A stretch of DNA of 64,000 nt from Nostoc sp. NMS7. GTDB taxonomy: Bacteria; Cyanobacteriota; Cyanobacteriia; Cyanobacteriales; Nostocaceae. The stretch covers positions 1 to 64,000 of the forward strand of contig NZ_JABXKJ010000097.1 of the NCBI RefSeq assembly GCF_017115085.1, given 5' to 3'. Under the pieces are notes generated by a model. It was not told the DNA's origin and ran no database searches. It worked only from the letters and a program-made list of their open reading frames with translations. A program made the translations under genes and the position numbers. Shown in pieces: positions 1 to 64,000 of this stretch; the first letter of the stretch is position 1; every line of letters begins with the position of its first letter.

Positions 1-1
1 G

Positions 2-502
2 TACAATCTTCCTTCTTCTTTTTTCTCCTTACCCCAATTTACTGAGTGGATACAAAATAAGGTCAAAATATACAAGTGGTTTGTTTGTAGTGGTGGATAT
101 GACAGTGTTCAATTATTTATTCAATCTCTCGAACGCTTTGAAACCAAGATTAAGCATATCTTTGTACGCAATTATGGTTTATGTGATGACTGGAAACACG
201 TAGATGGACGTAAGGATTTACAGGAATTAATCAAAGCTTATAAAGTAGCTGTCATCAATTTTCCCAAATTCAGCTATCGAGAGCGGGATATCCTTGATGC
301 AAATCAGATAAATTTTTCTGCGGCTAGAGATTATGGAGAGTTAGGTGTATTGGGTAAGCAGCGATTACACAATTTTCTCAAAAGAACTTCTGAGGAAATT
401 GATCAAGCTAAAATTTGGAACCCTCCGGCAGCTTCAATTACTTCCCCCACAGAAAAAGTTGATGATGCTAATGTCAACAGCAAGGTTGCTACCAAGAAGT
501 AA
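2..502 (+). CDS. C-terminal part of a plasmid MobD/ParA-like P-loop protein (5' truncated by window edge)
   Basis: Frame 2 is open from base 2 to TAA at 500-502 (..KWFVCSGGYDSVQLFIQSLERFETKIKHIFVRNYGLCDDWKHVD..); resembles C-terminal halves of cyanobacterial plasmid ParA/MobD-like ATPases. Family assignment is tentative. Confidence 0.45.
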   Translation, partial: YNLPSSFFSLPQFTEWIQNKVKIYKWFVCSGGYDSVQLFIQSLERFETKIKHIFVRNYGLCDDWKHVDGRKDLQELIKAYKVAVINFPKFSYRERDILDANQINFSAARDYGELGVLGKQRLHNFLKRTSEEIDQAKIWNPPAASITSPTEKVDDANVNSKVATKK

Positions 503-521
503 TCTAAAAGCAAATACAAAT

Positions 522-1307
522 ATGAGTAATTCTCACACTGAAGAACTCGATTTAGACGATGAGTTTTTGGATTCAGTAGCTGCTAGAGGCAAAGGACTGA
601 GCCAAATTCCTTACCCAACTTTACTAGATTTAGCCATTCGAGGTAAAGATGATTCATTTAAAGCTAGGGTTTGGGAAATAGTAGTCCAAACTGGGCTTGA
701 CCCTGATGACCCAGCATTTCTGATGATGATTGCTACTGGTAGGCTACAAGTACTGTTGGAAGACAATCCCAAAGAAATGGAAGCAATGTTTGACCTGTGG
801 CAAACGCAGCTTTATGATCATCTCCAGACATATGAAAAGGCAGCAGTAAAAGGTCAGCAAAAAGCGATCGCTCAGTCAGTGGCGGCATTAATTAGGCGTA
901 CTGAATTTGAGCGTGCTATTCATTCAGTTCCCTCTTTAATTGCTGCGGGAATACTGCTATTAATTGCAGCTGGAGTAGGCGGACTAGTAAGTGTAGGTGG
1001 AATGTCCTGGTATCAATCTAGTCATCTAGATCCTGCCGGGCCACGCCAACTCACACAAACGGAAGCCAATGCTTTGGAATGGGCAACCAGTAATGAAGGT
1101 AAGTTTGCTCACAACCTAATGCAATGGAATCAAGATTTGCTGAGTCGTGACCAAAACGGTCAACTTACTTGTGCTAAGGATGTCAAGCGTTTGGGGGTAA
1201 CACTAGAAATTGGAGCAAGTAGCAGAAAAGCCTCGTCCGGGTTCTGCACATTATGGACATCACCTAGCAATCAGCGCCAGTTTGTATCTAAACCGCGTCT
1301 ACCTTGA
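522..1307 (+). CDS. Plasmid-type membrane protein (DUF6753-like), unknown function
   Basis: ORF 345..1307; most likely start is ATG at 522 (MSNSHTEELDLDDEF), after the upstream ORF stop at 502. One hydrophobic segment (SLIAAGILLLIAAGVGGLVSVGG). Confidence 0.6.
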   Translation: MSNSHTEELDLDDEFLDSVAARGKGLSQIPYPTLLDLAIRGKDDSFKARVWEIVVQTGLDPDDPAFLMMIATGRLQVLLEDNPKEMEAMFDLWQTQLYDHLQTYEKAAVKGQQKAIAQSVAALIRRTEFERAIHSVPSLIAAGILLLIAAGVGGLVSVGGMSWYQSSHLDPAGPRQLTQTEANALEWATSNEGKFAHNLMQWNQDLLSRDQNGQLTCAKDVKRLGVTLEIGASSRKASSGFCTLWTSPSNQRQFVSKPRLP

Positions 1308-1459
1308 AAACCATAGTTTTTTGGAATCAGGGTAAAGTTCAGAACTCAAGCCATGAACGAATAATACACTCTCCTTAAAAACTCCAGGTTTCAAAATGGA
1401 CGGGGTTTAAGTTAAAAAATTAGTTGTCAATTTCTCAATCGTAGAAGAGGATTCAGCAG

Positions 1460-2005
1460 ATGTTTACCCGCAAAGTTAACTGGCTTTGGCTGCTGGTAAT
1501 AGGAGGTATAGTTACAGCTTGTACCCCTACTACTGTAAATGTCAGTGGCAAGGATGAGAAGAATACGACTCAAGCTCAAGCTCAAACTGTACCTGATTAT
1601 CCGCCGATGTATGATGTGGATGTTAAAGTTTGTGGCAACATCATTGCCCCGCTAAAAGATGGAAAACGTTGTGTCAATCAACAATTACGTTTGTGGGGGC
1701 CAGTAGGAGAGGCAAAATTAGTTCGTGCTGGTATTTCTCTACCATCAGTTTCTAGCGTAGAGCATAAATTAGCGATCGCCTCGAAAGGCTGTTATCCTGT
1801 TTATTCCCAACCTGACCAGCAGCAGTTTTATTGGACTAATTCCATTATTCAAGTCAACAGGGGAGATACTGCACCCACAGTCGAAGTCAAGCTAACTCAA
1901 CTTTCAAACCAGCAGATTTATGAGTTGATGACCAGTAAACTTTCCAGTCGGACAATTACAACATTTGGTGGGGTGGGGTGCGAAGCTGCATCTTCGGTAA
2001 AATAA
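1460..2005 (+). CDS. Putative lipoprotein
   Basis: Signal peptide with lipobox-like VTAC near residue 21 (MFTRKVNWLWLLVIGGIVTACTP). Confidence 0.65.
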   Translation: MFTRKVNWLWLLVIGGIVTACTPTTVNVSGKDEKNTTQAQAQTVPDYPPMYDVDVKVCGNIIAPLKDGKRCVNQQLRLWGPVGEAKLVRAGISLPSVSSVEHKLAIASKGCYPVYSQPDQQQFYWTNSIIQVNRGDTAPTVEVKLTQLSNQQIYELMTSKLSSRTITTFGGVGCEAASSVK

Positions 2006-2042
2006 AGCTTTTACGGTTGAGGGTGGGTGGGCAAAAAAGTTA

Positions 2043-2060
2043 CCCCACATTTTAGTGGGG
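2043..2060. terminator. Stem-loop between convergent genes
   Basis: CCCCAC-atttta-GTGGGG, between the + lipoprotein gene and the - ORF ending at 2088. Confidence 0.5.
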
Positions 2061-2087
2061 CTGCTGTGAGAGCCAGCAGGTAATTAA

Positions 2088-2402
2088 TTATGAAGCTTCA
2101 GCCCATCTAGCTGTACGTTGTTGTTTATGAGCTTTACGCCGCTCCCGTACTGCATCCAAATCTTTCAGTCCATACAGACGTTTGGCGTATGCTAGTAGTT
2201 CATTGATGGGAGTTTCGCTATAGTCCTGGCGAAACTGAATGTTATGTTCGTTCCAATCAAACTCTTGCTGATTAAAACGTGCTTGAGCAGCAAGTTCTCT
2301 GCCTGATTCCTCACGTAAAACTTCTAGTACCATTAATCGCACTTTATCCTGATAACCTATTACTTGATCCAACGCTTTTGTTTGTTGCTGATTACGAGTC
2401 AT
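2088..2402 (-). CDS. Small hypothetical protein, paralog of 2588..3019
   Basis: 104 aa; shares YQxKVxLMVxEVLREESGRELAAxARFNxQEFDW with the next ORF. Confidence 0.6.
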   Translation of the reverse strand: MTRNQQQTKALDQVIGYQDKVRLMVLEVLREESGRELAAQARFNQQEFDWNEHNIQFRQDYSETPINELLAYAKRLYGLKDLDAVRERRKAHKQQRTARWAEAS

Positions 2403-2446
2403 TTGATTATCCTTTGATTAACGAATTACTACATCTCACCTAGATA

Positions 2447-2460
2447 GCATCGACAGATGC
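2447..2460. promoter_or_regulatory. Inverted repeat GCATC-GACA-GATGC upstream of 2402 ORF
   Basis: Same palindrome architecture occurs at 3062-3075 upstream of the paralog. Confidence 0.5.
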
Positions 2461-2553
2461 CTTCTGAGTTAGAGTTCACTTTTTAATCTCTTGAATTCAG
2501 CAGCAATCGCTGCATTCAATTCTGTTTTTTGGATGCGGGTGGGTGGGAAATAG

Positions 2554-2583
2554 AATGCCCTGAATTAGATAATTCGGGGCATT
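2554..2583 (-). terminator. Stem-loop downstream of 2588..3019
   Basis: AATGCCCTGAATT-agat-AATTCGGGGCATT, ~13 bp with one wobble. Confidence 0.55.
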
Positions 2584-2587
2584 ATAA

Positions 2588-3019
2588 TTAATCGTCAATT
2601 TCTACATCTTCGTCATCTTCATCTTGTTCAAAATCGTCATTTATCAAGTCATCAGAGTTGCTACTTAAACCATTGAGTCCGTCCATTCGTTTAGACCGAG
2701 CAGCTTTATGAGAAGCACGTCTATCTCGAATTTCATCAAGATTATTCAAGCCGTAAAGCTTGCGGGCATAATTCACCAGTTCTTTTAATAGTGTATTTAC
2801 ATAGTCCTTACGGAATTGGGAATTGTGCTTATCCCAATCAAACTCTTGTCCGTTAAATCTAGCTGCTGCTGCTAATTCTCTTCCTGATTCTTCTCGCAAT
2901 ACTTCAATTACCATCAGGTGTACTTTTTCCTGATAAGTCATTACTCGTTCTAAAGCAGGAATATGCCTTTCAATTTTACGTGATGCTTTAGCAGTTTTGC
3001 GAGCGTTAGCGTTAACCAT
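2588..3019 (-). CDS. Small hypothetical protein with acidic C-terminal tail
   Basis: 143 aa; paralog of 2088..2402; tail NDDFEQDEDDEDVEIDD. Confidence 0.65.
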   Translation of the reverse strand: MVNANARKTAKASRKIERHIPALERVMTYQEKVHLMVIEVLREESGRELAAAARFNGQEFDWDKHNSQFRKDYVNTLLKELVNYARKLYGLNNLDEIRDRRASHKAARSKRMDGLNGLSSNSDDLINDDFEQDEDDEDVEIDD

Positions 3020-3061
3020 GAGAATTACTCCTTGATATTTAGTATTTTTCTCATAGAAACA

Positions 3062-3075
3062 GCATCGAAAGATGC
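3062..3075. promoter_or_regulatory. Inverted repeat GCATC-GAAA-GATGC upstream of 3019 ORF
   Basis: Matches the palindrome at 2447-2460, at a similar distance from the start codon. Confidence 0.5.
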
Positions 3076-3112
3076 AATTCGCTCCAATTTAAATTCTTTA
3101 TTCGGCAAAAAA

Positions 3113-3148
3113 ATAACCTGTATTGTTTGAGGCAATACATGGTTATTT
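3113..3148 (-). terminator. Stem-loop downstream of 3192..3848
   Basis: AATAACC TGTATTG tttgagg CAATACA t GGTTATT, 14 paired bases. Confidence 0.55.
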
Positions 3149-3191
3149 TGGGTTATTATTCTGTCAATTACTGAGAATAAGTCAGAATTAT

Positions 3192-3848
3192 TTACTCGTC
3201 TTCATCTGACTCATCTAATTCGTCATCTTCATCTAAATCTTCGTCGAGTTCATCTTCGATATCGTCATCCTCCTCATCTTCATCCACGTCTTCGTCCAAT
3301 TCGTCATCTAAATCGTCAAGTTCTTCCTCTTCTTGTTCTTGGAAAGAATTACGACGTTCCAGAGATGCGCGGTTGAATTCCACTAAATCTACTATTGCTT
3401 GCTCTGGGTCAGTGCTGATAGTGTCGTACAGCATACTCATGAAAATTGCCACTACTTCTGGTGCATATTTGAGTGCATCTGGTTGTCCAAACAATTTAGT
3501 AAATAATTTGGTATTCCATTTCTGCCAATCAAACTTTTTGTTACCACCTTTCTTTTTGACTTGGGCTGCAATATCAAGTCCGAGTTTTTCACGCGCTGCA
3601 TGACCGATTTTTGTGGAAACACGCGAATCCCGTAGTTGTAATTTAACGCCGTATTCCTTGAAGATTAGGTTCCGCAATTCTTTCAACAATGCTAATGCCT
3701 CTTCTTGCGGTGAAGCATTCGCTACCTTTGATTTAGTTGTAGCGGATGTGCCATTGGTTTTGGCAGATGTTTTAGTATTAGCTACGTTGCGATTGTTGTT
3801 ATTGGTTCTAGCTTTAGCGATTCCTTCGGAGCGTTTTGCGTAAGCCAT
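3192..3848 (-). CDS. Hypothetical protein with long Asp/Glu-rich tail, distant paralog of the two preceding ORFs
   Basis: 218 aa; central KFDWQKWN aligns with EFDWNEHN/EFDWDKHN of the neighbours; C-terminus is almost entirely D/E. Confidence 0.65.
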   Translation of the reverse strand: MAYAKRSEGIAKARTNNNNRNVANTKTSAKTNGTSATTKSKVANASPQEEALALLKELRNLIFKEYGVKLQLRDSRVSTKIGHAAREKLGLDIAAQVKKKGGNKKFDWQKWNTKLFTKLFGQPDALKYAPEVVAIFMSMLYDTISTDPEQAIVDLVEFNRASLERRNSFQEQEEEELDDLDDELDEDVDEDEEDDDIEDELDEDLDEDDELDESDEDE

Positions 3849-4172
3849 TTTACAGCTTCCTTTAATAAAGTGAATTTTTCACCTCCTTGCCGCAATCGCG
3901 GCTTTCACATCCATTTCATTTCAATTTTTTTGCGATTTCAAACCTGTCTTTGCTGCGACGATAAATTTATGCTTTTAAGAGATAAAGAAGCGGACTAGGA
4001 GCAGTTTCCGAAATTAACGCTGTGATGGAGGCGATGCCTGCGGCGGGCGTAGCCATCGCTCTTTTTCACGTCAGAAATATAGCCAACCCGTGAGTGATAA
4101 CTATCCATGTGGCTAAAGCACCAGTAATAAATTTGCTCTACAAGGGGAAAGTAAGTTGTTAAAGTAAGGTTT

Positions 4173-5804
4173 ATGAAATTGATAACAGACTGGCCTCCTC
4201 TGGCTGACCAAAATACTGCAATTGTAGCTTTGGAGTATCATACGCCTGACAGAATGCAAATATTACAGCAGTTTTACCATTGGGGTGAAGAACGTTCTTT
4301 GTCAGTCTTTGTCTGGAATCCTGGTTACTGTGGACTACAGCAATTAATTCAGCATCAAGGTCAGTACATCTTACAGTCAACTGACAGGGGTAAAGACGGG
4401 GACATTATTCAGTATCTTCTGGAGGAATATCAACCGGGTATTTATTTACTGGAGGGAGTGCTAAATCAGGGTGATGGGAGCAAAATAAGTCAAAAATGTA
4501 GCTATCAATTACTCAATGCCTGTCATCAAGCTCTCTGGAGTCAGCAACGTCATTACTGGGTGTTATTGGAAACTTACGTTCAACTACCTCTAGAATTACA
4601 GCCTTTTATTCCTGTGCTATCAAATCCACTTCCAGATCAACAGCAGGTGCAGATGGTTGTGCAGCAGTTTTGTGATGCGTGGGTTGGAAGTAGCCATCCC
4701 CAGCTTCAGCAGTTTGCGGAGTGCGATCGCCGCGCCGTAACCGATCGCAATTCTTGGTTAAAGACAACAGAAAAAACATCAGCACTACAATTGCTCTTTC
4801 GTGCCTGTCAAGGTTTACCCATAGGCGAGATAAATATGCTACTACAGCAATGTCTGGGTTTTACAGAGCAGCTTGAGGAAATCGCCCAATTAGTGCTAGA
4901 GCATAAAGTTAGCAAATTGCGGGGTCGGGGTTTAGAGTACATTGCTCAACCGGATGTACCTTCAGCCGGGGGATTAGATTTACTGGAGAAAAGGTTGGAA
5001 ACTATTACCTGTCTACTTCAACCTAAAGCAAAGCAATATGGATTGAAGTTTCCCACTGGGATGCTCTTATGGGGGCCACCGGGTACTGGTAAAAGTCTTT
5101 CTGCCAAGTTGGCAGCTCAGAAAATGGGATTGCCACTGTTAGCAGCTAATTGGGGTGTACTACTGAGTGATCCTCATCCCGACAGAGCATTAAAGGAGTT
5201 TATTGCTTTGGTGACTTCCCTTGCTCCCTGTGTACTTTATTGGGATGACTTTGATAAAGGCTTTGCTGGCTGGGATTCCAATGCAGATGGAGGTGTAGCA
5301 CGGCGGCTATCTGCGGCTTTGTTGACTTGGATGCAAGAGCATCAAGAGCCTGTTTATACCATTGCTACTGTTAATCGCTTGTCAATGCTACCTGCGGAAT
5401 TAGTGCGCCGTTTTGATGATATCTTTTTTGTGGATTTACCCCATGAAGGGGCAAGATATGAAGTTTTCAATCTACATCTAGCTAAGTATTTTCCAGCTTT
5501 TCGAGACAATAACTCACCTTGGAGCGATGATCAATGGCGTAGACTGTTGGCTGAATATCGCATTTGCAGTCCGGCAGAAATTGGTAATGCAGTCCGTCGT
5601 TGTGCAGAGTCGGCTTTTTATCAAGGTAGGCCAGGGGAAATTGAGTTTGAGGATTTGCTGAAACAGCGACAAGAATTCACACCAGCTATGGAGCGAGAGT
5701 CAGAACAGATACAGGCAATTCGCAATCAGGCTATTTATGCTAAACCTGTAGCTAGTCTGGATGTTTCTCGATTTGCTTATCAGCATCGGGAGTTATTTGG
5801 GTGA
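4173..5804 (+). CDS. AAA+ ATPase
   Basis: Walker A GPPGTGKS, Walker B VLYWDDFDK, sensor TIATVNR, arginine finger region ELVRRFDDIFFVDLP. Confidence 0.85.
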   Translation: MKLITDWPPLADQNTAIVALEYHTPDRMQILQQFYHWGEERSLSVFVWNPGYCGLQQLIQHQGQYILQSTDRGKDGDIIQYLLEEYQPGIYLLEGVLNQGDGSKISQKCSYQLLNACHQALWSQQRHYWVLLETYVQLPLELQPFIPVLSNPLPDQQQVQMVVQQFCDAWVGSSHPQLQQFAECDRRAVTDRNSWLKTTEKTSALQLLFRACQGLPIGEINMLLQQCLGFTEQLEEIAQLVLEHKVSKLRGRGLEYIAQPDVPSAGGLDLLEKRLETITCLLQPKAKQYGLKFPTGMLLWGPPGTGKSLSAKLAAQKMGLPLLAANWGVLLSDPHPDRALKEFIALVTSLAPCVLYWDDFDKGFAGWDSNADGGVARRLSAALLTWMQEHQEPVYTIATVNRLSMLPAELVRRFDDIFFVDLPHEGARYEVFNLHLAKYFPAFRDNNSPWSDDQWRRLLAEYRICSPAEIGNAVRRCAESAFYQGRPGEIEFEDLLKQRQEFTPAMERESEQIQAIRNQAIYAKPVASLDVSRFAYQHRELFG

Positions 5805-6135
5805 TATGAGTGGAATTTTTGAAATTCAGCTTGTGTCGGATTTTAAAATGCCGATGGTAAGCTAATCAGCATTAAAGTTGCATAATCAGGGCGGGCAAGA
5901 TGCCCATTCCACAAGACATTGAGAAAATTTTAATATGCAAATTAAATGTGTTTTAGCTTAGAAGTATGGTTGGGATTATTGCTGGGTGGGTTTACATTAG
6001 AACAACGTGGTAATTTTTATCACAACCAAAATGTCTGGGTGAACAGCTCTTTAACTTCGACTGGTGACATCCTTGGGCGCTGACTCAGAGACTACAGCAT
6101 CGGCTGACCAACCTCACGGGAGCCCTATATTTCCC

Positions 6136-6426
6136 TTACAAATCAAAATCAAGGCTGAAGGTTTGGTCATCAGAATCCTCTGGTTTAGAGTCTGTAGATA
6201 GCTCTTTAGTCGGCTGAATAAGTTGGTTTGACTCAGTATTAATCGGGGTGAAAGCTACTTGTTGGGTAGGGAATGTACCCTTTCTGAAAGCAAAATAACA
6301 ATCAATGATAAAGTAAAGCGTCTCCAGGTAACTTTTACCTAATTGCTGTGATTCTGCAAATATCCGCTCCCGGTAGCTATCTTTGATCCGAACTTTTTCC
6401 GGTGTCAAGTCTTGTTTGTCTGTCAT
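6136..6426 (-). CDS. Small protein partnering ParM-like actin (ParR-type adaptor candidate)
   Basis: 96 aa; directly downstream of the actin-like gene in the same orientation (gap 2 bp). Confidence 0.5.
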   Translation of the reverse strand: MTDKQDLTPEKVRIKDSYRERIFAESQQLGKSYLETLYFIIDCYFAFRKGTFPTQQVAFTPINTESNQLIQPTKELSTDSKPEDSDDQTFSLDFDL

Positions 6427-6428
6427 TG

Positions 6429-7391
6429 TTATAGCTTCCCAGATGTGGTTGTTGGATTCTTGCTCATAATGGTTTTTGCCATTTCTAGAAGCCCAAAAAC
6501 ATTAGCTTCCACTGGATTATCCAGAATTTTGAAACCGTTCTTTTCTAAGAGCTTCTTAAATCCAGGTAAGAGGCAACCTCCACCTATAGCCCAGATTTCA
6601 TCCCCTTGGTGCTTGGCATCAAGTGTCAGATTCACCACTTTCTTCAAGTATTTTTCATACCAATCTTTCAAACAAGCACTGTATATATCTTTGATATCGA
6701 TGTCACGGCTGTACTTGGTATGTCCCATCTCCAGACAAAATCGGATTTTGGATGCATCCCCGATTTTTCCGCCATTTAGATGTTTCATTTTTTGGGAAAT
6801 ATCATCAATGAGAACTTCTACACCAATGGGATAGGCAGTGTGAACTTCTCGTTTCCCCTGGTTGTAACGAGAATACAGAGTCGTACCATTACCAAAGTCT
6901 AAAATGGTTAATTTTTTCGGTAGTTGATGCCCAAATAATGCACCCATCCCCTCTAGCACAACTTTCAGCACTTCTACTTTCACCTCTGATTGTTTGCCAG
7001 CAAGTATTGGCTGATATTCTCCACTTAGTACTTTTTGTAATTCGTCAGCCAGACCAACATCATGTAAGCTGACGACTAATTTTAAGTGCCAAGCCTTACG
7101 GTGTGGCAGATGTGCCAATGCACCGAATAATGTCAATAGCGCATTATTGACTTTATTTTCATTGTTGTCTGTATTCCGGTCAAAATGATAACCTGTGCGG
7201 AAGGCTGATTCTCCAACAGTGTAAGCAGTACCATTAAAAACTACTCGTCCGGGTACATCTTCCATCTCGGCTGTGGAAATATAGCTGGGGACACGAACAA
7301 CTTCAAAGCCATCGACTAAAAGTTTTAGGCTTCCATAACCGTTATCAAAGCCAGCAGGAAAAATTTTTTGTAAGGTATGAATGTTCGACAT
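6429..7391 (-). CDS. parM: Actin-like plasmid segregation ATPase (ParM/StbA family)
   Basis: DNGYGSLK and ILDFGNGTTLY phosphate motifs, IWAIGGGCLLPGF adenosine motif. Start taken at MSNIHTLQK (7391) rather than the upstream M at 7499. Confidence 0.75.
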   Translation of the reverse strand: MSNIHTLQKIFPAGFDNGYGSLKLLVDGFEVVRVPSYISTAEMEDVPGRVVFNGTAYTVGESAFRTGYHFDRNTDNNENKVNNALLTLFGALAHLPHRKAWHLKLVVSLHDVGLADELQKVLSGEYQPILAGKQSEVKVEVLKVVLEGMGALFGHQLPKKLTILDFGNGTTLYSRYNQGKREVHTAYPIGVEVLIDDISQKMKHLNGGKIGDASKIRFCLEMGHTKYSRDIDIKDIYSACLKDWYEKYLKKVVNLTLDAKHQGDEIWAIGGGCLLPGFKKLLEKNGFKILDNPVEANVFGLLEMAKTIMSKNPTTTSGKL

Positions 7392-7499
7392 TGGGGGAAA
7401 GGTAATACGGTTCAATTTGTAAAAGTTAGCAGTTGAGGAGATATGGGGGAGCAGAGGATAGAAGAATAAAATGACTACCTCTTTTTTCTCCAGCCTCAA

Positions 7500-7665
7500 G
7501 AGCTTATCATACCCCCTTGGGGGCTAAGTGGGGTATAAAGTGTCAAACAGTCAAATATACCCCATAAGACCCCTATATATACCCTATGTAGGTGTTAAGT
7601 ATTCATCAAAGTCCCAAACCATTTTGGGGTACATATAGCCCCTACATAGCCCCCAACAGCATTTT
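7500..7665. repeat. Centromere-like repeat region upstream of parM-like gene
   Basis: Repeated/inverted GGGGTATA/TATACCCC, CCCCTATATATACCC, GGGGTACATATAGCCCC, CCTACATAGCCCCC blocks. Confidence 0.45.
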
Positions 7666-7714
7666 TTTAAGTTTTATTTTATGAATAAAATAAAACTATT
7701 TTACTAGATTACGT

Positions 7715-7950
7715 CATTATACAATTTAGTCTTTTTTGAATGACTAAATTATGTCTTGACTAAAATCAGCAACAACTAAACGGGACAAAAACCTATCTTT
7801 ACAGCTATCTTCTCGAAGAGTAGGACTTTTTGAGAGCTAAAGTAATGACTAAATAGCGTTAAGCACAATTTAGTCATTTATAAATGACTAAATTATATAA
7901 TGACTAAACAACTTAAAAACAACATTATGCATTATGATATTGACTAATTT
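7715..7950. repeat. TGACTAAAT / ATTTAGTCA repeat array upstream of parA
   Basis: Many copies of (A)TGACTAAA(T) in both orientations (e.g. CAATTTAGTCATTTATAAATGACTAAATTATATAATGACTAAACAAC). Confidence 0.6.
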
Positions 7951-7976
7951 ACACTATGCTGCTGATAGTCAGTAAA

Positions 7977-8741
7977 ATGTTAACTCTTACTTGTGCATCC
8001 TTGTCCGGTGGCCAGGGAAAAACAACTGTTGCAATCTTGTTGGGTAGAATGCTTGCTCAAACAGGACAGCGTGTACTGATGATTGATGCCGATCCCCAAG
8101 CGAACCTAACTTTTTACCTGGGGCACGAAGTTCAGCAGAATCAACCCACGCTTCTAGAAGTTCTCAAAAAACAGATCAATACTGAAGATGGTATTTACGA
8201 AATCGGAGAAAACCTATGGTTAATTCCTGCTGATGATGGATTAGATAATGCTCAAGAATTTTTGTCTGGGAGCGGTATGGGAGCTATTGTTCTGAGCAAA
8301 CGCTTAAAAGAGATATCAGATTTATTCCAATATTGCATTGTCGATGCGCCACCTCAGCGATCGCAAATCTGCCTTACATCGTTGGGGGCAGCTGACCATA
8401 TCATCATTCCTGTAGAAGCATCATCCAAAGGTGTAAATTCTCTCATCCGAACTCTGAGTTTAGTTGAGGAGCTTCAAGAAATTGATGCTTTTTCAGGGAT
8501 AGTACTTGGCATCTTGCCATTCAGAGATAAATGGGTAGGTAATAACCAAGTCGCACAAAGTAAGGCGAGTATCAGTGCAATGCGAACAATTGCCGAAGAA
8601 ATAGTCGTTTTACCTTCAATTTTAGAATCTGAACAATTTAAAAAGGCCATAGATAAAGGTGTAAGTTTGTCCTCTCTAGGATTTGAACAACTCGAAACTC
8701 CCTTCCAACAAATTATCGAGAGGTTACAAAAGAATGTCTGA
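7977..8741 (+). CDS. parA: ParA-family partition ATPase
   Basis: Deviant Walker A SLSGGQGKTTVAILLG, MIDADPQANLTFYLG, CIVDAPPQ. Start MLTLTCASL at 7977 is preferred; the ORF begins at 7956. Confidence 0.85.
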   Translation: MLTLTCASLSGGQGKTTVAILLGRMLAQTGQRVLMIDADPQANLTFYLGHEVQQNQPTLLEVLKKQINTEDGIYEIGENLWLIPADDGLDNAQEFLSGSGMGAIVLSKRLKEISDLFQYCIVDAPPQRSQICLTSLGAADHIIIPVEASSKGVNSLIRTLSLVEELQEIDAFSGIVLGILPFRDKWVGNNQVAQSKASISAMRTIAEEIVVLPSILESEQFKKAIDKGVSLSSLGFEQLETPFQQIIERLQKNV

Positions 8742-9192
8742 TGTTTTTGAGCGCCTTAAGAAAAAGACACGTCCAAGTGTTCCAGCACGGGATACAACAC
8801 TTGTAAAAGTACAACATGATAAATTAATAAATGACGAAATTACTGAATTTAGTCATTTACCTGAAAAACCAAAACCAGATTTAGATAGTGAGGAAGTAAT
8901 AAACGATAAGGTAAGCACTTCTAATCAAGAACAGCAGTTAGAGTTAACCCAGATCATCAGGCGAACAATTAGGTTAGAACAGGATATTGATACCAAACTA
9001 GATACGTTTTGCAATGTAAATAAAATTACTAGAGATACTTTCCTAGAAGCTGCATTTATCGTCTGCTCAGAAAATGAGGAATTATTGCAAGAGGTACTAA
9101 ACCAAGCTAGAAAACGTTATCAACAGCGTAAACAAGCTGGTGAACAACGCAAATTTCAGACATTGTCTAAGAAAATCAACGTTAACGATTAA
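8734..9192 (+). CDS. Small DNA-binding partner of ParA (ParB/RHH-type candidate)
   Basis: Overlaps the parA 3' end; MSDVFERLKKKTRPSVPARDT start; charged C-terminus with IRRTIRLEQDIDTKLDTFC (ribbon-helix-helix-like). Confidence 0.55.
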   Translation: MSDVFERLKKKTRPSVPARDTTLVKVQHDKLINDEITEFSHLPEKPKPDLDSEEVINDKVSTSNQEQQLELTQIIRRTIRLEQDIDTKLDTFCNVNKITRDTFLEAAFIVCSENEELLQEVLNQARKRYQQRKQAGEQRKFQTLSKKINVND

Positions 9193-9221
9193 GTTAACCG
9201 ATACCTTTTTGCTAACATTCA

Positions 9222-10340
9222 TTAACAAATACACTCTTGGAGAGAGGGCGTATCAAGCAATGCACGAAGGAAAATCCCTCGCGCACCATTTAGATCCCGG
9301 CTCATCACTTGCCCATCAGATGGAGACTTGACGAATTTAGCGCCACCAAGATTGGGGATTATTTCACCAGTCCAACTGACTGTTTTTGATGTGTATGCCT
9401 CGTTAACATCCATAACTGACTTGCTAGTTTCAAAAGCTTTGTGTTTAAGAAACTGCTTAAATCGGTAGTGGGAGAGTGTTAACATCTGGCGTACTGACTT
9501 TGACCTAATTCGCCGCTTTGCTTTCTTAGACATCTGAGATGTTTCAAAAGTTGGTAGCAAAATAATGTCAAAGTTGTCAACCAAAAATCGAGCAGTTTTC
9601 TTGTGCAGTTCGTCTACAAGATTTTTGATTTTACCTCGTAGTGAACTTGCCGCAAGTTTCATTCTTCTTTTCTGTTTGCATTTAGCTTTGGTGAGTTTAG
9701 AAATCAACTTATCTAAGCGGAAGCATAGCTTCTGAATTTGCAAATTAGCAGCTGTTCCAATTTCACCAAAACTAGATTCAGAAAAGAATGTGATAAACGT
9801 CCTGATACCGGGGTCAAGTGCCACAACGCGTCCTTGGTTATCAGATTTTTCTTGTGGCACGTTCTCTGGAACTGTCAGATAGTAATCACGGTAGGCAAAT
9901 ATTAAACGACAGTCGCCAAAGCTTTGCGGCAAGGCTTCTTTGAAGATTGCCTCACCTAATATAGTGTGGTAAATTCCTAAGTCTTTTACCGCAGACTTGG
10001 GAATGTAGCAAGATTGTACAGTGTCTTTCCTTGACCTAAATCTAACCTTGCTAATACCACCACCATTTTTAAATTTTTTCTTGGCGTTACTAACAGCTTT
10101 ACAGGCATCTTTGATGGCGATTGATTTAATTTGATAAGGGACTGATTTACTCCATTCTGGTAGTCCATTCAATATGTCAGTCTTAATCGCTTTCCAGTTA
10201 GCCTTGATGCTAGAATCTTGCAGCGATTTAACAGTAGTGTTATAGACAAATCTAGACACACCAAACCAAGATTTAAGAATCTGCCTTTGTGCCGCCGTGA
10301 GGAAGATCCGGATCTTCCTTGATTTTTTTACTGTACTTCC
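9222..10340 (-). CDS. tnpB: TnpB (IS607 OrfB) RNA-guided nuclease-family protein
   Basis: RuvC-type motifs ALDPGIRTF, ILLPTFETS, SRDLNGARG. The N-terminal ~150 aa of the 523-aa track ORF are the off-frame tnpA gene, so the 5' end is approximate. Confidence 0.75.
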   Translation of the reverse strand, partial: GSTVKKSRKIRIFLTAAQRQILKSWFGVSRFVYNTTVKSLQDSSIKANWKAIKTDILNGLPEWSKSVPYQIKSIAIKDACKAVSNAKKKFKNGGGISKVRFRSRKDTVQSCYIPKSAVKDLGIYHTILGEAIFKEALPQSFGDCRLIFAYRDYYLTVPENVPQEKSDNQGRVVALDPGIRTFITFFSESSFGEIGTAANLQIQKLCFRLDKLISKLTKAKCKQKRRMKLAASSLRGKIKNLVDELHKKTARFLVDNFDIILLPTFETSQMSKKAKRRIRSKSVRQMLTLSHYRFKQFLKHKAFETSKSVMDVNEAYTSKTVSWTGEIIPNLGGAKFVKSPSDGQVMSRDLNGARGIFLRALLDTPSLQECIC

Positions 10341-10856
10341 TGAATCCGTGCATCCGACAAGAGAAGACGTAGAAGATGGAGAGAAGATCCGAGGTAAGTT
10401 CTGATTCGGGGCAGTGTACAGTATTGTCGAGAACCACGATTTGTCCACCGTTTTGCTCGACCATGTACTGAATAAGCTCGAATCCAAACCTTGCGAGCCG
10501 GTCACGACAGGCAATAACAAGCGTGAGCTTATCTCCTCGCATAAGTCTGTCCAATAAGGCTTGCAGTCCTTTCCGCTTGAAGTTGATTCCACTGCCAATG
10601 TCTTTGATGATTTCGGCATCTGGGTAGAGTGATTGCATGTAAGCAATTTGTCTACCAAGGTCGTCTCGTTGTTTGGTTGAACTGACTCGGCAGTAACAAA
10701 TAAAGGAGAGCTTCTGGCTTGCACCACAGAGGTAAGACTCGACGTTAAACAGTCTTTGCCCTGCCTCGTTTTTGATGCTTTCGATCTTGCCATTACCTGC
10801 GTACTTCTTTAAAGTGTTTGGATGCAGTCCAAGTCTTTTGACTGCTTCTCGTAGTG
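10273..10856 (-). CDS. tnpA: IS607 TnpA serine recombinase
   Basis: Continuous frame IPLREAVKRLGLHPNTLKKYAGNGKIESIKNEAGQRLFNVESYLCGASQKLSFICYCRVSSTKQRDDLGRQIAYMQSLYPDAEIIKDIGSG..; MerR-like HTH plus resolvase core. No canonical start codon visible before an in-frame TAA. Confidence 0.7.
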
Positions 10857-10885
10857 GTATGGTTTATGTACCACTACGAGAAGCA
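10843..10885. repeat. 17-bp perfect inverted repeat at the tnpA end of the IS
   Basis: TGCTTCTCGTAGTGGTA-tggtttatg-TACCACTACGAGAAGCA. Confidence 0.85.
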
Positions 10886-11002
10886 TTTGTTAGTATACGT
10901 AATCTATTGTTAGCAAATAGTTAGCTATTGGCTAACCCTAATCCATCCGTGAGAGGTTAAGGTAATTGCACTAATATCTGGGATGTTGTAGGAAAAAGCA
11001 GT

Positions 11003-11021
11003 AATTCTCATAATGAGAATT
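11003..11021. promoter_or_regulatory. Perfect palindrome, candidate operator
   Basis: AATTCTCAT-A-ATGAGAATT (9-bp arms). Confidence 0.45.
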
Positions 11022-11082
11022 GCTGGATATTTGCAACTTGGTGGATAATTACTCTTAGTCAAATTCTATTGCCAATGGTGAG

Positions 11083-11457
11083 TTATAAAGCTTTAAGGAA
11101 CTGCACTGGTTCTGTAGCCTCACGGCTGTTATTCACAAAAATATCAGCAATTAGTCGTAAAACTTCAGCCTGTTCTTCTGGAGGTGCTTCAGCAATTAGC
11201 GATCGCAGGCTAATTCCTGGCCTTTGACCAAATAACTCAGATAAATACCACACCCTAGCTTCTACCGGAATAGCCAAAAGTAGCGATATTAGTTTTGATG
11301 CTCCTAGATCCGCCTTCCCGCGACGAAAGCGGGATAACATTACTTCCGACACTTTAGCCTGTTCAGCAGTTTTCTTCGCTTCCAAATTGAAGCGATTCAT
11401 CATCTCATCGAATAACTGCTGATAACTTTGAGTTTTTTCTGATACAAAACTTTGCAT
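11083..11457 (-). CDS. XRE-like HTH regulator
   Basis: KKTAEQAKVSEVMLSRFRRGKADLGASKLISLLLAIP, HTH_XRE-like. Confidence 0.65.
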   Translation of the reverse strand: MQSFVSEKTQSYQQLFDEMMNRFNLEAKKTAEQAKVSEVMLSRFRRGKADLGASKLISLLLAIPVEARVWYLSELFGQRPGISLRSLIAEAPPEEQAEVLRLIADIFVNNSREATEPVQFLKAL

Positions 11458-11737
11458 TGCTTTGCTAATTATACTTAAGTTTAACGGTTATACTATTTGA
11501 TGTTTGATGAAACAACAACGATGATGTATACCCTAATCTTACCAAACTCTTGCTAGGAGTGCTTTTTTCCAGACATATCTTTAATCTTCAGATTACTAGC
11601 ATAGCCATCAAATAAATACCTTGTCACGATTGAATATAAAAGTTCGTTGACTAAGTGTTAATGATGGACACCTAAAAAATTAGTCTCTATCCCAACGGAT
11701 CGAGGTGAAATTTTGTCTTTTCATTTGTATTAGCAAA

Positions 11738-12634
11738 ATTGTGACACAACCAAATTCAAAAATTCAGGGACGTTTCTATCCACTTCAGCATGAAGAATGG
11801 CTGAAAGCCTGCCGTGAACTCACACCAGCACAGAGGGATATCCTCTACTACATCCGAACCATTGATCCTTATAACCAAGGGATTGACATCAATGCCGCCG
11901 AGGTAGCTCGTAAGCTGTCAGCACCAGAGCGGATAGTCCACAGGCAAACTGTAAGCCGCGCTCTCAAGGAATTAGACGCAAAGGGATTCATTGATCTAGA
12001 GCTATTGCAAGTCAGAACCAAGGTGAAGCCAAAGGGATTATGGTGCAATAACACACCTGAATTTATTGAAGACACCGATGGTGTGATGACGTACCCAAGG
12101 TGTGATGACGCACCCAAGGTGTGTGAAGACACCGATGGTGTGATGACGCACCCAAGGTGTGATGACGCACCGAGCGCGATCGCCACGCACCACGCTGGAT
12201 CACCACACACCACGATGGATCATGACGCACCATGCGCGATCGCCACGCACCATGCGGAGGCTGAAAGCCTTGTGGAGAGAGGATTACAAAACCCTAAGAT
12301 CAATAAGAATTATTTAGACTTTATAAAGACTCTCTCAGAAGACGAGCGAGCGAATTTTTTGGAATTTTGTGAGGAAAAAACCAAAAATCTTAGCCAGCCA
12401 GTGAACGACATTGAGGCTTGGTTAGCTCATAAGAACAAAGCCGGAAGAAATCGCTGGGAGGTTTATTACGAAAAATATCTGGCTTCAAAACAGGTACAAG
12501 CCAAAAAAACTGAAACAAAAAATGCTCGAGACGAATTCCACCGAGAAATCGAGGAACGGCAGCGACAGGCTCAAAGAGCTTGGGAAGAGTCGCAAAGGCA
12601 AAATCTCGCTCTTGATACTGGAGGTGCGACATGA
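11738..12634 (+). CDS. Winged-helix plasmid replication initiator candidate with intragenic repeats
   Basis: N-terminal wHTH (LTPAQRDILYYIRT..VHRQTVSRALKELDAKGFIDLE); directly upstream of dnaB (4-nt overlap); central repeat region encoded by iteron-like DNA. Start position approximate (ORF track 11705). Confidence 0.6.
   Translation: MVTQPNSKIQGRFYPLQHEEWLKACRELTPAQRDILYYIRTIDPYNQGIDINAAEVARKLSAPERIVHRQTVSRALKELDAKGFIDLELLQVRTKVKPKGLWCNNTPEFIEDTDGVMTYPRCDDAPKVCEDTDGVMTHPRCDDAPSAIATHHAGSPHTTMDHDAPCAIATHHAEAESLVERGLQNPKINKNYLDFIKTLSEDERANFLEFCEEKTKNLSQPVNDIEAWLAHKNKAGRNRWEVYYEKYLASKQVQAKKTETKNARDEFHREIEERQRQAQRAWEESQRQNLALDTGGAT
12069..12257. repeat. Iteron-like direct repeats inside the initiator CDS
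   Basis: GGTGTGATGACG(T/C)ACC(C/G)A(A/G) at 12080, 12099, 12137, 12156 (pairs of 19 bp, 57-bp higher-order period), then CGCGATCGCCACGCACCA(C/T)GC at ~12176 and ~12236. Confidence 0.8.
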
Positions 12635-13986
12635 TTGATAAATTGCCACCCCAAAACATCGAAGCGGAAGAGGCGATTTTAGGCGGTATCATGCTTGACC
12701 CAGAAGCAATTGGTAGAGTCAGCGATCGCCTTATTCCCGAAGCCTTTTACATTAGCGCCCATAAAGATATCTATCAAGCCGTCCAGCGCCTTCATTACTC
12801 TGGTAAACCCACTGATTTACTCACAGTTACAGCTTGGCTTACTGACCACGATTTACTAGTCCGTATCGGCGGGAGAAATAAATTAGCAACTCTGGTAGAC
12901 CGCACAGTGTCAGCTGTCAACATTGACACTTTAGCCGAGTTGGTAATGGACAAATTCGCGCGTAGACAGTTAATCAAGGCTGGAAATGAAATTGTACATC
13001 TGGGTTACGAGACAGAAACTGAGTTACCACAAATCCTTGACCAATCAGAACAGAAAGTTTTCCAATTATCTAATCAAACCCTATCTTCAAACACTGAACA
13101 CAACAGCACGATTAACGTTGCTGCTTACGAGGATTTAAATTCAGGAAACCCCATTTACCCTACAGGACTTCATGAACTCGATAATTTGATGGTGGGATTT
13201 GAAAGCGGCACACTCACCATAGTTGCGGGTAGGCCATCAATGGGAAAGTCCCAAATTGCCTTGTTTTTGGCTTTCCAAATGATACTGTTCCATGAGCTAC
13301 CTGTGGTCATCTTCTCCTTGGAGATGACAAAGAAACAATTGGAGTACAGGCTGTGGAGCTTAATTAGTATTACCAACGCTTACAAGCATCTAGAGTTAAC
13401 GCCACTAAAAAGCGATCGCATCCGCAGACATCGCTCAGGTAATAAACCCCTAGCAGACTGGGAATTTACAAGCATTGCCAAAATCGTCGGTGTTGCTTCA
13501 GAATTACCGCTGTACATGAATGACTCAAGGGGCATCACCGTTTCACAAATTGCGTCAGAATGCCGTCAAATTAAGGTCAAAGAAGGAAAACTGGGGTTGG
13601 TTGTAGTTGATTACCTACAAATGATGGCAGAGGACTCTGGAGGGAACCGTAGCTATGAACTAGGAGATGTGGCCAGGGGACTTTACAAAATGGCAGGGGA
13701 ACTGGATGTACCTGTGCTAGCACTGTCGCAAATCTCTAGGGGAGTTGAGGGCAGACAGAATAAGCGCCCAATGATGAGCGACCTCAGCCAATCGGGAATT
13801 TTAGAAATGGTGGCAGACAATATTATTCTCGCTTACCGGGATGAGTACTACAACTCAGATACTACAGATCAAGGAATATTAGAACTCATCATGGCTAAGG
13901 CACGACACGGTGAAACAGGCACAGCAACGGTATTTTTTGACAAGTCCTATGGAATTATCCAGAATTTGCGCTCCGGAAATATCTGA
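12631..13986 (+). CDS. dnaB: Replicative DNA helicase DnaB
   Basis: LPPQNIEAEEAILGGIML; Walker A AGRPSMGKSQIALFLA; LGLVVVDYLQMM; MSDLSQSGILEMVADNIILAYRDEYY. Confidence 0.95.
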   Translation: MIDKLPPQNIEAEEAILGGIMLDPEAIGRVSDRLIPEAFYISAHKDIYQAVQRLHYSGKPTDLLTVTAWLTDHDLLVRIGGRNKLATLVDRTVSAVNIDTLAELVMDKFARRQLIKAGNEIVHLGYETETELPQILDQSEQKVFQLSNQTLSSNTEHNSTINVAAYEDLNSGNPIYPTGLHELDNLMVGFESGTLTIVAGRPSMGKSQIALFLAFQMILFHELPVVIFSLEMTKKQLEYRLWSLISITNAYKHLELTPLKSDRIRRHRSGNKPLADWEFTSIAKIVGVASELPLYMNDSRGITVSQIASECRQIKVKEGKLGLVVVDYLQMMAEDSGGNRSYELGDVARGLYKMAGELDVPVLALSQISRGVEGRQNKRPMMSDLSQSGILEMVADNIILAYRDEYYNSDTTDQGILELIMAKARHGETGTATVFFDKSYGIIQNLRSGNI

Positions 13987-14752
13987 GTCTTCAAACTGCT
14001 GTCAAACCCATCCGCCTCCTGTATCGGAACTTTTACTGGGGGGTATTGATAATAGCCCTAGTAAAAACTCTGAACAAATAGAGATATCCCCCAGTAAAGA
14101 TAACCCTAGTAAAAAGCCTGAACAAATAGAGATATCCCCCAGTAAAGACAACCCTGGTAAAAAGCGCAGAAATTGGGGTGAGGGTAACGGCACTATTTAT
14201 TGGCGCACCATTACTAGGGGTGGAAAGGACTACCCCCAGGCTTATTATCATTGGCAAGAACAAGGGAGAAAGAAGACCAAGTACATTCCCAAGCAAATAC
14301 TTGGGGATATTCAAGAAGCAGAGTTCAACAAGCGCCCAATTAGAGAAATTTTGACATTACTGGGTGTTGTGCCTAGCCCTAGTAAAAACACATTACTGGG
14401 GGATATCGAAAATAACCCTAGTAAAACTAGACCACACAAAGAAATACCCCCCAGTAAAAATAACCCTAGTAACGATGTCGAACAGTCAGAAATAACCCCC
14501 AGTAAAAATAACCCTAGTAAAACTAGACGACACAAAGGATTAGGTAGTGGCTCCATTCAGTGGAAAACCATCACCCTTCACGGCAAAGATTATCCCCAAG
14601 CTTGGTATCACTATGAGTTTTGGAAAGATGGTAATCGCCTGGTTAAAAAGTGCAAGTATATTCCAAAACGACTATTAAGCAGAATAGAGAAGCTAGAAGC
14701 AGATAAAGCCCCAGTTAGAGAAATTTTGCTAATATTGCGGGTAAAATTATAG
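13910..14752 (+). CDS. Unknown protein with two copies of a ~65-aa domain joined by PSK-repeat linkers
   Basis: GNGTIYWRTITRGGKDYPQAYYHW..KYIPKQIL..PIREILTLL and GSGSIQWKTITLHGKDYPQAWYHYEFW..KYIPKRLL..PVREILLIL. Confidence 0.7.
   Translation: MKQAQQRYFLTSPMELSRICAPEISESSNCCQTHPPPVSELLLGGIDNSPSKNSEQIEISPSKDNPSKKPEQIEISPSKDNPGKKRRNWGEGNGTIYWRTITRGGKDYPQAYYHWQEQGRKKTKYIPKQILGDIQEAEFNKRPIREILTLLGVVPSPSKNTLLGDIENNPSKTRPHKEIPPSKNNPSNDVEQSEITPSKNNPSKTRRHKGLGSGSIQWKTITLHGKDYPQAWYHYEFWKDGNRLVKKCKYIPKRLLSRIEKLEADKAPVREILLILRVKL
14028..14520. repeat. Array of ~15 CCCYAGTAA / TTACTRGGG nonamers inside the CDS
   Basis: CCCTAGTAAAAA and CCCCCAGTAAA repeatedly, in both orientations (e.g. TTTTACTGGGGGG at ~14030, TTACTAGGGG at ~14210, TTACTGGGGG at ~14393). 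Confidence 0.75.
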
Positions 14753-14920
14753 AAAAACCGTAAGGATTCAGGTCGCTAGTTTGCTCTCCTTCCCAAAACT
14801 TTAAGCTCGTGACCCCCTTTGGGGGTCACGGCGCCATAAAAATAAAAAAATATTGTCAAAACGCCAAAAATGTTTTGGGGTATTGACAGGTGTAACACGC
14901 AAGGCAGATTATCAAAGTTA

Positions 14921-15061
14921 TGGATAAAAACCAGCCTCTCGAACTAGCTCGTGAAAGCCTCTACCAGTTGTCACAAGGACAACTGGTAGAGATGGTAATT
15001 GAGCAGGCTTCGTCTATCCAAGAATTAAAAAAAGTAATTAAACTGCTGATTTATATCTGAG
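14921..15061 (+). CDS. Small ORF, possible remnant or microprotein
   Basis: MDKNQPLELARESLYQLSQGQLVEMVIEQASSIQELKKVIKLLIYI; coiled-coil-like, not in ORF track because short. Confidence 0.25.
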
Positions 15062-15197
15062 TCGAGTCAATTATCTTTTAGAATCAGGTAATAGGACAGA
15101 GAAATGGGATGGTGTTTGGCGTTTTACTGAGAAGTAAGTATTTATTATCAGCAACCCTATAGGCATCCAAATCACTCCCACTTGTAAAATTCGGCTA

Positions 15198-17426
15198 TCA
15201 CGTCTCACTTTCTTGAAACGCTAACTCCAACGAAAACGGTAGGCACCCAGGATTAGCAGCTGCCCACTCATTAGCTTCTGCAATTAGAGTTTTGTTACCC
15301 GAATCGAGATAAAATTGCATTTTGGCACTCTGCTCCAGTCTTTCGCGTTCCCTGCCTCCTATCAAGCGTCGCGCAATTAGGCAGTACTCTCTAGCTACAC
15401 GCTTGGCGTGGGATGCTGCTTGGAGTCGCAACTTAGTCAGTTTCTTCAGTTCTGACAAAGCGAGAGTTGCTGCTGGGTCGCCTGAAGATGTGCTTTGCTC
15501 ACTAACTTCAGCTTTTTGTGACGTTTCAGGCGGCACAATTGCAGATGTAGGCGCAGTAGGTGGAATACTCACAGAATTGATTGATAAGTTTTTGTTATTG
15601 CAATTTTCAACCGCGCCGGGGTTAGAAAGGTATTTAAAATCCTTATGTGAATTACTTTCATTAACATTTTCAGCTAGTTGTATAATATTTGAAGAAACTA
15701 ATGAATTATCAGATTTCTTGACAGTTGAGGTTAAAGACAAATCTTCTAGCTGTAATAAATTCAATTCTTCGGAATTAATATTAATTTCTTCAGATTCATC
15801 TTGGATTTGCAGTAAAAACAATTCTCCTTCAGACACAGCAACTTCTTCAAAACTTGCTACTGCCTGCTGCCCTGTAGGGGCATCGGCAGCAGGAGGTAAC
15901 CATTTACAAAAAACCTTCATATAGAAAGAATGACCGTCATTTTCCTTTTGGTAAGGGTTTTCAGCACTTTGTTTTGCAAATGAGTTTTGAAAGCTATTAA
16001 ATTGCCCGTCATTTGTTGATTTATAAGGGTTTGAGCTATTTTCTGTCCAAGGGTCTAAGATGTAGCGCGTAGGATGCCACAAATGCAAGTGCTTTTGTAA
16101 TGTCTCTTGTGAGATAGTTTTGTGAAAACGGCGTTTGTATTCAGCACGTATTGCTTTCCCCCGTTCAGTAGCCCCTACTGGCAACCCTCTATCCCACTCT
16201 ATTGCCCTTACCACTAACTGGATACGTTGTTGAGCTTTTTGGCTGCGTTCCCAGTTCTGTTGCTTACGACGGTCAAATGGGATTACGTTGTCTTTGGGTT
16301 TATGGATGCTGCTAATGCCTGCTATGGCTTCTGCAAATGTGTTGGCGAATGTACCCAATAGCCGTTCGGGATAACTAATATAGGCGCTGTACCATTTGTT
16401 GCGAATTGTGGATTCTACCCAATGCCGCACTCTAGCTTCGATTTCGTGCTGGTGTCGGCAATATTGGCTGTAGCCAGGGGCGTTAATTGCGGTAGTAAGG
16501 CAAAATTCAACTAATTTATCACTCTCTAAGTCTAAAAAGACGATTCCGTAGCCTACGAAGATTTGTAGGAGGGTGTTTGTTTGTCCTTTTCCTGTCCAGC
16601 CTGTGGTGATGATTTCTTCCCAGTTGGCACGCCACTGTACAACGTCAGCAGATTCTTGCTTGCGATATCTCTCCCGTGAAATTTGTTTTTTGGCTTTGTT
16701 CGCTACCCGTTTTAGTTTGGTTAAATCTTGCCGACTTGCCGCGCGATCGCAATGGTCGAGGAAGATAGAAACTGAGTCACTAATAGCTTGCAGGTCGTCA
16801 TTAAGTAAAAATGACCCGCTACCCGGTTGCATGGGGCAACGGATAGCTTTGTAGTTGGTTATTTGTTTGGCACTATATGGTTTGGTGTTGGGGAAGATTT
16901 CTAGGTGTCCTTGGCGCAGGATAAAACCTGCATTCCTCAAGGTAATCTCTAAGGCGCAGGCTAGGGCAAAAGTGGGCAGGGGAGATGCAAAGGTTAGGAT
17001 TAGGTGATAGCCGCCACTAAAGCTGGACTGGAGGATAATGATATCGACTATGCCAATGTCCTCTAGCGCTGCTTTGATCCGATTTATGGATTCAATGTTA
17101 TGGTAGTCGCCTTCTAAGTCTAAATCGATTGTGGCGTAACGTGTTGTGTCGTTAAAGCGCAGACCTACTAGTTTCGACTTGTCTTGGTGTAGGTTCCACA
17201 GTTGGGAGGGTTGCAGGTAATAATCGATGGTACGCCATGCTGGTTTTTCATCACCTTCTGCTTGATTTGGGGCGATAATTGCCCCAAATGGATGCCAAAA
17301 ACGCTCTACGTAGCGTTTGCCCACATAATCTGCGAGCAGGTGGGGTTTGATTTTCTTTTTTGAAGGCTGTGAAAGGCTTAATTGGGGCTTGTTCTCGACA
17401 TCTGAAGAGAAACTTTCTTGGTACAT
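15198..17426 (-). CDS. Archaeo-eukaryotic-primase-like replication protein
   Basis: TIDLDLEGDYH (DxD-like), SSFSGGYHLILTF (sxH-like), HLEIFPNTKPYSAKQI; large C-terminal region. Confidence 0.6.
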   Translation of the reverse strand: MYQESFSSDVENKPQLSLSQPSKKKIKPHLLADYVGKRYVERFWHPFGAIIAPNQAEGDEKPAWRTIDYYLQPSQLWNLHQDKSKLVGLRFNDTTRYATIDLDLEGDYHNIESINRIKAALEDIGIVDIIILQSSFSGGYHLILTFASPLPTFALACALEITLRNAGFILRQGHLEIFPNTKPYSAKQITNYKAIRCPMQPGSGSFLLNDDLQAISDSVSIFLDHCDRAASRQDLTKLKRVANKAKKQISRERYRKQESADVVQWRANWEEIITTGWTGKGQTNTLLQIFVGYGIVFLDLESDKLVEFCLTTAINAPGYSQYCRHQHEIEARVRHWVESTIRNKWYSAYISYPERLLGTFANTFAEAIAGISSIHKPKDNVIPFDRRKQQNWERSQKAQQRIQLVVRAIEWDRGLPVGATERGKAIRAEYKRRFHKTISQETLQKHLHLWHPTRYILDPWTENSSNPYKSTNDGQFNSFQNSFAKQSAENPYQKENDGHSFYMKVFCKWLPPAADAPTGQQAVASFEEVAVSEGELFLLQIQDESEEININSEELNLLQLEDLSLTSTVKKSDNSLVSSNIIQLAENVNESNSHKDFKYLSNPGAVENCNNKNLSINSVSIPPTAPTSAIVPPETSQKAEVSEQSTSSGDPAATLALSELKKLTKLRLQAASHAKRVAREYCLIARRLIGGRERERLEQSAKMQFYLDSGNKTLIAEANEWAAANPGCLPFSLELAFQESET

Positions 17427-17988
17427 GAGTGACTGTCCTGATGATTTTTGTGCATCAGGTAGTCTCGCTGTTGGTCAAAATGTGTTAGCCTAAATTTGAA
17501 ATTTTATTTTGAATTAAGCGGTTGGTTATCCGCTTGTTGGAGGCGACTGGTAATCGTCTCGTGGTTGAAAGCAAACAAAGGTTTATACTTGTTTAGGCTT
17601 AGACATACGTAGGCTTAGGCTAAGATTTAGTCCAACACGCTTCACCAACAACAATGCGACTACCCAACTTTTTTTTGGTTATTATTTAAATGAGGCAGTT
17701 CTAGCGAAGTTGTCACTAAATCGACATTCTTAGTTTTGGGATAACAATGCAAAGCTAGTAACACCCACAAGTGTCACCCCACATTGGCTCTTGTTAGTAC
17801 AACTGGTGAAGATGAAATTACTCATACTCCACCATCGAGTTAAAAAACAAAAAACAGTCAAATATCTTGATACGAGTTCAGCACTCAAAACAGTGAACTC
17901 GTACTGTAATCAGTATTGAGATGCTAATCTAGTAAGTAATGTTAAATTGTGGGATAAATTCTCTGCTAGATTAACTGCTTACAGCTAC

Positions 17989-19218
17989 CTATGCAGCACA
18001 AATCTTATCCTTTTTTCTATTTGTAGAAACTTCCATTGCTTTCATTTGGGTCTTATAATCCTCCCAAGTTTTTTCAAATACGTCAGACTCATACATCCGC
18101 AATAAAACCTCCTCTTTATCAGTTAAATTTGGGAGTTTTAACAACTCCGCCAAAGACACCTGAACGGGGAAAACATCACTAAACTTTTGCATTAAGTGAA
18201 ATATTCTCTTCCTCTGTGATGCAGATGGTTCATCCTGCAATTCTGCATCGATTTGTCGCGGACGTAGATTCACAATTTCTAGGCTCATATTCCCTAAATT
18301 CCTCAATCCAAATACAACAAACTCATTAGTTATACCAATAACCCGTCCCACAATTTCCAATTCGGGCCGCAGTCTCTTCTTGAATTGATATACTTGGTCA
18401 AGCTGGAAGCGTCGAAACGGATTGCGATAACCCGAAGGGTTAAAGCTTTGCTTATCGCCATTCAGCATCCAAGCAATACCATCGCCTATACTACCTATCT
18501 CATCTGCTTCCAGAAGGTCTATCACTTGGTAACAGATATCTTGATTGCAAACAAACTTGTACGCTGCATCAATACTCCGGTTAAATTCCATCTCCAGTGC
18601 AACAACTGCCTTAAATTTTCCCATTTCTCGTAATTGAGAAATCAACTCAAAAACTTTCTTACCCTTGTGATAACTGCCAACACTTATATTTAGATTCTCC
18701 GAAACCTCCTGAATCACAGGTTTACCCTTCTTTAATTGAGAGGTACTCTCATTTATCGAATGATTCAAATTTGAACACTTCGATTCATTCAAACGACGAG
18801 CGCTCTCCCTTTGTCTTTCTTTCGCTTGGGGACGAAGTACGCTCTCCCAGTACTGCCCCTGGTGAAATTTCTGGTAATGAGTTTTCCCACCTTCCCGGTG
18901 GAGATTAAAGTCAAGCACTAGCTTCAAATCTTCTTCAGGTGAACCAGACTCAACAAATTCCACTTTCACAGAGGAAATTAAGAGCTTGCGAGCTATCTGC
19001 AAGCGACACTTACCTGCCAAGACTACATTGACACCAGTACGTGCAGATACCTTCAAAGATTCAATAATCCCTCTTTCAGAGATACTTTTTTCTAAAGCGG
19101 GACGTTCCTCATTCTCACCATATATTTCTATCAGCTTCGGATGAATAACCAACTCCGCAGGAGAAATATATACAATTGCCGGATTCTTCACCTCAGACAT
19201 ATTTATACTCCGGGTCAC
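17989..19218 (-). CDS. ParB/Srx-type N-terminal domain protein
   Basis: YISPAELVIHPKL..RPALEKSISERGIIESLKVSARTGVNVVLAGKCRLQIARKL is ParB-N-like. Confidence 0.75.
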   Translation of the reverse strand: MTRSINMSEVKNPAIVYISPAELVIHPKLIEIYGENEERPALEKSISERGIIESLKVSARTGVNVVLAGKCRLQIARKLLISSVKVEFVESGSPEEDLKLVLDFNLHREGGKTHYQKFHQGQYWESVLRPQAKERQRESARRLNESKCSNLNHSINESTSQLKKGKPVIQEVSENLNISVGSYHKGKKVFELISQLREMGKFKAVVALEMEFNRSIDAAYKFVCNQDICYQVIDLLEADEIGSIGDGIAWMLNGDKQSFNPSGYRNPFRRFQLDQVYQFKKRLRPELEIVGRVIGITNEFVVFGLRNLGNMSLEIVNLRPRQIDAELQDEPSASQRKRIFHLMQKFSDVFPVQVSLAELLKLPNLTDKEEVLLRMYESDVFEKTWEDYKTQMKAMEVSTNRKKDKICAA

Positions 19219-19566
19219 AAATTGTCACTCAAAAGATAGGTTCCATCTTGAAAAACCTAAGCAGAAAGCAGAAAAATCTTAACCAGCAAGACTTATAGCA
19301 CTTTCATCCCTTGGAAAAAGTGACAATTTGAAAAAATAATTAAATCTTGTAAATGGCAAAGGATTAACTACCAGAAAACCTCTCAAAGAGAATTTTCTCG
19401 CGCAGTAACTATTATTCCCAACCCATTGAAAAGAAATACGACTGAAGAGATATTTAACACAATGGCATTGAAAAAAAAAGCATCTATCTAAAGAAAGATT
19501 TGTAAAAGTGTGTAAACTCATGATATGATGGCTCTAGATAACTAAATTGACAAAACAAAATTCCGT

Positions 19567-19627
19567 CCTGTTCTAGTAACAGGTGGGCTTGTTTTTTCCT
19601 CAAAGCCCTGTTTGCACCAGGGCCTTG
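19567..19627 (+). ncRNA. Candidate structured RNA / attenuator-like overlapping hairpins
   Basis: CCTGTT..AACAGG; GGGCTTG..CAAAGCCC; and the competing CAAAGCCCTG..CAGGGCCTTG. Confidence 0.3.
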
Positions 19628-19722
19628 AGTGAATCTTTAGGAAAAATGGACTCTACAAAAAAAGTATATCAGGCTTCATTCCATTTGGCAAAATTGTACA
19701 GTAAAGAGGGGTAAATTTTTAG

Positions 19723-20178
19723 ATGCCTCGTCTTCAGATATTAAATTCTATTGAAAAGCAAGCACTAGAGTACATAGCAGCAACCAGCAGCGATGAAGTT
19801 AGCAAAAGAGCGAAAATTCTGCTGGGACTAAACGAAGGCAAAAAATATGTAGCCTTAGCCCAAGAGATTGGCGTAACCGAAAACTCAATAGCAAAGTGGA
19901 AGAAAAGATGGACATCAAGTACCATCTTGTCAGAAACCCAGGAGTCGGCGATCGCAAAAGCTAACGAGGTATTAGGTGTCAACGTGGGCAGACCTAAGAA
20001 GTGCAAAAGTACAGAAACGAGCAAAATCGTCGAAATCAGCAAATGGAGCAAGAACCGAAAACCCAGTCGTTCAAAGCATCATTACCATATGCAGGTAGCT
20101 GAGGAAGCCACTCAGAGGGGATTACCGACATTATCGCCAAGAAGTATAGGACGCATCTTGGAAGCCCAACTCCAATAG
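19723..20178 (+). pseudogene. IS630-like transposase HTH domain (N-terminal part only)
   Basis: ISKRAKILLGLNEGKKYVALAQEIGVTENSIAKWKKRW-like HTH; catalytic DDE part absent downstream. Confidence 0.55.
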
Positions 20179-20197
20179 AAAAAATTATCAAGCAAGA

Positions 20198-20232
20198 ACC
20201 ATCCTATCCTAAAGGGGTGGTTTTTAGTTGAC
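20198..20232 (+). terminator. Stem-loop followed by T-run
   Basis: AACCATCC..taaa..GGGTGGTTTTTAG. Confidence 0.45.
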
Positions 20233-20365
20233 ACCAAAAATAGTTGCACAATTTCAAAACTTGATCTCAAAGCTTTGCACAGACTGGTTTGTGATTTTTT
20301 GGATAAGTCTATTGTTCACGACAACTTTTTAAATCCCAGTACCAACCGGGGCTTTTCATCAAACT

Positions 20366-20872
20366 CTAAGCAAGCATTTCCACAAACTCGACCACTTGAG
20401 CAGAAGTGACTTGTTGTGCAATCAGAAAGTCAACGAGTCCATCGAGTTTTTTACGGTTGTAGACGGTAGAATAGCCTTGAATTTGGCGTTCCTTGCAGAA
20501 CTGTCGCAGCTTCCGCGCACCTAAATCCAAAAGCTTCTTCCTCTCTTCCGTAACATCTATTAACACAAGTTGTTTGGCTTCATCCGCAAACCTAGTTTCA
20601 ACAAGTGGCGGCGCAGTTTCAATAATCGAAGATTCTGGTTCAGAAAATTCTTTCTCATTAGAAATAGCACCAACTACAGTCAAATCCCTCTGAGTTTCAA
20701 AAACTGACGACTCCTCAGAAATCACCGCAGCGTTATTACTAACTTGAAGTGATACTGATTTAGCAGGGACAAAAATCACGTATAAGATTGGGAAGATAAT
20801 TAAAAACAACTCGATTGGAAACAAAACATCGTTAACAGATTGCACAAAAGGTGATATTGCAAAAGCAGACAT
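20366..20872 (-). CDS. Membrane-anchored SAP/Rho-N-like protein
   Basis: N-terminal TM; C-terminal LGARKLRQFCKERQIQGYSTVYNRKKLDGLVDFLI. Confidence 0.5.
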   Translation of the reverse strand: MSAFAISPFVQSVNDVLFPIELFLIIFPILYVIFVPAKSVSLQVSNNAAVISEESSVFETQRDLTVVGAISNEKEFSEPESSIIETAPPLVETRFADEAKQLVLIDVTEERKKLLDLGARKLRQFCKERQIQGYSTVYNRKKLDGLVDFLIAQQVTSAQVVEFVEMLA

Positions 20873-21143
20873 AATGTGATTCCTCCATGAATTACTGATG
20901 GGCGGCGTTATAGCGGCTTACCACCCAGTAGCGGGGGAAAACCCCCGTACTGAGTGAAAGCTTTTATACGTATCCCATCCACCAGTAGGAGGAAGGAGGG
21001 TAAATTGCCTTTAAGCAATTAGACAAACGAAGTTTTCCAAAATTTGCAGTTGTTGAATTTTAGAAATTACCAATCCAAGATACAGAAATTGCAAAAATGT
21101 GATTTTTCCAACTTGCACCCGCAGCTTTTAGAAACTTCCTTAT

Positions 21144-22409
21144 TCATCCCAGCACTCCAAATTTTTTACTCTTAAGGTAGTTGACGTAACTAACCAAGTT
21201 GTAGTTATATTTGAGTTCTTGGGGAACAAAAGTTGAGTAAGGATGCAGCGCTACACCATCACGGCGAAAGCGGTGACATGGCGCATATATATCAAAAAAG
21301 ATAGATATCTCATCACCATCAAACTCGATTTTGGCTATGCCCTTAAGTTCCTTCGCAAACTCCGAAACTCGCCTTGATGCTACGTAGTCAAAGACCACTA
21401 CATTTCGAGTGCGGAAATACTGGATGTAAGAAAGAAGTCTCGCTTCCGTACCAAGCTCAAGTAGTCTATCAGAATGTTTCAGCAAGATACCGGAATAAGA
21501 AAAAGAAAACCTACGATTAGCGTATTCATCCCACAAAATAAGGTCGCCGTAAAACTTCCAAAGATTCGCCTGATTGGACGATATTTCTCTATTTAAGCTT
21601 TCGACAACAGCATCATCTTCAAATGGAAACAACGCCTTACGTTCATCCCATTGCTTATCTGGACAGCAACCATCTTCAAACCATCCGTATGGATGAATGC
21701 CACAAACAATATTATTGGCACCATGCAGTAACTTACACCCAGCACACACTTGCAAATAGCAAGAAGTAAATTCTTCGCTATTAACTGCATTAACATAGCG
21801 TCGGTGTATATCTAAATGTTCCTCTAAAGCTTCACAAGGTAAAGACTTATATGAGGAAAAGGTTTGTCCAATTAATTTATCTGGATCAATTTCATCACAG
21901 ATTACTGCCAAGTCGTCAATGTGGTGAGAACGTAATTCCTCGTAAAGTAGCAATTTCCTATACGGTTCTTCCTCAAATCTACAAACAACCAAGCCCTTTG
22001 AATCAGGATGTCCCTCAAAATTAATCACCGTGTAAGTGTAAATAAAAGGTACACCATTAGATTTTTCAAAGCTCTCAGGTTTTGTTAATACAAGCGGTTT
22101 TGTGTCAGCTATTTGTGCAGTTTCTCTACTCGAATTAGTTTCCTCCGATTCTTCAACAATACTTAAGAAAGCACCACCCAAGGAAGCAAAAATAATTCCG
22201 GTAAAGCCTAATACAATAGCACCAGTGCCAATATAGGCAATTTGTTCAGAGCGTTCTTTCTCAACAATTGGGAATCCGCCCCTAGCTAAGTACAATAAGC
22301 CCAAACCAGAAAAAGTTGCTATAGCGCCCAAACCAATAGCAGTCAAAGACACCATTCCAAAAGCAGCATTAATGTTTCTTAAGCAATTAAACGCAAACTT
22401 CTTCAACAT
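21144..22409 (-). CDS. Membrane protein of unknown function
   Basis: Two N-terminal TM helices, large soluble domain with Cys/His cluster (CAGCKLLHGANNIVCGIHPYGWFEDGCCP). Confidence 0.65.
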   Translation of the reverse strand: MLKKFAFNCLRNINAAFGMVSLTAIGLGAIATFSGLGLLYLARGGFPIVEKERSEQIAYIGTGAIVLGFTGIIFASLGGAFLSIVEESEETNSSRETAQIADTKPLVLTKPESFEKSNGVPFIYTYTVINFEGHPDSKGLVVCRFEEEPYRKLLLYEELRSHHIDDLAVICDEIDPDKLIGQTFSSYKSLPCEALEEHLDIHRRYVNAVNSEEFTSCYLQVCAGCKLLHGANNIVCGIHPYGWFEDGCCPDKQWDERKALFPFEDDAVVESLNREISSNQANLWKFYGDLILWDEYANRRFSFSYSGILLKHSDRLLELGTEARLLSYIQYFRTRNVVVFDYVASRRVSEFAKELKGIAKIEFDGDEISIFFDIYAPCHRFRRDGVALHPYSTFVPQELKYNYNLVSYVNYLKSKKFGVLG

Positions 22410-22585
22410 AATTCATCCCTCCAAAATGCAGGTTACAAGGTTTTTAATTACTCTCGCCCCGGTAAGGATTGGGATTTCTTGAGAACTACACGACTAACCT
22501 ACCCCTTACTCTATTAACAATTCCAAAACTATTTCATAGATTCGTCCTGGTTAATTTTCAGTATCGGCAGTAGTTTCATCCTCAA

Positions 22586-22653
22586 TGGTGATAGCAAGAG
22601 TCGAACTTGCTTGATTGCTTAAAACAATCATCCACCCAGAGTGGAATATCATC
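22586..22653 (-). tRNA. tRNA-like element, anticodon loop TTTTAAG (anticodon UUA)
   Basis: Minus strand: GATGATA TT CCAC-TCTGG-GTGG AT GATTG-TTTTAAG-CAATC AA GCAAG-TTCGACT-CTTGC TATCACC A. All four stems pair, one mismatch in the acceptor; short D-loop and short variable loop. Confidence 0.45.
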
Positions 22654-22680
22654 AAAAAACGATATCTATAAGCCACATAT

Positions 22681-23169
22681 CTACTGTCCAAGAGTCCAAG
22701 TATTAGTTTCGTTTAATTCCAATTCTTCAAAATAGTTAGCGAAACCTGGAAAGTGGAAATATTCTAGCCGCATCCGAGATATTAATATTAAAGAAAAATT
22801 TTCTAGTTGAGCTAACTGTTGTAATTGGAACAAGTCGTCGATAAAAGTATTGCTAACAAAGTGCAATCTATCAAAACTATCTATCACCAGCAGCCTATTA
22901 TAACCATCAGATAATTTGCTTATGATATTTTGCCAATCCTGCTGGTAGTAAAAGCTGAAGCTAATAGGAATAACTTTGAATAGATGAGCCACACTAAAAG
23001 GATATTCAAGATTGAGGTAAACAGACTCTAAGTTAATATCCTTGAATAAACAGTTTTTAACAGTAAGAGTCTTACCAATATTTGGCTTGCCCCATAGGTT
23101 AATATTCTTGCCTGCATTTACCTGAGCGATTAACTGACGGTAGTCTTTATAACGTAACATTATCGTCAT
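22681..23169 (-). CDS. Small P-loop ATPase
   Basis: Walker A LWGKPNIGKTLTVKN; Walker B NRLLVIDSFDRLHF. Confidence 0.6.
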   Translation of the reverse strand: MTIMLRYKDYRQLIAQVNAGKNINLWGKPNIGKTLTVKNCLFKDINLESVYLNLEYPFSVAHLFKVIPISFSFYYQQDWQNIISKLSDGYNRLLVIDSFDRLHFVSNTFIDDLFQLQQLAQLENFSLILISRMRLEYFHFPGFANYFEELELNETNTWTLGQ

Positions 23170-23194
23170 CCTTTAAATCCAATCTATCCATAAA

Positions 23195-23653
23195 TTAAAT
23201 TGACACTAAATATGTGATTTTTTGATTGTGTCTTTCTAAACTTTTTCTAGAAAATTGGTTAGATAAAATAAAATTATCTAACAGAAAGTCAGGTGATTGT
23301 GAAAGTCTCAACAGCACACCATCATCACCACTACTGCGATGATAGTAATGTACAACAGGTGATTGGATAACTGTCAAGTTATCGTTACGGATTGCTTGTC
23401 CTGTAACCAGACCATCCATGATAAATTTGGCGGCAGCAGCTACGTTATCGCTATCTCGTCCAAAATTTTTGAGATACCAATGGAACTCAATCCAAACTTT
23501 ACTATCCAAACAAAAATCACATTCTCTAACAAATTCACCAATTAAGTTTGTCCAATATTTCTTAAGTTCAGCACTAGCTTGCCAACTCGACCGTGCCTGG
23601 TTAATAATTTCGTTCATACAAGGGGGTAAAGGCATGGTTAGTTCAAATATCAT
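23195..23653 (-). CDS. RusA-like Holliday-junction resolvase
   Basis: PLPPCMNEI..GRDSDNVAAAAKFIMDGLVTGQAIRNDNLTV matches RusA-type motifs (DxDN..K..DGL..DD/N). Confidence 0.65.
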   Translation of the reverse strand: MIFELTMPLPPCMNEIINQARSSWQASAELKKYWTNLIGEFVRECDFCLDSKVWIEFHWYLKNFGRDSDNVAAAAKFIMDGLVTGQAIRNDNLTVIQSPVVHYYHRSSGDDGVLLRLSQSPDFLLDNFILSNQFSRKSLERHNQKITYLVSI

Positions 23654-25838
23654 CTTCCTCGCCCTCTTTCAAGCTATTTAAAAACTCCTCAACAACATTT
23701 CTAAATTTCTTATAAGACCTACCATCTTGACGGGATAAATTGAATACCGCTTTGACAATTTCATCAAGTTGATAGTCCTTTTGATGCAAATTCAAAATTG
23801 AGTTTCTTGCTTCCTCGTCAAGCTGTACCTTAAAGTTAAAACTGCCCTCAAAATCGGTCTTAGGCTGCTTAGTTTTAGTATGAGTTTTAGTACCAGCAGT
23901 GGCTTTAAATTTACTACTGTCATTATTACTACTCTCTCCATACAAATTAGCAACAAATTCATCAAAGTCTAACCCAGACTGCCAAGCTGTGTAGGGGTCG
24001 TTTTGATTTTTTGCTTCCAAGAGTAACTGCTGGAAGTATTCAGGGTCTTCATCGTCAGCTACATAAAGCGCCTGGAGTCGCACCACCTCAGTCGTTTTGT
24101 ACAAGAAATCTCCGTATCCCAGTAAATAAACCGCACGCTTGTCTTTATCGTCCCCAAGGATAATACAACTGTCTTCAGGGCGAGTCGTAACAAAGGCTGT
24201 CTTGGCTGGAAAATTTGAGCGAATCAATGGGTCTATCACATTTTTGTCAGGCCGCTGGGTGTATAACAATACGTGAATACCCGCACCACCCGCTTTTGCA
24301 AGCAACTTCATCAGCGCAGTCTCAATGCGATCGCAGTAGTTATCATCGGAAAGTAGATCAAAACACTCGTCAATCAGACAAATTACTCGCGGCATGACAA
24401 AATTAGGTGCAAACCGCAGGTTGTACTGTGCGATCGTTTCAATACTACTGTGGCGCTCAAATTCCTGGTAACGCAATTCCATTTCTTCAACCAAGTAATC
24501 TAGCAAGTTAGCGGTAGACTTTGCATCACGCGCAACTGGGGCAACAAGATGGGGTAGCCCATCAAATTTACCAAAGGTCACGCGTTTTACATCCGAAAGC
24601 GCTAATCTAACAATCGAAGGGGGATATCGTCGCACTAAATATAAGATTGCTGCTTTCTCAAACTGCGACTTTCCACCCCGCGTCCGTCCACCACCCAGGA
24701 TATGGGTTACATTGTCGCTATAAAGCTGAATTTCCACATAGGTGCCATCAACATCAACACCACCGGGGATAGATACGGAATGAATATCAGGTTCGCCGTC
24801 AAAAGTAAGATATTCGCGGAAATAGGCAAATTGTCTGTCTAACCGGGGTATGTCAAATACAACTCCCCCAGGCACAACACTTACCATTGGTGCAACTTTC
24901 AAGTTTAACTCTTCACCAAGCTGCTGCACTAAGTCATTGCCAATATCTTCTACTTTTTTATAACTTACACCTCGTCCTAATTTTACCTTAATGCGGTTGA
25001 ATGTTGGACCCGTTTTAGCATCAACATATTTGGCATTAATACTAAATTCTTCGAGAGTATCTACTAATAGTTTACCTGCCTGTCCCATAGTTAAAATCTG
25101 TGAAGCAACAATCTCATTTGCACCAGTATTTATATCTAAATATTTAGGCTCTTTTAAAATAATTAAGCCATCTGCTGTCAGCGTTGAATCTAATGGCTTA
25201 CCTGTGGCACGCGCAACAAGCACTGCCGTTCGGCAGCAATAGTTTTTAATGAATTTATCTCTAGATTTATTAGCTAAATCAGTAAAATAACTAGTTTGTT
25301 TATTGCTCAAAAATAAATTATAAAGATTCTCCTGAACTACTTTATAACCAATCTGCTTGAGATAAATATTTTTGATTGCCCCAATATATTCAAATAAACA
25401 TTCAATGGGTGATAGATTAACTATCTCAATCATCTTATTATATACGTTATTTTGCTCCCACTGTGATGGCATCCGATTGAGATGAATATATTGAAGTGCA
25501 TAACGTGCAAACTCGTACTGGTTTAAAGTACAGTGTTCTGCACATATTGATAATATTTCTTCATCGTTTGTACCTGCAATTACTGATTCGTATATTACCT
25601 GAAATAAAAATTCTAAATTAAATTCTATAACCTGACGTGATAATTTTGCTCTAAAGTCAATCTGCTTTAAAACAGTTTCAGCATAAGAAACCATTACGTC
25701 AGGTAAAGCTTCCCGTATATTCTCTGTAATCTCTTCATTGCCCAAACCATCTTTTTTTGCCTGCACAATTGCAGTCAAAAGCTGTTGTTTTTGAACTTCA
25801 ATATTACCATTAGTGTTATTGTATGGTAATAACATCAC
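23643..25838 (-). CDS. FtsK/SpoIIIE-type DNA translocase
   Basis: GGGRTRGGKSQFEKAAILYLVRRYPP; LALSDVKRVTFGKFDGLPHLVAPVARDA; VICLIDECFDLL; GIHVLLYTQRPDKNVIDPLIRSNFPAKTAFVTTRPEDSCIILGD. Confidence 0.85.
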   Translation of the reverse strand: MMLLPYNNTNGNIEVQKQQLLTAIVQAKKDGLGNEEITENIREALPDVMVSYAETVLKQIDFRAKLSRQVIEFNLEFLFQVIYESVIAGTNDEEILSICAEHCTLNQYEFARYALQYIHLNRMPSQWEQNNVYNKMIEIVNLSPIECLFEYIGAIKNIYLKQIGYKVVQENLYNLFLSNKQTSYFTDLANKSRDKFIKNYCCRTAVLVARATGKPLDSTLTADGLIILKEPKYLDINTGANEIVASQILTMGQAGKLLVDTLEEFSINAKYVDAKTGPTFNRIKVKLGRGVSYKKVEDIGNDLVQQLGEELNLKVAPMVSVVPGGVVFDIPRLDRQFAYFREYLTFDGEPDIHSVSIPGGVDVDGTYVEIQLYSDNVTHILGGGRTRGGKSQFEKAAILYLVRRYPPSIVRLALSDVKRVTFGKFDGLPHLVAPVARDAKSTANLLDYLVEEMELRYQEFERHSSIETIAQYNLRFAPNFVMPRVICLIDECFDLLSDDNYCDRIETALMKLLAKAGGAGIHVLLYTQRPDKNVIDPLIRSNFPAKTAFVTTRPEDSCIILGDDKDKRAVYLLGYGDFLYKTTEVVRLQALYVADDEDPEYFQQLLLEAKNQNDPYTAWQSGLDFDEFVANLYGESSNNDSSKFKATAGTKTHTKTKQPKTDFEGSFNFKVQLDEEARNSILNLHQKDYQLDEIVKAVFNLSRQDGRSYKKFRNVVEEFLNSLKEGEEDDI

Positions 25839-25844
25839 TGATTT

Positions 25845-26684
25845 TTACCTCCTAGAAATTTCAAATTTTTGTAATTGCTGCTGATAGTAAATTCTCAACT
25901 GCGCTAAAGATTTTGGGTTTTGATTGTACGAGTTGCAAATAAGACTGGCCCATACCCTACCTACTTTACATATCGCAGTATCAAACCTTCCTGCTTCAAT
26001 GTCACTTAAGGCATTATTACGACGAATATATTCAATTGCCATCTTGTCCTGAGAAGCTGGACTAAAGTCCTTTAAGTTTAACTTTGGCTGAATATCATAC
26101 CAACTTTTATCCAACATTTGATAAGCACCAGCCGCAGTTGAACAAACATTTTTGCCATTAATAGGAGCGCACTGTTTCTTTAACGGGTGTGTAGAAAAAT
26201 TATTAAAAGTTCCGTTAAATACTAATTTGCGATAACTTTCTGGCTCACTATTTCCTGTTTCTGCCCAACGAATTGTCGCTAAAAAAGCACTTAATCGTGG
26301 TGAATAAGGATGTGGTAAGGAAGAACTTGTACTAACTCTTCCTCTTAAACTATTTAATGATGCTGAAGAAACCCCAGTACTTTGAGAAATTGAAAAATAA
26401 ATACCCAAAGTAATTAAGGAAGCAGTTGACAAATGAATGGGTTGAAAACGGAGTATAAATTGACGGCGATGACTCAAAATCGACCCAACCAAACCACCAA
26501 CAATAAACCCAAATTTCCAACTATCAAGTGCCTTATCAAAACTACGTACCTGACAAACAGTATCCGCACCCTTTGATACCAATCCACATGGCAGTGAAGC
26601 TACTCCGTAAGAAAATGCAACAGAGCCGGCTGCACCAACTACACCTGATATAAAAATCGGTACAATTTGCATCTCTCTTGCCAA
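25845..26684 (-). CDS. Membrane-anchored lysozyme-like muramidase
   Basis: TM region then FLATIRWAETGN..AAGAYQMLDKSWYDIQPKLNLKDFSPASQDKMAIEYI. Confidence 0.75.
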   Translation of the reverse strand: MAREMQIVPIFISGVVGAAGSVAFSYGVASLPCGLVSKGADTVCQVRSFDKALDSWKFGFIVGGLVGSILSHRRQFILRFQPIHLSTASLITLGIYFSISQSTGVSSASLNSLRGRVSTSSSLPHPYSPRLSAFLATIRWAETGNSEPESYRKLVFNGTFNNFSTHPLKKQCAPINGKNVCSTAAGAYQMLDKSWYDIQPKLNLKDFSPASQDKMAIEYIRRNNALSDIEAGRFDTAICKVGRVWASLICNSYNQNPKSLAQLRIYYQQQLQKFEISRR

Positions 26685-26698
26685 TAGCTAAATAACCT

Positions 26699-27349
26699 TC
26701 AACGGTTAGCTAAATACTTGTGTAAATAAGGGCGGGGGTTCTGCGCTACACCATAAGAGCGAACTTCAAAATGCAAATGCGGCCCCGTTGAAAAGCCCGT
26801 ACTACCTACTGCCGCAATCATCTGCCCACGCACAACTTGTTGTCCTTGCTGTACATACAGCTGACTGGCATGACCGTACAGAGTAGATAAACTTCCCTGA
26901 TGCTGAATAATAACTGCTTTGCCATAACCACCCTTGTCGCCTGCAAAAACCACTCGGCCAGCATCAATCGCATAAATTGGCGTACCCTTTGCTGCACCAA
27001 AATCAATCCCCGCATGAAACTTGCGATCGCCTGTAATGGGGTGTGTCCGCCAACCAAACTCTGAGGTAATAGGAGTACCAGCCGCAGTTGGAAAGGCAAT
27101 TCGATCGTTATTTAAAACATGATTACTACCAATAGTTTTAGGTAGTATTAGACTTTGGAGAGATTTAACTAACAACTGAGATTCAACCCACGCAGAAACT
27201 TGGGGAATGACCATAGCTGCAATCAAAACTGAGGTTGCGATCGCATATCCCCAATTTGCACTCGAACTAGTATCGACCGTCTCATTCAAACTAGTTACAG
27301 TCGAATTACTAACCTCCTTGTCACCGTCAGTTTCAAAGATTATTCGCAT
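26699..27349 (-). CDS. M23 family peptidase, TM-anchored
   Basis: TSEFGWRTHPITGDRKFHAGIDFGAAKGTPIYAIDAGRVVFAG..GPHLHFEVR; start taken at MRIIFETDGDKEV. Confidence 0.85.
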   Translation of the reverse strand: MRIIFETDGDKEVSNSTVTSLNETVDTSSSANWGYAIATSVLIAAMVIPQVSAWVESQLLVKSLQSLILPKTIGSNHVLNNDRIAFPTAAGTPITSEFGWRTHPITGDRKFHAGIDFGAAKGTPIYAIDAGRVVFAGDKGGYGKAVIIQHQGSLSTLYGHASQLYVQQGQQVVRGQMIAAVGSTGFSTGPHLHFEVRSYGVAQNPRPYLHKYLANR

Positions 27350-27353
27350 TCCC

Positions 27354-27695
27354 TCAACGCCTTTTTGCATTAGCAGGAGAAACCTGCCAACAACCAATCT
27401 TTGCAGTACTCAATACTTCCTCAAAGTCATTCCTAGCCACACGGCAATCAGGAGAATTTAGCCCATCCCCAGATGTTGCAGGTTCGCTAACTTTAGGGGA
27501 ATACCGTGTAGGAACAGGAGTAGAAGACATATTCAGGCCAGGTGCGGCAGTTGGGACAACAGCCGACGATGAAAACTGAAGCTTTTGTACCAATGCCACA
27601 GCATTACGCCAGTTATAAAACTGCAAATATCCCGGTTGCAAAATATCTGCAATCCATACCAGCAGTACGAACCAAAAAATTGCCTTTACCCACAT
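27354..27695 (-). CDS. Small membrane-anchored protein
   Basis: N-terminal TM (MWVKAIFWFVLLVWIADILQ), close to flanking same-strand genes. Confidence 0.5.
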   Translation of the reverse strand: MWVKAIFWFVLLVWIADILQPGYLQFYNWRNAVALVQKLQFSSSAVVPTAAPGLNMSSTPVPTRYSPKVSEPATSGDGLNSPDCRVARNDFEEVLSTAKIGCWQVSPANAKRR

Positions 27696-28183
27696 TATTC
27701 CAACTGCTTAACCACAGGCAGGGCAAAAGAGGGAACTTCCTTGGGTACAACTTCAATCTTCTTTCCAGACGCATACCCCGGCCCGGTATAACTGCCATTA
27801 AGGAAAAAATTCAACAGCATTATTAACAACCACACTCCCACACCAGCCACACCCACAGGAGATTTAATTACATCCGATAAAAAATATACTGGATACCAGC
27901 CAAATCTCCAGGGGTTTTGTGGGTGCAGCCGATGTGCTTTCCAAATCTCAATGTAAGGAATTTCTATTTGAGGAACCCTCGGCTTGTAAGCAGTCGGTGC
28001 ATTAATATATCTAACTTCTACTGGCTGAGTATCATAAGTAGTCATAGGAGAAACGTTAGGTTGCTGATTTACTATTCCTCCCTGCTGTACCTGCTGCAAC
28101 ATATTTTGCAAGCGGTTTGCAGGCACAATTGCTCCACCTTCAGAATAATCAACATCAAAGTTGCGGCGCTGATTTCTGCTCAT
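27695..28183 (-). CDS. Membrane protein, unknown
   Basis: C-terminal TM VGVAGVGVWLLIMLLNFFL. Confidence 0.55.
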   Translation of the reverse strand: MSRNQRRNFDVDYSEGGAIVPANRLQNMLQQVQQGGIVNQQPNVSPMTTYDTQPVEVRYINAPTAYKPRVPQIEIPYIEIWKAHRLHPQNPWRFGWYPVYFLSDVIKSPVGVAGVGVWLLIMLLNFFLNGSYTGPGYASGKKIEVVPKEVPSFALPVVKQLE

Positions 28184-28205
28184 AATATGACCTCAAATTA
28201 AGTAA

Positions 28206-28775
28206 CTAGCTGGCGGGTTTATCATTTACCTGGGAGTTAGTATCTTCCCAGAAATCTTCATCCTGAAGTTGGGCGTAAAACTCCTCTGGAGATAACATTC
28301 CAGATTGATTTTGCACTCCATCTTCAACAAATTGGCTACTATGTACTCGCCCTAATCCAGAAACACTAGAACGAGGAGAAAATTGGACTACATTCTTGGC
28401 AGAAAACTCGCTATTTAATCTCATCCCAGGAGTAGGTGACACTGGGGGCATTAAAGAAGGCTGAATATCAGTATCAGAAACACCAACATGAAGTTGTCGA
28501 TTGCCAGGATTAGCCAAGTTATCAGACAGTTCATCTCTTTCTTCAATTGCATTGTTATAGTCAGAAATTCCCCAGCCCAAAAAATAAGCAAATCCAGCCA
28601 GAAATATAACTGCACTCATCCAATGCACTCCTGAATTGGGAGATGGCATCATCTCGACGGTCGTGCGAGTTGAACCTTCAAGGGTAGTACGAATAGGGGT
28701 ACGTTTGACTGCCGCTACAACATTGAGCGAACACAAAGCTATGCAAATTATCGCAGCAGCAAACTTGGCATACAT
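28206..28775 (-). CDS. Membrane protein, unknown
   Basis: Signal/TM N-terminus and second TM (WMSAVIFLAGFAYFLGWGI). Confidence 0.55.
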   Translation of the reverse strand: MYAKFAAAIICIALCSLNVVAAVKRTPIRTTLEGSTRTTVEMMPSPNSGVHWMSAVIFLAGFAYFLGWGISDYNNAIEERDELSDNLANPGNRQLHVGVSDTDIQPSLMPPVSPTPGMRLNSEFSAKNVVQFSPRSSVSGLGRVHSSQFVEDGVQNQSGMLSPEEFYAQLQDEDFWEDTNSQVNDKPAS

Positions 28776-28779
28776 AACA

Positions 28780-29622
28780 TCACCCCCCTGATTTATTAAC
28801 AGGCTGTTTATTAGGAACTGGCTGAGGTAATTGCTTCTTCATTTGTTGGATATACATCCGCCTTTCCTCCTCCCGTTGGTGTATTCTCTCGCGGATGTCT
28901 GCCACCTGTGCCATCTGCTCTACTGGGTCTAAATACCCCCGCGCTCGTAACAGCTGTGCCTGTGCAAGAGAATATGGTTCTTGAGCATTCTTAATCTGAA
29001 TTAGCATTTGATTCAGATCAACCGATGGTTGAGATTCCAAGTTTTGAGCGTAATCAATCGCCTCTAATTTACCCAAAATCAAAACAGCAGCCGCTCCAGT
29101 TGGTATCTTCTCCTCAACTTTCGTACCATCGGTTTTGCGGTATCCCCAGTAAAAAGTATTATTTCCAGAAGCCGCTTCTAGTAAAACATCCAGCGAGTTG
29201 AACTTAACTATCTCCAGTGCCGGCATATAGTGAAGGCGGTAAAACCCAGATTTATCATTAGCCTGCATTCTGGATATTTCACTCCGCAATTGCTGTCCCC
29301 ACAATGCCGCCGCCAACTGTCGCCAGCCTGTAAGAGTAGGCGCACCCTCGACTGAGGAGTAACTGGAAAGATGGTCTATATTGTAGTCAGTACGAGAAAG
29401 CTTTTCTAAGTACACTTCCCGAATTTGGGAAACTTGCGCCTTTACCTGTTGTACCTCCGATATTTGATTACCTGGAACCTGTTGCTTCCATCCAACCATC
29501 AATGCAACCGCCCCTATAACAGACAGCGCACTAACAGTTGAACAAACCGTCCACAGGGTAACATTTACCTTTTTCTTTCTGCGACTTGGTTGTTTATTTC
29601 GTACAGGTGTAGGAGTAAACAT
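28780..29622 (-). CDS. Membrane-anchored protein, unknown
   Basis: RRKKK then TM LWTVCSTVSALSVIGAVALMVGW; coiled C-terminus. Confidence 0.6.
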   Translation of the reverse strand: MFTPTPVRNKQPSRRKKKVNVTLWTVCSTVSALSVIGAVALMVGWKQQVPGNQISEVQQVKAQVSQIREVYLEKLSRTDYNIDHLSSYSSVEGAPTLTGWRQLAAALWGQQLRSEISRMQANDKSGFYRLHYMPALEIVKFNSLDVLLEAASGNNTFYWGYRKTDGTKVEEKIPTGAAAVLILGKLEAIDYAQNLESQPSVDLNQMLIQIKNAQEPYSLAQAQLLRARGYLDPVEQMAQVADIRERIHQREEERRMYIQQMKKQLPQPVPNKQPVNKSGG

Positions 29623-29632
29623 AATTTACCCC

Positions 29633-29851
29633 TCATGTATTATCAACAACCAACTGCAACTGAGGGCGCTTGTTTAACTCGCGCGCGATCGCAATTCCCG
29701 CACCACCCACAACTATCCCAGTAAGTAGCAACAGAGGATGCAAGGCAAGGGTCGCCCCCACTCCCAATAATTGTCCTACCATCCCGGAAACACCCAGGTT
29801 CATCAACAAACCACCTGCCGTGTTAACCAAAAAGTCAAATGCTGCACTCAT
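29633..29851 (-). CDS. 72-aa hydrophobic protein (pilin/holin-size)
   Basis: Two hydrophobic Gly-rich segments (FLVNTAGGLLMNLGVSGMVGQLLG; LALHPLLLLTGIVVGGAGIAIA). Confidence 0.55.
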   Translation of the reverse strand: MSAAFDFLVNTAGGLLMNLGVSGMVGQLLGVGATLALHPLLLLTGIVVGGAGIAIARELNKRPQLQLVVDNT

Positions 29852-29912
29852 ACCTGCTCCCTGGCAATAATGCGACTAAAATGAGTAATTCCCTTGATGA
29901 GAGAAAAGTTGA

Positions 29913-30173
29913 TTAGGTTTTTTGTTCGTCCGTGGTAAACCAGATTATTACTAGTGCCAAAATTAAACCAACTAATTCACCTATACCCACACCAATCAAA
30001 ATTGGCTGAATACTCGGAATTTCCTGTCTCTCTTGAGTTGGGGGGACTGCTACCCACATCCCAATCACAGTCCCAGCTACTATCGAAAGCAAATTTATAC
30101 CAACTGCCTGGGTAGATGTCTTTCTCAAGTTGAGTAAACTATCATCCCGTATTCGATAGCAGATAGGTAGCAT
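29913..30173 (-). CDS. 86-aa two-TM protein
   Basis: GINLLSIVAGTVIGMWVAV and LIGVGIGELVGLILALVIIWF. Confidence 0.5.
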   Translation of the reverse strand: MLPICYRIRDDSLLNLRKTSTQAVGINLLSIVAGTVIGMWVAVPPTQERQEIPSIQPILIGVGIGELVGLILALVIIWFTTDEQKT

Positions 30174-30181
30174 CTGGCTAA

Positions 30182-30811
30182 CTATTTCTTCGGAGATTGC
30201 CCGGTTTTCGGCTGCGAGGACTTCAACTGTCTCGGCTGCGGTGTCGATGTACCGACTAACAGTGGATGAGTCTCTTCCCCCCAGTTCACTTTGCCGAAAA
30301 AATCGTTATTAATGCGCGAGTTAATTCGCTCTTGCGCTTCATCGTAACCAGGCGGAACGGAAGTATCACCTTCAGCAGGCGAACTGCTGCCATGAAAAAC
30401 AAATTCTTCTAGAGCAAGTGTCGAAGATTCAAGCACCACTTTATGGCGTAATTCCCCTAACTGAATACCCCTATCTGCATCTCGGTAAAGTATTCCTACA
30501 AAGCTGTCGGGTGAAGCTTGTTCTGGGTCTATTCCAAACCGCTGTTTGATATACTCACGCTTGTCGAACTTATGTTCGCCTACTTCTGATTTGCGATCGC
30601 GCATTGCAATCAAATGCTGGGCAGCTTCTTCAAGGGACATACCTTCACCAGAGGCTATCTCTTTAAGTTTAACTAGCTGCTGCTCAACAGTTTCGTCAAG
30701 TGTATCATTTGGCTGCAAAGCTAAATCTAACAACCGACAGCATGTACGTACTACATCAGGCGACACCTGCAAAGTCTCTGCCACTTTGTTGATATGCTTC
30801 ATTTCGCTCAA
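30182..30811 (-). CDS. Cytosolic protein with N-terminal HTH-like region
   Basis: VAETLQVSPDVVRTCCRLLDLAL..; overlaps the upstream regulator gene. Confidence 0.5.
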   Translation of the reverse strand: MSEMKHINKVAETLQVSPDVVRTCCRLLDLALQPNDTLDETVEQQLVKLKEIASGEGMSLEEAAQHLIAMRDRKSEVGEHKFDKREYIKQRFGIDPEQASPDSFVGILYRDADRGIQLGELRHKVVLESSTLALEEFVFHGSSSPAEGDTSVPPGYDEAQERINSRINNDFFGKVNWGEETHPLLVGTSTPQPRQLKSSQPKTGQSPKK

Positions 30812-31157
30812 TTCTCCTAATTACTGCCTGCACAATTGGGTTATTTTTTTCTTCATCAGATATATGCTTAGTCAAAAAGTCATAAAGGCTTACATCATTG
30901 ACTTTTTGCAAATAAGCATCTAAGCCACCAGCAGGAATCACCTGTTGTAAATATTCTTCACAAGTTAACCGCCGAATCTTGATAGCAACGTAAAAAATGT
31001 CGGCAATTTCGACTGTTGTTGCATCAAAATATCCTCCCCGCTTTCGGGGTTTGACTATACCGGCATAGGGATACCACCGTTGTAAAGCAGCAATGGAAAT
31101 CCCGTATCTTTCGGCAAGGGTTTTCTGGGTATAGATAACGTTCTCACATATCATCAA
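30756..31157 (-). CDS. MerR-like HTH regulator
   Basis: YTQKTLAERYGISIAALQRWYPYAGIVKPRKRGGYFDATTVEIADIFYV. Confidence 0.6.
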   Translation of the reverse strand: MMICENVIYTQKTLAERYGISIAALQRWYPYAGIVKPRKRGGYFDATTVEIADIFYVAIKIRRLTCEEYLQQVIPAGGLDAYLQKVNDVSLYDFLTKHISDEEKNNPIVQAVIRRIERNEAYQQSGRDFAGVA

Positions 31158-31316
31158 ACTCTATTCCAACTGAAAGACAACATCAATTGAAAGCAAATTA
31201 AACTAGCACCTTACCAAACTGCTTGTAAATTAAAAAGTAATTTACAATTTATGTCACTTTAGTACAGGTATAGCTCAACTCAGATACAACTAAACTTCAG
31301 TTCCTCTCCTACTAAA

Positions 31317-31434
31317 CTGCACACTTGCCAAGTTACATACTGCCTGTTGAGAATGCAAGCACGTTTGTATATATGAGTAAAAAAAATAGAACAATACCTC
31401 TTTTGGTAAGAAACTGCTCTAACAGAAATATATA
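31317..31434. repeat. ~119-bp dispersed direct repeat, copy 1
   Basis: CTGCACACTTGCCAAGTTACA..TGTTGAGAATGCAAGCACGTTTGTATATATGAGTAAAA.AAATAGAA.AATA..AACTGCTCTAACAGAAAT; matches 40461-40579. Confidence 0.8.
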
Positions 31435-31545
31435 ACGCGATGTGCAACTTAAGAGTCTGTGACAAGTTAATCGGACTTTTACCCATTTATCTTGCCGTAT
31501 CATGTTATGAAAATATTTGCCTTCACAATCTGATGACTGCAAAGC

Positions 31546-32133
31546 TTATTCTTGTTGAGAAATAGCCTGCTGCTGTTTCTTTACCGCACGCGCTATCAAA
31601 GGAGCTTTTTTTTCTAATCCTTGTAGAGTCAAATCCCCATCCAAATAAAGTTGATACCATTGTTGACGCTGGCGCAGGACTCTTTCATCATCCCGTAATC
31701 GCAACCGTTCCAAAGTAAATTCTGCCTTTTGACGTTGTTGCGGAGGAACTTTATCTGTTAATACTAATTGTAGGGAAGGAAGCAAAATTTCAAACCAATC
31801 TTCTCCCAAATCAAAAGGGTCAAGTACTTGGTCATCAAGCGTACCTTTACTACTATTTATCCAAGCAGAAGCAAAGCGTAAATTTCTCCATTCGTAAGCT
31901 AAATTGCGATAATTTTCCCGGCTGAGATAATGCTCTACTGTACCAACTGGTTCATACATAACGCTATAGCCACAAAGATTATTAAATCCATCAGCTAAAT
32001 CACTTTTGAAAGGCGACCAATAATCTCTGGTTCCTTTTTTAGGGGTTGGATTTTTTGCCAACCAAGCATTTCCTGGTTGTCGCACTTTTTTATCAAAATC
32101 AGGTGGTTCTGGAGGAGGATTAAATGGCATCAT
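31546..32133 (-). CDS. HNH-type nuclease of Septu-like pair (PtuB-like)
   Basis: CGYSVMYEPVGTVEHYLSRENYRNLAYEWRNLRFASAWINSSKG fits the HNH pattern of ATPase-coupled nucleases; start MMPFNPPPEPPDF. Confidence 0.6.
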   Translation of the reverse strand: MMPFNPPPEPPDFDKKVRQPGNAWLAKNPTPKKGTRDYWSPFKSDLADGFNNLCGYSVMYEPVGTVEHYLSRENYRNLAYEWRNLRFASAWINSSKGTLDDQVLDPFDLGEDWFEILLPSLQLVLTDKVPPQQRQKAEFTLERLRLRDDERVLRQRQQWYQLYLDGDLTLQGLEKKAPLIARAVKKQQQAISQQE

Positions 32134-32138
32134 CTGTG

Positions 32139-33398
32139 TTATACCCCTGATAACCCAGAATTTCTTTTCTCCGTTGTAACTATCCAACGGGGCCAAAATG
32201 GATCATGTCCTGGTAAAACTCTTTGAAGTTCCTGATGAATTTTTGTTGGTATTTTCAGATTTTCTGGAAACGCATTCATATCATCATCACGCATCCAAGC
32301 CTCTGCTGCTTCAATTGCGATTTCTGCTTCTTTGGAACGGGCTTGTTTGAGTCCAAAAATGTCTGAGGTTAACCATCCAACTATGTCCCCTTGTTTTGAC
32401 CAAGGTACTTCGTCAAGGCTAACCTCTCTATCTTGTAATTTAAATAAAAATAGTTTATCTTCTTGCTCATGAAAATTTGGCTCTAAGGAAGCAAGAATAA
32501 GTGGAGAATGAGTAGTTACTAAAGCCTGTATCTTCATCCTGGGTTGTAATTCTGTCACCACAGATAAAATAGCTGGTAAAATCACCCTCTGCCAGCGAGG
32601 ATGCAAATGAGATTCAATTTCATCAATTAGTAAAACTATCTGATTTACTGGCTTTTGTTGTCGCAGTTCTGAAGCTTTTTTATGTTCGTACCAAGTCCAC
32701 ACTAGTAAATAAGCCAGTCCCAAAATACGCTTCATTCCGGCTGATGTTTGAGTAACAGGAACATTCCCATAAGGCAGATCAACTGTAGGAATATCGCGCA
32801 CGTCTTCAATAGAAACTCGCGTTGGTTCTCCCACTTGTATCCATTCGGAAGGGTGAGGTGCAAGTTTTTTAATGACATTAGAAAAGAGTTCAAATGGATA
32901 TTTATTGGGTTGATTCTGCCATGTAACCCAATCTTGAATTAGACCATTACAAATAACTTTATCTTTTGACTTTAATCCATTCCAAAGTGTATTTGGATTA
33001 AAGTCAAAAGGAATATCGCGTTGGCGAGCTGGGTCAAAAACAGAAAAACTACCATCAACCCGCACATAAATAACTACCTCTTTTAATAAAGGAGGCATTT
33101 GTAAATTACGCCATTGCTGTTCAGAAAAATCAAAGTAGCTCTGATACTCTCTTATATTTTTTTTATTGCTAACTACGGCTGTAATTTGTGGATTTTCACC
33201 TTTGACTCGCTGTGGGTACGCTGGTTGCTCTGCCCAATTTGTAGTCATCACCCACCATGCAATATCGAGTAAAAAACTTTTACCTAAACCATTATCACCC
33301 GTAAATATATTGAGCCTATCGGCAAATGCGACATCAAAATGGGCAGCAGGACCAACTTGTTGGAGGTGAAGTTCTTTTAACATTTGGCACTCATACAC
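32139..33398 (-). CDS. SMC/OLD-like AAA ATPase of Septu-like pair (PtuA-like)
   Basis: Walker A FTGDNGLGKSFLLDIAWW; TSAGMKRILGLAYLLVW; Walker B IVLLIDEIESHLHPRWQR; ALVTTHSPLIL. Confidence 0.75.
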   Translation of the reverse strand: MYECQMLKELHLQQVGPAAHFDVAFADRLNIFTGDNGLGKSFLLDIAWWVMTTNWAEQPAYPQRVKGENPQITAVVSNKKNIREYQSYFDFSEQQWRNLQMPPLLKEVVIYVRVDGSFSVFDPARQRDIPFDFNPNTLWNGLKSKDKVICNGLIQDWVTWQNQPNKYPFELFSNVIKKLAPHPSEWIQVGEPTRVSIEDVRDIPTVDLPYGNVPVTQTSAGMKRILGLAYLLVWTWYEHKKASELRQQKPVNQIVLLIDEIESHLHPRWQRVILPAILSVVTELQPRMKIQALVTTHSPLILASLEPNFHEQEDKLFLFKLQDREVSLDEVPWSKQGDIVGWLTSDIFGLKQARSKEAEIAIEAAEAWMRDDDMNAFPENLKIPTKIHQELQRVLPGHDPFWPRWIVTTEKRNSGLSGV

Positions 33399-33468
33399 AA
33401 ATTTATATTGATCAACTTACTTCTTATAAATTAAAATTGGATAGCTCAATAGTAGTTAATCATTTTTA

Positions 33469-34251
33469 ATGAATCCCTACAATATCCTTAATCAGACTGA
33501 ACTTCAGTGTGTTAGTGATGGCATAACCCGACCCCTACTAGAAAATTGCGAGACTGCCTCACATATCCTGATTTTAGTCTGGCCACAACTTGGGGATTTT
33601 GATAGTCTTGAATATGCATGGTGGTTACAGCGCAAAGCTAAAAAATTGACTCCTGAAAAACTCACTATTCGTGCAGTGGGAATTGGCTCACGCACCTCTG
33701 GAACAAGATTCTGTCAATATACAGGATTTCCACCCGAAAATTTATTTGTTGAACCCAATGCAGAACTACATCACCAACTCAATCTTTATTCAGGTCTGAA
33801 TCTGACTCTCCCTGGACTTTCTCTTTCTCATCAAGCTTGGCTAAATCTAATGTTAATGTGTGCAGGGTTTGGAAGTCCAGGAACACTAAGAGAAGTTTTT
33901 CGGGGATACAGAGGAGATCGTCAAGCCCCTCAACTAATTCTTGATGATGAAATTATTCAAGGTACTCCTCTACCTGCTTTTAAAGGCTCATTTTTCCGAT
34001 TAGCTGGCCCAAATGGTTTTCAACGTCCTTTTGAATTAGCAACTCTCCGGCTACGTAACATGGTGGAAGTTCTAAGCAATTGGCACACTTATGTACCAAA
34101 TTCTGCCTACTTAACTCAGCGTGGTGGAACTTTTTTGTTTGATAGCAAAGGCCAGTTACTTTACTCTCATCGAGATCCAGGAATTCTGGGCTTTGCTGCT
34201 AATATGAGTCAGCCTCTATCATTTTTATCCTTTATCGAAGCAAATAGCTAA
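33469..34251 (+). CDS. Peroxiredoxin-like AhpC/TSA-type protein
   Basis: LAxNxxxH-type architecture: HILILVWPQLGDFDSLEYAWWLQRKAKKL..IRAVGIGSRTSGTRFCQYTGFPPENLFVEPNAELHHQLNLY. Confidence 0.55.
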   Translation: MNPYNILNQTELQCVSDGITRPLLENCETASHILILVWPQLGDFDSLEYAWWLQRKAKKLTPEKLTIRAVGIGSRTSGTRFCQYTGFPPENLFVEPNAELHHQLNLYSGLNLTLPGLSLSHQAWLNLMLMCAGFGSPGTLREVFRGYRGDRQAPQLILDDEIIQGTPLPAFKGSFFRLAGPNGFQRPFELATLRLRNMVEVLSNWHTYVPNSAYLTQRGGTFLFDSKGQLLYSHRDPGILGFAANMSQPLSFLSFIEANS

Positions 34252-34485
34252 AGTTCTTGCAGGTGGTGGCGTTCGCCATTACGAATGTGAACAAGAGTTA
34301 CTTAAAGACGGTAGCAGACAACGAGATATTTGGGGTGTGGATTGGTCTCCTTTCACTCAAGAAATCGTGTTTGAGTCAATCATCAACATTCGCCCAAGCC
34401 AGAATAACCGTAGTATGATAATACAGTCTAACCAAATTCGAGAACAAGTTAGCCAAATTACCAAGCAATTGCTAGGAGGATTGTA
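34236..34485 (+). pseudogene. DUF5674-like gene lacking its N-terminus
   Basis: Frame IAKVLAGGGVRHYECEQELLKDGSRQRDIWGVDWSPFTQEIVFESIINIRPSQNNRSMIIQSNQIREQVSQITKQLLGGL*, with no start after the upstream in-frame TGA. Confidence 0.55.
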
Positions 34486-34821
34486 ATGCCTAACTGGAGT
34501 GCAATTGAAGCGAGTTTTTTACGTCAACCCTACGCGCAACAATTAGGAGAATTGGCAGCAAGTTTGGCACGCCTTAACTCTTGGTCACAAAAGAGTGCAA
34601 TTCGTGAATTAGTTCCAATATTGTTGTCAGAAAGTTTGTTGTACGTGTCTTTAATACAACAGAAAAGTGAAATAAATAATGTTGAATTAAATCAACTCCA
34701 AGACTTATTACAAAACTGGATTAATGTTTGGGGCAAATCAATGGAAATTACAGATATTGCATCTGTTGCGTCTACTTGGTCACAGCGAGTATTGGAGATG
34801 TCGGGTTTGCTAGCTTCTTAA
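34486..34821 (+). CDS. Hypothetical protein
   Basis: 111 aa, ATG immediately after the DUF5674-like stop. Confidence 0.5.
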   Translation: MPNWSAIEASFLRQPYAQQLGELAASLARLNSWSQKSAIRELVPILLSESLLYVSLIQQKSEINNVELNQLQDLLQNWINVWGKSMEITDIASVASTWSQRVLEMSGLLAS

Positions 34822-35028
34822 ATCGTTGAGTGCATAGTCTTAAGTAATGCGCTTGACCACTGCGATCAGCTACGCTGGGCGGTTACGCCATCGCTCCTCG
34901 GTAAATACTGCTGTATCAAGAGTCGGCAGTTGCCTCATCATCAGTGGTAGAGTATTTAGAGATATAGCAATAAAATAATTATTTTTACCTGGTAATTAAT
35001 TAGATTTTGCTACGGGATTATGAGAATA

Positions 35029-35967
35029 CTACACAGCAATTTGCTCCCAGCTATAATTCTCCTCAAGAATATCTATTTCATCTTGAGATAGTATTTTAGG
35101 TTGCATTTGGTGGAGATAATGCAGCAGAATTTTGACATCCTCATTATTAAGCTTATAATACTCAGTTAAACTGCCGATGGGATAATTAAAGCCCTGATAG
35201 CGGTGTTTGAAATACAGTTCAATATTCCCTCTATGCTCCCAAGTTCCTAATACTCTAATAGCAACACTCGAATAATGAGCAAGTAAATCAATTTTTACTT
35301 CTGCTACTCGCTTGACAACGGGTCTTTGGGTTACTCCTATCTTGTACAAAATGCCAATATTCGTTTCAATCTCTAAAAAATATAGGCTAGAGGATAGAAT
35401 ACGTTGAAGTTGAGCGCGATACAGCTTCAAATCAGTAAATCGATATGCTAAATCTGGAGCATTTTTGTATTCGGCGTGTTTAAAAGCTAGCTCCAGTTTC
35501 AGCAGTTTTTTAAGTAATAGTGGCTCCTGTACATCATTGAACCGCGCAAACTCTAGCGATCCAACAGGAATTTTACCCAAATCACTAAATTCATATTCTG
35601 TTGGGGTTAAGTATAGGTTTTTTCTTAACACTCCTGCTTTGAGTAAACCAGAAGTAATTAAGTAGGAACTAATAGGGTAATTTTTGGCTCCGTACTCCTG
35701 CCAAAGCAGCTTTAACTGTGCCAAATCCTTGCCAGATAATTGAACGTTGAAATTGTCATAGAGTGGCAGAGTAGGGAATTCTCGGTTAGCTATGGGGCGG
35801 CAGGTTTCTTCATTATGAGCAAAATGATGCTCTTTCACCTTGCCTTTTTTAGCAGTTAGACTACTATTACAGTAAGGACACTTAAGTGAAGTCTTACCCC
35901 TGTTGATATCTTCAATACATATCAAGATACCTTCTTCATTTACACCATATTTTAGCCACATTGCCAC
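35029..35967 (-). CDS. CoiA-like zinc-finger plus GIY-YIG (T5orf172/MUG113-like) protein
   Basis: N-term SLKCPYCNSSLTAKKGKVKEHHFAHNEETC; C-term LYKIGVTQRPVVKRVAEVK..VLGTWEHRGNIELYFKHRY. Confidence 0.6.
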   Translation of the reverse strand: MAMWLKYGVNEEGILICIEDINRGKTSLKCPYCNSSLTAKKGKVKEHHFAHNEETCRPIANREFPTLPLYDNFNVQLSGKDLAQLKLLWQEYGAKNYPISSYLITSGLLKAGVLRKNLYLTPTEYEFSDLGKIPVGSLEFARFNDVQEPLLLKKLLKLELAFKHAEYKNAPDLAYRFTDLKLYRAQLQRILSSSLYFLEIETNIGILYKIGVTQRPVVKRVAEVKIDLLAHYSSVAIRVLGTWEHRGNIELYFKHRYQGFNYPIGSLTEYYKLNNEDVKILLHYLHQMQPKILSQDEIDILEENYSWEQIAV

Positions 35968-36139
35968 ACCATTACTGAATAGTTAAAGTTGCTCTTACTA
36001 GTGTGCTTTAACTTTTCCAATATGTCTCTATCTTCTGGAGTAATATAATGTTGATTTGAATAATTAATGCACTAACTAAAAACCCCTCCAAGGTTGGAGA
36101 GGTAAAGTAGCTTTTCAAAGGCTGTACTGAAACTATGCT

Positions 36140-36343
36140 TTATTCAAAGTTGCCAATACCCATCATGTAATAAGCAATAACAGCAGTATCAAAGGGTTGC
36201 AGGTAATTGATATTTATGGGATTACTGGGTAAAGTAATTGATGTTTCACTCTTGTTAGAAGTAGCTGTTTGATTGTTAGCGATTCTAGGCAGTAAAATAG
36301 AACCAACAAGATTTGCCAAATTGAGCGGTTTAGCGAGTTTCAT
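36140..36343 (-). CDS. Small hypothetical protein
   Basis: 67 aa; no recognisable domain. Confidence 0.3.
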   Translation of the reverse strand: MKLAKPLNLANLVGSILLPRIANNQTATSNKSETSITLPSNPININYLQPFDTAVIAYYMMGIGNFE

Positions 36344-36448
36344 AGGTTATTCTGTGTTGGTTATTGAATATATATATTTAACTGAAATAATCTAACAACT
36401 TATGCATCACAGTTAATCATTTGTAGGTGCGATCGCTTCCAGACGCGA

Positions 36449-37168
36449 TCATTGTCTAGCAAAAGCCAAGTCACTTTCAATAAACAAGGCACCTGTTAGA
36501 TTAGCCCCACTCAAATTGCACAAGTGAAAATTTGCCCCTCTTAGGTCTGCTAGTGATAGATTAGCGAGAGTTAAATCTGCACCAGTGAGGTTAACTTCAC
36601 TTAAATTAGCACTACTTAAGTTAGCCCCATGAAGTGAAGCTTGTTGCAGGTCTGCCCCGCTTAGGTTTGTCCTCATTAGGTATGCTTTACTCAGATCCGC
36701 TCCACTTAAATTAGCTTGGCTTAGGTCTGCTGCTGTTAAATCAGCTTTACTGAGATTGGCTTGACTGAGGTCTGCCCAACTCAACGAGGCATAACTTAGG
36801 TTAATTTCACTCAGTTTCACTGATGCAAGTATTGCACACCTCAAGTTAGCATTAACAAAATTTCTTTCTCCGATTGCATAACGGCGTAAAATTTGATCAG
36901 TTGTTACTCTGCCTAAAACAGCTTTTGATGCGCCTTGATAACACCATCCAGCTTCTAATAGTTTAGTAGCAGTGTTAACAGCTACTTCATCACATTTAGC
37001 TATGATTACACCATTGCAGCCATCCCACTCACCGTTAAGCATCAGGGCAATCTCACTAGCGGCAGCAATTGAGTCAAATAGTAAAACAGAGTCTTTGTGC
37101 CGTTTTAACCAATTATTCAAACCAATCGAGATAATATTTTTCATTTCTATAAGTTTTGGCACTTTCAA
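36449..37168 (-). CDS. Pentapeptide-repeat protein
   Basis: A(D/N)LSxA(D/N)L repeats, >15 copies. Confidence 0.9.
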   Translation of the reverse strand: MKVPKLIEMKNIISIGLNNWLKRHKDSVLLFDSIAAASEIALMLNGEWDGCNGVIIAKCDEVAVNTATKLLEAGWCYQGASKAVLGRVTTDQILRRYAIGERNFVNANLRCAILASVKLSEINLSYASLSWADLSQANLSKADLTAADLSQANLSGADLSKAYLMRTNLSGADLQQASLHGANLSSANLSEVNLTGADLTLANLSLADLRGANFHLCNLSGANLTGALFIESDLAFARQ

Positions 37169-37925
37169 ACGATTACGGCTCTAACTTCCAGATATTAATC
37201 AACTCTGCTTACTTTACCTCTGTCTTGAGTTAAATATTGAGGGTTAGTTTCACCAGTCACTAGCACAAAGAACTGGGCTGACTTTTTCAAGACTGCCTCT
37301 TTTGTATGCTACGAAGGTGACAGAGCGCTGCACAAAGACCTACAACACGCTTTGCAGCACCTTTACAGCCCCCAGTCACTTTCATAGTTACAATCGACTT
37401 AAGTAAAAATGTCTGCAAGAACTAAGTTCTAAGCAGCTGAAGAGGAGCGTTCTATTTGCTGCCGAATGGTATCAATAGAAGCATTGATGCCAGCCAATTT
37501 GGACTCTAAATCATCTCGCATCCAAATCAAGAATTTTAATTTCCGCTCTAAGCTAGCTTTGTGCGAAATGGGTTCGCTTCCATAACAGGCATTACCCCAA
37601 AAAGGAAACATATTTTACCTCTGTATTTAGCTTTTGTAACAGTGCACTACTATATTCTGACGAATAGCAATCAGACTGGTGTGTGTAACAACCGACCATT
37701 ATTAGACGTGCTTAACGAACGCTTGCTAAAAGTTGTCTCTTGAATTGGCAGAGGTATTTGACCATTACGATAAGAAGACTTGATTTTGGATGATTTTCCA
37801 TGATAATCTACGTATACCTCTTAAAATACTGTTTCTCGATAGCCTTATCGCAAAATAGCATATTGTATTTTTTATAAAGTCATAGTTGGCAGAAGTAATT
37901 CCAAAACTGTCTTGAGAGAAAACTT

Positions 37926-38891
37926 ATGGTCATTACACAAAGACGTAAACTTGGACGTTCAGAACTAGAAGTATCGCCACTATCTTTTGGTGGCAACGTG
38001 TTTGGCTGGACTATTGATGAAAATAGTTCATTTGACATTTTAGATCACTTTATTGAAGCTGGAGGTAATTTTATTGACACTGCTGATGTTTATTCCAAAT
38101 GGGTTACTGGGAATCAGGGTGGAGAGTCGGAGATCATCTTAGGAAAGTGGCTCAAGCAGCGTGGCAACCGCGATCGAGTTGTGATTGCAACGAAGGTTGG
38201 CAACGATATGGGTGTTAAAGGCAAAGGGCTTTCTCGCAAATACATCCAACAAGCTGTTGAAGACTCGTTGCAGAGGTTACAAACTGATTATATCGATCTA
38301 TATCAATCGCATATCGACGATGAAAACACTCCACTTGAAGAAACCCTTGAAACCTACGCAGAATTGATTCGTCAGGGAAAAGTACGTGCGATTGGTGCTT
38401 CCAACTATAGTGCAGAGCGTTTATTACAGGCATTAGAAATTAGCCGTCAGCATGGCTATCCTCGCTACGAAAGCCTTCAGCCCCGTTATAACTTGTATGA
38501 CCGAGATGGTTATGAGCAGGATTTACAACAAATTTCCCAAGAACAGGAAATTGGTGTGATTAGCTATTCCTCTCTGTGCAGTGGCTTTCTCTCTGGTAAA
38601 TATCGCTCAGAAGAAGATTTGTCTATTAGTCTCCGTGGTAGTTCTGTAAAAAGATATTTAAACCCTCGTGGTTTGCGAATTCTAAAGGCAATTGATCAGG
38701 TGGCAAAGACTTATAATTCTACTCCCACCCAAGTTTCTTTGGCGTGGCTGATTGCTAATCCTACCATTACCTCCCCTATTGTTAGTGCAACAAAGGTTGA
38801 ACAACTCAACGATATCATCAAAGCTGTCAATCTTCATCTCGATCAAGATGCTATTGACCTTCTTAATCAAGCTAGTTCCTCAAATAGCTAG
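37926..38891 (+). CDS. Aldo/keto reductase
   Basis: FIDTADVYS, VVIATKVGNDMG, IDLYQSHIDDENTPLEETL, GKVRAIGASNYS. Confidence 0.92.
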   Translation: MVITQRRKLGRSELEVSPLSFGGNVFGWTIDENSSFDILDHFIEAGGNFIDTADVYSKWVTGNQGGESEIILGKWLKQRGNRDRVVIATKVGNDMGVKGKGLSRKYIQQAVEDSLQRLQTDYIDLYQSHIDDENTPLEETLETYAELIRQGKVRAIGASNYSAERLLQALEISRQHGYPRYESLQPRYNLYDRDGYEQDLQQISQEQEIGVISYSSLCSGFLSGKYRSEEDLSISLRGSSVKRYLNPRGLRILKAIDQVAKTYNSTPTQVSLAWLIANPTITSPIVSATKVEQLNDIIKAVNLHLDQDAIDLLNQASSSNS

Positions 38892-39057
38892 TACGGCTAC
38901 CTTGTCAGTCAATAGTCAACAGTTATTCCCCCCATATAAAGAGCTTTCCTTTTTGAAAAAGGGCGGCACATTTCGATGGTTGGCTTGGGTGAAGGGCTGG
39001 GGGGTGAGGGCGATCGCAGCAAAGACAACTAACTAATACGGCAGAATTTAATTATAG

Positions 39058-39714
39058 TCATGGTGCTGATTTATCCACTGCTGCACAGTCTTCTTCATCT
39101 ACCCAATCTTCATCCCAGAGAAGTTCATTGTAAACCTTAGTTGCTTGAGATATTTTTAGGTTGTGAGCTGCTGTCACACAATTTATTGGTTGCCAGCCAA
39201 TGAGGGCATATCTTCCATGTAAATGTCTGACAGCATTTTTGCAGTCATTAATTACTGGAATATCTTCTTTGATGTATTTCCGCAATTGGACTCCTAAACG
39301 AATTGCCTCCATTTCATAATTTTGAAAGTAGGGTTCTTCAACATCAGGTGTAGAAATCAGCAATACTCTCACCCAGGCATGATTTTTATAGATAGCCTTC
39401 GCTACAACTAAATTGACTTGTTTTGGTGTCCAGTTGCTCCTTTGTAAAAACTTATCTATTGCTGATTCATCATCTAAATCTATATCTACGCTAGATTCTG
39501 AAAGTATTTCCGAGATATCTGTATTTTCTAGGAACAGTTCGTACCATTCTTGAAATGTTTCGGGACTAAATAGTTTTCTCGCTTCTTCAAATGAAATTTT
39601 CTCCCATCCAGCATCTGTAACTATTTCGTTACCAGTCTTTGCAATGAACAGATTCTCTTCTTCTACCATCCAAGGGAAGGATGTCTTCTGATGTTTTCTC
39701 TTTCGTTTACCCAT
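39058..39714 (-). CDS. Hypothetical protein
   Basis: 218-aa ORF with good codon structure, no family recognised. Confidence 0.5.
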   Translation of the reverse strand: MGKRKRKHQKTSFPWMVEEENLFIAKTGNEIVTDAGWEKISFEEARKLFSPETFQEWYELFLENTDISEILSESSVDIDLDDESAIDKFLQRSNWTPKQVNLVVAKAIYKNHAWVRVLLISTPDVEEPYFQNYEMEAIRLGVQLRKYIKEDIPVINDCKNAVRHLHGRYALIGWQPINCVTAAHNLKISQATKVYNELLWDEDWVDEEDCAAVDKSAP

Positions 39715-40460
39715 TGATCCATTGCAATGTCTATCGCCTTGCCGCCTAAACGTCTACGCACTCAACTTTAATGCTATCGTTGATTATTTGGTAGGCTTCT
39801 TTACCAAAGAGCAACTCCTGTTTGTGACGGTACGTACACCACAAGAGCAACGTATTCTTTTTTACCTATATTTGCGATGATTATCACCTACAAAAATCAT
39901 CCACCCGGATATCCCGCCAAATGTCAGAAATCTGCCAGCCAGAGTTGCCAACAGACTGTACTGGAGGATTGTCAAAGAATGGAATATAGTCAGGAACTCT
40001 AGCCACTGGAATTGCTGCTGGTTGCTCATCAACCACAGAGGCTGAAGAATTGACGGTACAGAAGAGAAGATTTTGGTCTTCAGCGTGTTGGATTTCCATC
40101 ATTTTCTTCAGAGTCAGCTTGTCGGATTTTTTGATGATCTTCATAATTTATCTTGTTAATGTTTTCATTCACTGCTCCCCAAGGCATTGGCTGAAAATCT
40201 GGATGACAGCAAAGTTGGGAGAAATTGGGTGTTAATAATTAATTGCACGGAATAAACAAGATACAGCAAATCTATGGAAAATACGAGTCCCTTGCTGAAG
40301 AATTTATCAATTGGATACAAATTTCTTTTTCGCGCAGATGTAACAATACTTTACACAGATATTTTGGGCACTCGTTAGCCTCGTAGGAGCCATTGATTCC
40401 CAAAATCAAACTGGCATATATCAGTTCAGCAGGAGCTATTCTATGTTTGTATTACCTAAC

Positions 40461-40579
40461 CTGCATACTTGCCAAGTTACAAACGTACTTGTTGAGAATG
40501 CAAGCACGTTTGTATATATGAGTAAAAGAAATAGAAAAATAACTCTTTAGGTAAAAAACTGCTCTAACAGAAATGTATA
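40461..40579. repeat. ~119-bp dispersed direct repeat, copy 2 (contains 13-bp hairpin)
   Basis: Matches 31317-31434; ACAAACGTACTTG-ttgagaatg-CAAGCACGTTTGT at 40479-40513. Confidence 0.8.
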
Positions 40580-40612
40580 GCCAAAAATGAGTTACCTACT
40601 GAATACTTATGC

Positions 40613-41428
40613 CTACAGCGAGTTTAAAGATACGAGAAACTCTTCCTGAATTAAACGGTCGATATGTTCCGCTACTTGATGAGCTAAATCTTCACCATGA
40701 ACTAGTAGTCCCATTTCCATATTTAATGTCAGAGCGTACTCAGTGAGGTTAGCACTGGAAATAAACAGGTGCTTTCTATCGGCGATCGCACATTTAACGT
40801 GTAAGGAACCATACCTTCCTTCTGAATCTGTAAGCCGCTTATTTCGTGGCCAAATAAAAATGTGTGCTTGTTGGGCAATTTCCAGTCCCAATGCTGCACT
40901 GACTCCAAAAGGTATTTTACCCTTGCTAGATTCGGGGGTTTCAGCAATAATTCGCACAGTGACTTCTCGTTTCATTGCTGTTAATAATGCTTTTGCAATC
41001 TCTGGAATCTTATAAACAGCAAAACTGACAAGAATTATTTCCCGTTGCGCTTCGTGAATTAATTGTAGTAACACTTGTTCTGTTCTGCGAAGTGGTATTC
41101 CCTCACTTGTGGGGCCAGTCCAAACCAACTCAACAGACAACTCATCCTTTGCCGCCACCTCACAGTAAATTGCTGTAGCTAATGCAGACGCGATCGCACT
41201 ACTGTCCAAATAAACAGCTTCCCGACACCAAGTTTCTAACAATTCCCCTACTAGTCGGCGAAAATTAGTATTGGGCAGTTGTTTCAAGATTGATGCTTTC
41301 AACGCAAAATCACAATATCTTGCTGGAGTAGCTATCAACAAATTAATTACAGCATCTAAAACAGGAGATGGAAGTTGTTTGGCACAGGTACGAATTTGAG
41401 CCAATAAAAGCGGTGGTAAAAAGCTCAC
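40613..41428 (-). CDS. drmC: DISARM DrmC, phospholipase-D-like
   Basis: LHVKCAIADRKHLFISSANLTEYALTLNMEMGLLV HKD motif; 4-nt overlap with drmB. Confidence 0.85.
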   Translation of the reverse strand: MSFLPPLLLAQIRTCAKQLPSPVLDAVINLLIATPARYCDFALKASILKQLPNTNFRRLVGELLETWCREAVYLDSSAIASALATAIYCEVAAKDELSVELVWTGPTSEGIPLRRTEQVLLQLIHEAQREIILVSFAVYKIPEIAKALLTAMKREVTVRIIAETPESSKGKIPFGVSAALGLEIAQQAHIFIWPRNKRLTDSEGRYGSLHVKCAIADRKHLFISSANLTEYALTLNMEMGLLVHGEDLAHQVAEHIDRLIQEEFLVSLNSL

Positions 41429-43311
41429 GTTTTCTCCTCTGGGAAGAACGCTAAGTCTGCGGATAGTACAGTGGGAATAAGTACCGCGCGATCCAGATAC
41501 TTATTGCCGCGTTCACAGGAGGTTTCTGGGCTAAACAGACAAGCATGGCAAGCTGCCCAATGTAGTGATGTAGCTCCTTTAAAGGGGGTATGTTCTGCAC
41601 ACAAGGGGTCAGAAGCACATAACCGCATTTGTTCTAAAGCTTGGTCTATATGATATCCAAGTATTTTAGGCTCTCCCAAACTGACTAAACCACCCAAGGT
41701 ACCTTCACTATCAGGTGCGGCGGTATAAATTAGTATGCCTGCCATTGGGCCGCCTTCTTCTTCTGGTCGTTTGGAGTAAATTCGCTCCTTTAAGCTGGCA
41801 GCATTATAACCACACTCAAGGGCCATTTGCCGCATCAGGGCGTGAGCAAAGGAGTGTAGTAAAATGTAGCGTACACTGGGAAATTTAACTTTGTCTGGAT
41901 CGAGAGAACGAACATTACACCACTTTTTATGAGCATCGAATGCTTGACGCTCATAATCTCGCAATAGTTGATTTTGCTCCCATTGATGAAGTGTCGTTTC
42001 TTTGAACTGGATAAAGATACCCTCGCCTTTGACTTCACTTGCTGATACCCATTTAGGTTTGCTGCGACTCAATGGAACCCGATGCTCTGTGAGAATTTCT
42101 CCAGAGTCAATAAAATCACCTGGGGATTGAATGCGTGTAAAGCCAATTAAGGCACGAACTTCTCGCAATCTTTCTACCAACACCACCTGCGAAAAGTAAT
42201 TTTCATACCCAGATGGTGGGTTTACAGTCCGCAGTTGAAAATCTGGGGTATTAAGATTTGGGTCTGCTGCTGAGAAAATTTGCCATTCAGGTGTTTTCAA
42301 GTCCCTGACGCTTTCATCATCAAAATTGCTTTGCTGCTGAAGTTGTTTTTGTTCAACTAGCGACCAGATTTTGTCTGTTGTGTATTTAGATAATTCCTGA
42401 AGTTGCCCCATAGCGAAGAAAGCTTGCAGTACAGCATCTAAGGCACTAAAGTTACTCGCTTTTCCCAAAATAGTCCAGTTTTGATTGACCAACTGCTCTA
42501 ATTGATTGGAGGTGATGGGAATTGATAAGGCTGAAAGTGTAATTGGAAACCAACTATTGGATGCTCCCAACAAGATGGTTTTCATCTGTTCGTCGCAGCT
42601 ATCATCGAAGTTACGTAGATGCGGGTGACGAGCGCGACAACGCGGCATATTTTTTTTGCCTAATTCACCAAAAGCATCGGATAATCGACGTTCGGTGTTG
42701 CAGCCATTGCATTTCACTACAATATCTGTAGGTGAACCCGATACACCGTATTCCTCCAGCCTGAGTGGTCCCTTACAGGCTGTATTGCCACGATGAACAA
42801 AATATAACCAAGGAAAGTCATCTAAATGTCCGCGATCGCAGGAAACGAGGAAGCGCGATGGTATTGCGGTTGGGTCTTTTCTTTGACTTTTGGGACAGTT
42901 TAGATGAACGTAACGGGTTTGGTCTGGACGATAAGAATTTTCTTTAAGTTGGAAATAAGGATATAAAGGGGCTAGCAATCGACATCTCGGACATACCATC
43001 CATCCAGGAAAGGGAGCGACGGGAATTCCTATTCTGGCATATTCGTCAAAGGGACTAGATGAAGAGGCATCTTCAGCAGGTATTGGAGGCGCAAGTAGTT
43101 TTTTAACTTGTTGACCCAATTCGCGGCGAATGGCTGCAAGGAGGCGCTGTTCACCCAATTCAACTACTCCCTGTTGGGTGTTCCAGTCCTCCAAACCCAT
43201 AACCATAACTGAAAGGTTTGGCAGGTCGAGTACAGCACCTACACCGAAGGAAAATAAAATTTGGCTGGGTCGTAGTTCGCCTACTCTGTATTTATAGTTA
43301 GATTGGCTCAT
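41425..43311 (-). CDS. drmB: DISARM DrmB (DUF1998)
   Basis: [39 protein letters not shown]-terminal [69 protein letters not shown]. True start at MSQSNYKYR; the upstream 22 codons are tandem-repeat DNA. Confidence 0.9.
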
Positions 43312-43317
43312 TTTGGG

Positions 43318-43395
43318 GAATTGGGGATTGGGAATTGGGCATTGGGCATTGGGCATTGGGAATTGGGCATTGGGCATTGGGCATTGGGAATTGAG
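43318..43395. repeat. Heptanucleotide tandem repeat (STRR type)
   Basis: (TTGGG[A/C]A)n: ggaattggggattgggaattgggcattgggcattgggcattgggaattgggcattggg. Confidence 0.9.
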
Positions 43396-43425
43396 AATTG
43401 TGGATCATTAAACTGTATTTTTTAC

Positions 43426-46400
43426 CTATTCCCCATTCCCCATTCCCTCTTCTTTCATTGCTTGAGGTAAGCGACTAAAGTCATCATCGGGTACTTGATC
43501 TTGAAAAATTAACCCTACTGTCGGTTCGACGTTTCGCAGGGAGTTCAAACAAGTAAATTCTTGCCAAATTCCTTGACCTGCTGATTCTAATAGTTCAATG
43601 GTTAAACCATCACGCTTGTCTGTCTGATATTTGAGAGTACCGCCTCCAATCAAGTTTTGTGCTTTACTCAACCAGATATCTAATTTGGCTTCCAGTGCTT
43701 GTTTAACGAGTTTTTGGGCTTCTGTACCCGCAACTAAATTAGCGCGATCGCAAATTGTATTAATGGCAGACTGGATATAAGGATGGTTGCGTTCAATTCG
43801 TCCTGCTTGGTTGTTACCGTTAAATTCTCTACCCGCCAACCGCACCAGTGATATAAATAACGCGGCTAAACCCCTGTCAATCGCACGGGGCGCAAAGGGA
43901 GTTAAAGATAGCGCTTCTACGTGTTGATAAAATGTAGCGTGGTAATGCTCAAATCTTTCGTAGTGGGATAAATCTCTAGGACGCGCCCAATTATAAACTG
44001 TAAATACAATACCAGGAAATGTCCGCCCGACACGGCTGGTAGCTTGAATATACTCGGCAGTATTTTTTGGTTGACCTGTAACAGCCATCACACCCAGGCG
44101 TTTCACGTCTACACCCACGGAAATCATATTAGTAGCAAGTAAAACATCCAGTGGTTCAAGCTGCTCGACTTTTTGCCCAGCTTTGCGTTTGGCTTTGATT
44201 TGTGCTTCTCGCACCGGATCGAAGGATGTTTCTAGCCTATCTAAAACTACGGGAATATCTGTAGAATCCTTACGGGATGTAAGTTCCTCCAAGTTAATCC
44301 GCAGACGTTTTGCTAGTCCTCGGCTATCCATTTTCGCAAGGCGGATGCGAATATCATCATCCACCAAGCGTCGCATACCCCCTAATTCCCGCATAGAGTT
44401 GAAGTAACCGACCAACGTCATCCAGGGGTCAGCACGATTTCCGTATTGTTTGTTTTCATACAGGTCTTGAGAAGCAGCAAGAATAGCAACATAAACTCGA
44501 ATTAATGCAGCTTTTAGCCGTCGCCCTGTGGCACAAATACCGACATAGCGCCGTCCTGGATTAGTCTCATTTGGTTTCCTCTGGCGTGAGAAGAAATTAT
44601 CTTCCACATCTAAGCCCTGGGGTGGAAAAACCTGTACTTTCCGCAGAAATAGGTTATGCATCTGAGTTTCTGCTTGACGTATTGTTGCAGTAGAAGCTAT
44701 GACTTTGGGGCGAACCTTTTTACCATCGACTTCCCAAGAGGAGAGTTGGTCTACTGCGGTTTCATAAAGTCCTACTAACGTACCGAGGGGGCCGCTAATC
44801 AAGTGCAACTCATCTTGGATGATTAAGTCGGGTGGACGTAAAGGGTTGCTGTGAATTGTTTTGGCTGCGGGTAAATACGTAGTTTTTTTATGTGAATCAG
44901 TATCTTCGATATCTGATGTCCGAAAACCATGCCGTTCACAGTAACCATCTACTTGCCCAAATAGCATTTGAATTTCCCCTTTCCAAGGCATTTGGGCAAA
45001 TTTATCTACAGTAGCAATTAGTAATGTGGGTAAGCGACGGTAGATTTCTTCATCAACTACAAGAATGGGTAAACCTTCGGTTGAAGATTGTTTTTTACTA
45101 AATAGGCAATGCCCCAAAGAATCGCCACAATAAATTAGGGTACGGGCGCGACCTTTACTAAAAGATTCGACTTCAATATTTTTGCCTGGGTCGATTTGAG
45201 AACCACACCAGGGGCAATTTCTGAGTTGGTGAGGGGAACCACTAGCACTTTGTTGGTACTGTCCTCGTGCTTGCTTACAAAATTCTTCACTTTGGTCAGT
45301 GTGGTTGGGAGTGGTGCGTTGACCTACCCACAACCCGATACGGAATGGTTCTTTCCCCCATTTAGCTGGGTTGTCTCGACGGATAGATTCGCAAGCACAA
45401 ATTAAGGTGGTAGCGCGTTGAAATTGTTGCAGGGTAAGCAGGCGCAGGGTATAGCGCATCAGGACTGCAACGCCATATTCTCCAGAACGTCCCGAAATTA
45501 CCCCTTGTAACCTCCGCAAGCCGATTGTGTAGGCGGTTAATCCCAGGTAAGCTTCGGTTTTACCACCACCAGTGGGGAACCAAAGTAAGTCTGCAACAGC
45601 ATCGGTTTCGTGACTACGATCGCAATGGTGTAAGTCGGTTATGCTGGGTAAATTCAGCAAGATAAAGGCTAATTGGAAGGGAAACCAAGTAGGATTGGGG
45701 ATTTTGTCTAATTCTGGTTTTGGTATTTTACCTTGGCGTACTTGTTCTGAGTAAATAGAATGAAGACGCTGTAAGTGCATGGCTTGATTCATAAATCGGA
45801 AAGCTTCGGCTGCTTCCGGGTTAGTTTGCAGCAGCGTCAAACCTGACTGAATGCGTTGAAGAGTGCGATCGCAATTTTTAATTGCATCCTCAGCTACATC
45901 TTGGTAATCTGTCAATCCTTCATTAGGATTAGAAATGCGTTGTGCTTGTTGTTGAATCCAGACTGTGTAAGCTGTTACCAGGGGATTTAGTTTACTTATA
46001 AAATCTGCGGTTGGAGTTTGCGCCAGTTCTTTCATATCTAAAACCAATCCCGCCAATTCAGGAATTTCATCTGCTTGAGGTGGAGAGGTTTTGGGAACTT
46101 CGTAGACAGGTACAACGTTGGTAGATAATTTAACAGCACATTCTGTAGTATTTTGTGCTGTTTCGGCATGGACGCTTACCCCATGACCAATGGCGAACTC
46201 TACCTGTTTACGATAAAGCATCGCCATTGCTTTTTCTTCAGCATAAATCACCGGGTCAAGCCTACCAGCCTGACGCGGTTTGTGTCGCTTGAGAAAAATA
46301 TCAAGATGTTGAAAATCTGCTGATTGTACGCTTAATTCTGGTTGAAATAACCACGCTTCATCACGTAACTTGGCGGGTTCTTTTTGTCCGTTAATTAAAA

Positions 46401-47463
46401 ACAAGCTAACAATCCAATCCCCGTTACTTTGTTGGCGAATTTTGCCTTGTACTTGCACCTGGGGATATTCTGAATGCACCGTCCATTTAGGAATTTCTCC
46501 CTCAATTAGAGGAATGGGAGGTGAATTTCCGATAATTTGTTGGCGCTTCCACACCATTTTTGGTGTATCATCTTTTTTGGTAATAGTTTCGCTTTTAGTG
46601 CGTTTATATTGTCCCCAACCTGCGTTAATTTGCAATACTTTGGCTGCACCACTAACGCAAAAAGTCATCCCAAAAGATGACGGAAACATCGTTTCAGCAG
46701 GTGGTACACTAACCTCAGTTGTGCCTTCCTCGACAGTACCTTTACCAACTACAGCCAATTCATCAAGAAGTTCTGGTTGTTGATAGTCAACTTCTCTAAA
46801 TAATTCGTCTTGCACTTCGTCAGCCACAACCGATTTATTTACAGTCTCAGCACTGATACGGCGTTGTTGCGGTGCGAGTAACCCTACAAGATAGCGATCG
46901 CTTACACTATCCTCATCTACTTCTTCTTCCTCACCACCCGCAGGTCCAAGTAAATCTGCCAATACTGCTTTTTCTAATTCATCACGGATTTTATAAGGTG
47001 TGGGTAACTGCGATTCCAGAATTTTATTAGTTTCATCTGCTTTTACTTCTAGCTTTTCCTCAATAAGCGGATCAATCGCAAGTATAAATTTTTCTTCTAA
47101 TAATTGACCTTCGTTTGTTGAAGGTATAAATTGCGTTTCTAATAGTTTCCTCTGTTCCCAAAGTTGAGGAGTTACTTTAGTTTCTAGCGGCTTTTTCTTA
47201 GAACGCGATTTTTTAACTTTCGGCTTCTGCTTGTTCAAAAAATTGATGATATCAGTGGCAATTTTCTCTGCAATATCTCCATTTATCAACCAATCGGCAT
47301 CTTCTACTTGATCAATTCCGTCCAGCAAAACCACAAGCTGAGATTCTGGTGCAGATACAACCGCACTCCAATCAAGCTGAATGTTATGTTCCCGCAGTTC
47401 TTTATTGATATTTAGTAAATCTAATTCACCTGGAAGTACAGAAAGAAGCTTAATAATTTCCAT
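43426..47463 (-). CDS. drmA: DISARM DrmA helicase
   Basis: [81 protein letters not shown]. Confidence 0.9.
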
Positions 47464-47504
47464 ATTGCTGATAAAAGTAATAACCTACTAAATATTAATA
47501 ATCA

Positions 47505-47545
47505 TTCTATTCCCCATCCCCCATTCCCTATTCCCTATTCCCAAG
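47505..47545. repeat. STRR-type tandem repeat
   Basis: ATTCCCCATCCCCCATTCCCTATTCCCTATTCCC. Confidence 0.8.
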
Positions 47546-49696
47546 ATTCCACAATTGAGAATCAAATTTTTCCAAGAGGAGAGAAGAGTTGCTTGCAGGA
47601 ACAATAACCAACAATGCTCGCATGGCGCGAGTCATACCAACAAACAAAGTCCGGCGATCGCGTGCTAAAATTTCTGTAATTTCATCCTCTGGTGTACCTT
47701 TGGGAATTGTTGGATAGGTTGCATCCGAAAATCCGGCGATCGCTACAATGGGAAATTCTAACCCCTTTGCAGCTTTAAGCGTAATAACTTTAACACCTTG
47801 TTTATTTAAGTCCAAGTCTTTGCTAGACATGAAATGCGCTTCTAAACCTAAGTATGAAAGTTGACCAGCTATTTTTGTACCAGCACTTTCTGTCGGCACA
47901 ATTACGGCACAAGCGTTAATACCCAACCGAAATTCACGGGCAGCACCTTTACAAAATCGTACCAGTAGTTCTGCTTCATCCCCTGGATTATTTACGGCAC
48001 GGACAGCCGGTGGTGGGCCATTGTGGATATAGTCTCTAGTTGGGGAATGGGGAACTTGTACTGAGTGCAGTCGAAGTATGGGGGATGAAGAATGGGAAAT
48101 TTCTCCGATTCCCTCATCATCTAAAATCGAATTTGCCAAGTAAGATATTGCAGCTTCGTTAATTTCGCGGGTGGTGCGGTGATTAACGCGCAGTACTCCT
48201 GTGCGTCCGACAAATTTCAAGTCTTGGCTAACGTCACTCCATCGGAAGCTACTACCATATATGGATTGATTGGCATCGGCGGTAATAAACAGGCGGTTAG
48301 GGTGACGGCAGACTTGAGTCAAAATACGTAAAGTATTGGGGTCTAAATCTTGGGCTTCGTCAATTACCACTGCATCATAAATCGGCGGATTATCCATCTC
48401 CCGTAACGTTTCCAAGGCACGGGTACGGACTTGCTGCCAAGTTTCGAGTTCTTGTTTTTCTATCAGCTGGTAAAATTGTTGACGCAAGTGCCAGATTGCT
48501 TGACGTTGCGTTTTGTTAAGGGAAATTGCCCTACCGCTTCGTGGCGTTGCTTGATATGCTTCGAGAGTTTTGATTTCGCGTGCTTCGATAACTGTACAAA
48601 TTTCATCGATGAGATAATCAATACTCAGACGTTTTAACGTTTGTTCTTGCGCTTGACGTTGTAGTAAATTCCCTTCTAGAGAATCAATTGCGTAGATTAG
48701 CGCCTGCTTGATGGTTTTTCGCAGGACATTACCAGAAGCAATATTGGGTTTTCCGGTACTTTGGGAAATGACTGACGCAATTATTGCATCGGCAGTTTTG
48801 ACATTAACATACTGTATGTCTTCGCCTAGCAGACTTGCTAAAAGTTGTTGAGAAAACGCAACCAGTGCATTTGTATAGGTTGTAAATAGGATTTTAGGTT
48901 TTTCGATTCCGTTGGCTTGGAGTGTTTCTACCAACGCACGAACACGGTAAAGTGCAACGGTACTTTTTCCCGTACCGGGGCCACCTTTTAGCAGTGTAGG
49001 GCCAGAAGCGTTGATTGCCCAACTGACGAACTTTTCTTGTTCGGGATTGAGTTTGAGTAAAAATCCCAGCAACTCACCTTCAGTGAAGCGCAATAAATCA
49101 TCAGTGCTACCCGTAACAAAGCTGGGTTGGTTCAGAACTTGGTCAAAATTGGGTTCAGCGATACAATCAAAAATGCGATCGCACCACTTCCCTGGTAAAT
49201 TGACTGCCATTAAATCATCTAACGTCCGACACGCGGTTAATGTTGCCCAATATTCTTCCGGTAGTCGCAACCTATGAAGCAAATCTTCGGTAATTTCCAC
49301 GGGTAGCGGGCTTTCTGTCTTGGATGTATCAGGTAAAACCAAGTTTGGGGTATAAGTTGGTTTTACAGCCAGCAATGCTTCTACATCTGGCAGAGTGCTG
49401 ATATCAATATCGGTTGTTTCAGCAACTAGCTTATCGCCTTTGTATACATCTTTACGGGCATCTACACCTAGCAAGATTACCCATTGATCAGCAAAAGTAT
49501 AAATTATGCGGTAGTCGCCTGAACGCAGGCGATAGACATCACCCTTGTAGCCATGTAATTTCTTCTTTAAATTACCGTGGGGTTTGGGATCATCCCGCAA
49601 TACTTCGATTTTCTCCAATATTTGCACCACATACTCTTTAGGGATAGCTAAGAGTTGATTGGTGAAGGTGGGTTTGTGGATAATCTCGAAGATCAT
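47528..49696 (-). CDS. RelE/ParE-like toxin domain fused to UvrD/Rep-type helicase
   Basis: N-term IIHKPTFTNQLLAIPKEYVVQILEKIEVLRDDPKPHGNLKKKLHGYKGDVYRLRSGDYRIIYTF; helicase GGPGTGKSTVALYRVRAL, AVVIDEAQDLDP, ITLKAAKGLEFPIVAIAGF, LFVGMTRAMRALLVI. Confidence 0.85.
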   Translation of the reverse strand: MIFEIIHKPTFTNQLLAIPKEYVVQILEKIEVLRDDPKPHGNLKKKLHGYKGDVYRLRSGDYRIIYTFADQWVILLGVDARKDVYKGDKLVAETTDIDISTLPDVEALLAVKPTYTPNLVLPDTSKTESPLPVEITEDLLHRLRLPEEYWATLTACRTLDDLMAVNLPGKWCDRIFDCIAEPNFDQVLNQPSFVTGSTDDLLRFTEGELLGFLLKLNPEQEKFVSWAINASGPTLLKGGPGTGKSTVALYRVRALVETLQANGIEKPKILFTTYTNALVAFSQQLLASLLGEDIQYVNVKTADAIIASVISQSTGKPNIASGNVLRKTIKQALIYAIDSLEGNLLQRQAQEQTLKRLSIDYLIDEICTVIEAREIKTLEAYQATPRSGRAISLNKTQRQAIWHLRQQFYQLIEKQELETWQQVRTRALETLREMDNPPIYDAVVIDEAQDLDPNTLRILTQVCRHPNRLFITADANQSIYGSSFRWSDVSQDLKFVGRTGVLRVNHRTTREINEAAISYLANSILDDEGIGEISHSSSPILRLHSVQVPHSPTRDYIHNGPPPAVRAVNNPGDEAELLVRFCKGAAREFRLGINACAVIVPTESAGTKIAGQLSYLGLEAHFMSSKDLDLNKQGVKVITLKAAKGLEFPIVAIAGFSDATYPTIPKGTPEDEITEILARDRRTLFVGMTRAMRALLVIVPASNSSLLLEKFDSQLWNLGNRE

Positions 49697-49774
49697 GGTA
49701 GATGGGTATCTATACGTAGATATGATTAGGTTTTTTTAAGTGTTATTCAAAATTATACTCAATGGTGAATGGGG

Positions 49775-49837
49775 ATGGGAAGACCGGATTTTGAAGATTT
49801 GGAGGTTTACAGGTTATCGAAAAAGTTAGCGAATTAA
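49775..49837 (+). pseudogene. Remnant of four-helix-bundle (23S-IVP-like) protein
   Basis: MGRPDFEDLEVYRLSKKLAN* - characteristic N-terminus truncated by a stop. Confidence 0.45.
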
Positions 49838-49895
49838 TTGCGCTTGTTGACTTTTCAAAAGAACAATCAAAGGTGAAGAGTTAATAATTAGACGA

Positions 49896-50150
49896 TTAAT
49901 CGACATTTGTTAGTTCCTCGGCTAACTCTTGGGCAGTATATTGCATAAAGTCTACTTGGTAGCGTGATAATGCATTAATAAATTCAGCACGAGTTAGCCC
50001 AGCAATTTCTGCTGCTTTAGCTTGTGATATTTCACCTAATTCATACCATTTAGCTGCTGCTGCAATTCGCATTTCTTGGATGAATTCTTCAGGATTTTTG
50101 CGGAGTGCTGAAAATGCTGTTTCTGGTAATTGGATTGGTACTGTTCGCAT
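49896..50150 (-). CDS. UPF0175 family protein (antitoxin-like)
   Basis: MRTVPIQLPETAFSALRKNPEEFIQEMRIAAAAKWYELGEISQAKAAEIAGLTRAEFINALSRYQVDFMQYTAQELAEEL. Confidence 0.85.
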   Translation of the reverse strand: MRTVPIQLPETAFSALRKNPEEFIQEMRIAAAAKWYELGEISQAKAAEIAGLTRAEFINALSRYQVDFMQYTAQELAEELTNVD

Positions 50151-50271
50151 AATTCTTTTCGGTTTATCAGGTTGAATGAATCATAACAAAAGTAAAATTA
50201 TGTGCTTATTATATCCAATGTAATTTTATAATTACTAAATCTCATCTAAGTTGAGAACCGTAGTTTTCGCC

Positions 50272-50362
50272 CTCACCCTAAATCCCTCTCCCATATCTGG
50301 GAGAGGGACTTTGAAATTCTAGCTCCCCTTCTCCCTTGGGGAGAAGGGGTTGGGGGATGAGG
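50272..50362. repeat. Palindromic CCCTCxCCC/GGGGAGAAGGGG dispersed repeat
   Basis: ccctcaccctaaatccctctcccatatctgggagaggg..ctccccttctcccttggggagaaggggttgggggatgaggg. Confidence 0.85.
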
Positions 50363-50432
50363 GCAAATCTTTTTCAAAAGAGTTGAACTACAGGTTTCAA
50401 GATAGACGTGGTTTATATCAGTATAAATTTGG

Positions 50433-51266
50433 GTGAAATTAGTGGCTTTTGACAACGTTTGTAAAATATTAGCAGAAAAATATCCAACCGATTTTGCCCG
50501 GTGGCTGCTACCTCATGAACCGCGACAAATCAAAGTATTAAAGACTGAATTAAGCATCGAACCAATTCGAGCAGATTCTGTCACTTTTTTACAAACAGAG
50601 AATCGTATTTTGCATTTGGAATTTCAAACAAGAGCAAAATCTGAAACTCCCATTCCTTTACGAATGTTGGATTACTTTGTTAGGTTAGTGCGACAGTATG
50701 ATGTTCCAATAACGCAAGTAGTAATTTTCTTACAAGAGACAAGTAACGAAATCGCTTTTACCGAAGAATATGTAAATGAAATGACACATCACCGCTATCG
50801 TGTTGTCAGAATGTGGGAGCAAGATTCGGCGTTATTTCTGGATAATCCTGCATTATTACCGTTAGCACCTTTAACACAGACAGATTCACCCCAAAGGTTA
50901 TTATCGCAGGTTGCCCAAAGTGTTGCTAGAATTTCGGATAGGGAGACAAGGCAGAATATCGCCGCTTACACAGAAATATTAGCAGGTTTGAAGTTTGAGA
51001 AGGATTTAATTCAGCAATTTTTAGGAGAGGAAATTATGCAAGAATCTGTAATTTATCAGGATATTTTGCAGAAGGGGAAACAACAAGAAGCGTTTTCATT
51101 TTGTTTGCGGTTACTCAATCAACGTTTTGGGGAGCTTAATTCATTCACAATTGAGAGAGTTCAAGTTTTATCTGTTGAGAAGCTCGAAGCTTTAGGTGCT
51201 GCATTGTTCAACATTTCAGAAGTATCTGATTTAATTACTTGGTTAGATCAGCAGGAAAGTAATTAG
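50433..51266 (+). CDS. Rpn/PD-(D/E)XK transposase-like protein with DUF4351 C-terminus
   Basis: FDNVCKILAEKYPTDFARWLL..ADSVTFLQTENRILHLEFQTRAKSETPIPLRMLDYFVRL..; C-term LNQRFGELNSFTIERVQVLSVEKLEALGAALFNISEVSDLITWLDQ. GTG start. Confidence 0.85.
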   Translation: MKLVAFDNVCKILAEKYPTDFARWLLPHEPRQIKVLKTELSIEPIRADSVTFLQTENRILHLEFQTRAKSETPIPLRMLDYFVRLVRQYDVPITQVVIFLQETSNEIAFTEEYVNEMTHHRYRVVRMWEQDSALFLDNPALLPLAPLTQTDSPQRLLSQVAQSVARISDRETRQNIAAYTEILAGLKFEKDLIQQFLGEEIMQESVIYQDILQKGKQQEAFSFCLRLLNQRFGELNSFTIERVQVLSVEKLEALGAALFNISEVSDLITWLDQQESN

Positions 51267-51422
51267 TTTTAGGTTTTGATAAACTATAAAGCCGGAGGTA
51301 AAAACTCCGGTCTTTTATATAGTGATTGTTCATAATTATTAAAGTAAATTTAACTTAATTCATATTTTTACAACAATAGGCTATTATAGTAAAAATGTAC
51401 TATATTCATATCCGATCAATTA

Positions 51423-51719
51423 TTGAGTGAAGATTTTATGCAAGAGTCAGTCAATGATGAAGATATTTTATATCCAGGTGTATATCATTTGTTTAATTGT
51501 TTAGTTCGTAGTCGTTTTTGTGATATTAGTGAACTTGAGGAAGAAATACCTGGAATATCCGAACGCATTCGCAGATTGAATCTGCAACAGTTAGAAGGAT
51601 TTGCAATAGCTTTTATGGAATTTACGGATTCAATTGATTTAAAGGTTTGGTTAGATGAATATGAACATGAAAAGGATTGGAAAAATCGGTTTGTAAAAAA
51701 GGTATTTAATTGGCGATAA
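51423..51719 (+). pseudogene. Partial paralog of the Rpn C-terminus (DUF4351-like)
   Basis: MQESVNDEDILYPG.. parallels MQESVIYQDILQKG in the upstream gene, followed by a DUF4351-like segment. Confidence 0.5.
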
Positions 51720-51779
51720 ATTATAACCCACCCTGCCAAATTATAGTTCCAGTCCCCCTTCTCCCCAAGGGAGAAGGGG

Positions 51780-52301
51780 CTAGGGGATGAGGGCTTGAGC
51801 AATTGTATATAAAACAAACTCGATATCATCAAATATTTGCTCATTACTAAAGCGGATTACAATAAACTGATTAGATTTTAACCAGTTTTCTCTGATAGAA
51901 TCTTGAGTTTGCTGATTTGCATGAATACTACCATCTAACTCAATAATTAATAATTTTTCGTGACAATAAAAATCAGCGATATATCTACCAATATTATGTT
52001 GTCGGCGAAATTTTGTATTTAATAAACGTCGATTTCTTAAACATTCCCATAATATTTGCTCTGCTGGTGTTTGTCGTTGTCTTAACTCGCGGGCGCGTTC
52101 TAATAATAGTTTGGGAATTTGTCGGTTGCTACCAGCTAATTTAGAGATTTCTGCCCTCACCCCTAGCCCCTCTTCCTCTGGGAGAGGGGGACAAGATTTA
52201 TCGTTATATTTTTCTTGTTTATTTTTATTCTGTGGTTCTTTTTCTCTTTCTTTACTCCCTCTCCCAGAGGGAGAGGGTTGGGGTGAGGGTTCATCTTCCA
52301 T
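51780..52301 (-). CDS. DUF559 (Vsr-like) endonuclease-fold protein with repeat-derived N-terminus
   Basis: ARELRQRQTPAEQILWECLRNRRLLNTKFRRQHNIGRYIADFYCHEKLLIIELDGSIH; N-term PSPQPSPSGRGSKERE..CPPLPEEEGLGVRA is dispersed-repeat DNA. Confidence 0.85.
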   Translation of the reverse strand: MEDEPSPQPSPSGRGSKEREKEPQNKNKQEKYNDKSCPPLPEEEGLGVRAEISKLAGSNRQIPKLLLERARELRQRQTPAEQILWECLRNRRLLNTKFRRQHNIGRYIADFYCHEKLLIIELDGSIHANQQTQDSIRENWLKSNQFIVIRFSNEQIFDDIEFVLYTIAQALIP

Positions 52302-52310
52302 ATTCTCAAC

Positions 52311-55300
52311 CTAAAAAAAACTTAATTGCCCATTATCATTATCTTGCTTTTTAGATTCCGCTTGCGCCTTATTCTTACCTCCAGATTTACCTTTTTTCTT
52401 ACCTTTATCATGTAAACCCTGTGCTACCTCTTCAGCATAGCGTTGGTGATTTAATTCTAATAATCTATCTAGCACTTCTCGCCGTGCAGTTTCGCTGATG
52501 GTGAAGCGTAAGCCTTGTTTGGTTTGGTGGAAACCATGAGATAAACCCTCACCCCCAGCCCCTCTCCCACTGGGAGAGGGGAGTAAATCTTGCCAACCGT
52601 AAGCAGCAGCTACAGCATTATCCATTTCTATGTGCAATTCGCGCAATTGTTGAATATCGGCGGCGGTTTCGTCGGGATTGTGGAAGCGATTGTAGGTTTT
52701 GGTTAATCCTTCTTGGCGTGTTTGCATGATATTTTGGCGATGATTGTAGTAGCGATCGCCTATTTCTTCTAGGTTTGCGGTTGATGCGGGGAAGGGAAAG
52801 GTTTGAAAACAGTCTGAGGGGGAGTAATTTATATCTTTTCGTAACGTAGAACTATATTCCCAAGCCCATTGATAATGAAAATTACATTGTAGTATTGTAA
52901 ATGCAGTGTAGTTATCAAATGGAAAAACAGCTAATCTATGAGCAAAAACAATGTTTTCTGATGCAAATGCAAATCCCAAATGATTATTAACGATGGAAAG
53001 GACTAACACTCGTTTTAGGTTTACGATCGCATCATATAGAATTTTTGTTGGTCTTTTAAATTGCCACCAACGTCTTGCTGTGTCACGGTCAGTTGAATTA
53101 TTGTTTTTCAGTCTATCTCTCTCTGGCTTTACTTTCTCTCTTATAATCTCCAAACAATCAGGATAATCACTTGCATAAGGTCTACCTTTAGGCTTCTTTA
53201 AGTCATCATGTTCAGCATCCAAAGGATAATCCTTAAAATTAATTACCCAACGACTTGGTGATTGAGTTTGACTAGAATTTAAATCCTCACCATTCAAATA
53301 GGGAAATAATACATCTTTATTTTTAGCATCTTTTTCAATCAGTGCTTGTGCTTCCTCTGGTGTCATCACAAAACCCATTCCCAGCACATAAGAACCGATG
53401 AAAGATTTACTTTGATTCGCTATTAAGTTATGTGGATTTCCGACAGCTTTACCCGGATTTGTTAAAAATGCTGTAATGCCATCAAGAACCTTATCATCTA
53501 AAACAAACTCACCCAACCAATTATTTTGTCGCAACCACACATAAGCAACTTCTAAATTAGCAATACCCGACCATTTTCTACTCGGTACAGCACGAGTAAT
53601 TACACATTTATCAGCAACTAATTGGTCTAATCCTACTTCTCGCGTATCACCCTGCGCTATCGTATTCGTAGCAATTAACCCAAACCCACCATTTATATTT
53701 AATAACTGCTTGGCGTGTAAGAAAAAATAAGCACAAAGGTCAGCACTACCACGTTTATCATTCGCAATCCATTTAACTAAAAAATCTCGATAAGCTGTAC
53801 TCAATGCACCTGTAATTTTTGATCCACCCATAAACGGCGGATTTCCCACGATCGCATCAAATCCAACCGTCACCCCCGTCCCCTCTCCCTCTGGGCGAGG
53901 GGTGACTTTACTCCCTCTCCCAGAGGGCGAGGGCTGGGGTGAGGGCAAAAACACCTCTGGAAATTCCAACTCCCAATGAAACGATCGCAACTTTTCAAAA
54001 TCAGGTAAAGCCTTACCCATCCCTTCAGGAATATCTGCACCTTCCCGAAAAGTAGTTAACAAAGTCTTCCTTAAACCTTCCCGTTCCTTCTCCGACCAAT
54101 CATTAAAATAACTCCCAACTAATAAATCGCAACCTCTGCGTAAATCAAAACTTCTCGCATTCGCTTGCGCTAACAAATACACCTTGCGATTTTGGTCTTC
54201 CCTCGTCAACACCGGAAGCGATGCAATCTCTCGCCGTAACTCAATCACCTTATCAACTTCCCGCCGAATCTCCTCAGCAAATAACTCCGGTGTCCCAGTT
54301 GTGTCTAAATTCCAATAACGCAACTGTTCCAAACTCACCCCAATCAGCGAATCCCCACACTTCAGGGCATGATCCACAAAGGTAAACGGACGATTCTTTT
54401 GCAACGTTATCAACCACAGCGATAACTTTGCCATTTCCACCGCCAAGCGGTTTTTATCCACCCCATACAAACACCTGTCCGCAATTATCCGCCGCGCCAC
54501 CATCAACCGTTCATCCGCATCCTTGGGAATTACACACTCCTCTGGACGCGACTTAGATAAAGTTCCCTCCGGTGCAGTCACCACCTTCCCCGGATTCGCC
54601 TTTTCCGCATTTTCCCACGCTTCCACCAACCGTTCCGCCAAATAGCGACAAGTCTGCACCAAAAACGCCCCCGAACCCATCGCCATATCGCAGATTTTCA
54701 ACTTTAATAACTCTGCTGCTGACTTGAGTTTCCACTGTTCCTTCGGCTTCCCCTCAGCCACACCCTCATACACCAACGGTTCCAAAGTGTACTGCACAAT
54801 TTCTTCCGTCAAACTACGCGGCGTGTAGTGTGTCCCCGTCTCCCGGCGATCGCTTCCCTGCGTCACATACACGCTTCCCGTAGGAATCACCACCGGATAA
54901 CCTAAAGTATCTAATCTGACTAATCCAGCAAAAGGCAACACCCGGTTAAATAATTCCTGGTCATTATTACACGCAATGAGAAGTTTGCCCTCACCCCCGT
55001 CCCCTCTCCCTCTAGGCGAGGGGCGATTTTGCCCCCCATCTTGATCTTGCCCCCTCTCCCAGGGGGAGAGGGCTGGGGTGAGGGTCTTACGCAGTGCCAA
55101 AATTGACCTACCAGTTTCATCTTTAAGAAACTTAATTAACTCCTCCTCACCTTGCGCCAGCTTATCCTCCAAAGTCTCCAGCGCTATCTCAGGTTCCTGC
55201 GATCGCGTTCCCATCAACCCTAAAACAGGCGCAGTTGCCCTTACTGCTGTATGGTCGAGTAAACCTTCATAAACATGACCAATTTGTTCAATATCTAACG

Positions 55301-56564
55301 CCCGGAAAGATAGCCTACGTGGTTCTACAGTACCAGCTACCTTAACTTGTAATATTTGTAAAGCTTCCAATAAGTGCAGCACAATCCGGTTATTTACTGG
55401 AATCGGTTCTGCGGGAGTTTCTTCCCAGCTTGTCCCCGACATTCGACCTTCTAAAAATGGGAACCTGTCAGGGTCAAATAAACTACCACCATAGGCGGGA
55501 AGTTGCAAAATATCATGCTGAACACCGCCATAAACTGCCCGAAATGTCGCCAACAGCCGACACCAAGCATCATAAAGCCGTTCTAATACCTCTTCCCCTT
55601 CTTTATCAGCCCGTTGCTGTAACTGTTCCCGCAGAGTGGAAACAGCATAATACTGGTCATAAAGCGGGTCGCCCAGTAGCAACAAACCCCGTTCCTCCGC
55701 CGAAAACAAAAACACCAGCCGCATCATCACCGTCAACGCAGCTTCGTAAAGTTCGGTTTCAGAAATACCTTGAAGGAGAGTGCGGTTTTTATCTTGGTCG
55801 ATGTGGTCTAACGCCTCTACCAACACTTCCACCGCCTTGCGGACTTGATAGCCAAGTTGGTCGGTAACTTCTTGCTGGTCGTTAACACTTGCTTGCAGCA
55901 ACGCCTCCAAGCTTTGCGAGTCATCTACCCCAAAAAAGCGCTGTACACCCAGCAAACTCCGAAATGCCCGCAGTGTGATGTGTTCTTCCAGCCACAGCGC
56001 CCCATACCAGGAAATAAAACCAGTCGTTTCCCCCCGTGGGGCGTTTACCAGCAGCCAATGTTCTCCATTCGTCACCAATCCCAACCGCACATTACAGGCG
56101 TGCAGCAACTCCATCATCCGCGTCGCTGGACTTGCTTTCCAACGGCGGTCTTTGAGGGGTTTTTCTAAATTCTGCTGAGGCGATACAATCTGCACTAATA
56201 AGCGAGGTTTGTTCCCATCCGGTTCAACTACCACCCAGTCGGGACGCAAAGTTTCACCCTGTTCAGCAATTGTGGCAGCCAGCCCCGTGGGAATGCGTTG
56301 ACCTGTTAATAAAACTTCATCCGGCAATTCTAAAGTCTGCCGCAGCACAAAATCTACCCACGCCCGATGAATTGCTGTTTCAGGTTTTGCCCCTAATTGA
56401 TTATCTTGCCATTCTTCGTATGCTAATCGTAATAGCTTTAAGTGTTCTGGATCGTGGGCATCTAAACCATTAGGAAATACTTTGAGGAGTACAGGTAGAC
56501 TGAGAAAGGGGCCAGAAGCTTCAACTAGCGATAACCATTCGGCGTGGTGACGGGCTGTAGACAT
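52311..56564 (-). CDS. drmMI: DISARM class 1 methyltransferase DrmMI (Eco57I-type N6-adenine MTase)
   Basis: LKICDMAMGSGAFLVQTCRYLAERL; GVDKNRLAVEMAKLSLWLITL; FDAIVGNPPFMGGSKITG. Contains three in-frame repeat insertions. Confidence 0.85.
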   Translation of the reverse strand: MSTARHHAEWLSLVEASGPFLSLPVLLKVFPNGLDAHDPEHLKLLRLAYEEWQDNQLGAKPETAIHRAWVDFVLRQTLELPDEVLLTGQRIPTGLAATIAEQGETLRPDWVVVEPDGNKPRLLVQIVSPQQNLEKPLKDRRWKASPATRMMELLHACNVRLGLVTNGEHWLLVNAPRGETTGFISWYGALWLEEHITLRAFRSLLGVQRFFGVDDSQSLEALLQASVNDQQEVTDQLGYQVRKAVEVLVEALDHIDQDKNRTLLQGISETELYEAALTVMMRLVFLFSAEERGLLLLGDPLYDQYYAVSTLREQLQQRADKEGEEVLERLYDAWCRLLATFRAVYGGVQHDILQLPAYGGSLFDPDRFPFLEGRMSGTSWEETPAEPIPVNNRIVLHLLEALQILQVKVAGTVEPRRLSFRALDIEQIGHVYEGLLDHTAVRATAPVLGLMGTRSQEPEIALETLEDKLAQGEEELIKFLKDETGRSILALRKTLTPALSPWERGQDQDGGQNRPSPRGRGDGGEGKLLIACNNDQELFNRVLPFAGLVRLDTLGYPVVIPTGSVYVTQGSDRRETGTHYTPRSLTEEIVQYTLEPLVYEGVAEGKPKEQWKLKSAAELLKLKICDMAMGSGAFLVQTCRYLAERLVEAWENAEKANPGKVVTAPEGTLSKSRPEECVIPKDADERLMVARRIIADRCLYGVDKNRLAVEMAKLSLWLITLQKNRPFTFVDHALKCGDSLIGVSLEQLRYWNLDTTGTPELFAEEIRREVDKVIELRREIASLPVLTREDQNRKVYLLAQANARSFDLRRGCDLLVGSYFNDWSEKEREGLRKTLLTTFREGADIPEGMGKALPDFEKLRSFHWELEFPEVFLPSPQPSPSGRGSKVTPRPEGEGTGVTVGFDAIVGNPPFMGGSKITGALSTAYRDFLVKWIANDKRGSADLCAYFFLHAKQLLNINGGFGLIATNTIAQGDTREVGLDQLVADKCVITRAVPSRKWSGIANLEVAYVWLRQNNWLGEFVLDDKVLDGITAFLTNPGKAVGNPHNLIANQSKSFIGSYVLGMGFVMTPEEAQALIEKDAKNKDVLFPYLNGEDLNSSQTQSPSRWVINFKDYPLDAEHDDLKKPKGRPYASDYPDCLEIIREKVKPERDRLKNNNSTDRDTARRWWQFKRPTKILYDAIVNLKRVLVLSIVNNHLGFAFASENIVFAHRLAVFPFDNYTAFTILQCNFHYQWAWEYSSTLRKDINYSPSDCFQTFPFPASTANLEEIGDRYYNHRQNIMQTRQEGLTKTYNRFHNPDETAADIQQLRELHIEMDNAVAAAYGWQDLLPSPSGRGAGGEGLSHGFHQTKQGLRFTISETARREVLDRLLELNHQRYAEEVAQGLHDKGKKKGKSGGKNKAQAESKKQDNDNGQLSFF

Positions 56565-56631
56565 AGGAAATAAATAAGGGAGAGATTATAATTTGAAGAG
56601 TTACATGATCAAGTTAGCGATAAGTTTGAAA

Positions 56632-57969
56632 TTATTTCTCATCTTTATTCACTGGTTTTAATAATCTTTGAATTAGGATAGTTTTTCTTTTCATTTCCTT
56701 TATCATTTCTTCATTTTTAGAGGAAGTAATATTGTCTTCTAACAAGTAATTTGTGATTTCACTCCTAAAACTATAAATCTTTTTTAGCGAAAACTCTTTA
56801 TATTTCACTTCGGATTTACATGAACGTTTGATAGGTTTAACTGTACCTTTAAATACTATTTTTACATCTTCCTCGTTCATTCTTTCTAAATGAGGAGAGC
56901 TTGAAATATCACTCCAAATAGATTTACCTCTTTGTGGTTTCACATAAATCTTATGCTCCGTCACTAAATTAGTGACTTCCAAATTGATAAAGTAATTGTG
57001 CTCCATTAAAATCGCTGAATCTATTTCCTTTTCTTTTTTTAAATATGGAATTCTATCTAACCCGCGTACAGCATATCGTCTCGCCGAAAATTCAATTTCT
57101 AATGACTTTGGATTTTGCGGATCTATTTCTCCTGCTTGGATGACTTTAGCTTTATAAAGATATTCTTTACCGTTATCTAAATCTAAAATCTGAATAATAA
57201 TTTCTTTCCCTAATATATCACCTATATCGTTATTACCAACACCTAATAACTGTATCGTTTTCTCGTCAACTAACTTATCTACATTTTCACCAATTAACTC
57301 TAAAACCAAATCCCCAGTATCTTGTTCCTGCTCTCCTTGCAATTTCTTATAAAACTCTACATCATTAACATCAAAAACAATACAATTATCTTTAATAAAA
57401 GTAAGATAATCTAATACATCTTTGTATATTTTGCTATCTTTATTACTTTTAACAATAAAAGAAGATTCAATATTCACCCCAAGAATAGCTCTTTGAGTGA
57501 AATTATGGCTCCCTAACCAAATTTCAACATTGTTATCAGGCATCTCAAACAGAATTATTTTGGAATGTAATAAATAAGATACTTTCTTTTTGTCTTTTAG
57601 CTCATAATTCTCTGAGTTTTTTTTAATCTCGTAATTATGTAAAAAAATATTAGAGCCAGAACGTTTAAAATTTGCTAAATAATCAATATTAGTAGGGCTG
57701 TGTAGATCAATACAATAATAGGAATTCTCTCTTTTGAGGACTAATGCTAATTCCTTAATAAAGTCAGTATCAATTGTCCAGTAAGCAACAGCCCCTTTAA
57801 CATTTTCACATTTACACAAAGACTCCTTCAACCTTTCCTTAATACTTGATTTTTTGACGGTAGGAATTAATTCAATATCAATGTTCATTTGGTTTACAAT
57901 CAAAATTTCATAGGGAGCATAAAATCGGTGAATTTTCTTTTCAGTAAATTCTCGAATCCTTTCAGTCAC
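56632..57969 (-). CDS. PLD-like (single HKD) protein located between drmD and drmMI
   Basis: YLLHSKIILFEMPDNNVEIWLGSHNFTQRAILGVNIESSFIV. Confidence 0.65.
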   Translation of the reverse strand: MTERIREFTEKKIHRFYAPYEILIVNQMNIDIELIPTVKKSSIKERLKESLCKCENVKGAVAYWTIDTDFIKELALVLKRENSYYCIDLHSPTNIDYLANFKRSGSNIFLHNYEIKKNSENYELKDKKKVSYLLHSKIILFEMPDNNVEIWLGSHNFTQRAILGVNIESSFIVKSNKDSKIYKDVLDYLTFIKDNCIVFDVNDVEFYKKLQGEQEQDTGDLVLELIGENVDKLVDEKTIQLLGVGNNDIGDILGKEIIIQILDLDNGKEYLYKAKVIQAGEIDPQNPKSLEIEFSARRYAVRGLDRIPYLKKEKEIDSAILMEHNYFINLEVTNLVTEHKIYVKPQRGKSIWSDISSSPHLERMNEEDVKIVFKGTVKPIKRSCKSEVKYKEFSLKKIYSFRSEITNYLLEDNITSSKNEEMIKEMKRKTILIQRLLKPVNKDEK

Positions 57970-57970
57970 A

Positions 57971-60900
57971 TTATCGTGCTAGCTTTTGGGGAATTAAATA
58001 AGTAACCGCCAGGGGAAACAGTCGCGGTGTCGGATTTGCAAACCTAGCTTGAATTGCAGCCACTTCGCGCTCAATTTCTGCTGGAATTTGCTCTACTCTC
58101 ACCTTAAGACTGTTGACATTGCGCTCAAACTGTTCTCTTTCTGCGGTATTAAACAATTCCAACTGCTTAAACTCAGGTTCATCCAGTTCATTGAGAATGC
58201 TTTGACGCAATTCCGTTAAAATTGCTGTAATATCAGCCGCTTCTTTTTGAGCGCGATCGCCTAAATCTCGTTGTAAACTTTTACTACGGTCTTGCATTCG
58301 CGCCTCCAAAGCTTGCATCAAAGCTGATGCGTGGCTATCCCATAACTGCGCCAATTTCTCTCTGATATCTGACGGCGCTAATTCTGGTAAAGCAGCTGCT
58401 AAACACGATTGAATCTTCATCACACCCAAACGGTTAAATTTTCCTTCTTTGAGCAACCCACCCGCCGTAATTACTTCTTCATGTAATCGTTGCTGGTCAC
58501 TACCTAAAATCACCAATCGACCGTAAGCTATAACTGCTGGTGTATCCAACACCGAATTGGGAACCAAACGCGCCGTTACTCGGTGCAAAGCTTTTCTACC
58601 TTCTTTTGACCAAACTTCAGCGCGTAACAACCGCAAGCACATCTGCACTAAACGATGATTCAAGTGCGCTAACACTACATCATCTCTACCATGTGCTAAT
58701 TGCGGGTCAAAAACAATCGGACGAATTTCTTTGGTGTGGGGATGGGCTAAACCTTCGCTGCAAACTGCCCAACTGCTTTTTAATGGTGGTAAGTAAAACC
58801 CTTGTCCATCTATTCCCTCTATCTCGGTAGCAATCAAAGGTGGTTGTTGGGCTAATTTCAAACCAATTTTGACTACAGCCTCAATATTATCTGGCGTTAG
58901 TCGCAAATGCTGGCGCGTTTCATCTAACTGTTCTCTCAGTTTCTCAATTTGCTCCCGCACCTGACGCTCAAACTTTAACATCCGCCGTACAACTTCAGAT
59001 TCCCGTTCCGCCACCGTGGTATCCAAAACTGTACGATACCCCAACATCGCTTCTTCTACCTGTGCCGCAATGACAGGCCCCACCTTGCCTAAATCTTCGC
59101 GGATATTGTTAATTTTTAACACCGCCCGCATCAAAAATTCTAAATCGCCTTCTAACTCACCGGGACGTAGCCCAGTTGTATTATGTTGATAATCTTTGCC
59201 GACAAAGTGGTAAATCTTCACTTCTTGAGCTTTTTGCCCGTGACGGTCAATTCGACCGTTACGCTGTTCCATCCGGTTCGGGTTCCAGGGAATTTCATAG
59301 TGGATGAGGCGCGAACAAAAATTCTGCAAATCTAAACCCTCACTCGCCGCATCCGTCGCCAGCAAAATCCGCACTGGGGATATATCAGGAGATGCTTGAA
59401 ACGCGGCTTTTACCTGTTCTCGGTCTTCTGACTTCATCCCGCCGTAAAGTGTCATTAGGCGTTCGCATCGCGTCCCCGAAGGGGAATCGCCCTGCACCAA
59501 ACCTTCTACCGCTAACAAGTTATACAACCATTTCTGGGTAGCTCGATATTCTGTAAAAATTATCACTCTTTCATTTGACCATTTGCCATTTGGTTGAATG
59601 TGGGTATGAATCCAGTTAAGTAATTCTTTGGCTTTGGCATCAGACACTCTCGATGTCGTTTCTGCCCATTCCCGCATCTGTCGCAGCAAACCTTGTTCCT
59701 CTGCACTCAGTTCTCGAAATAACCTAGTTGTATTAGTAATTGCCTCATCTGTCGATTCTTCATAAACTTCATCATCCGCAAAATCTTCTTCAATTTGTGC
59801 CAATTGACGGCGCAAAATACCTTCTGTCGGTCGAGATAAACTGCTATAAGTGCGGCGACGGGCATTTTTTAGCGATTCTTCATGCTGTGCCAAAGTAGTT
59901 GCAAAGGCTTGTGAAGAGGAAAACAAGCGTTTTTTTAACAGCTTGAGGACAAATTCAGTGGCATATTTTTCAGTATTATCTGCTACGCCCTTACAGCGCA
60001 ATTCAGTATATCTTTTGAGGTTAGCGTGTGCCTGCCTTTCTGCTTCAGGATAGTCTACAGGTATAGCTTCTAGCTGGCGCTGCGGAAATAAATCAGAACC
60101 GTCCCAACCTTTCATTTCGGATTTGAGACGGCGAACCATGATTACTTGTAACTGCTTGCGATCGGGTGATACCCCCCGTGCAAACCGTTGGCTATCAAGT
60201 AATTCCAACAGCGCTGTAAAACTTTCGGGATAACCGTTGTGCGGTGTCGCCGTCAAAAATAGCTTGTGTTCAAAATGCGGTACTAAAAACCGAATAGCAG
60301 CAGTTCTCAAGGAATCAACAGCATAGTTCCCACCGCCAGAGGGAGCAACATTATGTGCTTCATCCACAATCAGCAAATCAAATCGCCGGGGATACATCGG
60401 TTCGCCTTCTCCTGGTAAGATTTCGCGGAATAAGCGCAGAGGGCGATCGCGTTTGAGAAAATCTATTGAGGTAATCAACCGGGGAAAATGCTGCCAAGGG
60501 TTGACGTGAATTCCCCGCTTCCTTCGCAGTTCCTTCATTAAGGTACTGTCCACGACGCGGAAATCTAAACCAAACTTATCGCGCATTTGGTCTCGCCACT
60601 GAATTTGCAGTGAAGATGGACAAACTATCAAAATCCGCCGACAGCGATGACGGATAATTAATTCTTGAGCAACTAACCCCGCCTCAATGGTTTTACCTAA
60701 TCCGACATCATCTGCAATCAATAAATTAACGCGAGGCATTTGAATTGCTCGCACTACTGGATCAAGCTGATAATCTTCAATATCAATGCCACTGCGAAAG
60801 GGGGATTGTAAAGTGCGAATATCAGCTATTGATGCTGCACCCCAGCGCACAGCATCGAGAAATGCATCTAACCTTGCGGGTGCGTCAAAACCCGTGGGTT

Positions 60901-61141
60901 TGGGCAACTCCATCTTTTCATAAACTAATGCCCCAGGCTCTAATTCCCAAATTACTTGTAGTTCTTCACCCAAACCATCATCTTCAACAGAGGACAGACT
61001 GACCAAATGCTGAGTTTTTTCCACTGCACTCAGCATTGGATTGGTGGGTAAAGTCGTATTACGCACATCCGTGACGACGAATTGCCGGGAGCGAACGTTA
61101 ACCAGTTGACCTTGTTCTGGGATAGCTCTGACTATAGCCAT
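57971..61141 (-). CDS. drmD: DISARM class 1 SNF2-like helicase DrmD
   Basis: [104 protein letters not shown]. Start [11 protein letters not shown]. Confidence 0.9.
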   Translation of the reverse strand: [1056 protein letters not shown]

Positions 61142-61200
61142 GATTTGGGGAATGGGGAATTGGGAGTGGGGAGTAGGGAATTGGAAATTGGGAATTTCCA
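61142..61200. repeat. STRR-type tandem repeat upstream of drmD
   Basis: gatttggggaatggggaattgggagtggggagtagggaattggaaattggg. Confidence 0.8.
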
Positions 61201-61383
61201 ATCACCAATTATCAAAGACAGGTTTGTGTTGTTATTATTGTTACTTCTCTTTTCCTATACAGTCAAAATTCTCAGTGATATGTTCTCAAGATAGTGGTGC
61301 AAAGCATCTGCCGTGAGAACACACTCAGTAACTCAAACCGTGAAATGTATGCTAAATTTTTTACTTCATTGGAATTTTTGTAG

Positions 61384-61560
61384 TTTGCGTAGGCGCAGCC
61401 CGCACTTCTCTACGAGACGCTGCGCGTAGCAAGATCCCGAAAGGTACGACAAAGCTCAGTGACTGTCGTAGACAGGTTTTGAGCATTTGGTCAAGTTGCT
61501 CCTTTGTCGCGCGATTCCCTTCGGGATAGCTGACGCTCGTTCCTCGCTATCGCTAATGTC
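61384..61560. repeat. Nostoc-type dispersed palindromic repeats
   Basis: gcgtaggcgcagcccgcacttctctacgagacgctgcgcgtagc; gcgattcccttcgggatagctgacgctcgttcctcgctatcgc. Confidence 0.7.
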
Positions 61561-61642
61561 GTTTGTATTGCAATCTGTCTCGTCAACTAACAACACCCAA
61601 CTCGAACGCTGATATTTCCGCACCTAGATTTTGAATGAAAAT

Positions 61643-62332
61643 TTATTGGTAAGTGTTAGGTAAGATAGTTGGGTAAAATTTTTGGAGTAGGAGTAAAGTT
61701 TTTTGTACTGTAGTAATCCCTATTCCTTTCGTTGATAAAAATTTAGATAAATTACATATACTTTCCTCTTGCATTGCTTGCTTGACTTTTTTAATGTATG
61801 TTTTCCCCAAGCCAGTTACCTCTAAAATTTCTCTATCTGATAGTGAAAGAAAAACAGTTTTTAATTCATTAAATATATCATCAGGTGCATGAGGATCGTA
61901 TATATATATTTCTATAGGTAATTCACATTCACCTAAATACTTATTCATAATTTCTAGAGATTGCTCTTGGGGAATTCCTCCATTTTGTGTTCCAAGCAGA
62001 GGAAAAGCGATAGAAGTTATCTCTTTTTCTATGTAGGTATCGACGAATTTTTGCAAACCCAATTCCAGATATTCTAACTTTGATGGTTTCTTCCAGTGCT
62101 TTTTAGTTGGGAAGTTAAGAACCCAATGTTTGTCACATTTATACAGCCACAGCTTACCAATATCCATCAAATTTTGATTACATATTTCTACATAATATGT
62201 ATACATTTCTTGATATCTTAAGCGAAATTCCAATGCAATACCAGCACCCATCACCCCCACACAGTTAACAGTGTTGACTAGTGTTTGACAATTTGAAGTA
62301 AATAAATTGCCTTTAATAATTTTGAGACTCAT
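61643..62332 (-). CDS. Macrodomain ADP-ribosylglycohydrolase, DarG-like antitoxin
   Basis: NTVNCVGVMGAGIALEFRLRYQEMYTYYVEIC; AFPLLGTQNGGIP; C-terminal HhH-like helical region. Confidence 0.8.
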   Translation of the reverse strand: MSLKIIKGNLFTSNCQTLVNTVNCVGVMGAGIALEFRLRYQEMYTYYVEICNQNLMDIGKLWLYKCDKHWVLNFPTKKHWKKPSKLEYLELGLQKFVDTYIEKEITSIAFPLLGTQNGGIPQEQSLEIMNKYLGECELPIEIYIYDPHAPDDIFNELKTVFLSLSDREILEVTGLGKTYIKKVKQAMQEESICNLSKFLSTKGIGITTVQKTLLLLQKFYPTILPNTYQ

Positions 62333-64000
62333 TTGTATAAATTAACCATTCTTGACCATTTTCTTGAAACCTAACACTCATAGGAGTATTAGGCTTATAT
62401 TGTAGCTGGATAGAACGAGATGAACTAACATTAATAGATTGTCCAAAGTTAATTTTTGAAATGTCTTTAAACGGCGAAATAATTTCTCTATTAAATGGAA
62501 GCTGTTCTGTAAAGCTAAGAATTAATTCTCCATGAATGTTTCCATATTTATCGTAGTTATCAATTTGGATATCAATAAAATTTCCCCGATCGTTAATTGT
62601 TACATAAGGATTATTATGATAGAACAAACTCCCTTCACGAACAATTTCCAATTCTTGAAATACGCGATTAGCATATTTTGATTCTGTACCAATGAGCTTT
62701 AGCAAAGTATCTTTATCCTGGGTTGTACGACAAATAATACTTATATCCTCTAAATTAAACTCAGTAAAATCGAGGTAATTATGAACGATAAATTCTTGTT
62801 GGGATGCTCTCAGAAAAGTCTCTTTGCCAGCTGCCAGTGTAGAATAGACATGATCAAAATCAAAACACTGCTCCAAGAAAGTTGTACTGTTACCATAATG
62901 AGAGCCTGAAGCTGCAAGATTCCCACTACTTATACCACATTTGCTGCCATGAGTTTCCAGCACTCGCTTTAGATCGAAGCGGAAGAAAATTGGTACAGGA
63001 CAAAGAGCATAAATATTTCCTCTACGTTTGCCTAACCCTTCATTATGCCATTGAGTTGGAGTTTGTGGTCGGCAATAGAAACGTGCAAAATCTTTTACAT
63101 CGCTTCTGGTCCGGCCGATAAGGTTTGCGCCAGCTGAATTGCTGAAGTTACCACAAAGATTTCTGGCTAGTAGTTTTTCATCTGTGAGAATTGAAACAGC
63201 ATTTTCAATATGGGTAAAGTGGTAGATGTATCCTTTCCAAGTGGAATTCTGACGATTTAGCCCAGCTTGAAATTTACGTGCAAATTCTTCTATTTCTTCT
63301 GGTGTTCTCTCTAAATAAAAATCATTACTTATGCAATTGCTGTGTATTTCAAAGAAAGGGTTATAATTATCTACTTCTTCTGTCCCTGTAGTCTCTATCT
63401 CTATGGTTGCAGTTTGCAGAGGGTTAGGTTCACCATCTAAATTCGCTATTTCTATAGCAATTAATACCATGTATTCAAGTATGTCTATAATCTGTTTATC
63501 ATTGGCAAACCAAGAATGTTCACGATTAGAATATAATAAAGGAGCTATTTCTTGTTTTTTCTCTCCCTTCAAAAGATAAACACATACTGCTTGACGCTGT
63601 TCTTCAGTTTTTGCCTGTAGCGCCCACCTAATAATTTCGTCTTTAGAAATACTATCTCTCCTGGAACGACAAGCATAGAATAAATTTAAAGCAGTATCCT
63701 TATACTCATTGTGGAGGATGCGGCTATCTGGTGCAAAATCAACTAACAATTTTTCCTCAATAGCATTAGAATTACTGATTAATAGTTGCTGACAAGGCAA
63801 ATAACTACCAGCTTGAGACATAAAGTAAACTGTCTCTAAAAAATTCTGAAGTTCATTAAGTTCATAAGCTGCACTAAAGTTATTAAGAAAATCTTTGGAA
63901 ATCAGACTACCAAGATATATAGCTTGGGATACTCCCACTCTTGGCTGACTATTTCCTATTTCATTTTTTAATATATCAACTAACCGTAAATCATTGACAA
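62313..64000 (-). CDS. DarT-like DNA ADP-ribosyltransferase domain in a larger protein; ORF open to window edge
   Basis: YIYHFTHIENAVSILTDEKLLARN; GAN..; GNIYALCPVPIFFRF; LRASQQEFIVHNYLDF (catalytic Glu-type). Frame upstream of the listed 63938 start (GTG) reads NDLRLVDILKNEIGNSQPR without a stop. Confidence 0.7.
   Translation of the reverse strand, partial: VNDLRLVDILKNEIGNSQPRVGVSQAIYLGSLISKDFLNNFSAAYELNELQNFLETVYFMSQAGSYLPCQQLLISNSNAIEEKLLVDFAPDSRILHNEYKDTALNLFYACRSRRDSISKDEIIRWALQAKTEEQRQAVCVYLLKGEKKQEIAPLLYSNREHSWFANDKQIIDILEYMVLIAIEIANLDGEPNPLQTATIEIETTGTEEVDNYNPFFEIHSNCISNDFYLERTPEEIEEFARKFQAGLNRQNSTWKGYIYHFTHIENAVSILTDEKLLARNLCGNFSNSAGANLIGRTRSDVKDFARFYCRPQTPTQWHNEGLGKRRGNIYALCPVPIFFRFDLKRVLETHGSKCGISSGNLAASGSHYGNSTTFLEQCFDFDHVYSTLAAGKETFLRASQQEFIVHNYLDFTEFNLEDISIICRTTQDKDTLLKLIGTESKYANRVFQELEIVREGSLFYHNNPYVTINDRGNFIDIQIDNYDKYGNIHGELILSFTEQLPFNREIISPFKDISKINFGQSINVSSSRSIQLQYKPNTPMSVRFQENGQEWLIYTNESQNY

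Follow-up and report, generated by a model that had tools for sequence, protein, structure and literature searches.

The rep-dnaB locus of a Nostoc plasmid

The window analysed here is the whole stretch of 64,000 nucleotides formed by bases 1-64000 of a 103,112-bp contig in an 8.29-Mb Nostoc genome. Its relatives are Nostocales plasmids, and its rep-dnaB region is ~96% identical to that of pn3, a circular 218-kb plasmid of Nostoc sp. UHCC 0926; judged by sequence, the contig is a Nostoc-type plasmid. A circularity check found no terminal overlap of 30-399 bp at the contig ends. The features are:

11083-11457, minus strand: small HTH/XRE-like regulator gene (ORF), divergent from rep, synteny conserved
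11741-12634, plus strand: rep, the initiator gene containing the putative origin; 297 aa from GTG at 11741, with an in-frame GTG upstream at 11705
11786-11980, plus strand: N-terminal winged helix, residues ~16-80; AlphaFold pLDDT 83-92, weak MarR_2 match, recognition helix HRQTVSRAL
12042-12171, plus strand: iterons, seven units on a 19-bp grid; strong palindromic boxes at 12080, 12099, 12137 and 12156, degenerate units at 12042, 12061 and 12118
12172-12251, plus strand: four 20-bp units, each with the right half-site (C/G)AC(G/A)CACC at its end and HIP1/GATC at its left
12263-12361, plus strand: conserved AT-rich DNA element overlapping the CTD start; AGA at 12297, 12306, 12316, 12327 and 12337, then CTCTCAGAAGA-GAGCGAGCGAATTTTTT
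12311-12631, plus strand: conserved C-terminal domain (CTD), YxDFIKTLSE...DIEAWLA...NRWEVYY
12631-13986, plus strand: dnaB, plasmid-encoded replicative helicase; TIGR00665, 446 bits against a cut-off of 385

The rep and dnaB genes overlap by four bases, and the TIGR00665 match of the second bears out the original prediction that DnaB comes next. The plasmid DnaB falls in a clade separate from DnaB proteins of ~55% identity, which are apparently chromosomal. Another dnaB of the window's genome (G000:C266:2394-4979) is 60% identical and lies in one open frame of 899 aa, interrupted by about 1.3 kb of what looks like an intein. The divergent regulator gene has a counterpart in matching position in L089, L090, L091, L092 and L097; its product matches no Pfam family of HTH/XRE regulator kind, and we regard it as a candidate copy-control gene. 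Genes for a ParA-like protein (7956-8741) and a ParM-like protein (6429-7499) both lie within 6 kb of the array. Scanning for promoters and terminators gave chance-level hits only, and an Rfam scan of 10900-14800 returned nothing near a gathering score.

Two neighbouring genes deserve mention in their own right. An ORF at 13910-14752 overlaps the end of dnaB, encodes a ~50-aa domain repeated twice and contains a second intragenic array (14033-14520) of 14 CCCYRGTAA sites, three of them on the minus strand, where 1.3 matches would be expected by chance in 64 kb; the motif is retained in L001-L004, L007, L042, L089 and L091 regardless of iteron type, and the product is possibly a protein for partition or copy control whose sites lie inside its own gene. 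The minus-strand gene at 15198-17426 encodes a 742-aa protein without a family match. By eye, its motifs TIDLDLEG and SFSGGYHL resemble those of archaeo-eukaryotic primases (PrimPol), and it is possibly a primase of the plasmid.

In the AlphaFold prediction, the N- and C-terminal parts of the rep product are folded and flank a linker (residues 100-186, pLDDT < 50) that runs across the array; the repeats encode a linker predicted to be disordered, as had been anticipated. Public annotation calls the gene a 'MarR family transcriptional regulator' or a 'helix-turn-helix domain-containing protein', and neither Pfam nor NCBIfam names a family for the whole protein. The CTD has no Pfam, NCBIfam or phage match, and Foldseek found no match in PDB or BFVD at E <= 0.001, which leaves no basis for linking the CTD structurally to DnaD or another loader. 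Among 35 members of the family, PHROG profiles for replication initiation matched 15, for a DnaD-like helicase loader 9 and for an O-like initiator 8, and Pfam HTH_36 matched 12; the sole PHROG match of the window protein is phrog_4278, of unknown function. RepA_N (PF06970) and Rep_3 (PF01051) were absent from the window protein (E <= 0.1) and from the 25 families listed for the 35 members (E <= 0.05), neither DUF3854 nor a DEXD domain was found in the window's rep, and no lambda-O Pfam model was among the matches listed. All 27 plasmid records with a CTD match have it in exactly one place, as would fit a replicon-specific initiator.

Repeated and conserved DNA within rep

The sequence GGTGTGATGACGCACC occurs four times, once with one mismatch, at 12080, 12099, 12137 and 12156, forming the two 19-bp tandem pairs, with a 57-bp step from pair to pair, that had been described at the outset. 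Allowing up to three mismatches, there are 4 matches in the 64 kb against 0.2 expected; the 8.29-Mb genome holds the four boxes in rep and one 2-mismatch copy elsewhere, and in pn3 and TCL26-01 plasmid B the boxes are confined to rep. They are imperfect palindromes of the form GGTGyG-N4-CrCACC and share a 19-bp grid with degenerate units at 12042 (GGTGCAATAACACACC), 12061 (right half only) and 12118 (GGTGTGTGAAGACACC). The HIP1-containing repeats reported to follow the iterons are also present, as HIP1/CACGCACC units with a 20-bp period at 12165-12256. The grid steps by 19 bp up to 12171 and by 20 bp thereafter with the right half-site retained, and in total eleven right half-sites, spaced 19-20 bp, occupy 12042-12251. 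Because 19 and 20 are not divisible by 3, successive copies lie in different frames, so it is the DNA and not the peptide that is repeated. No iteron was found upstream of rep. The span first assigned to the origin, 12069-12257, does hold the array but is too narrow, as half-sites begin at 12042 and the functional unit would reach to about 12361.

Each of the four units closest to the conserved element (12172-12251) carries a GATC, at 20-bp steps and in two cases as the HIP1 site GCGATCGC; similar units with GATC occur in L001, L007 and L019, and these sites might allow methylation control.

In the conserved element AGACT recurs every 9-11 bp and is followed by CTCTCAGA, and almost all relatives have nearly the same sequence, CCTaAGAnTaaTaAGACTTATtcAGAcTTTAtanAgACTCTCTCAGAAganGAGCGAGcGAatTTTTT. 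Its synonymous codons are almost invariant (Thr ACT 100%, Leu CTC 94%, Ser TCA 88-100%), with conservation dropping to background from about 12371. Across the CTD and dnaB of 28 taxa, 12302-12359 is the strongest stretch of 20 codons, with a mean z of 10.0 against 6.8 for the next best and p ~ 6e-7 against dnaB; shared ancestry is controlled in this comparison because other codons of the same genes serve as the yardstick. AGA at 9-11 bp steps is present in 29 of 35 sequences, compared with about 2 (maximum 6) after synonymous randomisation. In L022 the element is an additional segment located ~50 bp upstream, and the codons of the CTD motif differ, indicating that conservation of the DNA is separable from that of the peptide, and L198 has neither array nor element. 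Of all 60-mers in rep, the one beginning at 12283 is the least stable, and AT content reaches 0.75 in the 40-mer beginning 50 bp before the TLSE Leu codon. From these features we regard 12263-12361 as a probable DNA-unwinding or helicase-entry element. A second peak of synonymous conservation (mean z 6.8 over 20 codons) lies within dnaB at 13357-13417, where it adjoins a HIP1 site.

Relatives, helix/half-site covariation and cassette exchange

A dnaB search returned 80 loci, and about 60 relatives were compared overall. Loci whose DnaB is at least ~60% identical mostly have the same upstream gene, and those at ~55% look chromosomal. The winged-helix gene belongs to a widespread cyanobacterial plasmid family, usually with dnaB next, whose members all have the CTD in common and differ in N-terminus and linker. 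When 35 non-redundant sequences (below 90% nucleotide identity) were scored against dinucleotide shuffles, a direct-repeat array was found in 31 (z > 4, median 31), almost always in the linker, and a second set from other genomes had one in 24 of 29. Periods are usually 20 or 21 bp (or 40, 42, 60), the array commonly ends ~80 bp before the conserved TLSE codon, and the downstream genes in the 35-sequence set mostly have no array. The unit is lineage-specific and often palindromic (for example GTTTCCTATAGGAAAC, GTCTCAAAAACGAGAC, CCGCTTATTTAAGCGG and TTGGACAGAATTGTCC); exact 5-mer palindrome counts are significant in only part of the relatives because the boxes are imperfect. No clear array was seen in L015, L030, L031, L181, L184 and L198, and a weak one in L038, L179 and L195. 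The original prediction would have been refuted had close homologs lacked the repeat: all of them keep it, and distant ones have an array of different sequence in the same place.

The next gene is not dnaB in L095-L099. A replicon with its own DnaB, as first proposed, is the usual arrangement but not an obligatory one, and we rejected the notion that each plasmid must carry its own, several relatives having a different next gene. Different iteron types coexist in multi-locus assemblies (Pelatocladus L014/L016/L020; Calothrix CSU_2_0 L019/L024), a pattern that would again fit a replicon-specific initiator. No description of this rep family was found among openly licensed papers. In L099 (pAQ5), a hypothetical gene at 2571-2741 is labelled an ACT beta-lactamase by the PLSDB resistance prediction, which looks spurious since the gene is only 171 bp long. 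CTD copies in long open frames were also found on chromosome-sized contigs (G048:C1:3751297, G244:C1:2881734, G122:C7:865013 and 1510324, G210:C1:2770757, G047:C1:3739284); these copies could represent either plasmids that have integrated or plasmid-type origins on which chromosomes can draw. DnaA is sometimes dispensable in the cyanobacterial phylum.

Members with a KIQGxFYPL-type N-terminus have a recognition helix of the form HR-x-TV-x-RAL, and the residue after HR varies together with the half-site in the linker. With Q, the linker contains 10-20 CACC half-sites and CAAC is nearly absent; with S, CAAC numbers 7-19 and CACC 0-3; members with R mostly have GCGAC as the half-site. The pairing of Q with CACC and of S with CAAC held in every HR-Q/S-TV member seen. 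As there are few changes on the tree, this covariation partly reflects shared ancestry, and it supports rather than proves that the N-terminal domain (NTD) reads the boxes in the linker.

In three relatives, L010-L012, identity to the window is 87-89% between the divergent regulator and rep codon 33 (to 11838), and the intergenic region upstream of rep is 87% conserved. Beyond 11838 they have a different initiator head and different iterons, leaving the old 33-codon stub in front of the new start, and they rejoin the window at 12292 with 83-84% identity. In the L001 group, identity to the window is 92-94% from 12186 through dnaB and only 66-72% before that point. Judged from these alignments, the NTD and iterons are exchanged between plasmids as one cassette. 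There is a described precedent in pPR9 versus pSK41, where NTD plus origin were exchanged and the CTD kept (PMC5703833).

A putative origin embedded in its initiator gene

The arrays, their conservation, the conserved element, the correlation of helix and half-site and the cassette exchange can all be read directly from sequence. We consider it highly probable that 12042-12361 is the oriV of an iteron plasmid, embedded in its own initiator gene; the placement of the origin inside that gene, central to the original prediction, is supported in silico by the covariation, the cassette exchange and the conserved downstream element. The predicted anatomy, with palindromic two-turn iterons, a ~40-bp gap, an AT-rich repeated element, the CTD and DnaB, corresponds to an iteron origin that includes a helicase entry site. 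From it we infer binding of the initiator (as dimers), melting, DnaB loading and incompatibility. The winged-helix NTD, probably as dimers, would bind 16-bp palindromic boxes at 19-20 bp steps, which amount to two helical turns and so place the copies on one face of the DNA. Strain from this complex would open AT-rich 12293-12361, about 40 bp from the array, and the plasmid's own DnaB, recruited by the conserved CTD, would be loaded there. Since one reading frame encodes the head and contains its binding sites, both can be replaced in a single recombination event; such a swap would alter specificity, and probably incompatibility as well, without touching the CTD, the opening element or dnaB.

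The suggested check by GC skew proved uninformative. Among 10 complete plasmids the amplitude was nominally significant in three, with no consistent sign and no relation to rep, and on the window's own 103-kb contig a maximum rather than a minimum, opposite to the usual sign, lies ~5 kb from rep. Irregular skew has been reported for cyanobacterial chromosomes (PMC7198777). The few relatives in which no clear array was seen, and the CTD's lack of structural or sequence resemblance to known helicase loaders, also weigh against the origin reading. DnaA boxes (TTWTNCACA) occur in the window only at 11129 and 49675, with none in 11.2-49.6 kb.

The array could instead be a control or incompatibility site, through copy-number titration or handcuffing by Rep, with the true origin elsewhere, for example at 11458-11740 or beyond dnaB. 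Iteron arrays commonly serve in both roles, the intergenic region upstream is conserved too (87% in L010-L012), and there is the second intragenic array at 14033-14520. However, the region upstream of rep is free of iterons, the gene with the CCCYAGTAA array stands apart from dnaB in most relatives, and an independently conserved second DNA element adjoins the rep array, its start coinciding with the cassette boundary in L010-L012; we judge this reading improbable. Partition offers another reading, in which the array is a parS-like centromere: centromeres too can have arrays of ~20-bp repeats, and the ParA-like and ParM-like genes lie within 6 kb. The array is nevertheless part of rep rather than of the par genes, staying with rep and dnaB while the surrounding par genes differ, and an AT-rich conserved element is unexpected in a centromere, leaving this with very little to recommend it. 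Equally slight is the chance that the winged-helix protein is an ordinary MarR-like transcription factor, as the public MarR or helix-turn-helix annotation implies, and the repeats its operator or a neutral low-complexity linker. Repeats are frequent in disordered linkers, but here their 19/20-bp period is out of frame, the genome has no exact or 1-mismatch sites elsewhere, and synonymous invariance downstream, a single copy per plasmid record and initiator-like profile matches all speak against a regulator.

Taking 12042-12361 as the origin, its layout is lambda-O-like, as proposed, in having intragenic iterons, but the closest counterparts are, instead of lambda O/P, gene 18/12 of P22, which brings its own DnaB, and the RepA_N plasmids. 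In P22 18/12 and phage L the initiator gene has its own coding-region iterons, differing per phage, and a DnaB-type helicase gene comes next (PMC8022706); intragenic iterons, specificity peculiar to each relative and the adjacent helicase gene are common to both systems, whereas those are phage modules and ours is a plasmid module whose CTD lacks a phage-protein match and whose putative opening element is conserved across the family. Lambda O likewise has imperfect inverted-repeat iterons of ~19 bp, placed centrally in the initiator gene, and an adjoining AT-rich tract (PMC7466680), resembling the ~19-20 bp units and AT-rich tract here, but lambda P loads host DnaB, and here dnaB itself follows. 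In the RepA_N plasmid pSK41 an NTD winged helix binds Rep boxes located centrally in rep, the ori encodes the linker and the CTD is separate, and the chimeric Rep of pPR9 has an HTH_36 (PF13730) NTD (PMC5703833). These too are plasmids with boxes in mid-rep and an NTD-linker-CTD layout, and 12 of 35 members here match HTH_36; in contrast, the RepA_N domain was not found here, and a dnaB partner is absent from the RepA_N description. Staphylococcal RepA_N plasmids use antisense RNA control. CyRepA1 and CyRepA2 are also cyanobacterial plasmid replication initiators, with DUF3854/DEXD domains (PMC10079941), but they represent a different replicon class, rep here having neither domain. Rep_3 iteron plasmids (RK2, F, pPS10 type) differ in that no Rep_3 domain and no DnaA boxes in the origin were found here. 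By the domains tested, rep is not a RepA_N, Rep_3 or CyRepA member; the layout matches, and by analogy the rep-dnaB module may work like P22 18/12, lambda O and the RepA_N plasmids.

A broader proposal, which we hold tentatively and as something close to an even call, is that 12263-12361 represents a new origin-opening site (AGACT at 9-11 nt steps, then CTCTCAGA), common to several cyanobacterial families regardless of iteron type and read sequence-specifically, for example as a single strand by the CTD or DnaB, with interchangeable NTD-iteron cassettes and their one-residue/one-base specificity code upstream.

Autonomously replicating sequences of cyanobacteria are poorly known (PMC10079941). 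For dozens of sequenced plasmids the family would narrow the origin down to ~320 bp, its iteron sequence would predict which plasmids should be compatible, and it would offer mini-replicons for filamentous strains. It would also document, in nature, how cassette exchange alters initiator specificity and how a DNA element can be preserved inside coding sequence.
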